From Candidatus Ferrigenium bremense (GTDB lineage: Bacteria > Pseudomonadota > Gammaproteobacteria > Burkholderiales > Gallionellaceae): a stretch of 64,000 nucleotides of DNA. Below, one piece after another: positions 1 through 64,000 of the stretch. Positions within the stretch are counted from its first letter, which is position 1, and each line of letters starts with the position of its first letter. The notes under the pieces are model-generated. The model ran no database searches. It was not told the DNA's origin and was given only the letters and a program-made list of their open reading frames with translations. Both the position numbers and the translations under genes were made by a program. Location: contig JAGRPI010000003.1 in the NCBI GenBank assembly GCA_019449635.1, positions 1-64,000 on the forward strand. Reading direction: 5' to 3'.

Positions 1-1233
1 ATACAGGCGATGGATGATATCGAGGAACGCCTCGCGGTCGTCGCCGTGCACCTGGTTCAGCGCGTGGGTCGGCGCGTGCAGGAATTTGTTGGTCAGGCCG
101 CTGCTCATCGCTTCCAGCACTTTTTCCGGGCTCTCGCCCCTGGCCAGCAGGCGCAGGGCTTTTTCCATTTCGTGGCGGCGGCTGCGCTCGGCCTGGTCGC
201 GCAATGCGCGGATGGTGGGCACCACCTCGCGCGATTCCATCCAGTGCACGAAATCCGCCACCCCCGAGTCGATGATGACCTCCGCTTCCCTGACCGCGCT
301 CTGGCGCGCGTCCAGGCCGTCCTTCACCACTTCGGCGAGGTCGTCCACGGTGTACAGGAACACGTCGCTCAATTCCGCGACTTCCTCTTCCACGTCGCGC
401 GGCACGGCCAGGTCGACGATGAACAGCGGGCGGTGTTTGCGCTGTTTCAGCGCGCGTTCCACCATGCCCTTGCCGAGGATCGGCAGCGGGCTGGCGGTGC
501 AACTGATGATGATGTCGTGGTGCGCTAGCTGCTCCGGCAACTCGTTCAGCGTGATCGCGTGGCCGTTGATGCGCCGCGCCAGCACATGGGCGCGTTCCAG
601 CGTGCGGTTGGCGACGGTGATGTGCCTGGGAGAGCGCGCCGCGAAATGCACCGCGTTGAGTTCGATCATCTCGCCCGCGCCGATGAACAGCACGCGCTGC
701 TCGGCGATGCTCGGGAAGATGCGCTCGGCGAGTCGCACCGCGGCGGCGGCCATCGACACGAGGTTCGCGCCGATCTCGGTCTGCGTGCGCACATCCTTGG
801 CGACCGAGAAGGTGCGCTGGAACAGCTTGTGCAGCAGGAAGCCCAGCGTGCCGGCCTCTTCGGCCTGGCGCACCGCCTGCTTCATCTGCCCGAGGATCTG
901 CGGTTCGCCGAGTACCATCGAATCCAGCCCGCTGGCCACGCGGAACGAATGCTTCACGGCCTGCTCGCGTTGCAGCATGTAGAGATAGGGGTCGAGGTCC
1001 TTGCGCGGCAGGTGGTGGTATTGCGCCAGCCAGTCGATGGCATGGTCGGGTTGCGCGGCGTTGCAGTACAGTTCGGTGCGGTTGCAGGTGGACAGGATCG
1101 CCGCCTCCTTCGCCGCGCCGTTCTCCACCAGATTGCGCAGCGCGTCCTCCATTCCGTCGGCGTTGAACGCGACCTGTTCGCGCACGGCGAGCGGCGCGGT
1201 CTGATGGTTAATGCCAAAGGCGAACAACTGCAT
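1..1233 (-). CDS. hemA: Glutamyl-tRNA reductase (3' end beyond window)
   Basis: Reduces glutamyl-tRNA(Glu) to glutamate-1-semialdehyde, the first committed step of C5 tetrapyrrole synthesis, in the cytoplasm. The minus-strand frame is open from the ATG at 1233 to the window edge, about 411 of the usual 415-430 residues. It starts [15 protein letters not shown] and carries the family signature with the catalytic cysteine in STCNRTELY, then [10 protein letters not shown] and the NADPH-binding stretch [10 protein letters not shown]. The C-terminal dimerisation helices run off at position 1. It is divergent from thiC; the gap holds the thiC riboswitch. The family call is secure; only the last few residues are unseen. 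Confidence 0.95.
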
Positions 1234-1333
1234 CTTGGTATATGGCGGGCAGCAAGGCTTAAAGAGGACGCGAATTATAGTCGCAACGGCGGAAACTTGC
1301 ATTCCACCCGCCTTTCCAGTAACTTTCGCCCCT

Positions 1334-3341
<2,008 letters not shown>

Positions 3342-3412
3342 CACCCGCTGTTGAATAATTGCGCTATGTCCCTTATAGTGCATTCAACAAGCCAACCGGA
3401 AAGGCGATAAAC

Positions 3413-3634
3413 ATGACCGACTCGCGCATCACACTGGATTCCAGCAAACGTGGCGGACGTCCTTGTATCCGCAATCTGCGCATCAGTGTTTATGATGTGC
3501 TGGAAATGCTCGCCGAAGGCATGAGCGAAGCGGACATCATCGAAGACTTTCCCGAACTCGAACCTGCCGATATTCGCTCCTGCCTCGCCTTTGCCGCAGA
3601 CCGCGAACACAACCTGTACACCGTAGCCGTTTGA
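3413..3634 (+). CDS. DUF433 antitoxin-like protein
   Basis: A 73-residue protein with the DUF433 fold: GGRPCIRNLRISVYDVLEML followed by GMSEADIIEDFPELEPADI, a compact helix-turn-helix-like domain. DUF433 proteins are the usual antitoxin partners of DUF5615 PIN-like toxins, and exactly such a gene follows with an ATGA overlap at 3632-3636. I chose the ATG at 3413 rather than the one at 3359 because homologues begin close to the ITLDSSKRGGRP stretch. It probably represses its own operon. The role is inferred from family and context. Confidence 0.85.
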   Translation: MTDSRITLDSSKRGGRPCIRNLRISVYDVLEMLAEGMSEADIIEDFPELEPADIRSCLAFAADREHNLYTVAV

Positions 3635-3976
3635 TGAAACTGCTACTCGACGAAAAATCTGTCGAGGCGCATCGTCACCTTTCTGCAAGCCGCGTTCCCC
3701 GGCTCTACACAAATCGCTTTATTGGGATTGGAAACCGCAAGCGATTCGGAAATCTGGCAGTACGCCAAAGACAACGGCTACGTGATTGTCAGTCGCGATT
3801 CGGATTTTCAGGAACGCTCACTGGTTGCAGGCCATCCGCCACAAGTCATCTGGCTCAAAATCCCCAACCGCTCAAAAACTGTTGTGCTCAACATCCTGCT
3901 GGAACATCGTGCGGAGATAGAACAGGCATTGGTGCAAGAAAATCTTGCTTGCGTAGAGCTCAGCCACCGCGATTGA
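3634..3976 (+). pseudogene. DUF5615 PIN-like toxin with a frameshift
   Basis: The start MKLLLDE is followed by a run of five A bases at 3653-3657. In the starting frame the protein then becomes unrelated sequence. Removing one A restores a continuous DUF5615 protein: MKLLLDENLSRRIV, then LGLETASDSEIWQYA, VSRDSDFQE and IWLKIPN, ending at 3976 (about 113 residues). The acidic residues of the PIN-like site (LLDEN, SRDSDF) exist only in the joined frame. Explanations are an inactivating indel, a sequencing error in the A run, or slippage. The ATGA overlap with the antitoxin gene shows it was an ordinary toxin-antitoxin operon. Confidence 0.85.
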
Positions 3977-3998
3977 AACCCTGCTGATGAATTCGCGC

Positions 3999-4064
3999 AA
4001 AACTGCTCATTTCTGCTCCATGAAAATCACTCAGCAGGGCGCAAGGATCTACCGGAAAGCGTAA
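3999..4064 (+). pseudogene. thiC 3'-end remnant A
   Basis: Translates as KTAHFCSMKIT joined to QQGARIYRKA and a stop. This is the ThiC C-terminus (KVAHFCSM ... KISQ ... [10 protein letters not shown]) with two internal deletions. It lies between the DUF5615 gene and dodecin, about 660 bases after the intact thiC. It is too short and too reduced to be functional. Confidence 0.75.
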
Positions 4065-4122
4065 TATGTGAACTGCAGCGCAGGATCAACTTTCGAATTC
4101 ATCACAGAAGAGGGAGGCAATC

Positions 4123-4341
4123 ATGGCAGCAGACAGCGTTTATCGTATTACCGAAATAGTCGGAACCAGCAAGAAATCATGGGAGGATGCCGCCGCGACC
4201 GCAGTCAAAACCGCCTCAAAAACCTTGCGAGATCTGAGAGTCGCCGAAGTAGTCAAACTGGATATGGTGGTCGAGGACGGCAAGGTGTCCGCCTACCGTG
4301 CGAGGGTAGCCTTGTCCTTCAAGTACGCCCCCAAGAAATAA
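4123..4341 (+). CDS. Dodecin, flavin-binding storage protein
   Basis: A 72-residue protein with the full dodecin pattern: VYRITEIVGTSKKSWEDAA, then A-rich helix residues, LRDLRVAEVVKLDMVVEDGK and YRARVALSFKY. Dodecins form hollow dodecamers that bind flavins and buffer free riboflavin or FMN. A strong ribosome-binding site (GAGGGAGG) precedes the ATG. It sits between two thiC tail remnants, so it may have arrived with, or been stranded by, the rearrangement there. It is intact and likely functional. Confidence 0.93.
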   Translation: MAADSVYRITEIVGTSKKSWEDAAATAVKTASKTLRDLRVAEVVKLDMVVEDGKVSAYRARVALSFKYAPKK

Positions 4342-4393
4342 AGAAACGGGTTTGCCGTCTGGGCGCTGCTGCGCATGGACGGCAAATTTCAGG

Positions 4394-4504
4394 AATTTGC
4401 GCCGCGCAGCAAGGCGTGGACGAACAGGTTGCACTGCAAAAAGGTATGGAGCAGAAGGCGGTGGAGTTTGTGAAGCAGGGCAGCCAGTTGTATCAGAAGG
4501 CTTG
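4394..4504 (+). pseudogene. thiC 3'-end remnant B
   Basis: In one frame it reads AAQQGVDEQVALQKGMEQ, then [17 protein letters not shown], nearly identical to the ThiC C-terminus ([34 protein letters not shown]). The stop codon is replaced by TGT. Nothing upstream of 4394 matches thiC, so this is a detached 3' end, not a second gene. It closes the 1.1-kb stretch that begins after the real thiC stop at 3341. Confidence 0.85.
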
Positions 4505-4550
4505 TACGGTGCTGCCAAGTAAGGCGGTACGATGTGCCGAGCTACTTACG

Positions 4551-5774
4551 TTATCTGAGTTTTACCCTCAACGAGAACAACTCACTCAAAACATCTTCGC
4601 TCGTCAGGCGCCATGGGTAGCCGTGATTGCGAACCTTTCCTTCTTTTTCAGACATTAAAAACTCAAACACAATTCGTTTCGAACGGACGAGATCATTGAA
4701 ATGCTGGATTGATGGTCGCTCACAGTAAATCAATTCCTTGTAATGAAAGCGTTGATGACCAGCAGTGTTGCGCACGTCTGCTTTCACAAAAACTGCGCGG
4801 GAATGCTTTTCGCGAAGTCGTCCCTCAAGAACCTCGAAGGGCCAGTAACCAAATCGTGTAACTCCTTTCAGCAGGTCAATCTGTTCGGGTGTGGCTGACG
4901 GGTCAAGCGACAACCCGATGTTGTTTGCTGTCGTTGTTACTTGGGAGTAGCAGGTGTAGTGGCCATGCTCATCCGGCTGGCCAATCAGGCGTATCCGCTC
5001 CAGTGCTGTTAGTTTTTCCTCCCAACTTGGCGCTTGCTGAAACAGGTTTATTTTTCCACCATGTCCGCCTGTTTCTTTGATCTGCTTGCATTTAACCTCA
5101 ATACCCCTGAAATCGGCTCGTCGATCATTGTTTTCCTTGATACCCAACTGCGTTTCAAAGGTGTATCCAATCCCGGTATCACCAAGTCGAAGAGAGTTGA
5201 TATAGCCCTGTTCATGTATGTGATCGAAGCGGGTCAAGAAATCATTTAGTGCGTCGTCAAGAACGAGAGTCGGTGCATCAATTGCAAGCAATACGAACAG
5301 TCCTTCATTTAGGTGAATTGCATCTCCAAACAGCATGGAACAAAGGCGATGGAATTCCAGGTCCCCTTTTTCACGTAGGATGTCTGCGTAATAGCCGACC
5401 GAACCATCGACCTGTTCTGCCCTAAAAAAAATACCCACCCTATAGCCGTGTTGTCGATCATTGAAATTACCGTTAAGACAGGTAATTCGGCGTTCTGGAT
5501 AACGTTGGTAATATTTGTATGCCAGAGACTGCTCTTGGCCGTCAATACCATCGACCGCTAGAAAATGCACGGTCGCATTTTGGTTTGGGTCTGCAATCTC
5601 TAGTTCAGGGAAAAGGTCATACGCTTCGTTGGGAACCAAAACCCCATGTCGGCCTGAGTCGTCATTTTGGGTCAGCACCTTGGCAAAAATTTCACCACCA
5701 CGAATTGTTTTCCCCGCCAAGCGACTTAGTCCTTGGCAGTAGGAAAACAAACTATCGAGCTGTCGATCCGGCAT
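4551..5774 (-). CDS. MvaI/BcnI-family restriction endonuclease
   Basis: A 407-residue protein with the family signature TGIGYTFETQLGIKENN (residues 200-216), then ADFRGIEVK, giving a PD-ExK core at D221, E226 and K228. Relatives cut CCWGG or CCSGG and cleave as monomers with a MutH-like fold. The start overlaps the end of vsr by 23 bases, and the cytosine methylase is upstream in the same operon, so this is the cutting arm of a type II system. The gene is AT-richer than the core genome, consistent with transfer. The exact site cannot be read from sequence; CCWGG is the best guess given Vsr and a Dcm-like methylase. Confidence 0.88.
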   Translation of the reverse strand: MPDRQLDSLFSYCQGLSRLAGKTIRGGEIFAKVLTQNDDSGRHGVLVPNEAYDLFPELEIADPNQNATVHFLAVDGIDGQEQSLAYKYYQRYPERRITCLNGNFNDRQHGYRVGIFFRAEQVDGSVGYYADILREKGDLEFHRLCSMLFGDAIHLNEGLFVLLAIDAPTLVLDDALNDFLTRFDHIHEQGYINSLRLGDTGIGYTFETQLGIKENNDRRADFRGIEVKCKQIKETGGHGGKINLFQQAPSWEEKLTALERIRLIGQPDEHGHYTCYSQVTTTANNIGLSLDPSATPEQIDLLKGVTRFGYWPFEVLEGRLREKHSRAVFVKADVRNTAGHQRFHYKELIYCERPSIQHFNDLVRSKRIVFEFLMSEKEGKVRNHGYPWRLTSEDVLSELFSLRVKLR

Positions 5775-6186
5775 TTATTTCCTTGTTCTTGATTTTCCCG
5801 ACAAGGCCTGAAAGGTATCGATCATCCAATTGACATTCCCAGACCGTTAAGACCCTCCAGCCGAGTGCCTTTAGCATTCTTTTGTTACGCTGATCTCGCT
5901 CCCGATTTTCATCCAGTTTCTTTTTCCAGAATTCAACATTACTCGAAGGCAAGACTGCAAACTTACACCGAGTATGTTGATGCCAGAAACATCCATGCAC
6001 AAGGATCACTGCCTTGTATTTCGGGAAAACCAAATCTGGTTTTCCAGGCAACTCTTTAGCATGAAGCCTGAAGCGAAGCCCTCGGCTATGCAGGTATTTT
6101 CTTACCAGAAGTTCTGGCTTGGTGTTCTTGCCCTGAATACCGGACATCATCCGGCTGCGAGTCGCTTTATCGACTACATCAACCAT
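5752..6186 (-). CDS. vsr: Very-short-patch repair endonuclease
   Basis: A 144-residue Vsr protein. It nicks 5' of the T in T:G mismatches made when 5-methylcytosine deaminates, starting repair back to C:G. Landmarks are RSRMMSGIQGKNTKPE, the DLVF strand, HGCFWHQH (zinc and catalytic region) and RDQRN..LGWRVLTVWECQ. The ATG overlaps the stop of the upstream small gene (ATGA at 6186-6188), and its 3' end overlaps the endonuclease start, so the genes are translationally coupled. The partner methylase is the Dcm-like gene upstream. Confidence 0.95.
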   Translation of the reverse strand: MVDVVDKATRSRMMSGIQGKNTKPELLVRKYLHSRGLRFRLHAKELPGKPDLVFPKYKAVILVHGCFWHQHTRCKFAVLPSSNVEFWKKKLDENRERDQRNKRMLKALGWRVLTVWECQLDDRYLSGLVGKIKNKEINAGSTAR

Positions 6187-6467
6187 CAGGCATCCAGCTG
6201 ATTTCCGAAGGCCCTCATGACGATCGGGTAGGCAGCTTCAATTACCTTTTCATGTCCAATACTTTCCTCAAGTCCGTTCAGCAGCAAACGCAGTTCGTCC
6301 ACCTCTTCATCCGTAAAAAGGCGCTCGCCATTCGAGATGCGGATAATTTCGGCAGGATCATCTTCTGGGTGGAAAAGCAGATTGGCGCACTGCATCTCCG
6401 AGAACCACAACAAAGCACCATCAAAAGTTGTGTCATGAAGTCTTGGTATACGTGATTGGGTGTGCAT
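6186..6467 (-). CDS. Uncharacterised 93-residue protein in the R-M operon
   Basis: I do not recognise the family. The protein is small, acidic and mostly helical in appearance (NGERLFTDEEVDELRLLLNG, EKVIEAAYPIVMRAFGNQL) with no membrane segment or metal motif. It starts 12 bases after the methylase stop and overlaps vsr by one base, so it is co-translated with the restriction-modification genes. Position suggests an accessory or control role, but it lacks an obvious DNA-binding motif of the usual controller proteins. Coding status is supported by the tight ATGA coupling. Confidence 0.7.
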   Translation of the reverse strand: MHTQSRIPRLHDTTFDGALLWFSEMQCANLLFHPEDDPAEIIRISNGERLFTDEEVDELRLLLNGLEESIGHEKVIEAAYPIVMRAFGNQLDA

Positions 6468-6478
6468 GATTTTCTCCT

Positions 6479-7753
6479 TTAAGCAGTTGCGTAACGAAGG
6501 GGTAACTCAGGCTCCAGGGTATCAGCTTCCAGCATTGGTTGCATCAACTTTGCAACATGAGCCATGACATCAACAACAACAGAATTTCCAAACTGTTTAT
6601 AAGCCCGCGTATCCGATACCGGAATCCTGAACGTGTCGGGAAAACCCATCAGTCGCGCGCATTCTCTTGGCGTAAGCCTCCGTGGGTTCTTGCGCTTTCC
6701 TTGGTAAATCAGGATTTCCGAGCCGTCCTTGTAGTAGCGCGCCGAGAGGGTGCGCGCGATGTTGTCCGGTGTGACCAGCCCGAAGCCGAAACCGTTGCCC
6801 TTGGCGCGGTGTTTTTCGGCATAGCGTTGCAGGTAATTCCAGAGGTGGTCGGTAAGGGTGTATTTGTCCTGCACGCATTTCTTTTTGTGGTCGAAGAATT
6901 TGCCTTCGTCCCATTCCAGAACTGGCTCGGTGCCGTCGGTGCGGTGAAGGATGTCTTTAAGTTTGATTTCACCTTTTGGGCGTAACGGAAGCGCATCAAA
7001 GTCGAATGCAACCGGCTCGCGGAACCCGACGATGAGGATGCGCTCGCGGTGTTGCGGGACGAAGTGTGCACCGTCGATGACGCGATAATGGATGTGGTAC
7101 CCAAGGTCTTCCGTAAGGGTGCGGCGGATGACATCGAAGGTGCGGCCCTTGTCGTGCGAGACGAGGTTCTTGACGTTTTCCAGCAGGAAGGCGCGCGGGC
7201 GTTTTGTTTCGATGATGCGCGCCACATCGAAGAACAGGGTGCCTTGCGTTTCGCAGGCAAAGCCGTGCGCCTTGCCCAATGCATTCTTCTTCGATACTCC
7301 GGCTATCGAGAAAGGCTGGCAGGGAAAGCCCGCAAGCAATACGTCGTGGTCGGGTATGTCGGTGGCCTGCACTTGGGTGATGTCTCCGGCAATGGGATGT
7401 CTGTCGCGAAAGTTTTCCGCATAGGTTTTTTGCGCGTAGCTATCCCACTCGCTGGTGTATACGCAACGCCCACCGACTTGCTCGAATGCCTTGCGCAGAC
7501 CGCCGATGCCCGCGAACAGGTCTATGAAATCAAAAGTGCCTTCGGGGCGTTCTTCCCCGAAAGGCAATAGTTGCTGCAACGCGTGAGCCAAGTAGGAGGG
7601 AGGGCTGGTTTGCCGTGCTTCCCATCGGCTGATGGTTCGAATTCCAACGCCCAAATGTTTGGCGATAGCAGCCTGCGTATGGTGTTTGCGGGCTTCGGTG
7701 AGATAGGTAAGTACGGGGTCTTGATCGCTGACGAGGGTACGGGCGGCATTCAT
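6479..7753 (-). CDS. Dcm-like DNA cytosine-5 methyltransferase with N-terminal HTH
   Basis: A 424-residue C5-cytosine methylase that protects host DNA from the linked endonuclease. Motif I is [10 protein letters not shown] (residues 76-85), motif [10 protein letters not shown] with catalytic C145, motif VI ENVKNL (192-197), motif VIII QHRERI and the final motif X near [10 protein letters not shown]. Residues 25-46 ([20 protein letters not shown]) form a helix-turn-helix like that of Dcm/EcoRII-type enzymes that repress their own genes. It is first in a four-gene operon. A good ribosome-binding site (AGAGG) precedes the ATG. Specificity is probably CCWGG-like, by inference. Confidence 0.93.
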
Positions 7754-7777
7754 AAATAACCTCTGGGTATTCTTGTA

Positions 7778-7807
7778 GACAGTATGTCATTATTTAATAC
7801 CGGTCAA
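7778..7807 (-). promoter_or_regulatory. Candidate promoter and operator of the R-M operon
   Basis: On the minus strand TTGACC (7807-7802) is followed after 17 bases by TACTGT (7784-7779), a weak -10. An inverted repeat GACA-GTA-TGTC (7778-7788) overlaps the -10 and could be the operator for the methylase's helix-turn-helix domain. This is pattern evidence only. Confidence 0.45.
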
Positions 7808-7858
7808 GTGTTATTTGGTGAACTTATCTAAAGCACGGGCACGTGCTGAACGTCCATC

Positions 7859-8335
7859 TCACCAACCCCTCTCCCAATGCCCTCTCCTCAATCCTCTGGA
7901 TGGGACAACATTGCGCGTCCAGCCCAGCCGGGCGGTGGCTTCAATATAGTAGCCGCGCGCGGCTTCGTCTTTTACCCGCTCAAAAATCAGGATGTTTTGC
8001 CCCCAGGGTATTTCTGCAACAAGCTGTTGCAGAAATACGGGGGCGGCACTGTAGGTTTCGTAAAAGCTTTTGATATACCAAAGGTTGCGCGGCGAAAAGC
8101 CGGCCATATCGGGAAATTCATTGCGCAGATCGGCGGACAGCCGGTCCACCACCGCGTTCCCCCAGCCCAACTCTTCCTGGCGCTCCACAATCATCCGGCC
8201 CAGCGACCAGTACAACCCGATAAGGCTGCGGTTGACCGCGCGCGCTGCGCCAAGCCGGCTTTGTGCAACCTGCGTTTTGATATCGCGCAGGAATTCTTTA
8301 TAGCGGTTGTCGGCCGGCGGAGTGATTATGCTCAT
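7859..8335 (-). pseudogene. Truncated DUF1016 (YhcG-like) nuclease, N-terminal domain only
   Basis: A 158-residue frame matching the N-terminal domain of DUF1016/YhcG proteins, which normally have about 340-380 residues and end in a PD-ExK nuclease domain. Recognisable are ARAVNRSLIGLYWSLGRMI, FSPRNLWYIKSFYE and EIPWGQNILIFERV, then YYIEATARLGW. After ARLGWTRNV the protein stops matching and ends in residues encoded by a CCCTCTCCC-type repeat (7858-7910). The nuclease domain is gone. The ATG overlaps the stop of the RelE fragment upstream (8332-8335), a chance or coupled arrangement. Likely inactive. Confidence 0.8.
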
Positions 8336-8544
8336 GGCTGAAATTCCAGATTGATCAAACGGGCGGAGCTATTTTGGCGTGTGCCGGCCAATAACACCAG
8401 CACAACCGGCTCGCCATCTGCAGCCATGTAAACCAAGCGGAAGCCTTGCTTGAGCAGTTTCATCTTGTAACAGCCCGCCAATTCGCGGTGCAGATGTGCG
8501 CCGGGGACATGCGGGGCTTGGACGGTGGTGAGGGTCAGCATCAC
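8332..8544 (-). pseudogene. RelE-type toxin, N-terminally truncated
   Basis: A 70-residue frame containing the C-terminal two thirds of a RelE/ParE-superfamily toxin: HLHRELAGCYKMKLLKQGFR, then LVYMAADGEPVVLVLLAGTR. The N-terminal strand and helix of the family are missing, and no antitoxin gene is adjacent. The next gene upstream on the same strand is mazF. I read it as a remnant. Confidence 0.7.
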
Positions 8545-8629
8545 TTTTCTTTCAACGGCATAAATACAATAGGCCGTTCATTTACGCCTTATCCAGAATA
8601 CAGCCAGCAATTGTTGTGTTTGGCTGATG

Positions 8630-8983
8630 TTACGCGGGGATGCCACTTATTCCAATCAGTGCAGCAACCTTGGCGCGAACTTCCTCCAGCTCTTCGGCTG
8701 TTGCTTTTCCTTTTGGTGTTGCTTTGCGCGCTTTCCAGTCGAGGTTTTTAACCTGGTCGGATAGCACCGCGCCGCTTACACCTTTCGCATGAATGAGGAC
8801 TTCAAACGGGTAGCCTTTGATTTGGGTGGTCATCGGGCAGCACAGCATGGTGCCGGTTTTGCTGTTGTAGGCGGCGGGGCTGAGTACCAGCGCGGGGCGG
8901 TGGCCTGCTTGTTCGTGTCCCGCCTGCGGGGAGAATTCGAGCCGGACAATGTCGCCCGCATCCGGCACGAAGCGGCGCGCCAT
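8630..8983 (-). CDS. mazF: MazF-type mRNA interferase toxin
   Basis: A 117-residue MazF toxin, a sequence-specific endoribonuclease. Family landmarks are PDAGDIVRLEFSPQAGHEQ, GHRPALVLSPAAYN, MLCCPMTTQIKGYPFEV and GAVLSDQVKNLDW. The start overlaps the mazE stop by one base (TAATG at 8981-8985), the usual antitoxin-first coupling. Both genes look intact, which makes this the best-preserved toxin-antitoxin pair in the island. Confidence 0.94.
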   Translation of the reverse strand: MARRFVPDAGDIVRLEFSPQAGHEQAGHRPALVLSPAAYNSKTGTMLCCPMTTQIKGYPFEVLIHAKGVSGAVLSDQVKNLDWKARKATPKGKATAEELEEVRAKVAALIGISGIPA

Positions 8984-9225
8984 TACCAGATTTCCTTGCC
9001 GACTGGCGCGCCGGTATCAACGGGCTTGTGCTGATTCTTTGCGGTTATGCCGCCAAGCAGTTCGTCCAGCTTGTATTCCTTGCGGCGCACCGGCTCGATG
9101 ACGATGCGCCCCTGCTCCTCGCGCACTTTGACGGGTTGGTCCAAAGTGACATGTGCCGCTGCCATGACAGAGGCAGGGATGCGCACTGCCGTGCTGTTGC
9201 CCCATTTTTTTACGATGACTTCCAT
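8983..9225 (-). CDS. mazE: MazE-type antitoxin
   Basis: An 80-residue AbrB/MazE-fold antitoxin: MEVIVKKWGNSTAVRIPASV is the swapped-hairpin DNA-binding domain, followed by VKVREEQGRIVIEPVRRKEY and a flexible C-terminus (residues 50-80) that would wrap MazF. I chose the ATG at 9225 because it has a GAGGAG ribosome-binding site and begins at the conserved domain; an upstream in-frame start at 9288 has neither. It neutralises MazF and should autorepress the operon. Confidence 0.94.
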   Translation of the reverse strand: MEVIVKKWGNSTAVRIPASVMAAAHVTLDQPVKVREEQGRIVIEPVRRKEYKLDELLGGITAKNQHKPVDTGAPVGKEIW

Positions 9226-9332
9226 GATGTGCTCCTCGTGCAATTCGATCCGGGGCAGTTTAGAAGCACGCGCGTCATGTGTCAACATTGTTTATACAAA
9301 ATGCTTAACTAAAAATACAGAGTCAGGTTTTT

Positions 9333-9365
9333 TATGCTTCGACAGGCTCAGCACGAACGACCTTC
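9333..9365. repeat. TTCGACAGGCTCAG-type dispersed repeat
   Basis: A copy of the common short repeat with core TTCGACAGGCTCAG followed by CACGAACGA. Related copies lie at 10201-10228, 10907-10930 and 16960-17037. The 280-base gap 9226-9505 otherwise shows no gene. Confidence 0.7.
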
Positions 9366-9505
9366 CAAAAGTCCAAGGCATTATTTCCTCCTACGGCGCT
9401 AATCCAATAGGCCATTCTTTCTTGGGGCCGAATGAAGTCATGTGCTCGCGGGGTCTTCGAAAACTGCTTTGAACGGGATGGCTGCACGGTCTGGCTCCCC
9501 CTTTA

Positions 9506-9735
9506 TCATTTGAACAGCTTCAAATAAGCATCGAACGTGTACATCTTGCCGCGCTTGCCGCCGGTGATTTCTTTCAGTACCCCGAACTGTTCCAGGACGG
9601 CGATCAACTTGTATGCCGAAGCCGGGGAAATTTCCGCCACCTCGCCCACCTTGGCCGCGTCGACCACCGGGCGCTGGCACAGGGAATACACCACCTTCTG
9701 CGCATTCGCCGCCCAGCGGTGTAAGGGCCAGCATC
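9506..9735 (-). pseudogene. Fic-family protein remnant (C-terminal winged helix)
   Basis: The frame reads RWAANAQKVVYSLCQRPVV, then DAAKVGEVAEISPASAYKLI, EQFGVLKEITGGKRGKMY and TFDAYLKLF before the stop. This is the winged-helix tail found after the Fic domain in many Fic/DOC proteins. The catalytic HPFxxGNG region is absent and the frame is closed by a stop just upstream (near 9737), so only the last 70 or so residues survive. Confidence 0.72.
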
Positions 9736-9913
9736 ATTTTCTTCCACCACAGCGCAAAAACCAATGGGTAATCCGGAGGTATGGCTGAAAATTATTCTTA
9801 TTATTTAACGCAGCTTGGCTGCCGCCATACAAACTGCTTTGCCTTCACGCTTGTCGTCAGCCACATGATGATAGTGATGACTGTATCTTCCACTTAATAG
9901 GCCAGCCTAATCA

Positions 9914-10189
9914 TCAATACACCACATCATGATCGCCCACATTGATCGGGATGATCTCTTCATCCTGGATCAACAGTTCGAGCGTGATGCGGTAAGAAAG
10001 GTTGATGGAAACCGAATGCAGCCCCTGCAGCCTGCCGCTCAAGGCATGCAATCGCAGCGAGGGATGGTGGGGGTTCATCTCCAGCAGTTGCAGTGTCTTG
10101 AGGTATTGTTTTTCCAGTTCGGGATGCCGCTTGAGAAAACGCGCGGCGCGTTTTTCGTATTGCGAGGTGAATACCAGCTGGAAAGTCAT
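9914..10189 (-). CDS. YafQ/RelE-like toxin
   Basis: A 91-residue RelE-superfamily toxin: FTSQYEKRAARFLKRHPELE, LQLLEMNPHHPSLRLHALSG, HSVSINLSYRITLEL and a C-terminal INVGDHDVVY. The C-terminal histidine and tyrosine region matches YafQ/HigB-like catalytic tails. The antitoxin gene is 52 bases upstream; the gap holds a short dispersed repeat whose GAAGGA may act as ribosome-binding site. The gene appears intact. Confidence 0.85.
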   Translation of the reverse strand: MTFQLVFTSQYEKRAARFLKRHPELEKQYLKTLQLLEMNPHHPSLRLHALSGRLQGLHSVSINLSYRITLELLIQDEEIIPINVGDHDVVY

Positions 10190-10197
10190 GGTTGATA

Positions 10198-10230
10198 TAG
10201 TCCTTCGACAAGCTCAGGACGAACGGGCTT
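10198..10230. repeat. TTCGACAAGCTCAG-type repeat inside a TA operon
   Basis: Core CCTTCGACAAGCTCAGGACG at 10201-10220, then AACGGGC. It lies exactly between the Phd-like antitoxin stop (10242) and the toxin start (10189), where such operons usually overlap. Confidence 0.8.
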
Positions 10231-10241
10231 GCTTTGCCATG

Positions 10242-10502
10242 TCATGCGGCGGTCTTTTTTATCCGCTTCACGTGTACAGCAGCAGTACTCTTGGAGAACC
10301 GTCCGGCGGCGATATCGGCTTTCGTTTCGGCCAATGCGGCTTCCAGTTCGCATTCGCGCAGGTGGTGATACTGTGCGATCTCCATTACCACGAAACGCTC
10401 TTTGCCGCGTACCGAGACTATTGCTTCCGGACGTTCAGCCAGCACGGCTTCTATGGCGGCGATGCCTTTTGTTTTCAGATCATTGGCAGTCAGATTGGAC
10501 AT
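10242..10502 (-). CDS. Phd/YefM-type antitoxin
   Basis: An 86-residue Phd/YefM antitoxin. The N-terminal part (SNLTANDLKTKGIAAIEAVL, then EAIVSVRGKERFVVMEIAQY) is the dimeric DNA-binding domain, and the tail (ECELEAALAETKADIAAGRF) is the toxin-binding helix. A clear AAGGAG precedes the ATG. It is the first gene of a two-gene operon with the YafQ-like toxin downstream and should repress its own promoter. Confidence 0.9.
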   Translation of the reverse strand: MSNLTANDLKTKGIAAIEAVLAERPEAIVSVRGKERFVVMEIAQYHHLRECELEAALAETKADIAAGRFSKSTAAVHVKRIKKTAA

Positions 10503-10764
10503 GGCTTGTCTCCTTGGGGGAGGTTGTTTGTAGTGCGTCGGATAATACGCTTAACAGTGCGATTCCTCAATAGCTAAGGAGCGGTATTGTTTCGGGTCTG
10601 AAATACAGCAAACCAAAGCGAACCAAAAGGGTTAGCATCATTTTGTCTTGCGTAGAGCAATTCCAAAGGGACGTTATTTTAGGTTTTGCGCAAGAACTAA
10701 AATAAGGCAAAGCGCTAATTCAAGGAAGCTGTCCGTACGCCGCCCCAACCCCTCCCATGCAACT

Positions 10765-10812
10765 CCCAGCCATTCGACTAGCTTGGCAATAGACAAGTCG
10801 CTGGTTATCCCA
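10765..10812. repeat. GACTAG/AAGTCG hairpin repeat, copy 1
   Basis: CCAGCCATTCGACTAGCTTG pairs with CAAGTCGCTGG across a short loop. It is the same family as the elements at 14350-14510 and inside murD at 31206-31255. CCTCCC and GAGGGA flank it as in the murD copy. Confidence 0.75.
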
Positions 10813-10895
10813 CCTGCATAAGAGGGACTATGCAGCCTGATTCCTTGATAGGTGCGGGTATAATCCGCCTCCAGTCAATTAACGGATTACAACCA

Positions 10896-10988
10896 TGTTG
10901 TCATTCCGGCCCTTCGCCAAGCTCAGGACAGGCTGCCGGAATCCAGTCGAATAAAACCACTGGATGCCGGGCCAACCCCGGCATGACG
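10896..10988. repeat. CATTCCGGC/GCCGGAATCC inverted repeat in the uppP leader
   Basis: GTCATTCCGGC (10899) and GGCATGAC (10979) form outer arms; GCCGGAATCCAG and CTGGATGCCGGG form inner arms, with a TTCGCCAAGCTCAGGAC core in between. This is a dispersed repeat type found in many bacteria. It ends about 15 bases before the uppP ATG. Confidence 0.75.
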
Positions 10989-11002
10989 CGCCTCTTGAAT
11001 TT

Positions 11003-11827
11003 ATGGATATTGCTCTGCTGCTCAAGGCCGCGCTTCTCGGCATCGTCGAAGGACTCACCGAGTTCCTGCCGATCTCTTCCACCGGCCACCTGATCATCCT
11101 CGGCGACTTGCTCGGCTACAACGACGAGACCAGCAAGGTGTTCAAGATCGTGATCCAGCTCGCGGCGATCCTCTCGGTGTGCTGGGATTACCGCGAGCGG
11201 CTGACGAAGATGGTGGTCGGCTTGCCCGGCGATAAACCGTCGCAGCGCTTCGCGGCGATGCTGTTCATCGGCTTTCTGCCGGCGGCTGTGCTGGGGCTGA
11301 TGTTCCATTCGACGATCAAGGCGCTGCTGTTCAACCCGATCACCGTGGCGACCGCGCTGATCGTGGGCGGCGTGATCATTCTTTACGTGGAGAAGCGCGC
11401 CTATCATCCGCGCATCAATTCGGTGGATGAGATGCGCTGGCCGGACGCGCTCAATGTCGGTTTCGCGCAGGCGCTGGCGATGATCCCCGGCACCTCGCGC
11501 TCGGGCGCGACGATCATGGGCGGGCTGATTTTCGGTCTGTCGCGCAAGACGGCGGCGGAGTTCTCCTTTTTCCTCGCGATCCCGACGATGTTCGCCGCGA
11601 CCGCCTACGACCTGTACAGGAACTGGGCGCTGCTCAGGGCAGACGACCTGCCGGTGTTCGCGGTGGGCTTCGTCGCCTCGTTCGTCGCCGCGATGTGGGC
11701 GGTGAAGGGCTTCATCCGCTTCATCTCGAACCACACCTTCGTGGTGTTCGCGTGGTATCGCATCGTGTTCGGGCTGATCGTGCTGGGCACGGCGTACACC
11801 GGCGCGGTGAGCTGGTCGTACCAATAA
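11003..11827 (+). CDS. uppP: Undecaprenyl-diphosphatase (BacA/UppP)
   Basis: A 274-residue polytopic inner-membrane enzyme that removes one phosphate from undecaprenyl diphosphate, recycling the lipid carrier for peptidoglycan and O-antigen synthesis. The family signatures are [15 protein letters not shown] (E16 and E20 in the active site) and [13 protein letters not shown], plus about eight hydrophobic segments. I chose the ATG at 11003 ([11 protein letters not shown]) because an upstream in-frame start at 10964 is inside the repeat-filled leader. The gene ends in a strong terminator. Confidence 0.97.
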
Positions 11828-11860
11828 AAAAGCCGCCGGAAATCCCGGCGGCTTTTTGTT
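11826..11860. terminator. Bidirectional Rho-independent terminator
   Basis: AGCCGCCGG (11831-11839) pairs with CCGGCGGCT (11845-11853), a 9-bp perfect stem with a 5-base loop, flanked by A6 on one side and T5 on the other. It serves uppP and the convergent TonB-receptor gene. Confidence 0.93.
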
Positions 11861-11872
11861 TGCACTGCAACT

Positions 11873-14077
11873 TCAGAACTTCAATGTTGCGCCGGCATAG
11901 ATCGAGCGCGCCATGCCGGGTACGGGGATGCCGTATGGCGGTGTTGTCATCATGGTGGCCCCCTGGCCGACATACGCTCCGCCGAGCGGCATGGAGTAGA
12001 ACTTGTTCAGCAGGTTTTCCACCCCCGCGTCAAACCGGACCTGTTTCCATTCATAGCTGCTGCGCAGATTGAGCAAACCGTAGCCGCCGGTTTTCATCTC
12101 GTTGCGGACTTGCGACACGTTGCGTTTGGCGTCAACCAGCAGCCCTTCGATGGTGTTGGTCCAGTTCCCCAGCCGTTGCTCGACAGCCAGCTTCGCGTTC
12201 AACGGCATGATGTTGTACAGGTTGTCCCCGGTCGTCCGGTTCTTGCCGTTGGTATAGTTCAATACGCCTGACGCGGTGAAGCTGCCGTAACCGCCGGTTT
12301 TCGCCAGCGGCATGTGTCCGGAAACATCCAGGCCGTAAATGCGGGCCTGCTGGTTGGCAAGCGTGAGATGGAGAAAGCCGGTTGTCGGGTTGACCGCAAG
12401 ACAGGAACCCCTGGTGACCGAACATGCGCTGGCGTCGATGTAATCCTGAACGTAGGTGTAGTACGGGGTGGCTTTCAATCCCCATTGTTCCTGTGCGTCA
12501 TGCCAGTCGGCCGTTGCGCTGAGGGTATGTGCGACTTCCGGTTTCAGGTTGAGGTTGCCGACATAGCCGTTGCCGTCGCCTACCCAGTTGATCATGCGCA
12601 TCGCCATGCCGCCCGTTGACCAGGAATAACGCTCGTAAAGATTGGGCGAACGGGTTTTCTGGGCATAGCCGAACTCGAAGTCCTTGCCCTCATCCGGCGT
12701 ATAGCGCGCCAGCAGGGTCAGGTCCCAGTTGTGGTCGGTGCGGTTGCGGTTGGCGGCGTTGAAGGCGTTTGCGTCGGTGGTGTACGTGGCGGTCGTGTTG
12801 TAGCCCTGCACCGTGCCGGTGTCCATCTTGACCGTGCCGCTGCGCACCCCTACCTGGCTGAGCCATTGCGGGTTCCAGTTCGTTTCCCATTCGCCGAACA
12901 AATCGAAGCGGTCGCGCTGGCCGTTGTTGATGTTCCAGAACGTATTGGGCTGCATGCCGCCTGCCGTGCCGGATGCCGGCCACCAGTCGTTCAGGCGATA
13001 CTGCTGAACCTCGCCACCGACCCGGAGAATGTCCTGCTCCGAAAGCAGAATGTCGGCCTTGACCAGCGCGCCGGTATTTTTGCCGTCGGTGTTCATCGGC
13101 ATGCCCGGGGCTGTGCCGTACAGGAATTGCTTGTCATCGCCGAACTGCATCGCATGCTGCGTCTTCTCCTCATAGACGCGTCCTTCCAGCGCGCCCCACT
13201 GGTATTGCCCGGTATAGCGCAGATTGATCTGCTGGCTGTCGTTGCCGGTCATGTCCATGCGCTGGTTCGGAAAGCCCTGATAGGGGATGTTCTGCAAACC
13301 CAGCTTCAGTTCGACCAGATGGTTTTCATGGCGCAGCGCGAAGCCGAGCGCATGATTCTCCGATTCATATCTGGAAGAGCCCACCACATTTCCGGCCAGC
13401 CATGCCCTGTCGGCTGCCGCCAACCCTGCCGCCTTGAAGTCATGCGCTGCCTTGTAGTTGTCGGAGCGGACGGTTGAGCCGGTATAGCTCAGGCGCAGCG
13501 TTTCGCTGGCAATCGCCGCCGAGAGGCTGCCGCCTTGCACATTGCCGTTGCTGCGAAAAAAGCCGGACGCTTGCCCGTTCATCAGGGTGGCCTGACCGGG
13601 TCGTGCAAATTCAGGGGCTTGCGAATCGACCTGAACCGTGCCGCCGATGCTGTCGCCGCCGATACTGACCGGCGTGATGCCGGCAAATACCTTGACGCTG
13701 CCGACATTGGCAGGATCGATGTAGGAAAGCGCCGGGTTCATGTGGTTCGCGCAGCCGGAGATCAGATCCATGCCGTCCACTTTGACGCGTACACGGTCAT
13801 CCGCCATGCCGTGAACCACCGGCAGACTGGAAACACCGCCGCCGCTGTAAAGGCTGACACCCGGCTGCCCGTCGAGCAGTTTGGCTGTATCGCTGGTGGA
13901 TGTGCGCGGATGGACAATGTCGATTCCGCCAAGAGCCGAGTTGCTGTAGGCGGGCAGAGGCTGAATTCTTACGCCAGTTACCTCGACCTCGGGCAAGGTC
14001 GCATCGGTTGCTTCGGCCGCAAATGCGCCGGGCGCGAACGCCAGCGCGACACAAAAAGTTATACGCTTCAACTGCAT
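11873..14077 (-). CDS. TonB-dependent receptor, OprC/NosA-like (probable copper uptake)
   Basis: A 734-residue outer-membrane receptor with a signal peptide (MQLKRITFCVALAFAPGAFA), a TonB box near EVEVTGVRI, a plug domain (residues 40-170) and a beta barrel ending in an aromatic-rich strand. The plug has GMADDRVRVKVDGMDLISG followed by CANHMNP, a CxxxM pair (C109, M113) as in the copper-binding site of OprC, and VFAGITPVSIGGDSIGGTV, typical of NosA/OprC relatives. I chose the ATG at 14077 (AGGGAG site and signal peptide). Copper is the likely cargo by family analogy; no copper enzyme lies next to it here. Confidence 0.88.
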   Translation of the reverse strand: MQLKRITFCVALAFAPGAFAAEATDATLPEVEVTGVRIQPLPAYSNSALGGIDIVHPRTSTSDTAKLLDGQPGVSLYSGGGVSSLPVVHGMADDRVRVKVDGMDLISGCANHMNPALSYIDPANVGSVKVFAGITPVSIGGDSIGGTVQVDSQAPEFARPGQATLMNGQASGFFRSNGNVQGGSLSAAIASETLRLSYTGSTVRSDNYKAAHDFKAAGLAAADRAWLAGNVVGSSRYESENHALGFALRHENHLVELKLGLQNIPYQGFPNQRMDMTGNDSQQINLRYTGQYQWGALEGRVYEEKTQHAMQFGDDKQFLYGTAPGMPMNTDGKNTGALVKADILLSEQDILRVGGEVQQYRLNDWWPASGTAGGMQPNTFWNINNGQRDRFDLFGEWETNWNPQWLSQVGVRSGTVKMDTGTVQGYNTTATYTTDANAFNAANRNRTDHNWDLTLLARYTPDEGKDFEFGYAQKTRSPNLYERYSWSTGGMAMRMINWVGDGNGYVGNLNLKPEVAHTLSATADWHDAQEQWGLKATPYYTYVQDYIDASACSVTRGSCLAVNPTTGFLHLTLANQQARIYGLDVSGHMPLAKTGGYGSFTASGVLNYTNGKNRTTGDNLYNIMPLNAKLAVEQRLGNWTNTIEGLLVDAKRNVSQVRNEMKTGGYGLLNLRSSYEWKQVRFDAGVENLLNKFYSMPLGGAYVGQGATMMTTPPYGIPVPGMARSIYAGATLKF

Positions 14078-14150
14078 GGTTTTTCTCCCTGTAAATAAAA
14101 TTGCGCGGCGATTATCACTGCGATTCATCTGTCTGGGAATGTGACAAATT

Positions 14151-14199
14151 GCCGCGCGACAATATGTCGCACCTGCTTCGGTGCAACATATTGCGGCGC
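14151..14199. promoter_or_regulatory. Large stem-loop upstream of the TonB receptor
   Basis: The left arm (14151-14173, core GACAATATGTCGCACC) folds onto the right arm (14180-14199, core GGTGCAACATATTGC) over a 6-base loop. The left arm is itself palindromic (GCGACA-ATA-TGTCGC). It may be an operator pair for the receptor gene or a repeat element. Confidence 0.4.
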
Positions 14200-14349
14200 A
14201 GGCTCACCTTCAGGTTGCGACGTGGTCACAATTTGCCACACCCCGTATTTGCAGGTTTTCAGCCAGGCACGCGCAAAAAATCCATCCCAACTGCCATGGC
14301 AAGGATGCCGTCTCCGGGAATGAAACTTGCCATGCCTGTTTCCCTGATG

Positions 14350-14510
14350 GAACTACTAGCCATTCCACTAGGCTGTCCAACGACGGCAACCAAGTGGCTG
14401 GTTATCACCTCAATCCTCTGGGTGAAACAACTAGCCATTCGACCAAGCCCGCGAGCGGGCAAGTCGCTGGTTATCTCCCAACACAAGGGAGAGGGAGCGA
14501 ACGAGTCGCT
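14350..14510. repeat. Tandem GACTAG/AAGTCG hairpin repeat, copies 2 and 3
   Basis: Unit 1 (about 14353-14408) has TAGCCATTCCACTAGG and CCAAGTGGCTGG; unit 2 (about 14430-14477) has TAGCCATTCGACCAAGCCCG and CGGGCAAGTCGCTGG. Both end in GGTTATC. CCAC/GTGG in unit 1 is CGAC/GTCG in unit 2, a paired change that keeps the stem. GGGAGAGGGAGC follows unit 2, as in the murD copy. Confidence 0.8.
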
Positions 14511-14572
14511 GCGCGAGTTTCATGATTAATGTCATAATTGCGGCACACGATCACTCACACGGAGATTCACAA

Positions 14573-14845
14573 ATGGCAAGAATGGTGCAATGCGTAAAAC
14601 TGGGGCGTGAAGCGGAAGGGCTGGATCGTCCGGTTTACCCCGGCCCGCTGGGTCAGCGGATATTCGAGAATGTCTCCAAGGAGGCCTGGCAGGGCTGGAT
14701 CAAGTTCCAGACCATGCTGGTGAACGAGAACCGCCTCAACCTCGCCGACGCGCAGGCACGCAAGTTCCTTGCCGCGCAAATGGAGAATTATTTCTTCGGC
14801 GAGGGCACGCAAATGCCGATGGGATATGTACCACCCAAGAGCTGA
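14573..14845 (+). CDS. yggX: Iron-sulfur oxidative-damage protection protein YggX
   Basis: A 90-residue cytosolic protein of the YggX family, which helps protect and repair Fe-S clusters under oxidative stress. It starts [20 protein letters not shown], with the conserved cysteine at position 7, and has [17 protein letters not shown] and [13 protein letters not shown]. The ATG at 14573 is preferred to 14522 because the family starts with MxRxVxC. ppk1 begins 12 bases after the stop, so the two may be cotranscribed. Confidence 0.95.
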
Positions 14846-14857
14846 CAGCATCCTGCC

Positions 14858-16945
14858 TTGGCCAAAAAATTCGTCCCGCAGCAATTCCTGAACCGCGAAC
14901 TCGGCCAGCTCGAGTTCAACCGGCGCGTGCTGGCGCAGGCGGAAGACGCAACCATCCCGCTGCTGGAGCGGTTGAAATACCTGTGCATCGTCAGCAGTAA
15001 TCTCGATGAATTCTTCGAGATACGCGTGGCGGGGCTGAAGGAGCAGATCAAGCTGGGCGGCATCGCCACCGGTGCCGACGACATGACCGCCAAGCAGACG
15101 CTCAAGCTGGTGCGCGAACAGGCGCGCCAGCTGATCGAGCGGCAATACCGGGTGTTCGATACGGATATCATCCCTGCACTCGCCGGGCAGGGCATCCGGT
15201 TTTTGCGCCGCACCCAGTGGAGCGAAGTGCAGCAGGCCTGGATCAAGGATTTTTTCCTCCGCGAAGTGATGCCGGTATTGACCCCGATCGGACTCGACCC
15301 GGCGCATCCCTTCCCGCGCGTGCTCAACAAGAGCCTGAATTTTGCCGTGGAGCTGCAAGGCAAGGATGCCTTCGGGCGCAATTCGGCGCGCGCCGTCGTG
15401 CAGGCGCCGCGCGTGTTGCCGCGCACCATCCTGATGCCGCCGGAGATCAGCGGCTGCGCGCACGGCTTCGTGTTTCTTTCCTCGATCCTGCACGCGCATG
15501 TCGGCGAGCTGTTCGCCGGGATGGAGGTGCTCGGCTGCTACCAGTTCCGCGTGACACGCAACAGCAACCTGTTCGTGGACGAGGAGGAGATGAAGAACCT
15601 GCGCCTCAGCCTGCAGGGCGAACTGCCGCAACGCCATTTCGGCGATGCGGTGCGCCTCGAGATCGCCGACACCTGCTCGCCGCAGGTCGCCGAATTGCTG
15701 CTCAAGGAATTCAGCCTTGAGCCGGAGGATTTATATCGCGTGCATGGCCCGGTGAATCTGGTGCGCCTGATGGAGATCCCGAACCTCGTGGCGCGCGACG
15801 ACCTGAAGTTTTCCGCTTTCGTGCCCGGCGTGCCGACGGTGATCCAGAAAAAGGGTGCGGATATGTTCAAGGCGATCCGCAAGGGTGACATCCTGCTGCA
15901 CCATCCTTTCCAATCCTTCAAGCCGGTGATCGATTTCATCCAGCAGGCCGCCAGCGACCCGGGCGTGGTCGCGATCAAGCAGACCGTGTACCGCACCGGC
16001 GCGGACTCCGCACTAATGGAGGCGTTGATCGGCGCTGCGCAACGCGGCAAGGAAGTGACGGTGGTGGTGGAGCTGATGGCGCGCTTCGACGAGGAGGCCA
16101 ACATCAATTGGGCGACCCGGCTGGAACAAGTGGGCGCGCATGTGGTGTACGGCGTGGTCGGCCACAAGACCCACGCCAAGATGCTGATGGTGGTGCGCCG
16201 CGAGGACGGCAAGCTGCGCCGCTACGTGCATCTCGGCACCGGCAACTACCATCCGCGCACCGCGCGGCTCTACACCGACTTCGGCCTGTTCACCTGCAAC
16301 GAGGAGGTTTGCGCGGATGTGAACGAAGTGTTCAGTCAACTTACCAGCCTCGGCAAGGCGCGCAAGCTGAATCATCTGTGGCAATCGCCGTTTTCATTGC
16401 ATAGCGAGGTGTTGCGCGCCATCCAGAATGAAACCCGTCTCGCCAGGGCGGGCAAGCACGCCCATATCATCGCCAAGATGAACGCGCTGCTGGAACCGGA
16501 AACCATCAACGCGCTTTACGAGGCCTCGCAGGCGGGAGTGAAGGTGGATCTGATCGTGCGCGGCGTCTGCGCATTGCGCCCCGGCGTGAAGGGCTTGTCG
16601 GGAAATATCCGGGTGCGTTCGGTGGTCGGACGTTTTCTGGAGCACACGCGCATCTTCTATTTCCGAAACGACCTGAAACACGATGTGTATCTCGCCAGCG
16701 CGGACTGGATGGACAGGAACTTCTTCCGCCGCATCGAGGTGTGCTTCCCGGTGCTCGACAGGAAGCTCAAGAAGCGCGTGATCGACGAGGGGCTCAAGGT
16801 TTATTTGCAGGACAATAGGCAGGCGTGGGACATGGATGGCGAGGGGCATTACCGGCACAAGAGCACCCGCCGCGCCGCGCCGAAATGTGCGCAAGACGAG
16901 CTGCTCAGGCAGCTCGCCAGCTTGCCGGACAAGACAACTTCTTAG
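14858..16945 (+). CDS. ppk1: Polyphosphate kinase 1
   Basis: A 695-residue PPK1 that polymerises ATP gamma-phosphate into polyphosphate. It begins at a TTG codon (FVPQQFLNRELGQLEFNRRV, then SNLDEFFEIRVAGL), with no better in-frame ATG near the conserved N-terminus. The phosphorylated histidine is in VVGHKTHAKML (residues 434-444), followed by HLGTGNYHPRTARLYTDFGL and a second PLD-like domain (VYLASADWMDRNFFRRIEVC). It leads a polyphosphate cluster with sixA and pap. Confidence 0.97.
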   Translation: MAKKFVPQQFLNRELGQLEFNRRVLAQAEDATIPLLERLKYLCIVSSNLDEFFEIRVAGLKEQIKLGGIATGADDMTAKQTLKLVREQARQLIERQYRVFDTDIIPALAGQGIRFLRRTQWSEVQQAWIKDFFLREVMPVLTPIGLDPAHPFPRVLNKSLNFAVELQGKDAFGRNSARAVVQAPRVLPRTILMPPEISGCAHGFVFLSSILHAHVGELFAGMEVLGCYQFRVTRNSNLFVDEEEMKNLRLSLQGELPQRHFGDAVRLEIADTCSPQVAELLLKEFSLEPEDLYRVHGPVNLVRLMEIPNLVARDDLKFSAFVPGVPTVIQKKGADMFKAIRKGDILLHHPFQSFKPVIDFIQQAASDPGVVAIKQTVYRTGADSALMEALIGAAQRGKEVTVVVELMARFDEEANINWATRLEQVGAHVVYGVVGHKTHAKMLMVVRREDGKLRRYVHLGTGNYHPRTARLYTDFGLFTCNEEVCADVNEVFSQLTSLGKARKLNHLWQSPFSLHSEVLRAIQNETRLARAGKHAHIIAKMNALLEPETINALYEASQAGVKVDLIVRGVCALRPGVKGLSGNIRVRSVVGRFLEHTRIFYFRNDLKHDVYLASADWMDRNFFRRIEVCFPVLDRKLKKRVIDEGLKVYLQDNRQAWDMDGEGHYRHKSTRRAAPKCAQDELLRQLASLPDKTTS

Positions 16946-16959
16946 GGTGGCAGAACCAG

Positions 16960-17037
16960 ATTGACCGTTCGCCCTGAGGTCTCGACGGGTGAACGACTGC
17001 GAAACGATCGGGCTTCGATACCTCAGCCCGAACGGCT
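16960..17037. repeat. Inverted repeat with TTCGCCCTGAGG arms
   Basis: CCGTTCGCCCTGAGGTCTCG (16962) and CGATACCTCAGCCCGAACGG (17016) form arms of about 20 bases, with AACGACTGCGAAACGAT between. The right arm overlaps the 3' end of the convergent gene at 17023, so its last codons come from the repeat. Confidence 0.75.
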
Positions 17038-17391
17038 TGAATAAATCTGCGATTCCCTAGAGTGTTTCTTCGGGCGGCCGGTCTTGATTTTTTCCAGACC
17101 CGCCAGGGCGCGCTTCAGTTGCGCCGCATTCATTCCACACAACGCCTTCAGTCCGGCGCGCAACACTTCGCTTTTCTTCACGGGCAGCCCGGACTTCAGA
17201 CAGGTCTCCTTGATTTCGGCGATCTTCTGATACTCGCTTTGCGGCATGGTGAAACTGTCGCGCACTACTTTTTCTTTATGTTCTTTTTTCGGCTTTTTCG
17301 CCACCGATTTTTCCGGGGCCGGAGCCTTTTCCAATAGTGTCTTTTTTGCAGTGGTTTTTACCGTAGCTGCCGCAGTCTTTTTGGTTGTCAT
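17023..17391 (-). CDS. Lys/Ala-rich protein with a ribbon-helix-helix-like core
   Basis: A 122-residue protein. Residues 1-42 are a basic, Ala/Pro/Lys-rich tail; residues 44-90 (RDSFTMPQSEYQKIAEIKET, then GLPVKKSEVLRAGLKALCGM) look like a ribbon-helix-helix-type DNA-binding domain, followed by LKRALAGLEKIKTGRPKKH. The last residues (SSRSG) fall in a dispersed repeat. A good AAGGAA precedes the ATG. It sits between ppk1 and sixA on the opposite strand, so it may be a small nucleoid or regulatory protein. The specific function is not known to me. Confidence 0.75.
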   Translation of the reverse strand: MTTKKTAAATVKTTAKKTLLEKAPAPEKSVAKKPKKEHKEKVVRDSFTMPQSEYQKIAEIKETCLKSGLPVKKSEVLRAGLKALCGMNAAQLKRALAGLEKIKTGRPKKHSRESQIYSSRSG

Positions 17392-17487
17392 GCCATTCCT
17401 TTCGGATTAAAGTGCCCCTTCGGATTAAAGTGGTAACAGCAGTGTATACGGGATATGCTGGCAAATGAAATGTAATATAGGGAGGCC

Positions 17488-17943
17488 ATGGTGGACCTGA
17501 TTCTGTGGCGGCATGCGGAAGCGGCGGATGGTGCAAACGATCACGACCGCGAGCTCACTGCGAAGGGTATCAAGCAGGCCGAGAAGGTCGCTGCCTTTCT
17601 GCATCTGCATTTGCCTGACGATGCGCGCATCCTGGTCAGCCCGGCGACCCGCGCTCAACAGACTGCCACGGCACTCACCAACCGCTTCACCCTTGCACCC
17701 ACCATCGCGCCCGGCGCTTCCGCACAAGCGGTATTGCGGGCGGCGCACTGGCCGGATGCGGGCGGCACGGTATTGATGGTCGGGCATCAGCCGACCCTGG
17801 GCGAAGTCGCGGCGCAACTGCTGGGCTGCGACGACCATTCGTTAAACATCAAGAAGGGTGCGCTGTGGTGGTTCAGTCAGCGCGAGCGCGAGGGTTCGGC
17901 GCAGGTCACGTTGCGCATGGTTATCGGGCCGGATTTTTTGTAA
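17488..17943 (+). CDS. sixA: SixA-type phosphohistidine phosphatase
   Basis: A 151-residue histidine-phosphatase-superfamily protein. The catalytic RHAEA is at residues 8-12, followed by HDRELTAKGIKQAEKVA, ILVSPATRAQQTATAL and LMVGHQPTLGEVA (second catalytic His). SixA removes phosphate from phosphohistidine on HPt domains or PTS proteins. Here it sits 28 bases upstream of pap and downstream of ppk1, an arrangement suggesting a link with polyphosphate metabolism. GGGAGG precedes the ATG. Confidence 0.92.
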   Translation: MVDLILWRHAEAADGANDHDRELTAKGIKQAEKVAAFLHLHLPDDARILVSPATRAQQTATALTNRFTLAPTIAPGASAQAVLRAAHWPDAGGTVLMVGHQPTLGEVAAQLLGCDDHSLNIKKGALWWFSQREREGSAQVTLRMVIGPDFL

Positions 17944-17971
17944 GGATCATTTGTAAACCTGGGAGGACAAC

Positions 17972-19468
17972 ATGTTTGAATCAGCCGAACTCGGTCACAA
18001 GATAGACAAGGAGACTTACGACAAGGAAGTGCCGCCGTTGCGCGAAGCATTGCTGGAGGCGCAGATAGATCTGGCCAAGCTGGCGAAATTTCCGGTCATC
18101 ATCCTGGTTGGCGGCGTGGATGGCGCGGGGCGTGGCGAAACCGTCAACCTGCTCAACGAATGGATGGATCCGCGCTTTATCCAGACCCACGGCATGGGCG
18201 AGCCCTCCGATGAGGAACTGGATCGCCCGATGATGTGGCGCTTCTGGCGCGAATTGCCGCCCAAAGGCAGGATAGGCGTGTTTCTCGGCTCCTGGTATAC
18301 ATGGCCGATCCTCAACCGGGTGGCCGGACGCACCAAGATGGCCGATCTCGACCAGAGCCTGGAGCGCGCCAAACGCCTGGAAACGATGCTGGTGGATGAA
18401 GGCGCGCTGATCCTCAAGTTCTGGATGCATCTATCCAAAGAGAAGCAGGAAAAGCGCCTCAAGCTCCTTGAAAAAGACCCGAAGACCCGCTGGCGCGTCA
18501 CCAAGCGCGATTGGGAGCATTACAAGATGTACGACAAGTTCCATGTCGTGAGCGAAAGCGTGATGCGCCACACAAGCACGGCCGAAGCGCCGTGGATCAT
18601 CGTCGAGGGTTTCGATGCGCGTTACCGCGGCCTGACGGTGGGCAAGACCATTCTGGACGCTGTCCGCAAGCGCATCGACGAGGCCGGCAAGAAGGGGGCG
18701 GAGGTTTCTGCACCGCCGCCGCTCCCTTCGATCGACAAGCTGCATATTCTGAAGACACTGGACCTCGGCCAGAAGATCGCCAAGAAGGATTTTCAGACCG
18801 AGCTGGAGAAATACCAGGGCAAGCTCGCATTGCTGACGCGCAGCCCGAAGTTCAGGGACCTCACCGTCATCGCCATGTTCGAAGGCAACGATGCCGCCGG
18901 CAAGGGCGGTGCGATCCGCCGCATCACCGGCGCGCTGGATGCGCGCCAATACAACATCGTCCCGATCGCCGCCCCCACCGAGGAAGAGCGCGCCCAGCCG
19001 TACCTGTGGCGTTTCTGGCGGCACATCCCGCGGCGCGGACGGGTGACGATCTTCGACCGTTCCTGGTATGGCCGCGTGCTGGTCGAGCGCGTCGAGGGCT
19101 ACTGCTCGAAGACCGACTGGATGCGTGCCTACAGCGAGATCAATGACTTCGAGGCGCAACTGGTGCGCCACCGGATCGTGGTGGTCAAGTTCTGGCTCAC
19201 CATCAGCAAGGATGAGCAGATGAGGCGCTTCAAGGAGCGCGAAAAGATCGGATTCAAACGCTTCAAGATCACCGAAGAGGATTGGCGCAACCGCAAGAAA
19301 TGGGACGAATACGAGCATGCCGTGTGCGACATGGTGGACAGAACCAGCACCGAGATCGCGCCGTGGACGCTGGTGGAAGCCAACGACAAAAACTTCGCGC
19401 GCATCAAGATACTGAAAACCCTGTGCCGGCAGATCGAGGCGGCGATGAAAAAGAAGAAGGGAAGTTAG
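17972..19468 (+). CDS. pap: Polyphosphate:AMP phosphotransferase (two-domain PPK2)
   Basis: A 498-residue PPK2 class II protein with two fused PPK2 domains. It transfers phosphate from polyphosphate to AMP, making ADP. Domain 1 has a degenerate Walker A (GGVDGAGRGET, residues 47-57); domain 2 has the intact one (FEGNDAAGKGGAIRR, about 302-316) and the lid FDRSWYGRVLVERVEG. The degenerate first domain is normal for this class. GGGAGG precedes the ATG. With ppk1 upstream it completes a polyphosphate-AMP energy loop. Confidence 0.95.
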   Translation: MFESAELGHKIDKETYDKEVPPLREALLEAQIDLAKLAKFPVIILVGGVDGAGRGETVNLLNEWMDPRFIQTHGMGEPSDEELDRPMMWRFWRELPPKGRIGVFLGSWYTWPILNRVAGRTKMADLDQSLERAKRLETMLVDEGALILKFWMHLSKEKQEKRLKLLEKDPKTRWRVTKRDWEHYKMYDKFHVVSESVMRHTSTAEAPWIIVEGFDARYRGLTVGKTILDAVRKRIDEAGKKGAEVSAPPPLPSIDKLHILKTLDLGQKIAKKDFQTELEKYQGKLALLTRSPKFRDLTVIAMFEGNDAAGKGGAIRRITGALDARQYNIVPIAAPTEEERAQPYLWRFWRHIPRRGRVTIFDRSWYGRVLVERVEGYCSKTDWMRAYSEINDFEAQLVRHRIVVVKFWLTISKDEQMRRFKEREKIGFKRFKITEEDWRNRKKWDEYEHAVCDMVDRTSTEIAPWTLVEANDKNFARIKILKTLCRQIEAAMKKKKGS

Positions 19469-19485
19469 CCTGGAAAAACGCAATT

Positions 19486-19617
19486 GAGCCACGGATGAAC
19501 ACAGATTGACACGGATGGAAAATGGGCTGTATCGGATTTTTCCGTGCCGTTGGCGGGAAATGCCAACCCTTCGTAATGCGATGTTTTACCCGTGCTTATC
19601 CGTGTAAATCTGTGGCC
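19486..19617. repeat. CCACGGATGAACAC-type inverted repeat, copy 1
   Basis: GCCACGGATGAACACAGATT (19488) and GACACGGAT on the left face ATCCGTGTAAATCTGTGGC (19599-19617) on the right; a smaller CGGATTTTTCCG hairpin lies between. A related element sits between ftsW and murG (33559-33644). It fills most of the gap between pap and the DUF2288 gene. Confidence 0.8.
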
Positions 19618-19633
19618 AGCCGAGATTTTAGTG

Positions 19634-19951
19634 CTAGTGTAATCTGCCCACCGGTTGCACCAGCACCCACGGGCTGACCACTACCGCCCAGACCAGCGCA
19701 TCGGTTTCGATCCACTCGCGCGCCTGTTCATCCGACACGCGCGCCAATTTGCCCGCCATCGTCCATTGCAGGATCTGCTCCACATTGTCCTCGGACATCT
19801 GGAATGCGACGTCGACCAGATCCAGGTCGGCGGAGACCATCAATGCCGTGCCGCCGGCAAAGAAACGCTGCAACTCCTTCCAGGCGATCTTCGAGGTTTC
19901 CAGATTGATCTTGGTGCGGAATATCTCGCCGGGATTCTCCGTTGCGGTCAT
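19634..19951 (-). CDS. DUF2288 family protein
   Basis: A 105-residue cytosolic protein matching DUF2288: NLETSKIAWKELQRFFAGGT, then SADLDLVDVAFQMSEDN, DEQAREWIETDALVWAVVVS and PWVLVQPV. The function is unknown. Its ATG is one base past the pyrC stop (19951 against 19953), so it is co-translated with pyrC, a tight arrangement that favours a housekeeping role. Confidence 0.88.
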   Translation of the reverse strand: MTATENPGEIFRTKINLETSKIAWKELQRFFAGGTALMVSADLDLVDVAFQMSEDNVEQILQWTMAGKLARVSDEQAREWIETDALVWAVVVSPWVLVQPVGRLH

Positions 19952-19952
19952 G

Positions 19953-20987
19953 TCAGCGGCCTATCTTCCAGGTCACATTTTCTCCGGCGCGCAGCGGTAC
20001 CAGACGATATTCGCCGAACGCGAGACTGTCCGGTACTTGCCAGTTTCCCTTGCGCAGCGTGATCCGGTCGGTGTTGCGCGGCAGGCCGTAGAAGTCCGCA
20101 CCGTGGAGGCTGGCGAAACCTTCCAGTTTGTCCAGTGCGCCGAGTTGCTCGAACGCTTCGGCATACAGCTCGATGGCGGCGTGCGCGGTGTAGATGCCGG
20201 CGCATCCGCAGGCTGTTTCCTTGGTGTGCTGTGCATGCGGCGCGCTGTCGGTGCCGAGAAAGAATTTCCTGTTGCCGCTCGCGGCCGCCTTGCCCATGGC
20301 CTCGCGATGCGTTTCGCGCTTCAACACCGGCAGGCAGTAGTAATGCGGGCGGATGCCGCCGACCAGCAGCGCGTTGCGGTTGTACAGCAGGTGATGCGCG
20401 GTGATGGTTGCCGCGATGTTGTCCGGCGCATCCGTCACGAACTGTGTAGCGTCGCGCGTGGTGATGTGCTCGAACACCACGCGCAGTTGCGGCAGGTCGC
20501 GCAACAACGGAAGCATAACGCGTTCGATGAACACCGCCTCGCGGTCGAACACATCCACTGCAGGATCGGTCACTTCACCATGCACCAGCAGCGGCATCCC
20601 GCAGCGCTGCATTTCTTCCAGCGCCGGATACGCCTTGCAGATATCCGTCACGCCCGCATCGGAGTTGGTGGTCGCTCCCGCCGGATACAGCTTGGCCGCA
20701 TGCACCATGCCGCTTTGTTTGGCCTTGCGGATCTCGTCTGCACTGGTGTTGTCGGTGAGATACAGCGTCATCAGCGGCTCGAATTTCGCGCCTGCCGGCA
20801 GCGCGGCAAGGATGCGCGTGCGGTATGCCTGCGCCTGTGCGGTCGTGGTGACCGGCGGCCGGAGATTCGGCATCACGATGGCGCGCGCGAATTGCCGCGC
20901 GGTATCCGGCAGCACCGACTGCATCAGTGCACCGTCGCGCAGATGCAGGTGCCAGTCGTCGGGGCGGATGAGGGTAAGCTGTTGCAT
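19953..20987 (-). CDS. pyrC: Dihydroorotase (class II)
   Basis: A 344-residue zinc amidohydrolase that cyclises carbamoyl-aspartate to dihydroorotate in pyrimidine synthesis. It starts [19 protein letters not shown], with HLH metal ligands at 13-15. The carboxylated lysine lies in [15 protein letters not shown]; other ligands are in LVHGEVT and FEHITTRDA, and the catalytic aspartate in [10 protein letters not shown]. Length and motifs match the E. coli-type PyrC. The operon continues into DUF2288. Confidence 0.97.
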
Positions 20988-21040
20988 GATGAAGTTCCGG
21001 CTGGATGGTTAACACAAAACTCGCGTAGCGAGACCCTATC

Positions 21041-21078
21041 CCCCTCGCCCGCTTGCGGGAGAGGGCGGGGTGAGGGAA
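21041..21078. repeat. CCCTCTCCC-type palindrome, copy near pyrC
   Basis: CCCTCGCCCGC (21042-21052) faces GCGGGAGAGGG (21055-21065) over a 2-base loop, followed by CGGGGTGAGGG. This is the first of many copies in the window. Confidence 0.85.
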
Positions 21079-21179
21079 ACGGTCATGGCGCAAACCGGTT
21101 TCATTTTCCGTGAGGCGTTCGCCATGACCGTTAGGCAGGATTGTAATTCAAAGGCACGCGCGCTGCGCGGGCTGTATAT

Positions 21180-21220
21180 CTCCTCTCCCGCAAGCGGGAG
21201 AGGAGTTGGGGAGAGGGGAG
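21180..21220. repeat. CCTCTCCCGC palindrome
   Basis: CTCCTCTCCCGC (21180-21191) pairs perfectly with GCGGGAGAGGAG (21194-21205), followed by TTGGGGAGAGGGG. It is the same family as 21041-21078 but with paired substitutions in the stem. Confidence 0.88.
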
Positions 21221-21250
21221 TTCAATATGAGCTTCGCTTAATAAACTTTT

Positions 21251-21352
21251 GTAGGTTGGGTTAGCAGTTTCATCGCGTAACCCAATATGTGCAAGTTTGC
21301 GCCCCCGTATGCATTGTGTTGGGTTACGCCCTTGCGGGCTAACCCAACCTAC
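21251..21352. repeat. Nested palindromic element GTAGGTTGGGTTAGC
   Basis: Outer arms GTAGGTTGGGTTAGC (21251-21265) and GCTAACCCAACCTAC (21338-21352) are a perfect 15-bp pair. Inner arms GCGTAACCCAA (21275-21285) and TTGGGTTACGC (21319-21329) are a perfect 11-bp pair. With the two palindromes above it fills the 400-base gap between pyrC and rnpB, which holds no gene. Confidence 0.92.
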
Positions 21353-21391
21353 AGAAACTCACCTTGCCATCATCGTGATAGACTCCACCTC

Positions 21392-21807
21392 GAAGCTGGC
21401 CAGGCAGTCGCCGCGCCCGCAAGGGCGGGGAGGAAAGTCCGGGCTCCACAGAGCAGGATGCCGGTTAACGACCGGACGCCGTGAGGCGATGGAAAGTGCC
21501 ACAGAAAATACACCGCCGATGGCCCGACTTCGCCGCTCGCAAGAGCGGCAAAGTCTTCTCAAGAAGAACCGGGGCGAAAGCTCCTGTGAATATTGAGAAG
21601 GGATCAGGCAAGGTTGAAATGGCGAGGTAAGAGCTCACCGCACTGGTGGCAACACCAGTGGCAGGGTAAACCCCATCCGGAGCAAGACCAAATAGGCAGG
21701 CCATGACGTTGCTCGCGTCGCCTGCGGGTAGGTTGCTCGAGCGTCAGGTAACGAAACGCCTAGAGGAATGACTGTCCACGACAGAACCCGGCTTATCGGC
21801 CAGCTTC
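21392..21807 (+). ncRNA. rnpB: RNase P RNA (bacterial type A)
   Basis: The P1 helix is GAAGCTGGCC (21392-21401) with GGCCAGCTTC (21798-21807). Conserved cores are present: GAGGAAAGTCCGGGCTCC at about 21428, GCCACAGAAAATAC near 21499, GGTAAACCCCATC near 21665, AGAGGAATGACTGTCC near 21761 and ACAGAACCCGGCTTAT at 21781. This is the catalytic RNA that trims tRNA 5' ends. Confidence 0.97.
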
Positions 21808-21836
21808 ACCTCTTTCGCAAGGCAGATACGATCACG

Positions 21837-22799
21837 ATGAACCACGATGTTTTCAATGGCGATGCCGACGGCATCTGCGCGCTGCATCAACTGCGGCTCG
21901 CCTTTCCGGCCGCCAACAACCTGGTCACCGGCACCAAGCGCGAGATCGATCTGCTCCAGCGCGTGGAAGCCGGCTCCGGCGACGAGGTGACGGTGCTCGA
22001 TCTGGCCTTGAGCAAGAACCGGGAAGCCTTGCTTGCGCTGCTCGACAAAGGAGTGAAGGTCAGCTATTTCGACCACCATGTCTCGAAGGACATTCCTGAA
22101 CATCCCAACCTGGCCGCCATGATCGATACCAGCCCGGATGTCTGCACCAGCCTGCTGGTGAACCGGCACCTGTCCGGCAAACATCTGGTCTGGGCGGTCA
22201 TCGGCGCGTTCGGCGACAATCTCCACGAAGCCGCCTACCGAGCCGCCCAACCGCTCGGCCTCAGCCATCAGCAACTCGCCATCCTGTGCGAACTGGGCGA
22301 GTGCCTCAACTACAACGGCTATGGAGAGTCGGTGGAAGACTTGAATTTCCACCCGGCGGAGCTGTACCGTATCCTGCACCAGCATGAAGATCCATTCACC
22401 TTCGTGCATGAAGGCGGGGTCTTTGAAGTGCTGAAACAGGGATATACCGAGGACATGGCGCTCGCCCGCGCCACCCGCCCGGAACATGAGACCCCGCACG
22501 GCGCGGTTTACATCCTCCCCGACAAGCCCTGGAGCCGCCGCGTGAGCGGCGCTTTCGGCAATGCCCTCGCCAGCGCCTCCCCGGATCGCGCGCACGCCGT
22601 CCTGACGCAGCGCGATGACGGCGATTTCGTGGTCAGCGTGCGCGCACCGCAGTCTACCAGCAGCGGCGCCGACATCCTGTGCTCGCGCTTCGCGACCGGC
22701 GGCGGCAGAAAAGGGGCGGCGGGAATCAACCTGCTTCCGGAAAACGAACTGCCGCGATTCATGCAGGCATTCGACGAAGTGTTTTCCGTAATGGCGTAA
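21837..22799 (+). CDS. DHH-family phosphoesterase
   Basis: A 320-residue DHH-superfamily protein. Motif I is VFNGDADGICAL (residues 5-16), a later aspartate sits in VLDLALSKN, the DHH motif is in SYFDHHVSKDIP, and the C-terminal DHHA1-like domain has SGADILCSRFATGGGRKGAAG. Relatives cleave small phosphodiesters or nanoRNA; which one is not clear here. I chose the ATG at 21837 because earlier in-frame codons overlap the end of rnpB. The coding sequence follows rnpB by 29 bases, so it may be read from the same promoter. Confidence 0.88.
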   Translation: MNHDVFNGDADGICALHQLRLAFPAANNLVTGTKREIDLLQRVEAGSGDEVTVLDLALSKNREALLALLDKGVKVSYFDHHVSKDIPEHPNLAAMIDTSPDVCTSLLVNRHLSGKHLVWAVIGAFGDNLHEAAYRAAQPLGLSHQQLAILCELGECLNYNGYGESVEDLNFHPAELYRILHQHEDPFTFVHEGGVFEVLKQGYTEDMALARATRPEHETPHGAVYILPDKPWSRRVSGAFGNALASASPDRAHAVLTQRDDGDFVVSVRAPQSTSSGADILCSRFATGGGRKGAAGINLLPENELPRFMQAFDEVFSVMA

Positions 22800-22865
22800 C
22801 TGCAGGCCTGGCTCATGCTGATCCCTGCAACTCTCCAATACAACCTGAAATCTTAAAGCTCGTAG

Positions 22866-22997
22866 TTAAAGCAGTTTCTCAACAATCTCGCGTACCTTGA
22901 TCGAGCCGCTGTACGCTGGCAATCCGCCGGAATATCTAGGCCTTCCATCACAAACAACTTTAGCTTGTTTGTGCAATTCATTGCTTTTTAAGCACAT
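22866..22997 (-). pseudogene. Possible small ORF or gene remnant upstream of mraZ
   Basis: On the minus strand an ATG at 22997 opens a 43-residue frame (MCLKSNELHKQAKVVCDGRP, then RYSGGLPAYSG, SIKVREIVEKLL, stop). The same frame stays open upstream to about 23090 with protein-like content (QLFSLRDNELAREVNEKQ). The region is AT-rich against its neighbours. I do not recognise the family. It could be a tail of a lost gene or a small gene with a non-ATG start. The rest of 22800-23060 shows nothing. Confidence 0.35.
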
Positions 22998-23060
22998 TTG
23001 TTTTTCATTAACTTCCCGCGCTAACTCATTGTCCCGTAAAGAAAAAAGCTGTTTTTTGGC

Positions 23061-23089
23061 TTGACGGACTGGATATTTTTTAATATAGT
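23061..23089 (+). promoter_or_regulatory. Promoter of the dcw cluster
   Basis: TTGACG (23061-23066), 17 bases, TATAGT (23084-23089): a near-consensus sigma-70 promoter about 43 bases upstream of the mraZ ATG. Confidence 0.8.
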
Positions 23090-23123
23090 GGGCTTAAGTG
23101 GTAAAAAGTGGGTAAAAGTGGGG
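23087..23123 (+). promoter_or_regulatory. MraZ operator, four AGTGG boxes
   Basis: AGTGGGC (23087), AGTGGTA (23097), AGTGGGT (23107) and AGTGGGG (23117) stand at exact 10-base steps. MraZ is known to bind direct TGGGN-type repeats of this period. The first box overlaps the -10 element, so binding should block the promoter. Confidence 0.9.
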
Positions 23124-23131
23124 TTAAGAAG

Positions 23132-23578
23132 ATGTTTCAGGGAGCAGCGCAACTTAATCTGGATAGCAAAGGCAGGCTTGCGATACCGGCGCGGCATCGC
23201 GACATGCTGCTCGCGCATTGCGCAGGCAGCCTGGTGCTGACTGCCGATGCCGACGGCTGCCTGCTGCTGTATCCGCAGCCCGACTGGCAGCCGATCCGCG
23301 ACAAGCTGCTCAAGCTCTCCGCGCTCAATCCGAAGATCCGCGCTCTGCAGCGCCGCCTGATCGGTTATGCCGAGGATGTGGTGATGGATGGCGCAGGGCG
23401 CGTACTGATCTCTCCGACCTTGCGCAGCTACGCCGCGCTGGACAAGCGCGTGATGCTGGTCGGCCAGGGCAATAAATTCGAATTGTGGGACGAGGCGAAA
23501 TGGCAGACGCAGCAGGAAGCTGCGCTGTCGTTCATGGAAGGTGAGCTGCCGCCTGAATTAGAAGGCTTCTCATTGTAA
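23132..23578 (+). CDS. mraZ: MraZ transcriptional regulator
   Basis: A 148-residue protein with two AbrB-like MraZ domains: FQGAAQLNLDSKGRLAIPAR (residues 2-21) and the second DVVMDGAGRVLISPTLRSYA (about 77-96), both with the DxxGR motif. It controls the dcw cluster by binding the repeats just upstream. The ATG at 23132 is preferred over one at 23108, which lies among the operator boxes. The stop codon overlaps the left end of the repeat element that fills the gap to rsmH. Confidence 0.95.
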   Translation: MFQGAAQLNLDSKGRLAIPARHRDMLLAHCAGSLVLTADADGCLLLYPQPDWQPIRDKLLKLSALNPKIRALQRRLIGYAEDVVMDGAGRVLISPTLRSYAALDKRVMLVGQGNKFELWDEAKWQTQQEAALSFMEGELPPELEGFSL

Positions 23579-23718
23579 AAACCTCTGCAGAGCGTAGCGA
23601 GAAAAACTGAGGCAAGGCAAAAAATGGCGAGGAACCGGAGTTTGCAAATGTTAAATGAGGATTTCGAGCCATTTTTTAACGCAGCATCGGCAAGCACAGC
23701 AGTTATGCAGAGGTTTTT
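23577..23718. repeat. 142-bp element with 13-bp perfect terminal inverted repeats
   Basis: AAAAACCTCTGCA (23577-23589) and TGCAGAGGTTTTT (23706-23718) bound the element. It begins within the mraZ stop codon and ends at the base before the rsmH GTG. AGAGG inside the right end is the rsmH ribosome-binding site. It has no coding capacity, so it resembles a miniature mobile element. Confidence 0.85.
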
Positions 23719-24654
23719 GTGAGTGAGGGCTTGGCCCACACCACCGTCCTGTTGCATGAAGCTGTCGAAGCGCTGGCCATCAAACCGGATGGCATCTATG
23801 TGGACGGCACGTTCGGGCGCGGCGGGCACAGCGCACTGATACTGGAGCGGCTCGGCAGCAACGGCAGATTGATCGCGCTGGACAAGGATCCGGCGGCAGT
23901 GGCGGCAGGCAGGGCATGGCGCGATGCGCGCTTCCGGATGGTGCATCGCGGTTTCGCGCAATTGGCGGAAGTGTTGCGCGAGCAGGGCGTAGCGAAGGTG
24001 GACGGCATTCTGCTGGATCTGGGCGTGTCGTCGCCGCAACTGGACGATGCGGAACGGGGTTTCAGTTTTCGCTTCGATGCGCCGCTGGATATGCGTATGG
24101 ACACCAGCAGCGGGATGACCGCGGCGCAGTGGCTGGCGACGGTGGATGAAGGTTTGCTGACGGAGGTGATACGTGATTACGGCGAAGAACGGTTTGCTAA
24201 GCAGATTGCAAGGGCGGTTGTTGCGGCGCGCGCGATCCAGCCCATTCACACCACGCGGCAGCTCGTCGAGCTGGCTGGCAAGGCGGTACGTACCCGCGAA
24301 GCCGGGCAGAATCCGGCAACGCGCACCTTTCAGGCTATACGGATTTATCTCAACGGCGAGCTCGAAGAGCTTGCGCGGGTGCTCCCGGAATGTGTGACGC
24401 ATCTCAGGAGCGGCGGGCGCCTGGCGGTGATCAGTTTCCATTCGCTGGAAGACCGCATCGTGAAGCGCTTCATGCGCGACATGGCGGAGGGCGACAAGCT
24501 GCCGCGCGATGTGCCGATCCGCGCCAGCGAAGTGCCGCAGGGCAGATTGCATCTGGTCGGCAAGGCCATGCGCGCGACTGAGGCGGAAGTTAGGGCCAAC
24601 CCCCGCGCGCGCAGCGCGGTGATGCGCGTGGCGGAGCGTAGCGATGTGGCGTAG
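23719..24654 (+). CDS. rsmH: 16S rRNA m4C1402 methyltransferase
   Basis: A 311-residue SAM-dependent methylase for C1402 of 16S rRNA. It has [13 protein letters not shown], the SAM site [39 protein letters not shown] and [16 protein letters not shown]. It starts with GTG at 23719; the ribosome-binding site (AGAGG, 23709-23713) belongs to the preceding repeat element. The 3' end overlaps ftsL by 11 bases. Confidence 0.97.
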
Positions 24655-24958
24655 CGATGTGATGCACGGGGGCGCATTGAATGCGTTGCTGCTGGCGGCG
24701 GTGGTGCTCTGCGCGCTGAGCGTGGTCACTTCGCAGCACAGGGCGCGCAAGCTGTACATCGAGCTGCAGAAACAGAAGGAGCTCGCGCAGCAGATGGACG
24801 TGGAATGGGGGCAGTTGCAATTGGAGCAAAGCACCTGGGCCACGCCGGCGCGGGTGGAAAAGATCGCGGCACGACAGTTGCAGATGCAGTTGCCCAGGAA
24901 CGGGCAAGTTCAATTTATACGGGTAGAGCCTGACGGCAGAACACACCAACAACCATGA
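24644..24958 (+). CDS. ftsL: Cell division protein FtsL
   Basis: A 104-residue bitopic protein: short cytoplasmic N-terminus, membrane segment ([20 protein letters not shown], residues 11-30) and a periplasmic coiled coil ([19 protein letters not shown]). It forms the FtsQLB scaffold at the septum. The ATG at 24644 has GGAG seven bases upstream and overlaps rsmH; the stop overlaps ftsI (ATGA at 24955). Confidence 0.92.
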
Positions 24959-26685
24959 ATTATGCGGCCAGCGCACATCCAGACATCACGGCAGAATTGC
25001 CCGGATGGCGCGCCACTGCGTTATTTGTGGTGCTGCTGGCCGGGTTGATCGGGCTGTTCGGCCGCGGAGCATATTTGCAGGTGATGCACGATGACTTCCT
25101 GCAGGAGAAAGGCAACGCCCGCTACAGCCGCGTGATCGAGGTCATCGCGCACCGCGGCATGCTCACCGACCGCAACGGCGAGCCGCTGGCTGTCAGCACG
25201 CCGGTGGAATCGGCATGGGCCAGCCCGGCGGATGTCGAAGCCGACGGACGGCAAGTCAAACAACTGGCGCAGGCGCTCGGCATGAACGTCGAGGAACTGA
25301 AAAACCGCCTGTCCGATACCTCGCGCGATTTCGTCTATCTCAAGCGGCACCTGCCTCCCGACCAGGCCAGCAAAGTGGCGAGCCTGAATCTTCCCGGCAT
25401 TTCCCTGCAACGCGAATATCGCCGTTACTACCCGGCGGGCGAAGAAGCCGCACAGACGCTGGGCTTTACCGGGATGGACGATAACGGACAGGAGGGGCTG
25501 GAACTGGCGCTGCAGGAACGGCTGGCCGGAAAATCCGGCAGCCAGCGTGTCATCAAGGACCGGCGCGGGCATATCGTCGAGGATGCCGGCAGCCTGCATG
25601 CACCCAAGCCTGGCAGCGACATCGTGCTGAGCCTGGACAGCAATGTGCAGCACCTCGCCTATCGCGAACTGGCCGATGCGGTGAAGCAGCACAAGGCCAA
25701 GGCTGGCGCGGTGGTGGTGCTCGATGCGCGCAGCGGCGAAGTGCTGGCGCTCGCCAATTACCCCGCCTACAACCCCAACAATCGCAGCAAGGTCGGCAGC
25801 CAGGCGATGCGCAACCGCGCCATCGCGGATCTGTTCGAACCGGGCTCGACGATGAAGCCGTTCACCGTGGCGACCGCGATCGAGCAGGGCAAGGTGCGGC
25901 CGGAAACCGTCATTAACACCGAGCACGGCGTGCTGACCGTGGGCAACAAAAAGATCCACGACACGCATCCGGAATCGATGCTGACCGTGGCGCAGATCAT
26001 CCAGAAATCCAGCAACGTCGGTGCAGCCAAGATCGCCCTGTCGATGGAGTCCGGGACGTTGTGGCAGAGCCTGTCAGGCAGCGGCTTCGGCGCGCAGACC
26101 GGCAGCAATTTCCCCGGCGAGGCGCCGGGCAGGTTGCGCGACGCGAGAACCTGGCGGCCCATCGAGCAGGCCACGCTGTCCTACGGGCACGGCATGTCGG
26201 TGAACCTGCTGCAGTTGGCGCGTGCCTATACCGTGTTCGCCAACGACGGCGAATTGAAGCCCGTGTCGCTGCTGAAACTGGATGCGCCAGCAACCGGGAA
26301 AAAAGTATTTTCCGATAGCACGGCGCACACATTGCGCGACATGCTGGAACTGGTGGTGCTGCCCGGCGGCACGGCCCCGCTGGCGCAAGTGGCCGGCTAC
26401 CGTGTGGCGGGCAAGACCGGCACCGCGCATAAACTGGAAGGCGGCCGTTACATCAACCGCTATGTCGCCTCTTTCGTCGGCTTCGCGCCGGCATCGAACC
26501 CGCGCCTGATCGTGGCGGTGATGATCGACGAGCCGGACAACGGCCAGTATTACGGCGGACTGGTCGCCGCGCCGGTGTTCAGCAAGGTGACGGGTGCGGC
26601 ATTGCACGCGCTCAATGTGCCGAACGATGCACCGCTGGATAACGTCATCGCGCCGCCTGCGGACATCGTCAGGGAGGAAGTCTGA
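24955..26685 (+). CDS. ftsI: Septal peptidoglycan transpeptidase FtsI (PBP3)
   Basis: A 576-residue class B penicillin-binding protein that cross-links septal peptidoglycan. One N-terminal membrane anchor (residues 20-42), a pedestal domain (RGMLTDRNGEPLAVSTPVES) and the transpeptidase domain with STMK (S298), SSN and KTGTAH. It overlaps ftsL and murE at its two ends, typical of a tight dcw operon. Confidence 0.97.
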   Translation: MNYAASAHPDITAELPGWRATALFVVLLAGLIGLFGRGAYLQVMHDDFLQEKGNARYSRVIEVIAHRGMLTDRNGEPLAVSTPVESAWASPADVEADGRQVKQLAQALGMNVEELKNRLSDTSRDFVYLKRHLPPDQASKVASLNLPGISLQREYRRYYPAGEEAAQTLGFTGMDDNGQEGLELALQERLAGKSGSQRVIKDRRGHIVEDAGSLHAPKPGSDIVLSLDSNVQHLAYRELADAVKQHKAKAGAVVVLDARSGEVLALANYPAYNPNNRSKVGSQAMRNRAIADLFEPGSTMKPFTVATAIEQGKVRPETVINTEHGVLTVGNKKIHDTHPESMLTVAQIIQKSSNVGAAKIALSMESGTLWQSLSGSGFGAQTGSNFPGEAPGRLRDARTWRPIEQATLSYGHGMSVNLLQLARAYTVFANDGELKPVSLLKLDAPATGKKVFSDSTAHTLRDMLELVVLPGGTAPLAQVAGYRVAGKTGTAHKLEGGRYINRYVASFVGFAPASNPRLIVAVMIDEPDNGQYYGGLVAAPVFSKVTGAALHALNVPNDAPLDNVIAPPADIVREEV

Positions 26686-28190
26686 TGTTTCCTCTCGATC
26701 AATTGAACAAGCTCAAAGTGCCCGTCACGCGCCTGGTGACCGACAGCCGTGCGGTGCGGCAGGGCGATACCTTCGTCGCCTATCCGGGCGAAAAAACCGA
26801 TGGCCGGCAATTCATCGCACAGGCGATCGCGCAGGGGGCGAATGCGGTGATCTGGGAAGCGCAGCATTTTGCCTGGGATAACGCCTGGCAAATCCCCAAC
26901 CTCGCGGTGAGCGATCTGCGCCACAAGGCGGGATGGCTGGCGGACGCGGTGTATGGCGCGCCCTCCGAAAAGCTGTGGCTGGTCGGGGTCACCGGCACCA
27001 ACGGCAAGACCTCCACCAGCCACTGGATCGCCCATGCGCTGAACGATGCCGGGAAGAAATGCGCGCTGATCGGCACCCTTGGTAATGGATTCCTCGGGGG
27101 CAACGGTTTCGCCGGCACGCTGCTGGCCAGCGCCAATACCACGCCGGACGCGATCCGCGTGCATGGCCTGCTCGCGGATTACCTGCGCGCCGATGCACAG
27201 GCCGTGGCAATGGAAGTGTCCTCGCACGCGCTGGCACAGGGGCGGGTGAACGGCGTGCGCTTCGATGTGGCGCTGCTGACCAATTTGAGCCGCGACCATC
27301 TCGATTACCACGGCGATATGGAAAGCTACGCGGCGAGCAAGCGCAAGCTGTTCGACTGGGATCGACTGAAATATGCGGTGCTGAATCTCGACGATGCCTT
27401 CGGGGCGCAACTGGCCGAGCAACTGCAGGATGCATCCGTTGAGGCAATCGGCTACGGGCTGAGCGATGCCGCCTTGCAACTGGCCGAGCGCCTCGGCCTG
27501 CGCATGGTGTACGGCAACCTCGCGGAGATGAGCGGGCAGGGCTTGCGCCTGCAAGTGCATTCCAGCTGGGGAGCGGCGGCACTGGAATCCGCGCTGGTCG
27601 GACGCTTCAACGCGGCGAATTTGCTGGGTGCCCTGGCGGTGCTGCTGGTGAGCGGAGTCGGGTTGAACGAGGCGGCGCAGTCTTTGGGCAGGGTGCAGGC
27701 GGTGGCCGGGCGGATGCAGCGGCTGGGCGGGCCAGGGCAGCCGATAGTCATTGTGGACTATGCGCACACGCCGGACGCGCTGGAAAAAGTATTGCTGACA
27801 CTGCGCGAGGTCAGCGCCCCTTCAGGCGGCAAGCTGATCTGCGTATTCGGCTGCGGCGGAGACCGCGACCGCGGCAAGCGCGCCATGATGGGGCTGGTCG
27901 CCGAGAAATTTTCCGACCATTGCATTGTCACCAGCGACAACCCGCGCAGCGAAGATCCGCAGCGCATCATTGCCGAAATACTCGGCGGCATGACCGCGAA
28001 CCGCCACGAGGTCATCGTCGAACGCGCCACAGCCATAGTGCACGGCATCGGTCTGGCACGGCAACGCGATACCGTGCTGCTGGCCGGCAAGGGGCATGAG
28101 GATTACCAGGAAATCGACGGTGTGAAGCATCCGTTCAGCGATGTGGCGGTTGCCGAACAAGTGCTGCGGATGTGGAGGGCGCCGGCATGA
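26685..28190 (+). CDS. murE: UDP-MurNAc-tripeptide synthetase MurE
   Basis: A 501-residue Mur ligase adding the third amino acid to UDP-MurNAc-L-Ala-D-Glu. The P-loop is GVTGTNGKTS (about residues 105-114), with NLSRDHLDYHGDM and the C-terminal DNPRSEDP motif, which selects meso-diaminopimelate. No repeat insertion is visible in this gene, unlike its neighbours. The ATG overlaps the ftsI stop (TGATG) and the stop overlaps the murF ATG. Confidence 0.96.
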   Translation: MFPLDQLNKLKVPVTRLVTDSRAVRQGDTFVAYPGEKTDGRQFIAQAIAQGANAVIWEAQHFAWDNAWQIPNLAVSDLRHKAGWLADAVYGAPSEKLWLVGVTGTNGKTSTSHWIAHALNDAGKKCALIGTLGNGFLGGNGFAGTLLASANTTPDAIRVHGLLADYLRADAQAVAMEVSSHALAQGRVNGVRFDVALLTNLSRDHLDYHGDMESYAASKRKLFDWDRLKYAVLNLDDAFGAQLAEQLQDASVEAIGYGLSDAALQLAERLGLRMVYGNLAEMSGQGLRLQVHSSWGAAALESALVGRFNAANLLGALAVLLVSGVGLNEAAQSLGRVQAVAGRMQRLGGPGQPIVIVDYAHTPDALEKVLLTLREVSAPSGGKLICVFGCGGDRDRGKRAMMGLVAEKFSDHCIVTSDNPRSEDPQRIIAEILGGMTANRHEVIVERATAIVHGIGLARQRDTVLLAGKGHEDYQEIDGVKHPFSDVAVAEQVLRMWRAPA

Positions 28191-29689
28191 ACAGCTCGGG
28201 CATGATGCTGCTCTCGCAAGCCGCGCAAGTGCTGAATGGCCGGCTGGTCGGCCACGATGTGCGCTTCGCTGCGGTCTCGACCGACAGCCGGAAGATCAAG
28301 GCCGGCGATCTGTTCATCGCCTTGCGCGGCGAACATTTCGACGGCTACGAGTTTGTCGCGACCGCCGTGCAGTCCGGTGCCGCCGCGGCGATGGCCAACG
28401 CCGACAGCTACGAGGCGCGCCCTTCGCTTGCGCATCCCGAATCCCGAATCCCGAATCCTGATTTTCCGATCCTGATCGTGGAGGATACGCGCCTCGCGCT
28501 GGGGCAACTCGCGGCGTACTGGCGCGAGCAGTTCGACATCCCGCTGGCGGCGATCACCGGCAGCAACGGCAAGACCACGGTGAAGGAAATGCTCACCGGC
28601 ATCCTGCGCGCGGCGGCAGGCAGCGATAACGCGGTGTTGGCCACCCAGGGCAATTTCAACAACGACATCGGCATGCCGCTGACCCTGCTGCAATTGAATG
28701 CGCGGCATCGCTATGCCGTGATCGAGATGGGCATGAACCATCCCGGCGAAATCGATTACCTGACGCATATCGCCCGTCCGGATGTCGCGCTGATCACCAA
28801 TGCCAGCGGTGCGCATCTGGCAGGACTGGGTTCGGTGCTGGCAGTTGCGCATGCAAAAGGTGAAATCTTTGCCGGGCTCAAGCATCAGGGAATCGCAGTG
28901 ATCAATGCCGATGATGACCATGCGCCGCTTTGGCGGACGCTTGCCGGCTCGCACCCGTTGCTTGAATTCGGTCTGGGCGGCATGACACGGTGTGCGCAAG
29001 CCGACGTGACCGGGGGATGGCAGCCGCAAGGTGCCGGGCTGCAGCTGGACGCACATACCCCGTCGGGAGATTTCAGCGCGGATCTGCAAGTGCCCGGCGC
29101 GCACAACGCGCGCAACGCATTGGCGGCAACCGCCGCAGCGATCGCGTTGAATGTGCCGCTGGAAGTCATCGCCATGGGACTGGAAAGATTCGTCGGCGTA
29201 GCCGGGCGTCTGCAGCGCAAGGCCGCGCGGCATGGCGCGGTATTGATCGACGACACCTATAACGCCAATCCTGCCTCGATGCGCGCTGCGATCGGCGTCC
29301 TGGCAGAGGCCAAAGGCAAGCGTGTGATGGTGATGGGCGATATGGGCGAATTGGGCGATGACGCCGTCATGCTCCACGCCGGAATCGGCACCGAGGCTCG
29401 CAGCGCCGGGATCGAGAAATTCCTTGCGCTGGGCGCGTTGAGCGTCAACGCAGTGCGCTCTTTCGGCTGCGGCGCGGAACATTTCGAGCGCATCGAGGAT
29501 CTGCAGAAAGCATTGGAAGAAGAACTGGACGAGGATACCACCGTGCTGGTGAAGGGTTCGCGCTTCATGAAAATGGAGCGCGTGGTGCAGTATCTGGAGA
29601 GTGGTGAGTTGGAAGTGGGGAGTGGAAAACCCGCCTCCCGCTCACCACTTTCCACTCCCCACTTACCAAAGGAAAAAAAATGTTGCTAG
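28187..29689 (+). CDS. murF: UDP-MurNAc-pentapeptide synthetase MurF, with repeat-derived segments
   Basis: A 500-residue Mur ligase adding D-Ala-D-Ala. P-loop [13 protein letters not shown], then [29 protein letters not shown] and [15 protein letters not shown] chose the ATG at 28187 (ATGA overlap with murE). Two parts look foreign: residues about 80-96 ([17 protein letters not shown]), encoded by four ATCCCGA-type heptamers, and the last 27 or so residues after VVQYLE ([15 protein letters not shown] and on), encoded by a 16-bp perfect hairpin. The catalytic core is intact. The stop overlaps mraY by 10 bases. Confidence 0.95.
28434..28461. repeat. Heptamer tandem repeat inside murF
   Basis: ATCCCGA occurs three times in tandem and once as ATCCTGA, 28 bases in all. 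It is translated in frame as part of the murF N-domain linker. Confidence 0.9.
29613..29664. repeat. Perfect 16-bp hairpin at the murF 3' end
   Basis: AAGTGGGGAGTGGAAA (29613-29628) pairs with TTTCCACTCCCCACTT (29649-29664), loop 20 bases. It encodes the murF tail and ends 15 bases before the mraY ATG. Related GTGGGAAGTGGGGAGT words occur at the murB 3' end and at an acyltransferase 3' end. Confidence 0.92.
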
Positions 29690-30765
29690 CATTCGCACAA
29701 TGGCTCGCACAGGACGTCAGGTTCTTCAGCGTGTTCAATTACATCACGCTGCGCGCCGTGCTGGCGGCGATGACCGCACTGTTCATTTCGTTCCTGGTCG
29801 GCCCGGCGATGATCCGCAAGCTGACCGCCTACAAGATCGGTCAATCGGTGCGCAACGACGGGCCGCAGACGCATCTGGTCAAGGCCGGCACGCCGACGAT
29901 GGGCGGCGCGCTGATCCTCACATCGATCGCGATCACCACGTTGCTGTGGGGCGATCTGCACAATCATTACGTGTGGGTGGTGCTGCTCACCACGCTGGGT
30001 TTCGGCGTGATCGGCTGGGTGGACGATTACCGCAAGGTGGTGCATCGCAACCCCAAGGGGCTGTCGGCCAGGGCCAAGATGTCCTGGCAATCGATCATCG
30101 CGCTGCTGGTCGGCATCTATCTATGGAACGCCGCTAGCCTGCCCGCACATACCGAACTCATCGTGCCCTTCATGAAATTCCTGGTATTCCCGCTCCCGGC
30201 ATTCCTGTTCATCGTGCTGGCCTATCTGGTCATCGTCGGCACCAGCAACGCGGTGAATCTGACCGACGGACTGGACGGGCTGGCCATCATGCCGACCGTG
30301 CTGGTAAGCGGTGCGCTGGCGATCTTCGCCTACGTGGCGGGCAATGTGGTGTTCTCGAAATATCTCGGCATCCCTTACATCCCGGGTGCGGGCGAACTGG
30401 CGATATTTTGCAGTGCGATTGCCGGCGCCGGGCTGGCTTTCCTGTGGTTCAACGCCTATCCCGCCGAAGTGTTCATGGGCGATGTCGGCGCGCTGGCGCT
30501 CGGTGCGGCGCTCGGCGTCGTGGCGGTGATCGTGCGCCAGGAACTGGTGCTGTTCATCATGGGCGGCGTGTTCGTGGTCGAAGCGGTGTCGGTGATGATC
30601 CAGGTGGCCTCATTCAAGCTCACCGGCAAGCGCGTGTTCAGGATGGCGCCGCTGCACCACCACTATGAATTGAAGGGCTGGAAAGAGACCCAGGTCGTGG
30701 TTCGTTTCTGGATCATCACGATGCTGCTGGTATTGGTCGGGTTGGCGACGTTGAAGTTGCGATAG
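29680..30765 (+). CDS. mraY: Phospho-MurNAc-pentapeptide transferase MraY
   Basis: A 361-residue, ten-segment membrane enzyme that makes lipid I from UDP-MurNAc-pentapeptide and undecaprenyl phosphate. It has [12 protein letters not shown], the DDYRKV aspartates, [16 protein letters not shown] and [14 protein letters not shown], plus the HHHYE region ([12 protein letters not shown]). AAAGGA precedes the ATG. Its TAG stop lies in the left arm of the following repeat. Confidence 0.97.
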
Positions 30766-30823
30766 ACGTAAGTAGGAAGACGTAAGACATAAGTTGGGGT
30801 GGATTTACTAACAACTTACGTCT
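30764..30823. repeat. GACGTAAGT inverted repeat between mraY and murD
   Basis: AGACGTAAGT (30764-30773) pairs perfectly with ACTTACGTCT (30814-30823); an extra AGACGTAAGAC word lies between. It covers the mraY stop codon and ends 14 bases before the murD ribosome-binding site. Confidence 0.88.
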
Positions 30824-30846
30824 AACGGCTGTATTTAGGAGAAACA

Positions 30847-32343
30847 TTGAAACAATGGGCTGACAAATTCGTGCTGGTGCTCGGTCTCGGCGAGACCGGG
30901 CTCTCGCTCGCACGCTGGCTGAGTGCGCAGGGCGCGCGCCTGCGCGTCGCGGACAGCCGCAGTGAGCCGCCCGGTCTGGCCGAAGCCGGCCGGTATGTCG
31001 CGGCCGCGCAGATTTTTTGCGGCGCATTCGGCGATGCCTTGTTTGAAGACATCGATCTGATCGCCATCAGCCCGGGCGTGCCGCTGCGCGATCCTTTTGT
31101 GCAGCGTGCCATCGCGCGCGGCATTCCGGTGGTTGGTGATATCGAGCTGTTTGCGCAACATATCAATAACTCGCTGTCCCCCCTCTCCCCAACCCTGGGT
31201 GAAACAACTAGCCATTCGACTAGGCTGCAAACGACCGCAGCCAAGTCGCTGGTTATCTCCCACGAGGGGAGAGGGAGCAAACGAGAAGGGCGTCCTTTGA
31301 TCCTCGCGATTACCGGCGCGAACGGCAAGACCACCGTGACCAGCATGGTGGAACATCTGTGCAAGGCGGCGGGCAAGGATGCCGTCGCGGCAGGCAACAT
31401 CTCCCCTGCGGTGCTGGACGTGGTTCTGGCGCGCGGCGCTAACCAGCCGGAAATATGGGTGCTGGAATTGTCCAGCTTCCAGCTCGAAACGACCGCAACG
31501 CTGAATGCCGATGCGGCGACGGTACTCAACATCAGCGAAGACCATCTCGACCGCTATGCCGGTATCAATGAATACGCGGCGGCCAAGGCGCGCATCTTTG
31601 CGGGCTGCGAAGTGCAGGTGCTGAACCGCGACGATGCGCGCAGCATGGGCATGGCGCGCGCCGGTAGCAAGGTGGTTACCTTTGGCCTGAACCTGCCCGG
31701 CAGCGCAAACGATTTTGGCATTGAAAAAGCGGGGAATGAAACCTGGCTGAAACTGGGCGGCGAGCGACTGCTCAATGCAGACGAGTTGCAGATCGCGGGA
31801 TTGCACAACGTCGCCAACGCATTGGCCGCGCTGGCATTGTGCCGTGCGATCGATCTGCCGATGCCGGTGTTGCTCGACGCATTGCGCAGCTTCAGGGGAT
31901 TGCCGCATCGCGTGGAGCGCGTGGCCGAGATCGACGGCGTGCTCTATTACGACGATTCCAAAGGGACCAATGTCGGCGCGACGGTCGCCGCCCTCGAAGG
32001 GCTGGGGCGGCGAGTGGTGCTGATCGCGGGCGGCGAGGGTAAGGGGCAGGATTTCGCGCCGCTCAGGCCGGCCGTGACGCGGCATGCGCGCGCGGTGGTG
32101 CTGATCGGGCGGGATGCGCCGCTGATCGCGTCGGCGCTGGAGGGCTGCGGCGTACCGGTGCTGTATGCCAGCAACATGAGCGAGGCGGTGCGGCAGGCCG
32201 CGCAACTCGCGCAATCGGGCGATGCGGTGCTGCTGTCGCCGGCTTGCGCCAGCTTCGACATGTTCCACAACTACGCGCATCGTGCCGAGATGTTTGTGGA
32301 AGCGGTGCATGAGTTGATCAAGGAGGCCGCATGGTCTCGCTGA
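30847..32343 (+). CDS. murD: UDP-MurNAc-L-Ala:D-Glu ligase MurD with a repeat insertion
   Basis: A 498-residue MurD, about 40 residues longer than usual. It starts at TTG (30847) with AGGAG five bases upstream ([17 protein letters not shown]). Between [11 protein letters not shown] and the P-loop [13 protein letters not shown], where the family has about seven residues, it carries about 40 extra ([20 protein letters not shown] and [20 protein letters not shown]). These are encoded by a palindromic element related to intergenic copies at 10.8 and 14.4 kb. The reading frame and the catalytic motifs ([31 protein letters not shown]) are intact. Its 3' end overlaps ftsW. Confidence 0.95.
31171..31287. 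repeat. Nested palindromic element in frame inside murD
   Basis: Outer arms CCCTCTCCCC (31181-31190) and GGGGAGAGGG (31266-31275) are perfect. Inner arms CTAGCCATTCGACTAGGCTG (31208-31227) and CAGCCAAGTCGCTGG (31238-31252) pair with one bulge. The inner part belongs to the family at 10765 and 14350; the outer part to the CCCTCTCCC family. No stop codon arises in the murD frame. Confidence 0.92.
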
Positions 32344-33548
32344 TGACTACCAGGGATATGCAGGCTGGCGCACGGGAGCCTCGCCGTCCTTACGCTGTCA
32401 AGACGCGTACCCGTCCGCCGCAGGCGCAGTTCGACGAGTTGCTGATCTGGGCATTGATCGCGCTGCTCGCGCTCGGGCTGGTGATGGTGTATTCCGCCTC
32501 GATCGCCACGGCGGAAGCCGGCAGATTCACCGGTTACCAGCCGACTTATTATCTGTTGCGGCATAGCGTGTTCATCGCCGCGGGATTGCTTGCCGGGTTG
32601 CTCGCCTTTCAGGTGCCGGTGCAGTTATGGCAGAACTATGCACCCTACCTGTTCCTGACCGGGGTGGTGTTGCTGGTGCTGGTGCTGATCCCGGGCATCG
32701 GGCGCGAAGTCAACGGCAGCCGCCGCTGGCTGTCGCTGCTCGTCGTCAATCTGCAGCCCTCCGAACTGATGAAGTTGTTTGCCGTGCTGTATGCCGCCAG
32801 TTATACGGTGCGCAAGGCGAAGGTGAAAGGCACCTTCGTCAAGGCGTTCGTGCCGATGTTCGCCGTGATGGCGCTGGTCGGCAGCCTGCTGCTGCTGGAG
32901 CCGGACATGGGCGCGTTCGTAGTGATCTGCACCATTGCCCTCGGCACGCTGTGGCTGGGCGGTTTCAATCTCAAGGTGTTCGCCGGGCTGGTCGTGACCC
33001 TGCCGCTGGCGTTCGCCGCATTGATCCTTTCCTCGCCGTACCGCATGCAGCGAGTCATCGGCTTCATGGACCCGTGGTCCGACCCGTACGGCAAGGGCTA
33101 CCAACTGAGCCATGCGCTGATCGCCTTCGGGCGCGGCGAATGGTTCGGCGTGGGTCTGGGCGGCAGCGTGGAAAAACTGTTCTATCTGCCCGAGGCGCAT
33201 ACCGACTTCCTGATGGCGGTGATCGCCGAAGAGCTGGGGCTGGCCGGCATCACGGCAGTCCTCGCGCTGTTCGCGCTGCTGGTGGTGCGCGCCTTCCAGA
33301 TCGGCCGCCATGCCGCCTTTCTCGAACGCAATTTTTCCGCGCTGGCCGCGCAGGGCATCGGCGTGTGGCTCGGCATGCAGGCGATGATCAACATCGGCGT
33401 GAACATGGGCGTGCTGCCGACCAAGGGGCTGACCCTGCCGTTCCTCAGCTTCGGTGGCAGCGGCCTGGTGGTGAACTGTATCGCCGCCGCCATCTTGCTC
33501 CGCATCGATTGGGAGAATCGTCGCATCGCCCGGGGGTTGCCGGTATGA
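32331..33548 (+). CDS. ftsW: Septal peptidoglycan polymerase FtsW
   Basis: A 405-residue SEDS-family glycosyltransferase with about ten membrane segments that polymerises lipid II at the septum with FtsI. Landmarks are [78 protein letters not shown] and [17 protein letters not shown] precedes the ATG at 32331, which overlaps the murD end by 13 bases. Confidence 0.97.
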
Positions 33549-33558
33549 AAAACGTATT

Positions 33559-33644
33559 AGCCACGGATGAACACGGATACACACAGATGAACACCGAACA
33601 TGATGGTGGGGTCGTCCGTGCTTCATCCGTGCTCATCCGTGGCT
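33559..33644. repeat. CCACGGATGAACAC inverted repeat between ftsW and murG
   Basis: GCCACGGATGAACACGGAT (33560-33578) pairs, one mismatch, with ATCCGTGCTCATCCGTGGC (33625-33643). It is the same family as the element at 19486-19617 and makes up most of the 118-base gap before murG. Confidence 0.9.
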
Positions 33645-33666
33645 CAATTTTGATTGAGGTTATGCG

Positions 33667-34731
33667 ATGAGCCGCTCCATCCTCATCATGGCAGGCGGCA
33701 CCGGCGGACACATCATGCCGGGGCTGGCGGTCGCCGACATCCTGCGCGCGCAGGGCTGGCAGGTGACCTGGCTGGGCGCGCCGGGCAGCATGGAGGCGGA
33801 ACTGGTGCCGAAGCACGGCTACGGCATGGCATGGGTGCGTTTTTCCGGTGTGCGCGGCAAAGGAATTTTGCGCAAATCGGCCCTGCCGTTCAACCTGCTG
33901 GCCGCGCTGTGGCAAAGCGCAGCCGCGATATTCCGCCACCGGCCCGACGTGGTGCTGGGCATGGGCGGTTACATCACTTTTCCCGGCGGAATGATGGCGG
34001 CCTTGCTGCGCCGCCCGCTGGTAGTCCACGAACAGAACTCCATCGCCGGACTGAGCAACAGGGTGCTGGCGCGCATCGCGCAAAAGACGCTGAGCGGCTT
34101 TCCCGATGTGCTGCCGAAGGCGATCTGGTGCGGCAACCCGGTGCGCAGCAGCATCGCCGGATTGCCCGACCCGCAAACGCGCTATGCGGCGCGCAGCGGC
34201 AGGCTGAACGTGCTGGTGGTAGGCGGCAGCCTCGGGGCGAGGGCGCTCAACGAGGCCATGCCGCAGGCGCTCGCGTTGCTGCCGGAAGAGATACGCCCAA
34301 GTGTCGTTCACCAGACCGGCAAGCAGCATTTTGCCGCTGTGCAGGAGTTGTACCGTCAGGCCGGCGTGCCGGCCGACATCCGCCCCTTCCTCGACGACAT
34401 GGCCGGCAGCTACGCGAATGCCGATGTGGTGATCTGCCGCGCCGGCGCATTGACCGTTGCGGAGCTGGCGGCGGCGGGCGTGGCGAGCATCCTGATCCCG
34501 TTCCCGTTTGCGGTGGACGATCACCAGACGCACAACGCGCGCTTCCTCTCCGAGCGCGGCGCGGCGGTCTTGCTGCCGCAGACGGAGTTGAGTGCGGAGA
34601 AGCTGGCGCAGTTGCTGCGCGGATTGGATCGCGAAAAATTAGCGGCGATGGCACAGCAGGCGCGCGGCGTGGCCAAGCCCGATGCGGCGCAACGAGTCGC
34701 GCAGGTATGCGCAGAACTGGCTGAAATATGA
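33667..34731 (+). CDS. murG: UDP-GlcNAc:lipid I transferase MurG
   Basis: A 354-residue GT28 glycosyltransferase that makes lipid II on the inner face of the membrane. It has [57 protein letters not shown] and [20 protein letters not shown] stands upstream of the ATG at 33667, after the repeat. The 3' end overlaps murC by four bases. Confidence 0.97.
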
Positions 34732-36197
34732 AGCACAAGGTCAAACATCTGCATTTCGTCGGCATCGGCGGCTCCGGCATGAACGGCATCGCCGAAGTGC
34801 TGCTGAACCTCGGCTTCCAGGTCAGCGGCTCCGACCTCGGCGAAAACGTAGCCACACAACGCCTCAGGCAACTCGGTGCGACGGTGTATCTCGGCCATGC
34901 CGAACAGCATCTCACCGACGCCGATGCGGTGGTTATTTCGACCGCGGTCGGCAAGGACAACCCCGAAGTGCTGGCGGCGCGCGCGCGCCGCATCCCGGTG
35001 GTGCCGCGCGCGATGATGCTGGCGGAACTGATGCGCCTGCGCCAGGGCATCGCGGTAGCGGGCACGCACGGCAAGACCACCACCACCTCGCTGGCCGCCA
35101 GCGTGCTGGCCAAGGGCGGTTTCGACCCCACCTTCGTGATCGGCGGCAAGCTCAACAGTAGCGGCGCCAATGCCAGGCTCGGTACCGGAGAATTCATCGT
35201 CGCCGAGGCCGACGAATCGGATGCGTCGTTCCTGTACCTGCAGCCGATCCTCGCGGTGATCACCAACATCGACGCCGATCACATGGAGACCTACGGCCAC
35301 GACTTCGGCAGGCTCAAGCAGGCGTTCGTGGACTTCGTCGAACACCTGCCGTTCTACGGCATGGCGATGCTGTGCATCGACGATGCCAACGTGCGCGAGA
35401 TCCTGCCGCGCATCAGCAAGCCGGTATGCACTTATGGTTTTGGCGAGGGCGCGCAGGTCCGCGCGGTGAACGTGCGCCATCAGGGCGGGCAGATGCGCTT
35501 CACCGCCGAGTGCCGCCAGAACGGCACTCCGAAAGACCTGGACATCGTCCTCAACCTGGCCGGGGCGCACAACGTGCTGAACGCGCTCGCCGCGATCGCG
35601 ATCGGGCTGGAGGTGGGCGTGGCGGACGACGCCATCGTGGCCGCCTTGGCCGAGTTCCAGGGCGTGGGGCGGAGGTTCCAGCGGTATGGGGAGATTGCGT
35701 TGGCCGAAAACCCTCTCTCCAACTCTCTCCCGCCTGCGGGAGAGAGTGCGATCGTTTCCTCTTCCAAAGGCGGAAGAGGCAGCTTTACTTTGATCGACGA
35801 CTACGGCCACCACCCGGTGGAAATGGCCGCCACGCTGAATGCGGCGCGCGGCGCTTTCCCCGGCAGGCGGCTGGTGCTGGCCTTTCAGCCGCACCGCTAC
35901 ACGCGCACCCGCGACCTGTTCGAGGATTTCGTCAAGGTGCTGCGCGGCGTGGACGCGCTGCTGCTGGCGGAAGTCTATGCGGCGGGAGAGCCGCCCATCG
36001 TCGCGGCGGACGGGCGCGCGCTGATGCATGCGTTGCGCGTCGCCGGGCAGGACAAGGCGGTGTTCGTCGAGAACATCCGGGATATGCCGCAGGCCGTCAT
36101 GCAGATGGCGCGCGACGGCGATGTGGTGATCACGATGGGCGCGGGCTCGATCGGCAGCGTGCCCGGCGCGCTGATGCAAATGAACAACCAGCCATGA
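34728..36197 (+). CDS. murC: UDP-MurNAc:L-Ala ligase MurC with a repeat insertion
   Basis: A 489-residue MurC, about 20 longer than typical. Domains are the UDP-binding N-terminus ([14 protein letters not shown]), the ATPase ([34 protein letters not shown]) and the C-terminal domain ([30 protein letters not shown]). Between [11 protein letters not shown] and [10 protein letters not shown] it has about 25 extra residues ([20 protein letters not shown] and on) encoded by two perfect hairpins. The junction is the domain 2/3 boundary, a place likely to tolerate insertion. The stop overlaps the murB ATG. Confidence 0.95.
35704..35783. repeat. Double-hairpin palindromic element in frame inside murC
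   Basis: ACTCTCTCCCGC (35722-35733) pairs with GCGGGAGAGAGT (35736-35747), 12 bp perfect. CCTCTTCC (35758-35765) pairs with GGAAGAGG (35772-35779), 8 bp perfect. The first is the CCCTCTCCC-family palindrome with paired changes. Confidence 0.92.
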
Positions 36198-37243
36198 ACA
36201 TGAGCGAACCGAAACAATTCAAGACAGAAGGCCTGCGCGGAAAGCTGTGCTGCGACATGCCCATGAGCCGCCATACCAGCTGGCGCGCGGGCGGCGTTGC
36301 CGAACGCATGTACCGGCCCGCCGACCTGGACGATCTGCTGGCGTTCCTGCGCGGCTTGCCGGCCGATGAACCGCTGCATGCGGTGGGCCTGGGCAGCAAC
36401 CTGCTGGTGCGCGACGGCGGGTTGCGCGGCACGGTATTGCTGCTGCACGGCGCGCTGAGCGAACTGCGCCTTGAAGCTGACGGCAGCATTTATGCCGAAG
36501 CCGGTGTGCCGGGCGCGAAGCTGGCGCGCTTCGCCGCCTTGCACAACCTGCGCGGCGCGGAATTCTTCGCCGGCATACCCGGCACGATCGGCGGCATGCT
36601 GGCGATGAACGCCGGCTGCTACGGCAGCGAGATATGGCAGAAGGTGTTGCGAGTGTTGACGGTTGACCGGAGTGGTGCGATGCATGAGCGGACTCCGCTT
36701 GATTATGAGATCGGTTACCGGCATGTGTCGCTACGGAGCAAGCTCCCCTCTACCGCAGGCGGGAGAGGGGCTGGGGGTGAGGGATGGTATTCGGAGTTTT
36801 TCGTCGCCGCATGGCTGAAGTTCGAGGCAGGCGATGGTGCAATCGCACGGCAGGAGATCAAGGCGCTGCTCGGTAAACGCATCGCCAGCCAGCCGCTGAA
36901 CCTGCCGAATGCCGGGTCGGTATTCCGCAACCCGCCGGGCGATCATGCGGCGCGGCTGATCCAGCAGTGCGGGCTGAAGGGCAGGCGCGTCGGCGGCGCG
37001 CAGGTGTCGGAGAAACATGCCAATTTCATCGTGAACACCGGTAGCGCGACGGCGGCGGACATCGAGAATCTGATCAACGAAGTGCAAACAGTGGTGCGGC
37101 AGCAGACCGGCATCGAGCTGCATCCGGAAGTAAGGATTATCGGGGAGTGGGAAGTGGGGAGTGGGAAGTCGGAAGTGGGAGAAGTTTCTCCCACTGAGGC
37201 ACGAAGTGCCGTTCCACTTGCCAATCAGGACAAGACAAGATGA
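36194..37243 (+). CDS. murB: UDP-N-acetylenolpyruvoylglucosamine reductase MurB with repeat-derived parts
   Basis: A 349-residue flavoenzyme reducing enolpyruvyl-UDP-GlcNAc to UDP-MurNAc. It has [72 protein letters not shown] and [12 protein letters not shown]. The ATG at 36194 overlaps the murC stop. Two parts look repeat-derived: about 17 residues at 183-199 ([17 protein letters not shown]) and the tail after VRIIGE ([20 protein letters not shown] and on, about 30 residues). The core fold is complete, so it is probably functional. Confidence 0.94.
36743..36790. repeat. CCCTCTCCC-type palindrome in frame inside murB
   Basis: CCCCTCTACCGC (36745-36756) faces GCGGGAGAGGGG (36759-36770) with one mismatch, followed by CTGGGGGTGAGGG, the usual tail of this family. 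It encodes [13 protein letters not shown]. Confidence 0.92.
37143..37219. repeat. GTGGGAAGTGGGGAGT repeat at the murB 3' end
   Basis: GAGTGGGAAGTGGGGAGTGG (37145-37164) is followed by AGTGGGAGAA (37175-37184) paired with TTCTCCCACT (37187-37196), then GGCAC-GAA-GTGCC. It encodes the murB C-terminal tail and ends 20 bases before the ddlB ATG. Confidence 0.88.
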
Positions 37244-38154
37244 AGAATTTCGGAAAAGTAGCGGTGTTGTTCGGCGGCAAGTCCGCCGAACGCGAGGTGT
37301 CGTTGAAGAGCGGCGCGGCGGTGCTGGCGGCGCTCAAGCGCTGCGGCGTGGATGCGCATGCCTTCGACCCCGCCGTACAGAATTTGCAGGCCTTGCGCGA
37401 CGAAGGTTATGAGCGCGCCTTCATCGCGCTGCACGGGCGCTTCGGCGAAGACGGCACGGTGCAGGGCGCGCTGGAATTGCTGGGCATCCCCTATACCGGC
37501 AGCGGCGTGCTGGCCTCCGCCCTGGGCATGGACAAGTGGCGCACCAAGCTGGTGTGGCAGGCGGCGCAATTGCCGGTGCCGAAATATGCGCTGCTCGATG
37601 CGCACAGCGATTGGGCAGGTGTCGCGCAGCAGCTGGGTCTGCCGCTGTTCGTCAAACCGGCCAACGAAGGCTCCAGCGTCGGCATCAGCAAGGTCAAAGC
37701 GGTCGGCGAATTGCGCGGCGCTTATCAGGCAGCCGCGAAACACGACAAGCTGGTGATCGCGGAAAGCTTCATCGGCGGCGGCGAATACACCGTGGCGATC
37801 CTCGGCGAACAGGTACTGCCGGTGATCAGGATCGAACCGGCCAACGAGTTCTATGACTACGAGGCGAAATACCTGCGCGACGACACCCGCTACCTGTGCC
37901 CCTGCGGCCTGGATGCGGCACTGGAAACCGAGATGCAGCGTCTGGCCAAACAGGCCTTCGCACTGATCGGCGGGCAAGGCTGGGGACGGGTGGACTTCCT
38001 GATGGACGAAGCGGGCAAACCCTATCTGCTCGAAGTGAACACCTCGCCGGGGATGACCGACCACAGCCTGGTGCCGATGGCGGCGCGCCAGGCCGGCATC
38101 AGCTTCGAGCAACTGGTGGTGAAGGTGCTGGAGATGGCAGGGGTTAACAAATGA
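37240..38154 (+). CDS. ddlB: D-alanine-D-alanine ligase
   Basis: A 304-residue ATP-grasp ligase making the D-Ala-D-Ala dipeptide. It has [64 protein letters not shown] and [17 protein letters not shown]. The ATG overlaps the murB stop (ATGA at 37240). A 160-base repeat-rich gap separates it from ftsQ. Confidence 0.97.
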
Positions 38155-38248
38155 TTTTGCGAGCATCCGCGTTGCAGATTGCCTGCTTACCCCATTGCAC
38201 GTTTGTCCTTTCTCCCGCTGAAGTTGCAAATTGCTTTTCACGTTTGCT

Positions 38249-38311
38249 CCCTCGCCCGCTTGCGGGAGAGGGTTGGGGAGAGGGAATCTCCGGGAGAGAG
38301 TTAGAGAGAGG
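38249..38311. repeat. CCCTCTCCC-type palindrome upstream of ftsQ
   Basis: CCCTCGCCCGC (38249-38259) faces GCGGGAGAGGG (38262-38272), then TTGGGGAGAGGGAATCTCCG and GGGAGAGAGTTAGAGAGAGGG. The last AGAGAGGG lies six bases before the ftsQ ATG and serves as its ribosome-binding site. Confidence 0.88.
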
Positions 38312-38316
38312 GATGT

Positions 38317-39045
38317 ATGTGGGATAACGCCGCGCTGCTGAAGAACATCGCCAATGCGCTGATCGCTTTCAGCGTGCTGGCGGTGCTGTACGGAGCGGCT
38401 TATTACACGGTGCACCTGCCGGGATTGTTCCCGCTGCGCAGCGTGCACCTCGGCGCGGCGCCGCAGCGGGTGGTTGCGCAGGAAGTGCTGGCGGTGGCGC
38501 GCAACGAAGTGCAGGGCAATTTTTTTACCGTGGACATCGAGCGATTGAAGCAGTCGCTGGAGAAACTGCCGTGGGTGCGCAGCGTCACCATCCGCCGCGA
38601 ATTCCCCGACCGGCTGGCGGTGCAGCTGGAGGAGCACCAGGCGCTGGCGCGCTGGAACGGCGCGGCCCGCTTCGACGGGCTCGGGACAGGATTGGTGAAT
38701 ACACACGGCGAGGTGTTCAGCGCGCAGAGCGAGCAGGTGTTGCCGGGTTTCATCGGGCAGGCGGGCGATTCGGGTGAAGTTGCGCAACGCTACGTCGAAT
38801 TCAGCCGGCAGCTCGCCGCGCTGGATCTGCAGGTGGTGCAGCTTGCCCTGTCGCCGCGCCATGCCTGGCAGTTGCGCCTGAGCAACGGCATGGTGCTGGA
38901 GCTGGGGCGCGAGGAGATGCAGCAGCGTCTGGCGCGGTTCGTCACGGTATACCCGTACAGCCTGGCAGCGCAGGCGGGTTCGGTGCGCTATGTGGATATG
39001 CGCTACCGCAACGGGTTTGCGGTGGGCGGTGTGGTCAAAAGTTGA
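38317..39045 (+). CDS. ftsQ: Cell division protein FtsQ
   Basis: A 242-residue bitopic protein with one membrane segment (ANALIAFSVLAVLYGAAYYT, residues 12-31), a POTRA domain (FPLRSVHLGAAPQRVVAQEV, then TVDIERLKQSLEKLPWVRSV) and a periplasmic beta domain (RREFPDRLAVQLEEHQALAR). It links early and late divisome proteins with FtsL and FtsB. The ATG at 38317 uses AGAGAGGG from the preceding repeat. Confidence 0.95.
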   Translation: MWDNAALLKNIANALIAFSVLAVLYGAAYYTVHLPGLFPLRSVHLGAAPQRVVAQEVLAVARNEVQGNFFTVDIERLKQSLEKLPWVRSVTIRREFPDRLAVQLEEHQALARWNGAARFDGLGTGLVNTHGEVFSAQSEQVLPGFIGQAGDSGEVAQRYVEFSRQLAALDLQVVQLALSPRHAWQLRLSNGMVLELGREEMQQRLARFVTVYPYSLAAQAGSVRYVDMRYRNGFAVGGVVKS

Positions 39046-39069
39046 GGGATAGGCAGTGAGGTACAAGCG

Positions 39070-40305
39070 ATGAGCAGAAACAAGGAAATCAAGAACCTGG
39101 TGGTCGGGCTGGATATCGGTACATCCAAGATCGTGGCCATCGTCGGCGAGGTCAAACCGGACGGCATGCTGGAAGTGATCGGCATGGGCATGCACGAATC
39201 CGACGGCATGAAGAAAGGCATGGTGGTCAACATCGAAGCCACGGTGGGCGCGATCCAGCGCGCGCTGGAAGAAGCCGAGCTGATGGCCGATTGCAAGATC
39301 CACGAGGTCCACACCGGCATCGCCGGCAGCCACATCCGCGGCATCAATTCGCGCGGCATGGTGAAGATCAAGGAGAAGGAGGTCGCGCCGACCGACATCG
39401 AGAGGGTGGTCGAGACCGCCAGTTCGATCAGCCTGCCGGGCGACCAGCAGATACTGCACATCCTCGAACAGGAATTCAGCATCGACGGCCAGGACGGCAT
39501 CAAGAAGCCGCTCGGCATGAGCGGCATGCGCCTGGATGTCGAGGTGCATATCGTCAGCGGCGCGGTGGCGGCGGTGCAGAACATCATGAAGTGCATCCAC
39601 CGCTGCGGTCTGGAGGTCAACGAGCTGATCCTGCAGCCGCTGGCTTCGAGCAAGGCGGTGCTCGAGGAGGATGAAAAGGAACTGGGCGTGTGCCTCGTCG
39701 ACATCGGCGGCGGCACCACCGACATCGCGGTGTTCACCGGCGGCGCGATACGCCACACCGCGGTGATCCCGATTGCCGGCGACCAGATCACCAACGACAT
39801 CGCGATGGCGCTGCGCACCCCGACGCATGACGCCGAGGACATCAAGATCAAGCACGGCTGCGCGCTGCGCCAGCTGGCCGATAGCGGCGCGATCGAAGTG
39901 CCCGGCGTGGGCGAGCGCGGGCCGCGCATGCTGTCGCGCCAGACGCTGGCCGAGGTGATCGAGCCGCGCGTCGAGGAACTGTATCTGCTGGTGCAGCAGG
40001 AGCTGCGCCGCAGCGGTTTCGAGGATCTGCTGTCGTCGGGCATCGTGATCACCGGCGGCAGCAGCGCCATGCAGGGCATGGTCGAGCTGGGCGAAGAGAT
40101 CTTCCATCTGCCGGTGCGCCTCGGCATTCCGAAATATGTCGGCGGGCTGTCCGATGTGGTGAAGACGCCGCGCATGGCGACCGGCGTGGGACTGTTGCTG
40201 TATGGCATGGAGCACTTCCAGCGCGATGAGGAGACGCGCAGACAATCCGGTTCGTTTGGCGATGTACTGGCAAAGATGAAGACGTGGTTCCAGGGCAATT
40301 TTTAG
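39070..40305 (+). CDS. ftsA: Cell division protein FtsA
   Basis: A 411-residue actin-like ATPase that tethers FtsZ to the membrane. It has VVGLDIGTSKIVAIVGEV (phosphate 1), LVDIGGGTTDIAVFTGGAI (phosphate 2), GIVITGGSSAMQGM (adenosine) and a C-terminal amphipathic helix (LAKMKTWFQGNF) as membrane anchor. No repeat insertion is visible. Confidence 0.98.
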   Translation: MSRNKEIKNLVVGLDIGTSKIVAIVGEVKPDGMLEVIGMGMHESDGMKKGMVVNIEATVGAIQRALEEAELMADCKIHEVHTGIAGSHIRGINSRGMVKIKEKEVAPTDIERVVETASSISLPGDQQILHILEQEFSIDGQDGIKKPLGMSGMRLDVEVHIVSGAVAAVQNIMKCIHRCGLEVNELILQPLASSKAVLEEDEKELGVCLVDIGGGTTDIAVFTGGAIRHTAVIPIAGDQITNDIAMALRTPTHDAEDIKIKHGCALRQLADSGAIEVPGVGERGPRMLSRQTLAEVIEPRVEELYLLVQQELRRSGFEDLLSSGIVITGGSSAMQGMVELGEEIFHLPVRLGIPKYVGGLSDVVKTPRMATGVGLLLYGMEHFQRDEETRRQSGSFGDVLAKMKTWFQGNF

Positions 40306-40381
40306 CAAGATTGTAGGGGTGTAAGGTTTTACGCACGTACGGGTTCAGGGTTGGTTTTGCAATTACAAAAAGGAGACGACG

Positions 40382-41557
40382 ATGTTCGAACTAATGGAAG
40401 CGGAAACACAGGAAGCAGTGATCAAGGTGATCGGGGTGGGCGGCTGTGGCGGCAACGCAGTGGATCATATGATCGAACAAGGCGTGCAAGGGGTCGAGTT
40501 CATCGTCATCAACACCGATGCACAGGCGCTCAAGCGCAGCAGGGCGCGCACCCAGCTGCAGATCGGCGCAAACATCACCAAGGGGCTGGGTGCGGGTGCC
40601 AAGCCGTCGGTCGGGCAGGCATCTGCCGAGGAAGACCGCGAGCGCATCAAGGAAATGATCAGCGGAGCGAACATGGTGTTCATCACCGCCGGCATGGGCG
40701 GCGGCACCGGCACCGGCGCCGCGCCGATCGTCGCGCAGATCGCCCGCGAGCTGGATATCCTGACCGTCGCGGTGGTTACCAAGCCGTTCGCCTATGAAGG
40801 CAACCGGATGCGCTTCGCCAAGGCCGGCATCGAGGCGCTGCACGAGCATGTCGATTCGCTGATCATCGTGCCGAATTCCAAATTGATGGAAGTGCTGGGC
40901 AGTGATGTCACCGTGCCGGAAGCCTTCAAGGCCGCCAACGGCGTGCTGCAGGGCGCGGTGGCGGGCATCGCCGAGGTGATCAACGTGCCGGGGCTGATCA
41001 ACGTCGACTTTGCCGACGTGCGTACCGTGATGTCGGAAAACGGCATGGCGATGATGGGCTCCGCGATCGCCAGCGGCCCGGACCGCGCGCGGGTAGCCGC
41101 CGAACGCGCGATCGCCAGCCCGCTGCTGGAAGACGTGGACATGTCCGGCGCGCGCGGCGTGCTGGTGAACATCACCTCGTCCAGCCAGTTGAAACTGAAG
41201 GAGCTGGAAGAGGTGATGGAATGCGTCCAGTTCGCCGCCGAAGAAGCGACGGTGATCGTCGGTTCGGTGTTCGACGAGAACATGGGCGAAGACCTGCGCG
41301 TGACCGTCGTGGCGACCGGTCTGGGCGGGCAGCTGATGCGCAAACAGCCGAAACCGGAAATAGCTTATCGAAGCGAGGAGACCTGCCTGCGCACCGGTAC
41401 GGATAATGAACCGATCGCCAACTCGGGTATCGATTATGCCAAGCTGGACATTCCGACTGTCACACGAACGGGTCGCAGGGCAGCGGTAGATGCAATGGAA
41501 AAATCCGGTGTGGATACTTACGATATTCCATCGTTCCTGCGCAAGCAGGCGGACTGA
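40382..41557 (+). CDS. ftsZ: Cell division GTPase FtsZ
   Basis: A 391-residue tubulin homologue forming the Z ring. The tubulin signature GGGTGTGAAP is at residues 106-115, the T7 loop NVDFADVRTVM follows, and the C-terminal peptide is DIPSFLRKQ, which binds FtsA and ZipA. AAGGAG precedes the ATG; the 76-base gap after ftsA may hold a local promoter. Confidence 0.98.
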   Translation: MFELMEAETQEAVIKVIGVGGCGGNAVDHMIEQGVQGVEFIVINTDAQALKRSRARTQLQIGANITKGLGAGAKPSVGQASAEEDRERIKEMISGANMVFITAGMGGGTGTGAAPIVAQIARELDILTVAVVTKPFAYEGNRMRFAKAGIEALHEHVDSLIIVPNSKLMEVLGSDVTVPEAFKAANGVLQGAVAGIAEVINVPGLINVDFADVRTVMSENGMAMMGSAIASGPDRARVAAERAIASPLLEDVDMSGARGVLVNITSSSQLKLKELEEVMECVQFAAEEATVIVGSVFDENMGEDLRVTVVATGLGGQLMRKQPKPEIAYRSEETCLRTGTDNEPIANSGIDYAKLDIPTVTRTGRRAAVDAMEKSGVDTYDIPSFLRKQAD

Positions 41558-41666
41558 GGAGGATTCACGGGATTCAGGATCCAGGGGGTGAATACATGAT
41601 TCCGTATCCGCGCTCCTGATACTGCCGTGATAAAATCGCACCATGATTCTTGCGCTCAAGACGCCA

Positions 41667-42578
41667 ATGGTTAAGCAACGCACCTTGAAAAGCTCAGTCA
41701 GCGTGACGGGAGTCGGCTTGCACAGCGGCGAAAAGGTCACGCTCGGCCTGCGCCCCGCCCCGGTCAATACCGGCATCGTATTTCGCCGTGTGGACACCAA
41801 GCCGGTCGAGGAGATCTGCGCGCGCGCCGAGCTGGTGCATGACACGCGCCTGTCGACCTGCATGGAACAGAATGGCGTGCGTGTCGCCACCATCGAGCAC
41901 CTGATGTCGGCGCTGGCCGGATTGGGTGTGGACAATGCCTATGTCGACCTGGACAGCGCGGAAGTGCCGATCATGGACGGCAGCGCCGGCACCTTCATCT
42001 TCCTGCTGCAATCGGCGGGCATCGCAGAGCAATCCGCCGCCAAGAGATTCATCCGCGTGAAAAAGACCGTCGAGGTGAAACAGGGCGACAAATGGGTGCG
42101 CTTTGAACCGTACCACGGCTACCGCTTGACCTTCACCATCAACTTCGCCCACCCGGTGTTCGTCGGTGCCAGGCAGCATGTGGTGGTCGACCTCGGCGAA
42201 GAATCCTACGTGCGCGACATCAGCCGCGCACGCACCTTCGGTTTCATGCAGGACGTCGAGAACATGCGCGCGCAAGGCCTGGCCCTGGGCGGCAGCCTGG
42301 ACAACGCCATCGTGATGGACGACTACCGCGTGCTGAATGCCGACGGATTGCGCTTCGAGGACGAGTTCGTCAAGCACAAGGTGCTCGACGCGATCGGCGA
42401 CCTCTACCTGCTGGGACATCCGCTGATTGGCGCGTTCTCCGGCTACAAATCCGGCCATGCCCTGAATAACGCCCTGTTGCGCGCCCTGCTTGCCGACGAG
42501 CAAGCCTGGGAGTTCGTCACGTTCGACAGCGTGGAAGATGCTCCCGCATTCCTGCGGCTGCAATTGCAAGCCGCCTGA
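41667..42578 (+). CDS. lpxC: UDP-3-O-acyl-N-acetylglucosamine deacetylase
   Basis: A 303-residue zinc enzyme committing UDP-acyl-GlcNAc to lipid A synthesis. It has [40 protein letters not shown] (zinc His in EHLMSAL), [26 protein letters not shown] and [14 protein letters not shown] chose the ATG at 41667 (MVKQRTLK); an upstream in-frame ATG at 41643 adds eight non-conserved residues. It closes the dcw cluster. Confidence 0.97.
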
Positions 42579-42602
42579 TCCCGGCGCAAAAATGGCGGAC
42601 AT

Positions 42603-42803
42603 GTGCTGATCCTGCGCCTGTTCCTGGTACTGGTCGCGCTGCTGCTGGTCTTGAGCGGCGGGATGTACGTCTTCACACGCAATCGCCGCTACCTGAAATT
42701 CGCCTGGCAGACGCTGCGCTTCGCCGTGTTGCTGCTGTTGCTCTTCGCCGTGCTGTTCGTGCTGGAACGCTACGTGCTGGTCGGCTGGCGAGTCTTGCTA
42801 TAG
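42603..42803 (+). CDS. Small inner-membrane protein downstream of lpxC
   Basis: A 66-residue protein starting at GTG with two hydrophobic segments (residues 2-24 and 37-62) joined by a basic loop (TRNRRYLKFAWQ). I do not recognise a named family. It follows lpxC by 24 bases and may be cotranscribed. The composition is clearly that of a membrane protein; the function is unknown. Confidence 0.65.
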   Translation: MLILRLFLVLVALLLVLSGGMYVFTRNRRYLKFAWQTLRFAVLLLLLFAVLFVLERYVLVGWRVLL

Positions 42804-42826
42804 CGTCGCGCAGATCGGGGATACCT

Positions 42827-44494
42827 ATGCCGGTAATGGTTCGCAAAATCTTATATCCTGCCGATTGGCTTGTGGTGTTCTGCATGACGTTCTTCCTTTG
42901 CGCAGCGCCGATCGCAGCCGTCCACGCGGAAGGGGCGGAGGGCGGGCAGGGCACAGCGCCTGTCGTGAAAAAGAAAATCGCGCTCGTCCAGTTCGATGTC
43001 GCCAACACGCAGCATGTCGACGACATCAACAACGTCTATGACGGGCTCCCGTTGGCGCTTGCCAGCCGGCTGGAAGCAAGCGGGGGGTTCCTGACCACCT
43101 ATACCGGACGTTCGATCCCGGCAGAGGCGGGCGAAGCGCAGCGCGCAGACATCACCCAGATTGCCGAAGAGGCAGGCGCACAATTCCTGATTTACGGCAC
43201 GGTGGTGAATGCCGGAACGAAACAGGAAAAAGGCTTCCTCGGGACATCGATCGGCGGATCCACGAAAAGGCACATCGAAGTCGAGTTTTCTGTCTACGAC
43301 GGGCTGACCGGCGCGCGCCTGCTGCAGCGCCGCCTGGACGAACAGGCGCAGGGCGAAGTGCGGGTGGGCAACAACAAGCCTTTCGGCAGCAGCATCTTCT
43401 TTGAAACGGAACTGGGGCAGGCGCTGAACCGCCTGCTCGATCTTGCCGTCAAGGACATACGCGCGACATTGGAAGACGTGCCGTTTTCCGCGCACGTCAT
43501 CCGGGCCGAGGCAAAGAAGGTCTTTCTCGATGCGGGCAGCGACGCGCTGCTGAAACCCGGCGACCGGCTCGTCGTTTACGTCAGGGATGCGGCTCCGGTG
43601 GTCGGGCTGAAGGGTTCGGTGCTGGGCGTCACGGATCGCGCCGCGGATACGGCCACCCTGACCCAGGTCCAGCCGCAGTTCTCCATCGGCGAATTGTCGG
43701 ATGAGGCGGCGAAACTCGGCATCAAGGCGGGCAGCACCGCGAGGATCGACCCTATCGTGCAGCGCAGCCTGGACGAGAAACAAATGGAAGCCAGGAAGGT
43801 TGCCAGGGCACAGCAGGAAGCCAAGGTAGAGGCGGAGCAAGTCAAAGCGGAGCAAGCCGCGCAGGCGAAAGCAGCGCGAGCGAAAGCGGAACAAGCCGCC
43901 AAGGACGAAGCCGCCCGGATCAAGGCGGAGAAAAAAGCGGCAGCGCAAGCCAAGGCGCAGGCCGCCGCCGAGGCCAAGGCAGCCAAATTGAAAGCCAGGC
44001 AGGAGGCCAGAGCCGCCCGGATCAAGGCGGAGCGGGAAGCCCGGGCCAGGGAGCAATCCCGCGAGAAAGTGCGCGCCGCCGCCGAAGCCAAGGCAGCCAA
44101 ATTGAAAGCCCAGCAGGAAGCCAAACAGGAAGCCGAGGCCGAAGCGGCGTGCCGCAAGGCCCAAACAGTGTGCCTCAAGGCCGAGCAGAAGGCGCAGGCA
44201 GAAGCGGAGGCCAAGCCAGCGGCAGAATCCATCAAGCCGGTCACAGAACCCAAGCTTGCAGCGGAGCCCAAGCCAGCCAAGCAAGAACCCAGGGCTGCGG
44301 CAGCGCCTGAATCCGCCAAGGCAAAAATGACACCGAAAGCCCAGGCCGGAACGGAAGTGCGCGCTGTCGCGATAGAGGATCTGCAGCGGGCGGCAGCGGA
44401 AGCCGAAGCGGCAAAGGCTGACGCGGCATCAAGCGTGCCGCCGGAGCAGAAGAAGCCGGGAGTGTCGTTGAAGCTGAAACAGATCAAGCCTTAG
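42827..44494 (+). CDS. Exported CsgG/FlgT-like protein with a long Ala/Lys/Glu helix
   Basis: A 555-residue exported protein with a signal peptide (hydrophobic LVVFCMTFFLCAAPIAAVHA). Residues 45-200 (KKIALVQFDVANTQHVDDIN, TYTGRSIPAEAGE, AGAQFLIYGTVVNAG, VYDGLTGARLLQRRLDEQ) resemble the CsgG/LpoB/FlgT-type periplasmic fold. Residues 215-300 (RAEAKKVFLDAGSDALLKPG and on) resemble the FlgT C-terminal beta domain. From about 305 to 470 it is a TolA-like Ala/Lys/Glu coiled coil, then a Pro-rich tail. No flagellar gene is near. It may bridge the periplasm or contact the cell wall; that is inference. Confidence 0.7.
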   Translation: MPVMVRKILYPADWLVVFCMTFFLCAAPIAAVHAEGAEGGQGTAPVVKKKIALVQFDVANTQHVDDINNVYDGLPLALASRLEASGGFLTTYTGRSIPAEAGEAQRADITQIAEEAGAQFLIYGTVVNAGTKQEKGFLGTSIGGSTKRHIEVEFSVYDGLTGARLLQRRLDEQAQGEVRVGNNKPFGSSIFFETELGQALNRLLDLAVKDIRATLEDVPFSAHVIRAEAKKVFLDAGSDALLKPGDRLVVYVRDAAPVVGLKGSVLGVTDRAADTATLTQVQPQFSIGELSDEAAKLGIKAGSTARIDPIVQRSLDEKQMEARKVARAQQEAKVEAEQVKAEQAAQAKAARAKAEQAAKDEAARIKAEKKAAAQAKAQAAAEAKAAKLKARQEARAARIKAEREARAREQSREKVRAAAEAKAAKLKAQQEAKQEAEAEAACRKAQTVCLKAEQKAQAEAEAKPAAESIKPVTEPKLAAEPKPAKQEPRAAAAPESAKAKMTPKAQAGTEVRAVAIEDLQRAAAEAEAAKADAASSVPPEQKKPGVSLKLKQIKP

Positions 44495-44873
44495 GAAATG
44501 CGATTCAATCCGTTCGTGGTGAGCATGTCGAACTGAATGTAAATCAGCACGGTATATAGGTCGGCACCTTTTTTGAGGGTGCCGATTGTTTTTTGGGTCT
44601 GCGCGGGGATGTAGGGCAGGGAGATGCGGAGCGCAACGGATAGTTGAACTGTTCCAAAGCGGATGCAGGTGAATTGCAGGGATGCGCCATAAGCCGACGG
44701 TCAATGATGTAGCTGCGACAGGCAGCTATTCGGCCATAACGGACCGAGCGATCGGCGGAAAGTGTGTCCGTTTTGCATGCCAGAGCGGCCGCAAGAACGA
44801 CTCGCATATGATCTGATCCGATGGTCGGAAAATAGAGACGAGCCCCTCCTATCCGGCCACCAGTAATCATCAT
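44495..44873. other. Gap between the FlgT-like gene and the integron
   Basis: No gene is visible in these 379 bases apart from the terminator at 44561-44594. The rest shows no repeat of the families seen elsewhere in the window. Confidence 0.55.
44561..44594 (+). terminator. Rho-independent terminator
   Basis: TCGGCACC (44561-44568) pairs with GGTGCCGA (44578-44585), followed by TTGTTTTTT. It ends transcription of the FlgT-like gene and probably the lpxC region. Confidence 0.88.
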
Positions 44874-45815
44874 TTACAAAGCATCAAGCGGGCTGGAAAC
44901 TTTCTTTGTCACCTCTAAGACATGCGTATAAAGCATCGTTGTTTGAAGATTGCGGTGACCGAGCAATAGTTGAATTGTCCGAATATCAGTTCCAGCCGCG
45001 AGCAGCTGCGTTGCGAACGAATGGCGCAGAGTGTGAACCGTTGCATGCTTCATGATACCCGCCCGTGTCACCGCTTGACGGAATGCCCGCTGGATCGTCG
45101 AAGGTGATATATGCCAACGGACCAATCGCCCGCTTTGACCCCAAGCGCGACACACCGTAGAGGGAAACACGAATTGCCAAGCAAGCGATTCTGACGCCTT
45201 CGGATATTTTCGTTCAAGTGCACCCGGCATCGGAGCCAATCCAGCACCTCGGGTTCGGTCATCGGTATGCAATTGAGCAACGCGCATCAGGTGAGCCTGC
45301 AAGTCGACTTTTAAACTGTCTGGAAGAACTGTTGTCCGATCTTTTGCGCCCTTTCCATCACGCACAGATACGATTGCCGAAGCAAAATCAATATCTTTGA
45401 TCCGCAAGGTACAGCACTCCTCAACGCGTAACCCAGAACCAAACATCAAACGCGCCATAAGGGCTGTTGTGCCAGACATCTGCTTCAAAACCTCCGAAAC
45501 CTCAGTGGGCGCCATCACAACGGGAATGCGTTGGCGCTGTTGCACGCGATTTAGACCAGGCATACTTTCGAGTGGGGATGCCAGCACATCCCGATATAGA
45601 AACACGAGGGCATTGAGAGCTTGTGTTTGCGTTGATGCTGATACCTCTCGCTTTACGGCCAAGTGGTTTAGGAACTGCGCTACATCGCCTTCCCGCAGTT
45701 CCCGTGGGTGACGTTTGTCGAAAAAGAAGATGAATCGGCGAATCCAGAAGCGGTAAGCCTCTTCTGTTCGTTTGCTTAAGTGTCTGCGGCGGCACACTTC
45801 ATGGATTTGATCCAT
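44874..45815 (-). CDS. intI: Integron integrase
   Basis: A 313-residue tyrosine recombinase. Catalytic residues are R130 (FGSGLRVEE), H261 and R264 (HTLRHSFAT), H287 (LLGHRNL) and the nucleophile Y296 (MLYTH). Residues 200-218 (LERKYPKASESLAWQFVFPS) form the extra patch that separates IntI from Xer proteins and lets it bind folded attC hairpins. I chose the ATG at 45815; a TTG just before it is also possible. It is divergent from two cassettes, the standard integron layout. The gene looks intact. Confidence 0.94.
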   Translation of the reverse strand: MDQIHEVCRRRHLSKRTEEAYRFWIRRFIFFFDKRHPRELREGDVAQFLNHLAVKREVSASTQTQALNALVFLYRDVLASPLESMPGLNRVQQRQRIPVVMAPTEVSEVLKQMSGTTALMARLMFGSGLRVEECCTLRIKDIDFASAIVSVRDGKGAKDRTTVLPDSLKVDLQAHLMRVAQLHTDDRTRGAGLAPMPGALERKYPKASESLAWQFVFPSTVCRAWGQSGRLVRWHISPSTIQRAFRQAVTRAGIMKHATVHTLRHSFATQLLAAGTDIRTIQLLLGHRNLQTTMLYTHVLEVTKKVSSPLDAL

Positions 45816-45892
45816 CAAGCGTAGCGGGGTGTTGGGAGTGGCGTGGTGGGGGTGGGCAGGGGTGGGATGACCCCATAAGTGTAGCTCCTTGG

Positions 45893-46063
45893 TTGCTGGT
45901 TAAAATGCGCAAGATTATACAAAGCCACGCTGCCTGTACTATTATGCATATGCGGACAGATGAAAAAACGTGATTCACAATTAATCAATTGGTTATGAAG
46001 AATACTCACGCCTCACTATTTTTAATAATACGGACCGGTGCGTCCGTCTAATAACTGTTGGGC
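45893..46063 (+). other. attI region with candidate cassette promoter
   Basis: TTGCTG (45893-45898), 17 bases, TATACA (45916-45921) may be the cassette promoter. GTTGGGC at 46057-46063 is the recombination core where cassette 1 joins attI (cut after the G). The stretch is AT-rich. The exact attI boundaries cannot be set by eye. Confidence 0.7.
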
Positions 46064-46069
46064 ATCATC

Positions 46070-46513
46070 ATGAAATTTAGGCTTCCTTTCCTGATCGCGA
46101 TAGTGTTCGCTGTTGCAGCATGTGACCCTGCGGCCACTACTCGTCTGCTCATTCGACCTGTCTCGCCCGCCTCAGAGGATTCACAAGCTTCCATTGGGTT
46201 GCAGCAAGTCGAGCTTATCGGCACACTTCTTCAGGCAAGGGGATTTACGAAAAAATCGTATGAAAATCCTCATGTGCCAGCCGAGGATCAAAAAAGCATT
46301 CTTACCGATTGCGGGCATCTCTCATATTGGATGCGAGAAGTAAACCATCACACCATGTGGGCTCATGTGTGCTTAAAAAATGATGGTGTGCTGGTTTCGC
46401 TTGTTGATTATCTTAGCGTTACAGCGCCCCCCGCCACTCAAGCTCTAGCAAAAGAACTGGCAGCAGAAATTTCTACTTTCATTAAAAATGTCCGCCTTGA
46501 GGTCAGCCAATGA
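46070..46513 (+). CDS. Cassette 1: small lipoprotein
   Basis: A 147-residue lipoprotein of unknown family. The signal MKFRLPFLIAIVFAVAAC has a lipobox ending at C18. The mature part has QVELIGTLLQARGFTKKSYE, DCGHLSYWMREVNHHTMWAH and PATQALAKELAAEISTFI, a mixed alpha/beta protein. It starts 7 bases inside the cassette and ends one base before attC1, the tight packing typical of cassettes. The function is unknown. Confidence 0.8.
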   Translation: MKFRLPFLIAIVFAVAACDPAATTRLLIRPVSPASEDSQASIGLQQVELIGTLLQARGFTKKSYENPHVPAEDQKSILTDCGHLSYWMREVNHHTMWAHVCLKNDGVLVSLVDYLSVTAPPATQALAKELAAEISTFIKNVRLEVSQ

Positions 46514-46514
46514 T

Positions 46515-46574
46515 GCCCAACCCTACAGTCAAGCGGGACGCGCCTACGGCGCGCCCCTTACTTTCACGTTGGGC
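46515..46574 (+). repeat. attC site 1 (60 bp)
   Basis: GCCCAAC (46515-46521) and GTTGGGC (46568-46574) are the outer R'' and R' cores. Between them lie the inner arms AAGCGGGACGCGCC and GGCGCGCCCCTTACTT, forming the imperfect hairpin IntI recognises. It ends cassette 1. Confidence 0.93.
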
Positions 46575-46589
46575 ATCAGGAGAACGCCC

Positions 46590-46841
46590 TTGAGCAACGA
46601 TGCCAATTTTCTTCTTAGCTTTGAACTTACCACCGATGGTGATGAGTTGGTAGTCCACGGCGATGTTGCGGGATTTCACGCCTTGGCACGCCATATTGAA
46701 CAGTTAATCTCGCATACGCCGCCTGACTCAATGGAGCATGCCCATTTGAAAACCCCAGCCTGGGGCGGAAGCGAACTTTCCGCCGAGGGCCAAGGCGGTA
46801 ACCCCATCAACCACGTTCGGCTAGTGTGCTGGAAGAAATAG
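46590..46841 (+). CDS. Cassette 2: Imm32-like immunity protein
   Basis: An 83-residue protein starting at TTG (46590) with AGGAG at 46578. It reads LSFELTTDGDELVVHGDVAG, then FHALARHIEQLI, HAHLKTPAWGGSELSAEGQG and NPINHVRLVCWK. This matches the Imm32 pattern: GD-G-L--LA, HxHL, WGG-ELS, INH. Imm32 proteins protect against polymorphic toxins. No cognate toxin is visible in the window, so it may be an orphan immunity cassette. Confidence 0.75.
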   Translation: MSNDANFLLSFELTTDGDELVVHGDVAGFHALARHIEQLISHTPPDSMEHAHLKTPAWGGSELSAEGQGGNPINHVRLVCWKK

Positions 46842-46886
46842 GCATGTTTCGCATTCGCTGGCAACCGCTGTCATGAGTCATCTGCT

Positions 46887-46949
46887 GCCCAACCCGCCGG
46901 TCGAGTGGGACGCCGCAAAAGCGCGGCGCCCCTCACCTTCACGTTGAAT
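46887..46949 (+). repeat. attC site 2 (63 bp)
   Basis: GCCCAAC (46887-46893) pairs with GTTGAAT (46943-46949), which still fits the GTTRRRY core though it no longer mirrors the R'' site fully. The inner arms GAGTGGGACGCCGC and GCGGCGCCCCTCACCTTC share length and sequence with attC1. Confidence 0.88.
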
Positions 46950-47170
46950 GTCCGGTATTGATTGGGTAGCAGAATAAATTCTGTTCCGGTCGGAAGGTCC
47001 GCTTCGGCCGAGAAGCAGAAGTTCAGAATCGCTCTGCCAGATGACCGTTCAGGGTCGAAAACTGCCCGTCACCTTCGCTAACTGCCTGCCTGAAAGCGGA
47101 TGTTCAAGGCAATAAAATGGCAGATTCCCAGTACCCGGATTTATCTTTGGGCGCGCCAATAAAAATTGGA
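46950..47170. other. Non-coding end of the cassette array
   Basis: Between attC2 and the metK terminator I see no convincing gene or attC. Short words such as CGGTCGGAAGGTCCGCTTCG suggest a decayed cassette, but nothing definite. Confidence 0.4.
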
Positions 47171-47207
47171 ACAAAAACAAACGGCGCCTCAGGCGCCGTT
47201 TGTTTTA
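47170..47207 (-). terminator. metK terminator
   Basis: ACAAACGGCGCCT (47177-47189) pairs perfectly with AGGCGCCGTTTGT (47191-47203), flanked by A5 on the left and TTTT on the right, so it can act on both strands. It follows metK on the minus strand. Confidence 0.93.
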
Positions 47208-47226
47208 CAGCCGATGCTGCGCAGAA

Positions 47227-48405
<1,179 letters not shown>

Positions 48406-48467
48406 GGTTCTCCGTTCGATCACTATAAAAATTAATTAGGGCGCGCATTATAGCAAACCGGATTCAC

Positions 48468-49361
48468 ATGTTCGCCTTCCTCTTTAAAACCGTTTTCCGC
48501 CTGCTCGCTTTGCTGCCGCTGAGTGCGTTGCACAGTCTCGGCGCATTGCTCGGGCGGCTGACCTATGCGGCTTCCGTGCAGTATGCCGCGCGCACCCGGG
48601 AGAACCTGCGCCAGGCCGGGTTGACAGAGGATGAGGCTGCATACCGCAGCGTACTGTCCGCCACCATCGCCGAGGCGGGCAAAGGCATCACGGAGCTGGC
48701 GTGGGTCTGGGGACGGACGTATGACGAGGTGGTCGGCGCAGTGCAGGAATGCATCGGGCTGGAGCACATCATCGCGGCGCAGGAACGCGGCAAGGGCATC
48801 ATCTTCCTGACGCCGCATCTGGGCTGCTTCGAGATCTCCGCACTGTATGCCGCGCGGCGCGTGCCGATCACCGTGCTGTACCGCCCGCCCAAGCTCGGTT
48901 TCCTGGAAGGCGTGATGCGCGGCGGCCGCGAGCGCGGCCAGGCCAGGCTGGCGAAGGCCGACGTGAGCGGCGTGCGCCTGCTGTACAAGGCGCTCAAACG
49001 CGGCGAAGCGATCGGGCTGCTGCCCGACCAGGTACCCAGCCAGGGTGAGGGCGAGTGGGCGGATTTCTTCGGCCGCCCCGCCTACACGATGACTCTGGCC
49101 GGGCGCCTCGCGGAAAGCAGCGGCGCAACGGTGCTGATCACCTTCTCGGAACGCCTGCCGCACGGACAGGGCTATGTGATCCACGTCGAGCCGCTGGCGC
49201 TGGATTTTGCCGCACCCGTGCCGCAACAGGTCAACGCGGCATTGGAGCGCATGATTCGCGCCTGCCCGGCACAATACCTGTGGAGCTACAACCGCTACAA
49301 GATTCCACGGGGAGTATCCGCACCCACTCCCCACTCCCCGCTTTCTACTCCCGCATCATGA
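48468..49361 (+). CDS. Lipid A late acyltransferase (LpxL/HtrB family), copy 1
   Basis: A 297-residue inner-membrane acyltransferase adding a secondary acyl chain to Kdo-lipid IVA. It has a membrane anchor (LFKTVFRLLALLPLSALHSL), the HxxxxD/E motif as TPHLGCFE, VLYRPPKLGFLE and GLLPDQVPSQGEGEWADFFG. The last residues (SAPTPHSPLSTPAS) are encoded by a CCCACTCCCC-type repeat that overlaps the start of the next gene. The substrate position cannot be told from sequence. Confidence 0.93.
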   Translation: MFAFLFKTVFRLLALLPLSALHSLGALLGRLTYAASVQYAARTRENLRQAGLTEDEAAYRSVLSATIAEAGKGITELAWVWGRTYDEVVGAVQECIGLEHIIAAQERGKGIIFLTPHLGCFEISALYAARRVPITVLYRPPKLGFLEGVMRGGRERGQARLAKADVSGVRLLYKALKRGEAIGLLPDQVPSQGEGEWADFFGRPAYTMTLAGRLAESSGATVLITFSERLPHGQGYVIHVEPLALDFAAPVPQQVNAALERMIRACPAQYLWSYNRYKIPRGVSAPTPHSPLSTPAS

Positions 49362-50230
49362 TGACCAGAATCGGCATTTTCCTGATGTGGCTGCTGCATT
49401 TCCTGCCATTGCCGCTGCTGGCTCAGTTGGGCAATGCGCTCGGCCTGTTGCTGTACTGGTTCGCGGCGGAGCGGCGTCATGTCGCGGCGACCAATTTGCG
49501 CCTGTGCTTCCCCGAGCTGACCGAGGCGGAGCGCAGGGTGCTGGCGAGGAAGAATTTCCAGGCATTCGCGCGCAGCTTCCTGGAGCGCAGCCTCCTGTGG
49601 TGGAGCCCGGCGTCCCGTATTCAGGGCTACATCCGCGTGGAAGGACTGGAGCACTACACCGCGGCGCAGGCGCGCGGCCCGGTGATCCTGCTCGCGCCGC
49701 ACTTCGTCGCGCTGGATGTCGGCGGTTCGTGGATGATCCAGCATGTCGACCTGGTCAGTGTGTATTCCAGCCAGAAGAATCCGCTGTTCCACAAGATGCT
49801 GTTGCACGGGCGCTCGCGTTTCGGCGCGCAGAAACTGTATGTGCGCCAGCAGGGCCTGCGCCCGGTCATCAAGGCGATGCGCGAGCGGCGCCCGTTCTAT
49901 TACTTGCCGGACCAGGACCTCGCGACCAAGGACGGCGTGTTCGTGCCGTTCTTCGGCGTGCTCGCCGCGACGCTGACCACCGTGCCGCGCCTCGCCGAAA
50001 TGACCGGCGCGCAGGTGGTGCCGTGCATCAGCAAACTGCTGCCCGGCGGCAAGGGCTATGAGGTACGCTTCTACCCGGCTTGGGAGAATTACCCGGCCGG
50101 CGACGTGACTGCCGACACGCGGCGCATGAACGAATTCATCGAGCAGCGCGTGCGCGAGATGCCGGAGCAGTATTTCTGGCTGCACAAACGCTTCAAGACG
50201 CGGCCGGAAGGCGAAGAGAAATTCTATTGA
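49358..50230 (+). CDS. Lipid A late acyltransferase (LpxL/HtrB family), copy 2
   Basis: A 290-residue paralogue of the preceding gene: membrane anchor (IGIFLMWLLHFLPLPLLAQL), FPELTEAERRVLARKNFQAF, HxxxxD as APHFVALD, SVYSSQKNPLFHKML and LPDQDLATKDGVFVPFFGV. It starts in ATGATGA at 49358, overlapping the stop of copy 1, so the two are co-translated. Two such genes would give a hexa-acylated lipid A. Confidence 0.93.
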   Translation: MMTRIGIFLMWLLHFLPLPLLAQLGNALGLLLYWFAAERRHVAATNLRLCFPELTEAERRVLARKNFQAFARSFLERSLLWWSPASRIQGYIRVEGLEHYTAAQARGPVILLAPHFVALDVGGSWMIQHVDLVSVYSSQKNPLFHKMLLHGRSRFGAQKLYVRQQGLRPVIKAMRERRPFYYLPDQDLATKDGVFVPFFGVLAATLTTVPRLAEMTGAQVVPCISKLLPGGKGYEVRFYPAWENYPAGDVTADTRRMNEFIEQRVREMPEQYFWLHKRFKTRPEGEEKFY

Positions 50231-50232
50231 AA

Positions 50233-50320
50233 ACCCCTCTCCCTAACCCTCTCCCCCAAGGGGAGAGGGAATAATCAACTCCCCTCTCCCGCTAGCGTGA
50301 GAGGGGTTGGGGGAGAGGGC
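50233..50320. repeat. Two CCCTCTCCC palindromes between acyltransferase 2 and ubiD
   Basis: CCCTCTCCCC (50247-50256) pairs with GGGGAGAGGG (50260-50269). CCCCTCTCCCGC (50281-50292) pairs with GCGTGAGAGGGG (50294-50305) except at one base, followed by TTGGGGGAGAGGG. Confidence 0.92.
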
Positions 50321-50338
50321 CTGCAAAAGGGACTGCCC

Positions 50339-51802
50339 ATGAAATACCAAGACCTGCGCGACTTCATCGCTCAACTGGAAAAGCTCGGCGAGCTCAGGCG
50401 CGTGTCCGCGCCGGTCTCGCCGCATCTGGAGATGACCGAGATCTGCGACCGCGTGTTGCGCGCTCAGGGGCCGGCGGTGCTGTTCGAGCATCCGGCCGGG
50501 CACAAGATGCCGGTGCTGGCCAACCTGTTCGGCACGCCGCGCCGCGTCGCGCTGGGCATGGGCGAAGAGAGCACGCAGGCGCTGCGCGAGGTCGGCAAGC
50601 TGCTCGCCTTCCTGAAAGAGCCGGAACCGCCCAAGGGGTGGAAGGACGCGTGGGAAAAATGGCCGGCGCTGAAGCAAGTGCTCACCATGCAGCCCAAAGT
50701 GGTTTCTTCAGGGCCGTGCCAGGAGACCGTATGGGAAGGCGCGGAGGTGGACCTGGGCAGGTTGCCGATCCAGCATTGCTGGCCGGGCGACGTGGCGCCG
50801 CTCATCACCTGGGGGCTGGTGGTCACGCGCGGCCCGAACAAGCCGCGCCAGAACCTCGGCATCTACCGACAGCAGGTGATCGGCCCGAACCAGACCATCA
50901 TGCGCTGGCTGGCGCATCGCGGCGGCGCGCTGGACTTTCGCGACCACTGCGAAAAAACCCCGGGGCAGCCGTTCCCGGTCGCGGTGGTGATCGGCGCCGA
51001 CCCGGCGACCATCCTCGGCGCGGTCACGCCGGTACCCGACACGCTGTCCGAATACCAGTTCGCCGGTCTGTTGCGCGGCAGCAAGACCGAACTGGTGAAA
51101 TGTCTTGGTTCTGATCTGCAAGTGCCCGCTTCCGCCGAGATCGTGCTGGAAGGCGTGATCCATCCCGGCGAGGCCGCGCTGGAAGGTCCGTACGGCGACC
51201 ACACCGGCTATTACAATGAGCAGGACAAGTTTCCGGTGTTCACCATCCAGCGCATCACCATGCGCTCCAATCCGATCTACCACTCCACCTACACCGGCAA
51301 GCCGCCCGACGAACCGGCGATGCTCGGCGTGGCGCTCAACGAAGTATTCGTGCCGCTGCTGCAGAAGCAGTTTCCGGAGATCGTGGATTTCTACCTGCCG
51401 CCGGAGGGGTGCAGCTACCGCATGGCGATCGTGTCGATCAAGAAGCAATATCCGGGGCACGCCAAGCGCGTGATGTTCGGCATCTGGAGCTTCCTGCGCC
51501 AGTTCATGTACACCAAGTTCATCGTCGTGACGGACGACGACATCGATATCCGCGACTGGAAGGAAGTCATCTGGGCGATCACCACGCGCGTCGATCCGGT
51601 GCGCGACACGCTGCTGGTGGACAACACGCCGATCGACTACCTGGATTTCGCCAGCCCGGTGCCGGGGCTGGGCGGCAAGATGGGGCTGGACGCGACCAAC
51701 AAGTGGTCGGGCGAAACGCAGCGCGAGTGGGGCACGCCGATCGTCATGGACGCGGCGGTGAAGGCGAAGGTGGATGCGATGTGGGGCGAGCTGGGGCTGT
51801 AG
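50339..51802 (+). CDS. ubiD: UbiD, 3-octaprenyl-4-hydroxybenzoate carboxy-lyase
   Basis: A 487-residue prenyl-FMN-dependent decarboxylase of ubiquinone synthesis. It has [89 protein letters not shown] and [19 protein letters not shown]. The ATG at 50339 is chosen; an upstream in-frame start at 50297 lies inside the repeat. The 51803-52026 gap after it holds no recognisable gene. Confidence 0.96.
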
Positions 51803-52026
51803 GAATGCAGGGCGGATTGGCATGGCGTTAACCGATGACTTAGCGAGCGTTGTTTGATCGCTTAGTCAGAGGGCCATGCAAAGCTATCCGCCGGATGAGA
51901 TACATCGTGCGGCGCAATGCCCTTCGGTGATTGCGCCCTTGTATTATCCCATCGCAGTGAATTCGATGGAATGGTTGCCATCGAAACCGTGTAGTAACTC
52001 TTGAGAGGCATCTCAAGAACGAGTCA

Positions 52027-53886
52027 TTAGTAATTTTGTGCTTGAACAAGGTCGGCGGCATAACTGGCATAGTCAAAGGGGTTGTCATTGACCAGCAAAC
52101 GGCCGCTATTAAGTGCCGCGAGGGTACGCTTCCGTAACCCGTTATCCTGGGTTGTTCTCGCCCACTCCAGGCTTGCCGACAGGAGTGTGGCAGAGGCAGA
52201 CGGCAAGGCGCCGTCAGGGAGCGCCGCTACGGCAGACTCGATCGGCAGCAGGGGGCGCTGCTCCAGACGCCAACCGGTCTTCTCATCATAGAAGCGGTGC
52301 CACGCCTCGCCGATGAGCCGCCCGGCCAAACGGCTATCTTCCTCGCTGTGGTTCACATGTGACCAGGCCAACAGCCCTTTGGCCGTCAGGGCGTAGTCTT
52401 CCAGGGTGCCTTCGGCACTTTGTCCGGGTTTCCAGGTGTGCAGCCGGTGCAACTGCTTTCCATCCCATAGGGTCTGCACCAGGTAATCGCGAAGGTGCTG
52501 ACCGGCGCGGCGGTATGTTTTTCCATTCGGCAATTGTGTGCCCTGCGCCAGGGCGGCGAGCGCAAGGCCATTCAATCCTGCAAGTTGTTTTCCGTCATGC
52601 GGCAGCACCCGTGCGTTGCGCGCATCAAGCAATTTTTTCCGTGCCTGTTGCAATAGTTGTTTCACCACATTTGGATTGACTCCGAGCGCCGCCGCAACTT
52701 GCTGGGCAGACTGGGTGTCCCGTGGCAAATGCGCCCCCTTCCGTTGGGGGGCATTCTCCAAATCCCAAGCCAGGTTGAGTGCGCGAAACTCGGCTGGCGT
52801 CAACAGGGCTTCAAGCTCGGAGCGATTCCACAGGTAATACTCTCCCTCGCGCATGGATTCACCGACTGCCGCAAGGCTGGACATCATCCCGCCCTCCGGG
52901 CCGGACAGTTCGCGCAACATGAAATCAAGGGTCTCTTGCCCAATCTGTCCATACTCGGGCCGTTCGAAAATCTGCGCAGCCTGCAGATACAAAATGGCAA
53001 GCTGGGCATTGTCGTAAAGCATTTTCTCGAAGTGGGGTTCCTGCCAATTGCGATCCGTCGTGTAGCGGAAGAAACCGCCGCCCAGATGATCGCGCAGCCC
53101 GCCGCTCGCCATATGATCCAGAGTCAAAATCAGGAAGTTTCCGAGCGGCGCTTCCCGGGTTCTGCTGTAAGCGAAAAGGAGCGCCTGCAATTGCGGAGTT
53201 GCCGGAAATTTGCTTTGTTTGCCAAAGCCGCCGGCCTCCCCGTCAGACGCCGCCAATGCCTGACTTATGAATGCGGCGGTTGATGTCTCGTCTGCCTCTT
53301 TCTCCAGCACGTCGGATGCCGGAGGCAGGGGTTGTCTGTGTGCCGCGGCAGCCTGTTGCGCGCGCGCGGCCAAATCCTTGCTGTCCTTTTTCCATTCACC
53401 GGCCAGTTCCAGCAGCATCGGTTCAAACTCTGCAGGCGGGGCATACACTGTTCCTGCCAGCGGATAACCATCGGGGGTGAGGAACACTTGCAACGGCCAG
53501 CCGGCATAGCCGAGAGCGCGATTCAAGAATTCCATGAATTGTGCATCGAGGGCAGGCTGCAGCTCGCTGTCGATCAATACCGGAATGAAGTTATGGTTGA
53601 TCAAGGCTGCAATGCGCGGATTGAGATAGTTCTCACGCTGCATCACATGGCACCAGTAACATGAAAAATTGCCGCTGGAAACAAACAGCAGCTTGCCCTC
53701 GCGCCGTGCCTCGTCAATGGCTTCCTGGCCCCACAGGCGCCATGCCACCGGGTCTGTGGCATGCATCGCAAGGTATGGCGAAGGATGGCTGCTGAGCGCA
53801 TTTGCCGTTTTGCCAAGCGATGCCGTGCTCATCACCGCCAACAGGCAGCAGAGGATGAAACGTATTAAAGTGATTCGAGCGGTCAT
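52027..53886 (-). CDS. Exported DUF255/YyaL-type thioredoxin-like protein
   Basis: A 619-residue protein with a signal peptide (ITLIRFILCCLLAVMSTASL). The N-terminal thioredoxin-like DUF255 domain (residues 30-160) has HPSPYLAMHATDPVAWRLWG, SSGNFSCYWCHVMQRENYLN (CxxC) and AGWPLQVFLTPDGYP. Residues 200-600 form an alpha/alpha barrel (GGFGKQSKFPATPQL, GGLRDHLGGGFFRYTTDRNW, PHFEKMLYDNAQLA) like SSP411/YyaL. Most relatives are cytosolic, so the signal peptide is notable. The function is unproven; a redox or sugar-epimerase role has been suggested for the family. Confidence 0.85.
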   Translation of the reverse strand: MTARITLIRFILCCLLAVMSTASLGKTANALSSHPSPYLAMHATDPVAWRLWGQEAIDEARREGKLLFVSSGNFSCYWCHVMQRENYLNPRIAALINHNFIPVLIDSELQPALDAQFMEFLNRALGYAGWPLQVFLTPDGYPLAGTVYAPPAEFEPMLLELAGEWKKDSKDLAARAQQAAAAHRQPLPPASDVLEKEADETSTAAFISQALAASDGEAGGFGKQSKFPATPQLQALLFAYSRTREAPLGNFLILTLDHMASGGLRDHLGGGFFRYTTDRNWQEPHFEKMLYDNAQLAILYLQAAQIFERPEYGQIGQETLDFMLRELSGPEGGMMSSLAAVGESMREGEYYLWNRSELEALLTPAEFRALNLAWDLENAPQRKGAHLPRDTQSAQQVAAALGVNPNVVKQLLQQARKKLLDARNARVLPHDGKQLAGLNGLALAALAQGTQLPNGKTYRRAGQHLRDYLVQTLWDGKQLHRLHTWKPGQSAEGTLEDYALTAKGLLAWSHVNHSEEDSRLAGRLIGEAWHRFYDEKTGWRLEQRPLLPIESAVAALPDGALPSASATLLSASLEWARTTQDNGLRKRTLAALNSGRLLVNDNPFDYASYAADLVQAQNY

Positions 53887-54000
53887 TGTGTTGGCGTAGT
53901 GATGCTATTGCATCCCGTCCTCCCGGCTATCAGTTAATCGAAGTTGCGTTTCATCCTTGAATTCGTCCTGGATCATGGCGGCTCCAAGAGTCTCAATCCT

Positions 54001-54651
54001 TCAGCCTGCAATCTCTATGAGAGATGTTTTTTCCGTGACTGCTTTGTGCTGTGATTGCACCAGGATTGCCTTGGGTTCCACGATGCATGCTTCGCGGCAC
54101 AGGGCGCAGCCTACGCAAAGCTGCGGGACGATGTAGGGCTTGCACTGATTCCATACCAATGCGCCCGGCACCGGGCAGATGTGGGCACAGGCTCCGCACT
54201 CCGGCCCGGTATGGGGCAGGCAAGTCTGCGTGTCAATGCGGACATCGGCCAGCCGCGGCGGCGGCGGACTTTCCACTTCTGGTGCTCCTTCCGGAGGCTC
54301 TTCTCGGAGAGGAAGTTTCAACGCTCCCGGTTCACAGGCGGCAACACAGGGCCAGCCTGCACAAAGATGGCAGGCCTTGTTCAAAAGATCCAGCACGGGA
54401 GTTCCCGCTACTTTCAGTCCCCGCCGGTCCGCAAGGATTGTGATCGTGCCGTGCGGGCAGGCTCCTTTGCAGGCGCCACAACGTGTGCAGGCCAGCAGGA
54501 ATTGCAATTCGTCCAGCGCGAAAGGCGGGCGCATCCAGTTTGTTTCCTGTTCGATGACCTGCGCATCGGCAACCCGGACTGTAAAGTCGACTGTCTTGCG
54601 GACCAGGGTGCTAAAGAATGACCTGCGGGCCGTATCAATTCCGGTATCGCT
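54001..54651 (-). CDS. Four-cluster ferredoxin, NapF/NapG-like
   Basis: A 216-residue Fe-S protein with four cysteine groups: CTRCGACKGACP, CHLCAGWPCVAACEP, CLPHTGPECGACAHICP and CVGCALCREACI, the NapG/MauM layout. The N-terminus (ARRSFFSTLVRKTVDFTV) has two arginines but no clear signal sequence, so it may be cytosolic like NapF. The ATG at 54651 is 8 bases after the polyferredoxin stop, marking it as last gene of the Nap-type operon. It probably passes electrons to or from the membrane polyferredoxin. Confidence 0.82.
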   Translation of the reverse strand, partial: SDTGIDTARRSFFSTLVRKTVDFTVRVADAQVIEQETNWMRPPFALDELQFLLACTRCGACKGACPHGTITILADRRGLKVAGTPVLDLLNKACHLCAGWPCVAACEPGALKLPLREEPPEGAPEVESPPPPRLADVRIDTQTCLPHTGPECGACAHICPVPGALVWNQCKPYIVPQLCVGCALCREACIVEPKAILVQSQHKAVTEKTSLIEIAG

Positions 54652-54659
54652 CATGGTTG

Positions 54660-56243
54660 TCACATGCGCATTGTCATGGGCTGCATCAGCAGCCATAGGT
54701 TATACAGCGTGATGGCCACGATAAACATCAGTACCGGCAGTATCTGCCAGCCTGCTGCGGCCTGCCCCTCGGGCAAGATTCTGGTGATGCGGTGGCGCAG
54801 GATGCGCACCGCCATCCAGAAGCCAAACAACAACAGCCCTGCCTGCAGGGCGAAAATGGTGTCCTGCTGGATCATGGACAGCATATGGCGCGCTCCGATC
54901 TGGGCGCAAGTAAGGGGTTGGGTATTGGTTCCCAGCGGGTTGAGGATGACCTGCCCCATACCGCGGCTCTCCCGCACCAAATGGCTGAGGTTGTGGGACA
55001 AGTGATAGACGAAGGCAAGCGGCAAGGTGGACAGCGCCAGCGCCGAGAACACCCGCCTGTATTCGGGCTTGGCGGCTATCATTTGTTGAGTCAGCCACGC
55101 CAGCAGGGCGAAAAGCGCCACGGGGATCAGGAGGCTGACTCCCATGCTGATGGAGAAACTCCACAGCAATTGACCTGAGTCGCCGATGACCCGAGCCAAG
55201 GCACTCATCCAGCGCTCCCAGGCGGGCAGCATGGTCGTGCCGTGAAAACTTGTCAGCGCCAGCAGGCCGAGGATGAACCAGGCCTCATCCCAGCGCGGAT
55301 GGGCAGACTGGATGATTTCTTCTCCGGTGCTGCGTAAACGCCAGGCCACGTTCTGGTGGGGACAACTGCGGGAACAGGCATCACAGGAAATGCAATAGGT
55401 ATTCTGTCTGGTCCGACCCATCACCAAGTGAGTCGGACAGGGTTCGACGTCGGCCGTCCCATGGTAGCACTCCAGCGTCTTGCAGCGGGCGCAGACATCG
55501 GGATCGATGGGGCGCAGCGCCACGGGGGACAATTCGGAATAGAAGCCGATGGTGCGCCCCACCGGGCAGAAATAGCGGCAAAATGCCTTGCGCTCGAATA
55601 CCGCCAGCGACACGGTGGCAAGCACCACCATCAGCAGGGCAAGCAATGCGGTCGCGTAGGGGCTGACCGTAATGCCAAAGCCCAATTCCAGCCAGCTCAA
55701 CCCGACGAACAGCAGCAGCGCCGGCCAAACGTTGCGCAACACCCTGGGGACGCGCAGATCGAGGCTTGCCGTTTCGCTGCCCCTCTGCCACAGCCGCCGC
55801 CGCACCAACCATGCCGCCAAACTATTCCAGGGGCAAATGGCGCACCAGGCAGAACCCACGAAGAAAATGGCCCCAACGAGCCCTGACCACCAAATGGTCC
55901 AGGTCAGCATGGTGGCCAGATTGCGTTCGGGGAGTGGCGTGCCGAAGAGGCCGGCATAGATGGTAAGCAGAAAAATTGCCGCGACCACGATACGCAGTAC
56001 CAGCAACAGCCAGGGCATGATCAGAACTTTGCGTACCACAGGCCCGATAACAGGCAGGCGCGCCAGACTTAATGAGTTGTGAGGATGGCCGGTGCGAACC
56101 GGTATCCATATCGCCCATGCCACCATGAGCAACATGGCCGCCAGCACCGTCTCCACCCAACCGGCCGGCATGCCTGGGTGAGGCATCAACCCCTCAGCCG
56201 GGAGCAGCAGCCAGTCCCAATTCATCGGCGGCGAAATACTCAC
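54660..56243 (-). CDS. Membrane polyferredoxin, NapH/NosR-like
   Basis: A 527-residue membrane protein with about eight hydrophobic segments. Cysteine motifs are CAICP (C134, C137), FCRYFCPVGR (C222, C226), CARCKTLEC (C251-C259) with C269, and CISCDACSRSCP (C284-C294), enough for two 4Fe-4S clusters on one side plus the paired CxxxCP motifs of NapH/NosR. It is much longer than NapH (about 290). A C-terminal membrane half has HLSHNLSHLVRES, with histidines that could bind haem. The exact role is unknown; it should move electrons between quinol and the Fe-S proteins next to it. Confidence 0.75.
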   Translation of the reverse strand: MSISPPMNWDWLLLPAEGLMPHPGMPAGWVETVLAAMLLMVAWAIWIPVRTGHPHNSLSLARLPVIGPVVRKVLIMPWLLLVLRIVVAAIFLLTIYAGLFGTPLPERNLATMLTWTIWWSGLVGAIFFVGSAWCAICPWNSLAAWLVRRRLWQRGSETASLDLRVPRVLRNVWPALLLFVGLSWLELGFGITVSPYATALLALLMVVLATVSLAVFERKAFCRYFCPVGRTIGFYSELSPVALRPIDPDVCARCKTLECYHGTADVEPCPTHLVMGRTRQNTYCISCDACSRSCPHQNVAWRLRSTGEEIIQSAHPRWDEAWFILGLLALTSFHGTTMLPAWERWMSALARVIGDSGQLLWSFSISMGVSLLIPVALFALLAWLTQQMIAAKPEYRRVFSALALSTLPLAFVYHLSHNLSHLVRESRGMGQVILNPLGTNTQPLTCAQIGARHMLSMIQQDTIFALQAGLLLFGFWMAVRILRHRITRILPEGQAAAGWQILPVLMFIVAITLYNLWLLMQPMTMRM

Positions 56244-56833
56244 GATTTGTCTTGCGCCGCTGCATGCTGGCGCCTGGCCCCGGGATGCAAGCGCCGCCGC
56301 TGTTGCACCACACGCACCCCAAACAGAGCGAAAATAACGATACCCGCAGCTACCGCAATAGGCATCAGGCGGCCTGGCTCGCCAACCTGCAATGGCAGGT
56401 CGATGATGTAGGGCTGTCCATCTGCCTGGAATTCGGCGGTGACGATATAGTCACCCGACTTTGAAAAAACAAATCCCTGGCGATAAACCTTGTCATCTAT
56501 CTCGTGTGTCCCGAGCACTTCTTCTTTGGAGGCAAACCACCCATCCTCACGCACCTTGAATGTGACCTTGCCCTGGTACGACTGGCCGTTGTCGAGCCGT
56601 GCGGCATACAGGTGCAGGCGCCCCTGCACACCGGGTTCAGGGAACGCAGGGAAGACCATCAGGTTTACAAGGTAGTCACCGATTTGGGTTTCCACCTGCA
56701 TGCTGGGCGGGGTGGTGGAATTTTCACTTGCGCTGTAGGCGGGTTTCCCCAGTATGTGATGGGCATGTGCTGGCAATGCTGACAACATGCACAGAAGACT
56801 TGCCAGGACTCGAAGAAAAGATACTGTGCTCAT
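56240..56833 (-). CDS. Periplasmic FixH/YtkA-like protein with C-terminal anchor
   Basis: A 197-residue protein from the ATG at 56833: signal peptide (FLRVLASLLCMLSALPAHAH), a beta-sandwich-like domain (QIGDYLVNLMVFPAFPEPGV, LHLYAARLDNGQSYQGKVTF, SGDYIVTAEFQADGQPYIID) and one membrane segment (LMPIAVAAGIVIFALFGVRV). The pattern resembles YtkA/FixH-type domains. It overlaps the polyferredoxin start by four bases. The histidine pair after the signal (AHAHHILG) may bind metal. Function unknown. Confidence 0.65.
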   Translation of the reverse strand: MSTVSFLRVLASLLCMLSALPAHAHHILGKPAYSASENSTTPPSMQVETQIGDYLVNLMVFPAFPEPGVQGRLHLYAARLDNGQSYQGKVTFKVREDGWFASKEEVLGTHEIDDKVYRQGFVFSKSGDYIVTAEFQADGQPYIIDLPLQVGEPGRLMPIAVAAGIVIFALFGVRVVQQRRRLHPGARRQHAAAQDKS

Positions 56834-56845
56834 ATGGGCATCCAA

Positions 56846-57535
56846 TTAGTATTTCAACTCCCCCGTAGCTGAATTGACCTGCCCCGGTTCAGACTCCACT
56901 TTATATTTCCCTGAATTCTTTTCAGTATATTTCTTGGTGCTGAGGGAATAATCGACGATCCTGATGGGAAGGCTGGGCTCCGGGCATACCTCCACGCATA
57001 GGCCGCAGCCAACACATCCGGACTGCACTATGGGCACTGCGGTCAGATTGCTGCTGCGTACTTCGGCTCGAATGGCGACACTCCCCAATGGGCAGATGTT
57101 GTAGCACGCGCCGCACAAACCGCGATCCACCCACGGATAGCAGGCAGTTTGGTCAATCTGCGCAATTCCCATCCTGATGTCACGAATCGGCGTGACCGTC
57201 AACGCCTCGGTCGGGCAGACCTGCATGCACAACCCGCAAAGAATGCAGCCCTTTTCTACAGGATCGATATACGGGGTATTTGCTTCCTTCCCCCCATCGT
57301 TCATATGAAAGCGGATGCAGCGCGGCGGGCATACCTCACCGCATTCCCCGCAGCCGATGCAGGCATTGATGAACTCATTGTGATCCGCAAGCGCGCCAGG
57401 CAACGGTATGCGCGACTCGGAAGCTTCCGCTACTCGCGGCGCCAACAGGCGCGCGATTGCGAACGGCAACGAACAAAAGCCCATAATGCCGAAGGCCTTG
57501 GTGAATTGCGCAATGAAGGTTCTGCGATCCATCAT
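56846..57535 (-). CDS. NapG-like periplasmic ferredoxin (second copy)
   Basis: A 229-residue ferredoxin with a Tat-like signal (DRRTFIAQFTKAFGIMGFCS) and four 4Fe-4S motifs: CIGCGECGEVCPPRC, CILCGLCMQVCP, CGACYNICP and CVGCGLCVEVCP. This is the NapG/MauM architecture. It follows napH by 9 bases and is clearly diverged from the other NapG in the operon. A charged C-terminal tail (STKKYTEKNSGKYKVESEPG) is unusual. It probably shuttles electrons in the periplasm for the operon's molybdoenzyme or for a second partner. Confidence 0.85.
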   Translation of the reverse strand: MMDRRTFIAQFTKAFGIMGFCSLPFAIARLLAPRVAEASESRIPLPGALADHNEFINACIGCGECGEVCPPRCIRFHMNDGGKEANTPYIDPVEKGCILCGLCMQVCPTEALTVTPIRDIRMGIAQIDQTACYPWVDRGLCGACYNICPLGSVAIRAEVRSSNLTAVPIVQSGCVGCGLCVEVCPEPSLPIRIVDYSLSTKKYTEKNSGKYKVESEPGQVNSATGELKY

Positions 57536-57544
57536 GCGTACCCC

Positions 57545-58543
57545 TTAAATTTTTTGCACTTCCGCCTTTTCCGATGTCTGTTGCTGTTTGCGGTACAGTT
57601 GGCCAAGATGCCCGGGTCCCTGGTTGACGGCATCCTTGGCTTTCAGCTCAAACCTCAAGGCATCGGTCGGGCAGACGGCGATACAGGCGGTGCAGTTATT
57701 GCACTCCTGACCAAAGCCATCGCGCAGGGGATCCAGGCCGAACTGGCAGGCAACATTGCATTTTGCACAATCGTTGCACGTGGCCACGTTGCGCTGGATT
57801 CTGAAAACACGGTAGCGCCCCAACAGCGCATATAAGGCTCCTCCGGGGCAGACGTAACGGCAAAAGCCGCGCCGTGACACCATTAAATCAAACAGGAGCG
57901 TCAGCAGGAAAAATACCGTCCCCCCGCCGAAGCCGCCAACCGCCACGGCGTAATATATTTCCCGGCCGATGATGGCAGGCGGATAGACGGCCGCAAACAA
58001 CACCGCACCGGTGGCCGCGGACAATACCGCGCCGATACCCAGTACCAGATATTTCAGGCGCCGGTCCATGCGGCGTTGCGAAATCGGCAACCCGGCCTGG
58101 CGTAGCCACATTCCCAGTTTGTCGTTGAGTTCATATGCGAAAGTGGCGGGGCATATCCATCCGCAGAAAAACCGGCCGAAGATGACAGTGAAGAGCAACG
58201 GAATGGCTGCGGTCAGGATGAAAGGCCAATAGAGCTTCATGCCGGCCGAGGCTTGGCTGATGACGGCCAGCGGATCGCTCAGCTTGAGGCCGAACCATGT
58301 TCCGCTCCAGGTCGTTCCCTTCACCGCTTCGAGTTGCTTTTCGGGGTCACTGAGAAAAGGGGCAGTCAGCGATTCCATGGAGTCGTAAACCAGTTTTTCC
58401 TTAGGCAGCAACAGATCGTAGCTATGGGATGCGAGGTAGGTCTGGTACAGATGAAAAAACGGCAGCAGGATCAGTGTGCCAAACACCAGAGACAGCATAA
58501 GCCAGCGCAGTTTGTTCAAGTGGCGCTGCCAGGTACGGTGCAT
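57545..58543 (-). CDS. napH: NapH-type quinol dehydrogenase membrane subunit
   Basis: A 332-residue membrane Fe-S protein. Four or so hydrophobic segments, the paired FCGWICP (C127, C131) and FCRYVCPGG motifs, then CNDCAKCNVACQ and CNNCTACIAVCP for two 4Fe-4S clusters. NapH oxidises quinol and passes electrons to NapG. The ATG at 58543 (GAGGAG upstream) overlaps the napG stop region; the frame extends further upstream but that part is antisense-like within napG. A periplasmic loop at residues 35-100 is longer than usual. Confidence 0.9.
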   Translation of the reverse strand: MHRTWQRHLNKLRWLMLSLVFGTLILLPFFHLYQTYLASHSYDLLLPKEKLVYDSMESLTAPFLSDPEKQLEAVKGTTWSGTWFGLKLSDPLAVISQASAGMKLYWPFILTAAIPLLFTVIFGRFFCGWICPATFAYELNDKLGMWLRQAGLPISQRRMDRRLKYLVLGIGAVLSAATGAVLFAAVYPPAIIGREIYYAVAVGGFGGGTVFFLLTLLFDLMVSRRGFCRYVCPGGALYALLGRYRVFRIQRNVATCNDCAKCNVACQFGLDPLRDGFGQECNNCTACIAVCPTDALRFELKAKDAVNQGPGHLGQLYRKQQQTSEKAEVQKI

Positions 58544-58545
58544 GA

Positions 58546-59136
58546 CTAACTCCTCTCCATGTCGGGAATTACCCTGATTGATGGGGGTATCTGGATGCAG
58601 GAACGTTCGCACAGTCCGCAGCCCACACAACCGCCCATGACTATCGGCGTCTCCAGAAAGCCAATGCTCATGGCAATGTCCGGTAACGGGCAGGCGCGCG
58701 CGCACACGCCACAGGTCTTGCCTTGGTAGGATAGGCACAGATTTTTATCCACACGGGCATGGCCCATTTTGACATTGGCAACAATCTCTCCAAGCTCACG
58801 GGCGATGGGTTTCAATGCGCCCGTGGGACAGACTTCGCCACATTTCATGCACAGGATGCAAGCCTGTTCCCGCGGAACGATATAGGGTGTGTCCAGCGAC
58901 GCCAAACCGTTTTCCAATCCAAAGAAATTGATGGCGCGGTTCGGGCAGACCTCGCCGCACTTGCCGCAATGGATGCAGTTGGCCAGGAACCCGTCTTCCG
59001 GTAGCGCCCCCGGCGGACGCAAATAACGCGACGCCGTCGCTGCCTTCTTTTGCGCTGATCGTGCAAAAGAAGGCAGCGATGCCGCACCCACTATCGCACC
59101 AGCAACAAAATATTTTATGAGGCTTCTGCGTTCCAT
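58546..59136 (-). CDS. napG: NapG-type periplasmic ferredoxin
   Basis: A 196-residue ferredoxin with a Tat-like start (ERRSLIKYFVAGAIVGAASL) and four cluster motifs: CIHCGKCGEVCP, CILCMKCGEVCP, CGVCARACP and CVGCGLCERSC. I chose the ATG at 59136 because it begins just before the twin arginine; a GTG at 59163 is also in frame. It follows napA after a 17-bp hairpin and is coupled to napH (stop at 58546, napH ATG at 58543). It passes electrons from NapH to the periplasmic enzyme. Confidence 0.9.
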   Translation of the reverse strand: MERRSLIKYFVAGAIVGAASLPSFARSAQKKAATASRYLRPPGALPEDGFLANCIHCGKCGEVCPNRAINFFGLENGLASLDTPYIVPREQACILCMKCGEVCPTGALKPIARELGEIVANVKMGHARVDKNLCLSYQGKTCGVCARACPLPDIAMSIGFLETPIVMGGCVGCGLCERSCIQIPPSIRVIPDMERS

Positions 59137-59172
59137 GAAGAATTGGATTCTTAAATATTTCACAACATCAAT

Positions 59173-59209
59173 ATATGGCTCTCCCCTTCACGGAAGGGGA
59201 GAGCCATAT
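59173..59209. repeat. 17-bp perfect hairpin between napA and napG
   Basis: ATATGGCTCTCCCCTTC (59173-59189) pairs with GAAGGGGAGAGCCATAT (59193-59209), loop ACG. It lacks a T run, so it is more likely an mRNA-stabilising or attenuating structure than a terminator. The core is again CTCTCCCC/GGGGAGAG. Confidence 0.92.
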
Positions 59210-59212
59210 TGT

Positions 59213-61930
59213 TTACACCTTCTCGATTCTGCAGGCCAGTTTCTTGAAATCGACCTGCCCTGAGACGGGATCCCAGCAACGGTTGGATACGGCGTTCACC
59301 AGCCACTTGCCTTTCTTTGGATCGGCGCTGTCCGCCACCGACAGGTTCCACGGGCTGAACATATAGCCGCGGAGTACGCTGTTGCGTGCCGGTTTGACGA
59401 TACTGTTGCTGCCGCCCACTTGGGCACGTGCCTGATAAGAGCCACGTCGCGTAATCAACCGCACCTGGTCGCCATCCTTGATGCCGAGCTGTTTGGCATC
59501 CTCCTCATGCATTTCCACATACTGCTCCGGCACGAGACGCCGCGTCGTCGGGCTGCGGTTGGATTTGGCGGTATGGAAATGTTCATACACCACACCCAAA
59601 CCCAGCCAGTAGGGGAACTTGTCTTTTGGAATGTCTTTCCAGGCTTTGTTGCGGTATTCGTCATCCGTTATATCCAGCGTCAAAGCCGCGTCGCGCGCCT
59701 GCTTCAGCAGAGGGATATTATCGATCGTGTAATGATCTGCTTTACCCCCTTTGACACCAAACTCCATCAGCTTCGCGGTGATTTCCTTGCGCTGTGAATA
59801 ATCCTGATTACAGATCTTCATGTGCACTTTGCCATCGGCAGTGCGGAAGGCGAAGTATGGCTTGCCTGCCCATATTCCCTCCTGATCCATGTAGCGGCGC
59901 TTGGTGCCGCCCGCCTTGGCGATCTCGTAAGTAGGCGCCGGCCACTGGATACCGCGCAGTTCACGAATCTGGTCATAGAGACCGATTTTGTCGCGTTTTT
60001 CCACCTCCAGCATGCCGGTCAGGTCAACGTCCGTTCCAGCTGTAGCGATGATGATGTCGCGGAATACCGCTTCTGCATCGTAGGAACCATCCTTGAGCTT
60101 CTTGTAGGGAAATACCGCTTCGCCATCCAGGCCCATCAGATTGGCAATCTCCTTGCCCTTGTCGATGACGATATCCATGTCGGCGACACAGCCCTTCGGT
60201 GCCTGCGCGGCCTTGTCACATATGTAGATGCGCCGCTCGGAATTTACATAATTACCTGTCACTTCGCCCCAGGTTGCTGCAGGGAAAATTACATCCGCAT
60301 AGAGATTGTTGGGGGCATGCCGGTAAATTTCCTGCACGACGTTGAACATTTTGCTGATGGCGGGCCGCACGAGCTGGTTTTGATCCGGCAGATCGATATG
60401 GGTAGCATAGATAAAGAAGATGGCTTTCACGTCACCCTTCAGCGCCCGCTCCATCAGGCCCACGGCATAGCCCGGGTTCATCGAGTTCATCGCCTTGACC
60501 AGGTTTTCTTCCGGCACGCGCCATGCCTTGGCCATCTGGGCGCGATGTGGGGCATTTTCCAGCGGTTCGTTGAACGGCAGGCGCCCGGTAAGGCCGCCTG
60601 TCAGGCGTTCGCCCATGGCGTTGGGCTGGCCGGTCATGGAGAACGGACCGCACCCCGGCTTGGCAAGGTTGCCGGTCATGGTCAGCAGGTTGATGATGGA
60701 AATCACGTTGTGCTGGCCGTGGATATGCTGGTTGTAACCGATGCCCCACATGATGATTACTCCGCCGTGTCCATTCGGGCCGCGGTTCAGGCGCTTGCGT
60801 GTGGCATCGGCAAACATCCCTGCGACGCGACGGATCATCGCCGGTGGAACATTTTCACCACCCACCCCATGCGCGTAGTTGCCACCCCCCATGCGGTCCT
60901 GTACCTGTTCCGGACTGTATTGCTCCAGGCAAGTCTTGGTGTACTCCTCCCAGCCGGTAGTATGATTTTTCATGAAGTCCCAGTCGACGACATCGGGATG
61001 GTCGGTAAGAAGCACATGAGCCAGCGAATTCAGGAAACTGATGTCGCCGTTGAGGATAGGGACATGCACGGTGTTATTCGGATTGATATCCTGATATCCC
61101 TTGGTAGTACCGGTCAGGCGCGGATCGCATACCACGGTGGGGATGTCGTTCTTCTTCTTGTGGTCGGCAATGCGCCAGAAAACGATGGGGTGGGACTCTC
61201 GAGCATTGTGGCCAAAATGCATGACCATGTCGGCCAGCTCCAGGTCTTCGTAGCAAAGCGGGGGCGTGTCCGAGCCCAGCGTTGCAAAGTACCCGGTAAC
61301 CGCCGAGGTCATGCACATGCGGGCGTTGGCCTCGATGGTGTTGGAACCCAGCACACCTTTCATTAACTGGTTTTCGAGGTATTGGCCTTCCAGCGTAAGC
61401 TGGCCTGAACCGTACAGCGCAATGGAATTCCCGCTATATTTTTTGGCAAGGTGGGCGATCTTGTGGGCTACCATCTCTCCAGCCTCATGGTAAGGCACAC
61501 GCACGAAATGCGCATCGTCGAAAGAACCTTTGGTCTTGCTGACGTATTCCAGATCGCCATGCCCCGGCTTGTTCCACTCGGCCCAAACATCCTTGCGTAC
61601 ATAGGGATCGCCTTCCATGCGGTCTACATAGATCGGTTCAGCGGCAGTCAGCCCCTTGATGCACTGCAGGCCCTTGTTGGTGGGGTGATCCTTGTCCGGG
61701 CGCATGGAAACGATCTTGCCATTTTCCGTCTGGATAACCGTGCCGCAGCCAACTCCGCAATACGGGCACGCGGACAATGCGGTAGTGCGGGAGGCCGATT
61801 TTTCCGGGGCCATCACTTCTGCATGCAGTTCAGGGTTTGCAAGGCTGAGCAGGCTTGTTCCAGCGGCAGCGCTGGTAATGAAACCGGTAGTCTTCAGGAA
61901 ATCGCGTCGTGTAACTTTTATCCGCTTCAT
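59213..61930 (-). CDS. napA: NapA-like periplasmic molybdopterin oxidoreductase
   Basis: A 905-residue enzyme with a Tat signal (TRRDFLKTTGFITSAAAG), the 4Fe-4S motif CPYCGVGC (C55, C58, C62) with C90, and a candidate molybdenum ligand C206 in ANARMCMTSAVTGYFATLGS, placed as in NapA. Further matches are GHNARESHPIVFWRIADHK and MWGIGYNQHIHGQHNVISII, then FSMTGQPNAMGERLTGGL. It is 70-180 residues longer than classical NapA. The neighbours are NapG, NapH and a dihaem cytochrome c, not NapB, NapC and NapD, so nitrate reduction is likely but another substrate is possible. Confidence 0.88.
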   Translation of the reverse strand: MKRIKVTRRDFLKTTGFITSAAAGTSLLSLANPELHAEVMAPEKSASRTTALSACPYCGVGCGTVIQTENGKIVSMRPDKDHPTNKGLQCIKGLTAAEPIYVDRMEGDPYVRKDVWAEWNKPGHGDLEYVSKTKGSFDDAHFVRVPYHEAGEMVAHKIAHLAKKYSGNSIALYGSGQLTLEGQYLENQLMKGVLGSNTIEANARMCMTSAVTGYFATLGSDTPPLCYEDLELADMVMHFGHNARESHPIVFWRIADHKKKNDIPTVVCDPRLTGTTKGYQDINPNNTVHVPILNGDISFLNSLAHVLLTDHPDVVDWDFMKNHTTGWEEYTKTCLEQYSPEQVQDRMGGGNYAHGVGGENVPPAMIRRVAGMFADATRKRLNRGPNGHGGVIIMWGIGYNQHIHGQHNVISIINLLTMTGNLAKPGCGPFSMTGQPNAMGERLTGGLTGRLPFNEPLENAPHRAQMAKAWRVPEENLVKAMNSMNPGYAVGLMERALKGDVKAIFFIYATHIDLPDQNQLVRPAISKMFNVVQEIYRHAPNNLYADVIFPAATWGEVTGNYVNSERRIYICDKAAQAPKGCVADMDIVIDKGKEIANLMGLDGEAVFPYKKLKDGSYDAEAVFRDIIIATAGTDVDLTGMLEVEKRDKIGLYDQIRELRGIQWPAPTYEIAKAGGTKRRYMDQEGIWAGKPYFAFRTADGKVHMKICNQDYSQRKEITAKLMEFGVKGGKADHYTIDNIPLLKQARDAALTLDITDDEYRNKAWKDIPKDKFPYWLGLGVVYEHFHTAKSNRSPTTRRLVPEQYVEMHEEDAKQLGIKDGDQVRLITRRGSYQARAQVGGSNSIVKPARNSVLRGYMFSPWNLSVADSADPKKGKWLVNAVSNRCWDPVSGQVDFKKLACRIEKV

Positions 61931-61957
61931 GGTAGTGTCTCCGAAGTTAAATGCTGA

Positions 61958-62599
61958 TTATTTGGCAGGTACGGTGCGCAGGTAGGTGATGATGTCTTCG
62001 GTCTCCCGGTCGCTGAGATTCGCGAGGCCGGCAGGCCCGGAGAATTTCTGCATCATCGTGTTCGATCGCCCCTCCTTGATAGTGGTGCGGATATAACCAT
62101 CTGTCACCAAATTCAGAAATCCTTGGGTGCCGATAGCCGGGCCACTCCCGCCGGCATCGTAACCAGTGCCGGTTTCACCATGACAGGTGGAACATATGTT
62201 CGCAAACAATACCTTGCCTGACTTGGCATTGCCCCTGGAAGGCGGTTGGCTGGCCACCTCCTTGGCTCGCGTGCCCGATAACGGGCTCAAACTCTGCACG
62301 TAGGAAACAATAGCCCGGATGTTCTCGTCCCCAAGCTTTTTCTGGGGTGGCATGGTCGTCCCTGTAATACCCGTCTCGATGACCTTCCTCAGCCAATCCG
62401 CCGAGACGATTGAGAGAAATTCCTTGTTGGACAGTGATGTTCCAAAACCCGGCTTGCCATTAGCTCCTTCCTGATGGCAAAACCTGCATTTTTTTTCGAA
62501 TAACTCCTTGCCTTTCCTGGTTCCCAAATCTTGTGCGCCAGCCTGTGAAACAAGATTTGCAAAGACCAATACCATCAGCATCCGAAATATTGCATTCAT
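61958..62599 (-). CDS. Dihaem cytochrome c
   Basis: A 213-residue periplasmic protein with a signal peptide (FRMLMVLVFANLVSQAGAQ) and two cytochrome c domains: CRFCH (C38-H42) and CSTCH (C136-H140), each with a downstream methionine (TTMPPQ, NTMMQKF). It is the first gene of the operon, 27 bases upstream of napA, in the place of NapB or NapC. NapB haems have bis-His ligation, so this is a different electron partner. AGGGAGG precedes the ATG. Confidence 0.93.
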   Translation of the reverse strand: MNAIFRMLMVLVFANLVSQAGAQDLGTRKGKELFEKKCRFCHQEGANGKPGFGTSLSNKEFLSIVSADWLRKVIETGITGTTMPPQKKLGDENIRAIVSYVQSLSPLSGTRAKEVASQPPSRGNAKSGKVLFANICSTCHGETGTGYDAGGSGPAIGTQGFLNLVTDGYIRTTIKEGRSNTMMQKFSGPAGLANLSDRETEDIITYLRTVPAK

Positions 62600-63124
62600 C
62601 TACAGCCTCCCTGAAAACATGATTTTTATTGGCCGCCAAAAACTGGACAACCCCCTGATGCGCCTGCGGGACAAATGACGCCGGATCAACTGCAATCCTT
62701 AATCACAAGCCTATTGGAGTTACAAAATAAGGAAAACCACTAAAGCAATGGCTGTCATGAATTATGTAAATCTCAAAGCCATGCAAGCTACGTTAAGCAA
62801 CCCTTCCGTAGGCGACTGGATTTTCCGCATCGATGATGCCCACCGTGAACGCCAGTGCACCAGTGGCCACTACGGACCAGGTTCTGTATATCTGCGATGG
62901 CACGACAACCCCAAGATTTGATGTTTGAAGAATAGGCTTGCGTAGGCAGCATGCCTACCCTTCTGAAGTAGAGGGTGGGCGAGGAAAAGGAACTAGTTCT
63001 TTCGGGTAGGAGGGGTGTCTCGAATTAGAGAGGTGGTATTACTTCCCGTTGACCGGGTGTTGAAGAATGTCGCAAGCGACAGCAGGGCGTGCAGTTTTGC
63101 CGAACGCAACAGTTTCACTCCCCG
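62600..63124. other. Region between the Nap-type operon and the NarL-type gene
   Basis: 525 bases. It should contain the operon promoter, reading leftwards. I see one short plus-strand frame (62748-62921) and an imperfect GTAGGCAGCATGCCTAC palindrome (62952-62968). No clear NarL or Fnr site is recognisable. Confidence 0.5.
62748..62921 (+). CDS. Candidate small protein of 57 residues
   Basis: ATG at 62748 opens a frame reading MAVMNYVNLKAMQATLSNPS, then VGDWIFRIDDAHRERQ, CTSGHYGPGSVYLRWHD and NPKI before TGA. The composition is protein-like (many charged and aromatic residues, no bias from neighbouring genes). AAGGA lies 14 bases upstream, rather far. An alternative ATG is at 62757. I do not recognise the family. 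It could be a small redox or regulatory protein, or a remnant. Confidence 0.4.
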   Translation: MAVMNYVNLKAMQATLSNPSVGDWIFRIDDAHRERQCTSGHYGPGSVYLRWHDNPKI

Positions 63125-63778
63125 TTAAATGAGGTTGTGTTCCACCGCATACACGGCGGCCTGTACGCGTTTGGCAAGGTTGAGCTTGCGGAGGATGCCT
63201 TGCACATGAATCTTGATGGTGGATTCGGACAGATTGAGCACACGGCCAATTTCCTTGTTGCTGGCACCGCGGGCGAGCATGACGATAATTTCCCGTTCGC
63301 GCGGGGAGAGTCTGTCCGGATTAACCTCCGCCGCGGCAACATTGGTCTTGTGTGGCATACGCAAGGAATCTGCCAGCTTGTGCGCTATTTGCGGCGACAT
63401 CACGGATTCGCCGCGTGCTGCACGCTGGATGGACTCCAGCAAAAACTCAGTGTCGATATTTTTCAGCAGGTAGCCGCGCGCCCCGGCACGCAGGGTTTCC
63501 AGCAGATCCTCGGCATCTTCCGAAACGGTGAGCATGACAACTTGCGTTTCCGGAATATCTTCCATCAGCAGGCGCAGTGCTTCCAGACCGCCGGTGCCCG
63601 GCATATGCAAATCCAGCAGCACCACATCGGGTTCGAGTTGTATTGCGCGTTTGACGCCTTCCAGCCCGTCGCTGGCTTCGCCCACCACTTCGAATCCCTC
63701 ATGCCGCTGCAATACCAGCTTGATACCGCTGCGAAACAGGGTGTGATCGTCAACGATCAGAATACGTATTGGTTTCAT
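63125..63778 (-). CDS. NarL-family response regulator
   Basis: A 217-residue response regulator. Receiver domain (RILIVDDHTLFRSGIKLVLQ) with the phosphate-accepting aspartate D56 in VVLLDLHMPG, and K106-type lysine in GYLLKNID. The LuxR-type helix-turn-helix is at 153-195 (LSPREREIIVMLARGASNKE and IGRVLNLSESTIKIHVQGIL). It overlaps the sensor kinase stop (ATGA at 63775-63778). Its position beside the Nap-type operon suggests nitrate or redox control of that operon, by analogy with NarXL. Confidence 0.92.
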   Translation of the reverse strand: MKPIRILIVDDHTLFRSGIKLVLQRHEGFEVVGEASDGLEGVKRAIQLEPDVVLLDLHMPGTGGLEALRLLMEDIPETQVVMLTVSEDAEDLLETLRAGARGYLLKNIDTEFLLESIQRAARGESVMSPQIAHKLADSLRMPHKTNVAAAEVNPDRLSPREREIIVMLARGASNKEIGRVLNLSESTIKIHVQGILRKLNLAKRVQAAVYAVEHNLI

Positions 63779-64000
63779 GCCTGATAGACACTCCTGTGAG
63801 GAAGGACAAGACGCACCAGCATACCCCGTCCAAGTACCGATTCAAGCGCTAGTTCAGCGCCAATACGGTGTGCCCGTTCACGCATGATGCTCAGTCCCAC
63901 GTGCGCATCGTCGGCAGCGCGCGCGGTGTCGAGGCCGGCGCCATTGTCGCGAATGCACAGCACGCATTCTGTGTTACTGACGAGTTCCGCATCAACGCGG
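63775..64000 (-). CDS. NarX-type sensor histidine kinase (only C-terminus in window)
   Basis: The last 75 residues of a histidine kinase: CIRDNGAGLDTARAADDAHV and GLSIMRERAHRIGAELALES are the G1 and G2 boxes of the HATPase domain typical of the NarX/DegS group, followed by a short tail (HRSVYQA). The gene begins beyond 64000. It is translationally coupled to the response regulator. Confidence 0.9.
   Translation of the reverse strand, partial: RVDAELVSNTECVLCIRDNGAGLDTARAADDAHVGLSIMRERAHRIGAELALESVLGRGMLVRLVLPHRSVYQA

Follow-up and report, generated by a model that had tools for sequence, protein, structure and literature searches.

The host-restricted genus Rickettsia is the best-known source of palindromic repeats that lie in frame within proteins. 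Nearly half of the first-described Rickettsia palindromic elements (RPEs) of R. conorii lie in ORFs according to one account (PMC10969869), and a description of intragenic REPs (GTAG/CGTC) in O. terrae, Thauera and Xanthomonas (PMC3733652) has some of them wholly within ORFs, many encoding 20–30 residues, in genes that include those for tRNA synthetases and DNA polymerase I; the main text of the latter paper contains no mention of Gallionella. The TnpA-REP nuclease of E. coli is described as cleaving at CT, 5' or 3' of the REP and beside a bulged hairpin (PMC8266576). The enzyme needs a GTAG tag. The murD gene analysed here lies in a 64,000-nt stretch of DNA (the whole of which we call the window) that is part of contig C22 of a 2.41-Mb MAG of 42 contigs (G000). 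Its insert probably consists of two mobile palindromic repeats, one nested in the other, of which the REP came first and a 60-nt element, perhaps moved as a single strand, came later.

The insert in the MurD linker

The window murD (Table 1) is single-copy, with one match in its own genome at E ≤ 1e-30, and its protein has its closest named relatives in Gallionella MAGs. Pfam matches to MurD-like_N (residues 9–97), Mur_ligase_M (155–331) and Mur_ligase_C (354–467) have bounds that place the extra residues in the linker between MurD domains 1 and 2; the insert amounts to 35–38 residues between the N-terminal and ATPase domains and is absent from nearly all relatives. The first-pass annotation had claimed a lengthened linker in an unbroken frame, and both points hold: the ORF is open over 498 aa with no stop within the insert, and the stretch from GDIELF to GKT measures 66 residues in the window as against 28–31 in 68 of 75 distinct MurD sequences (window included; two lack the search motif), 34 and 36 in one each, and the intermediate values of 46 in L040/G008 and 50 in L077. 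The intact sequence of this single-copy essential gene suggests that MurD tolerates the loop. A structure model of the window MurD has a mean pLDDT of 84.6, with 420 of 498 residues at 70 or above; values below 50 are confined to residues 468–476 and 111–145, the latter being the insert (about 30), so the loop is predicted to be disordered, a point that the annotation had raised for checking. The product of the insert is, on this model, probably a polar, disordered loop. The best 33 PDB matches of the model are all MurDs, reaching E 1.2e-43 at an rmsd of 8.2 (a high value that we put down to domain placement), and alignment to the solved Pseudomonas aeruginosa MurD 7sy9 breaks at the insert, where query residues 105 and 146 adjoin chain residues 106 and 105.

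The DNA of the insert stretch folds with an energy of -62 kcal/mol, whereas shuffles average -39.7 (z -6.2) and none of 200 does as well, and a search of window positions 30700–31700 against Rfam at E ≤ 1 returned no known RNA family. BLAST of this stretch within its own genome gave 49 matches at E ≤ 1 (self included), and it is 76–93 percent identical over some 50–117 nt to more than 40 other genomic places. An old protein loop that merely resembles intergenic repeats would be shared by all relatives without likeness in DNA, as the first-pass annotation had reasoned; this genomic identity and the absence of the residues from nearly all relatives refute such a loop, we found no point in its favour, and its probability is practically nil.

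The same annotation had described the insert as one nested palindrome. Its outer arms (CCCTCTCCCC and GGGGAGAGGG) and inner arms (GACTAGGCTGC and GCAGCCAAGTC) are present and the nesting stands, but the single palindrome is better resolved into two elements, an outer REP-like palindrome and an inner element of 60 nt. The REP-like palindrome occurs alone in two related Gallionella murD genes, those of L077 and, in a shorter form, L040 (whose protein is identical to L140 of G008). The L077 murD DNA reads CCCAACCCT CTCCCGCGAGGGGAGAGGGAGC, and the window is alike save for a few substitutions and the 60 nt that stand between CCCAACCCT and CTCCC; the empty site is CCCAACCCT/CTCCCGCGAGGGG in L077 (here and below a slash marks a junction), as compared with CCCAACCCT, the 60 nt and CTCCCACGAGGGG in the window. 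Alignment with relatives thus gives the exact insertion that had been anticipated, a bare gain of 60 nt, and the same is seen in TsaD; no target duplication was found at the junctions of either murD (against L077) or TsaD (against G029). In a FastTree tree of MurD from which the insert columns had been removed, L077 is the sister of the window (support 0.85), and L040/L140 fall within the window's wider MurD clade (support 1.0), with insert-free members between them and weak inner support. The C-terminus of MurD in G015 and G052 carries a composite of REP and inner element whose junction, AACCCT/GATG...TTAT/CTCCC, is the same as that of the window.

The events behind the murD insert can be set out as follows. 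A REP-like palindrome probably entered the domain 1/2 linker in frame and persisted there, as the relatives that carry the REP alone show; in the window lineage a non-autonomous 60-nt element then probably entered this REP just 3' of a CT, without target duplication, as the comparison with L077 shows. Since 60 nt make 20 codons and the frame used is open, the murD reading frame survives, and it is presumably because the frame is kept and stays open that the element is tolerated. To move, the element would fold as single-stranded DNA, be cut at CT by a Y1 HUH nuclease of the RAYT/TnpA-REP type, and dock into existing REP hairpins.

Other repeats are found in the murD of relatives and in the window murF. 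The murD linkers of L039, L047 and L061, which lack the REP, have ACGACTAGCGACTTACGAC- or GGATTCAGGATTC-like repeats, so several kinds of repeat may insert preferentially at this linker. A second repeat, in the window murF (Table 1), is also in frame in the MurD of L039/L188 and of L170 (93–96 percent over about 24–32 nt) and occurs at other places besides; its positions include L039 4048–4149 and 6403–6465, L170 and L052. An in-frame insert, EPSVPPSRRAR, is common to five MurDs (L050, L058, L189 (as L053), L191 (as L055) and L192), where it stands before the residue aligned to window MurD 270; it is apparently a third repeat type.

Table 1. Positions in the window of murD, of its nested repeats and of other repeats
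Feature	Positions	Strand	Remarks
murD	30847..32340	+	498 aa; TTG start; intact frame without internal stop
Older REP-like palindrome, left part (CCCCCCTCTCCCCAACCCT)	31178..31196	+	common to L077 murD, partly to L040
Outer palindrome arms	31181..31190 and 31266..31275		
Inner 60-nt element (GGGTGAAAC...GCTGGTTAT)	31197..31256	+	imperfect hairpin; absent from the otherwise matching L077 REP
Inner palindrome arms	31218..31228 and 31237..31247		read by eye
Older REP-like palindrome, right part (CTCCCACGAGGGGAGAGGG) and tail	31257..31288	+	comparison with L077
Inner element copy, short, about 53 nt	10757..10808	+	nhmmer, E=2e-10
Inner element copy, first of close pair	14346..14405	+	nhmmer; no recognised gene
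Inner element copy, second of pair, short class (54–55 nt)	14421..14474	+	nhmmer; REP-like context
Partial, weak inner-element match, uncertain	51829..51874	-	nhmmer, E=0.0006
Repeat in murF	28970..29020		encodes GGMT(R/Q)CAQASGAG
Separate REP family (CCCTCGCCCGCTTGCGGGAGAGGG type), six copies	21042..21070, 21181..21209, 35723..35751, 36746..36774, 38249..38277, 50282..50310		at least 72 percent
Run of imperfect direct repeats, 30–58 nt	43808..44246		

Length, fold and insertion sites of the 60-nt element

The consensus drawn from the genomic copies of the element is GATGAAAC(T/A)ACTAGCCATTCGACTAGGCTGCC...GGCAGCCAAGTCGCTGGTTAT, and an alternative type (GG-type) begins with GGGTG or GGATG. The intergenic copies that had been proposed near 10.8 and 14.4 kb exist (Table 1), and a count over the genome with nhmmer found 128 full or partial copies in the examined stretches of its 2.4 Mb, a number in which the near-identical starts of contigs C9, C11 and C29 are entered separately. 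The inner-element copies at these three contig starts (L204, L203 and L202, respectively) are in tandem and probably mark assembly breaks at repeats.

The measured length is 60 nt in 33 of 45 copies (8 of 53 candidates had no clear ends). Pairing of half-sites, for which the first 100 listed occurrences of each conserved half were used, yielded 85 pairs that imply lengths of 60 nt (52 pairs), 59 nt (12), 54 nt (15) or other values (6); of the 12 pairs implying 59 nt, nine belong to GG-type copies with a measured length of 60, one is really 59 nt long and two fall outside the measured set. No long element was traced from the halves left unpaired (16 of the 100 listed 5' halves and 15 of the 100 listed 3' halves). 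With up to two mismatches allowed, the two halves have 145 and 149 occurrences in the genome, compared with 56 and 14 for the reversed controls. Against 1000 shuffles in which the relatedness of the copies was not kept, the paired columns of the hairpin covary, with 17 double-change cells (3.2 on average and at most 10 in the shuffles), and pairing stands at 93.1 percent (at most 91.6 in the shuffles). The idea that the element is unusually open was rejected, as 60-nt copies have 2.76 open frames each versus 2.34 in shuffles, whose maximum is 2.88; its striking trait is its fixed length, not openness.

A CT stands directly 5' of 75 of the 85 full-length copies, compared with 5.4 percent in the flanks (an HMM-based count that assigns the extra 5' G of 12 GG-type copies to the element). 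Several copies are nested in palindromes that plainly differ, such as GACAGGCT/CAGGGTGAACGG and GAGCCT/GTCGAAGGGC. Joined across the copy, the flanks give a better fold than shuffles (p ≤ 0.05) in 20 of 45 cases and do not in the other 25. These sites bear on an alternative in which REP and inner element travel together as a single composite, which replaced or converted an older murD REP. Composites of the same arrangement are indeed present at many loci, and in another genus too (G080, 99 percent over 72/73 nt), and unrelated loci have REP tails in common. On the other hand, outside the 60 nt both murD and TsaD match their local REP-only relatives, the junction varies by 2 nt from locus to locus (AACCCT/CTCCC as against CCCTCT/CCCGC), and inner copies also lie within unrelated palindromes. 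We therefore regard travel as a unit as unlikely, and separate arrival of REP and 60-nt element as the better account.

Host genes and spread among relatives

In the genome of the window 66 copies are found within frames of 120 aa or longer that extend at least 30 aa on either side of the copy. A Pfam scan of 48 ORFs found the element internal in 24 and terminal or unclear in 9, with no family for 15; the search covered copies in open frames, and at least 24 recognised genes hold the element in frame. Named from their Pfam matches, the genes with internal copies encode MurD, RecJ, TilS, SucA, peptide deformylase, GlnD, an Exo_endo_phos protein, LysA, phosphoglucomutase, ApbE (where the region beyond the copy was assigned by eye), Mfd, CobB, a TgpA-like transglutaminase (half element), a CusA/CzcA-type pump, KdsB, LpxK, TsaD, an MgtC-DUF4010 protein, an APH-family kinase, AroA-Cmk, an HD-GYP protein, ValS, an AMP-binding (FadD-like) enzyme and an RluA-type synthase. 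In three of them, namely pump, kinase and AroA, the internal position rests on a second matched stretch (without coordinates) and on residues. Lengthened housekeeping enzymes are thus predicted from the gene sequences of this MAG. The 24 genes hold 27 copies, of which, in a hand tally, 19 start in the ETTSHSTR frame, two in the second sense frame and six in antisense, and some ETTSHSTR-frame copies, such as that in MurD, shift to the second frame within the element.

Such a preference for the polar frame, used 19 times as against two for the second sense frame when both are about equally often open, is what might be expected if the inserts had been recruited for a function, for example as a regulated flexible hinge in MurD, and the REP part is retained in three sequences at the same MurD linker. 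The sites and genes are diverse, however, nearly all MurD relatives do without the insert, and the loop is predicted to be disordered, so that we think recruitment very improbable; insertion of mobile repeats that are tolerated remains the preferred reading.

In other genomes, DNA polymerase I of G020 has the element between its domains, and copies are also found within an RNB-domain protein of G080 and a Mur-ligase-family protein of G217. TsaD, which is present in 46 of 61 genomes of the genus and was aligned for 30, offers a second series, with 24 empty genes, three with the REP only (G010, G020 and G029) and three composites (G000, G003 and G011). In the TsaD tree G000 stands with an empty genome, apart from the other composites, and the empty G052 is placed among composites; this discord indicates that loss, recurrent insertion or recombination is mixed in. 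A single origin of the TsaD insert was considered and set aside, as the TsaD tree gives it no support. Matches to the element occur in 56 of 61 genomes of the genus, in 118 of 150 genomes of the family (13 of 15 genera), and in 7 of 200 genomes of the order, five of these seven being in the family. G217, which belongs to another family, has two copies identical to the window over 63 nt, which suggests transfer.

Candidate mobilisers and comparison with known systems

The window's own genome has five matches to the Y1 transposase family (PF01797). One of these, a 178-aa protein on contig C3, we take to be a RAYT from its likeness to E. coli YafM, and a second RAYT homologue lies at C42:95463 (L309). 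The gene of the 178-aa protein (L211, G000 C3:16734-17267) is flanked by GTAGGTCGGGTTAGCGCA repeats and appears to have a REPtron of its own. No inner element was found near the Y1 genes of G000, at the five PF01797 loci or at L309. Among the 61 genomes of the genus RAYT is present in 34 of 43 that are element-rich (at least 13 scored matches) and in 3 of 18 that are element-poor (p 8e-6; Spearman 0.58; kinship ignored); RAYT matches are missing from nine of the 43 element-rich genomes, including the incomplete G022, G025 and G046, and G023 has a match although it is free of the element. In the genus the inner element lies within about 2 kb at 4 of 20 RAYT places (of 86 listed), compared with 2 of 58 murD/tsaD stretches from other genomes, but RAYT place G027 C5:765012 was chosen with knowledge of the nearby element, and without it the count is 3 of 19. 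In G013 the end of a RAYT gene (L313 1893-2507) is formed by an element that sits in a GGCGGGTT...AACCCGCC palindrome and codes for the final residues, and another copy lies there beyond a run of N after the gene; given this run and a repeated block beside the gene, the assembly may be faulty at that place. We infer, at somewhat under an even chance, that a Y1 HUH nuclease of the RAYT/TnpA-REP type moves the element.

A different enzyme, either an IS200/IS605 transposase (the other Y1 family here) or a REP-targeting recombinase of the IS110 type, is a further possibility, likewise at somewhat under an even chance. Four other Y1 matches in the genome have open frames of 245–255 aa, a literature search on REP insertion listed a paper on IS110 bridge RNA, and a conserved GTAG tag is absent from the element: CTAC, the complement of GTAG, occupies the corresponding position in 9 of the 35 copies aligned (hand count). 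IS110 transposases are present in 34 of the 61 genomes of the genus, but their association with element richness (27 of 43 rich and 7 of 18 poor; Fisher p 0.10; Spearman 0.30; kinship ignored) is weaker than that of RAYT, and no autonomous parent element sharing these ends was found.

On a more speculative reading, which we think rather less likely than not, a single-strand-mobile element might home to the hairpins of other repeats at CT, keep its length at whole codons (60 or 54 nt), dock safely in REPs already fixed in genes and so lengthen essential enzymes stepwise by polar, disordered loops, acting as a self-propagating generator of linkers across the Gallionellaceae. The intermediates kept in murD and tsaD make the order of events readable, and this in turn opens to testing the long-standing question of how mobile DNA enters essential proteins and whether the loops later gain functions. 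It appears that housekeeping proteins can be rewritten by mobile DNA and still stay intact, and the CT junction and covarying hairpin offer a concrete biochemical handle for RAYT.

Among the matches listed, the openly licensed literature gave no prior description of the 60-nt element, and its nearest counterparts are the following. In its effect it is like the Rickettsia palindromic elements, as the first-pass annotation had proposed, since palindromic repeats lie in frame within many unrelated genes (here 24 of the 48 scanned ORFs); the outcome is the same, now in MAGs akin to iron-oxidising Gallionella and in many housekeeping enzymes. This likeness of effect does not by itself make the element an RPE: RPEs are about 150 bp long (PMC10969869), whereas the present element has 60 nt (54 in a minor class), belongs to the Gallionellaceae, among the betaproteobacteria, and is nested in a REP-like repeat. 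Intragenic REPs are likewise short, dispersed palindromes of high copy number; judged on length and GTAG, the inner element differs in its 60 nt (REPs have 20–40 nt) and in having no conserved GTAG, and it enters other palindromes. Substrates of RAYT/TnpA-REP resemble it in the bulged, imperfect and here covarying hairpin and in the CT at the junction, and the presence of RAYT tracks element richness; it departs from them in the lack of copies near the Y1 genes of G000 (though there is one in G013). Bacterial MITEs are also short, non-autonomous and dispersed, with in-frame fusions on record (PMC10969869), but the two resolved junctions here have no target duplication and no parent transposon was traced. 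Palindromes within proteins are thus already known, from RPEs (PMC10969869) and from intragenic REPs (PMC3733652); what is added here is an element of fixed codon length that is nested at CT in other palindromes, together with the intermediates that survive and the count of housekeeping enzymes that carry it.
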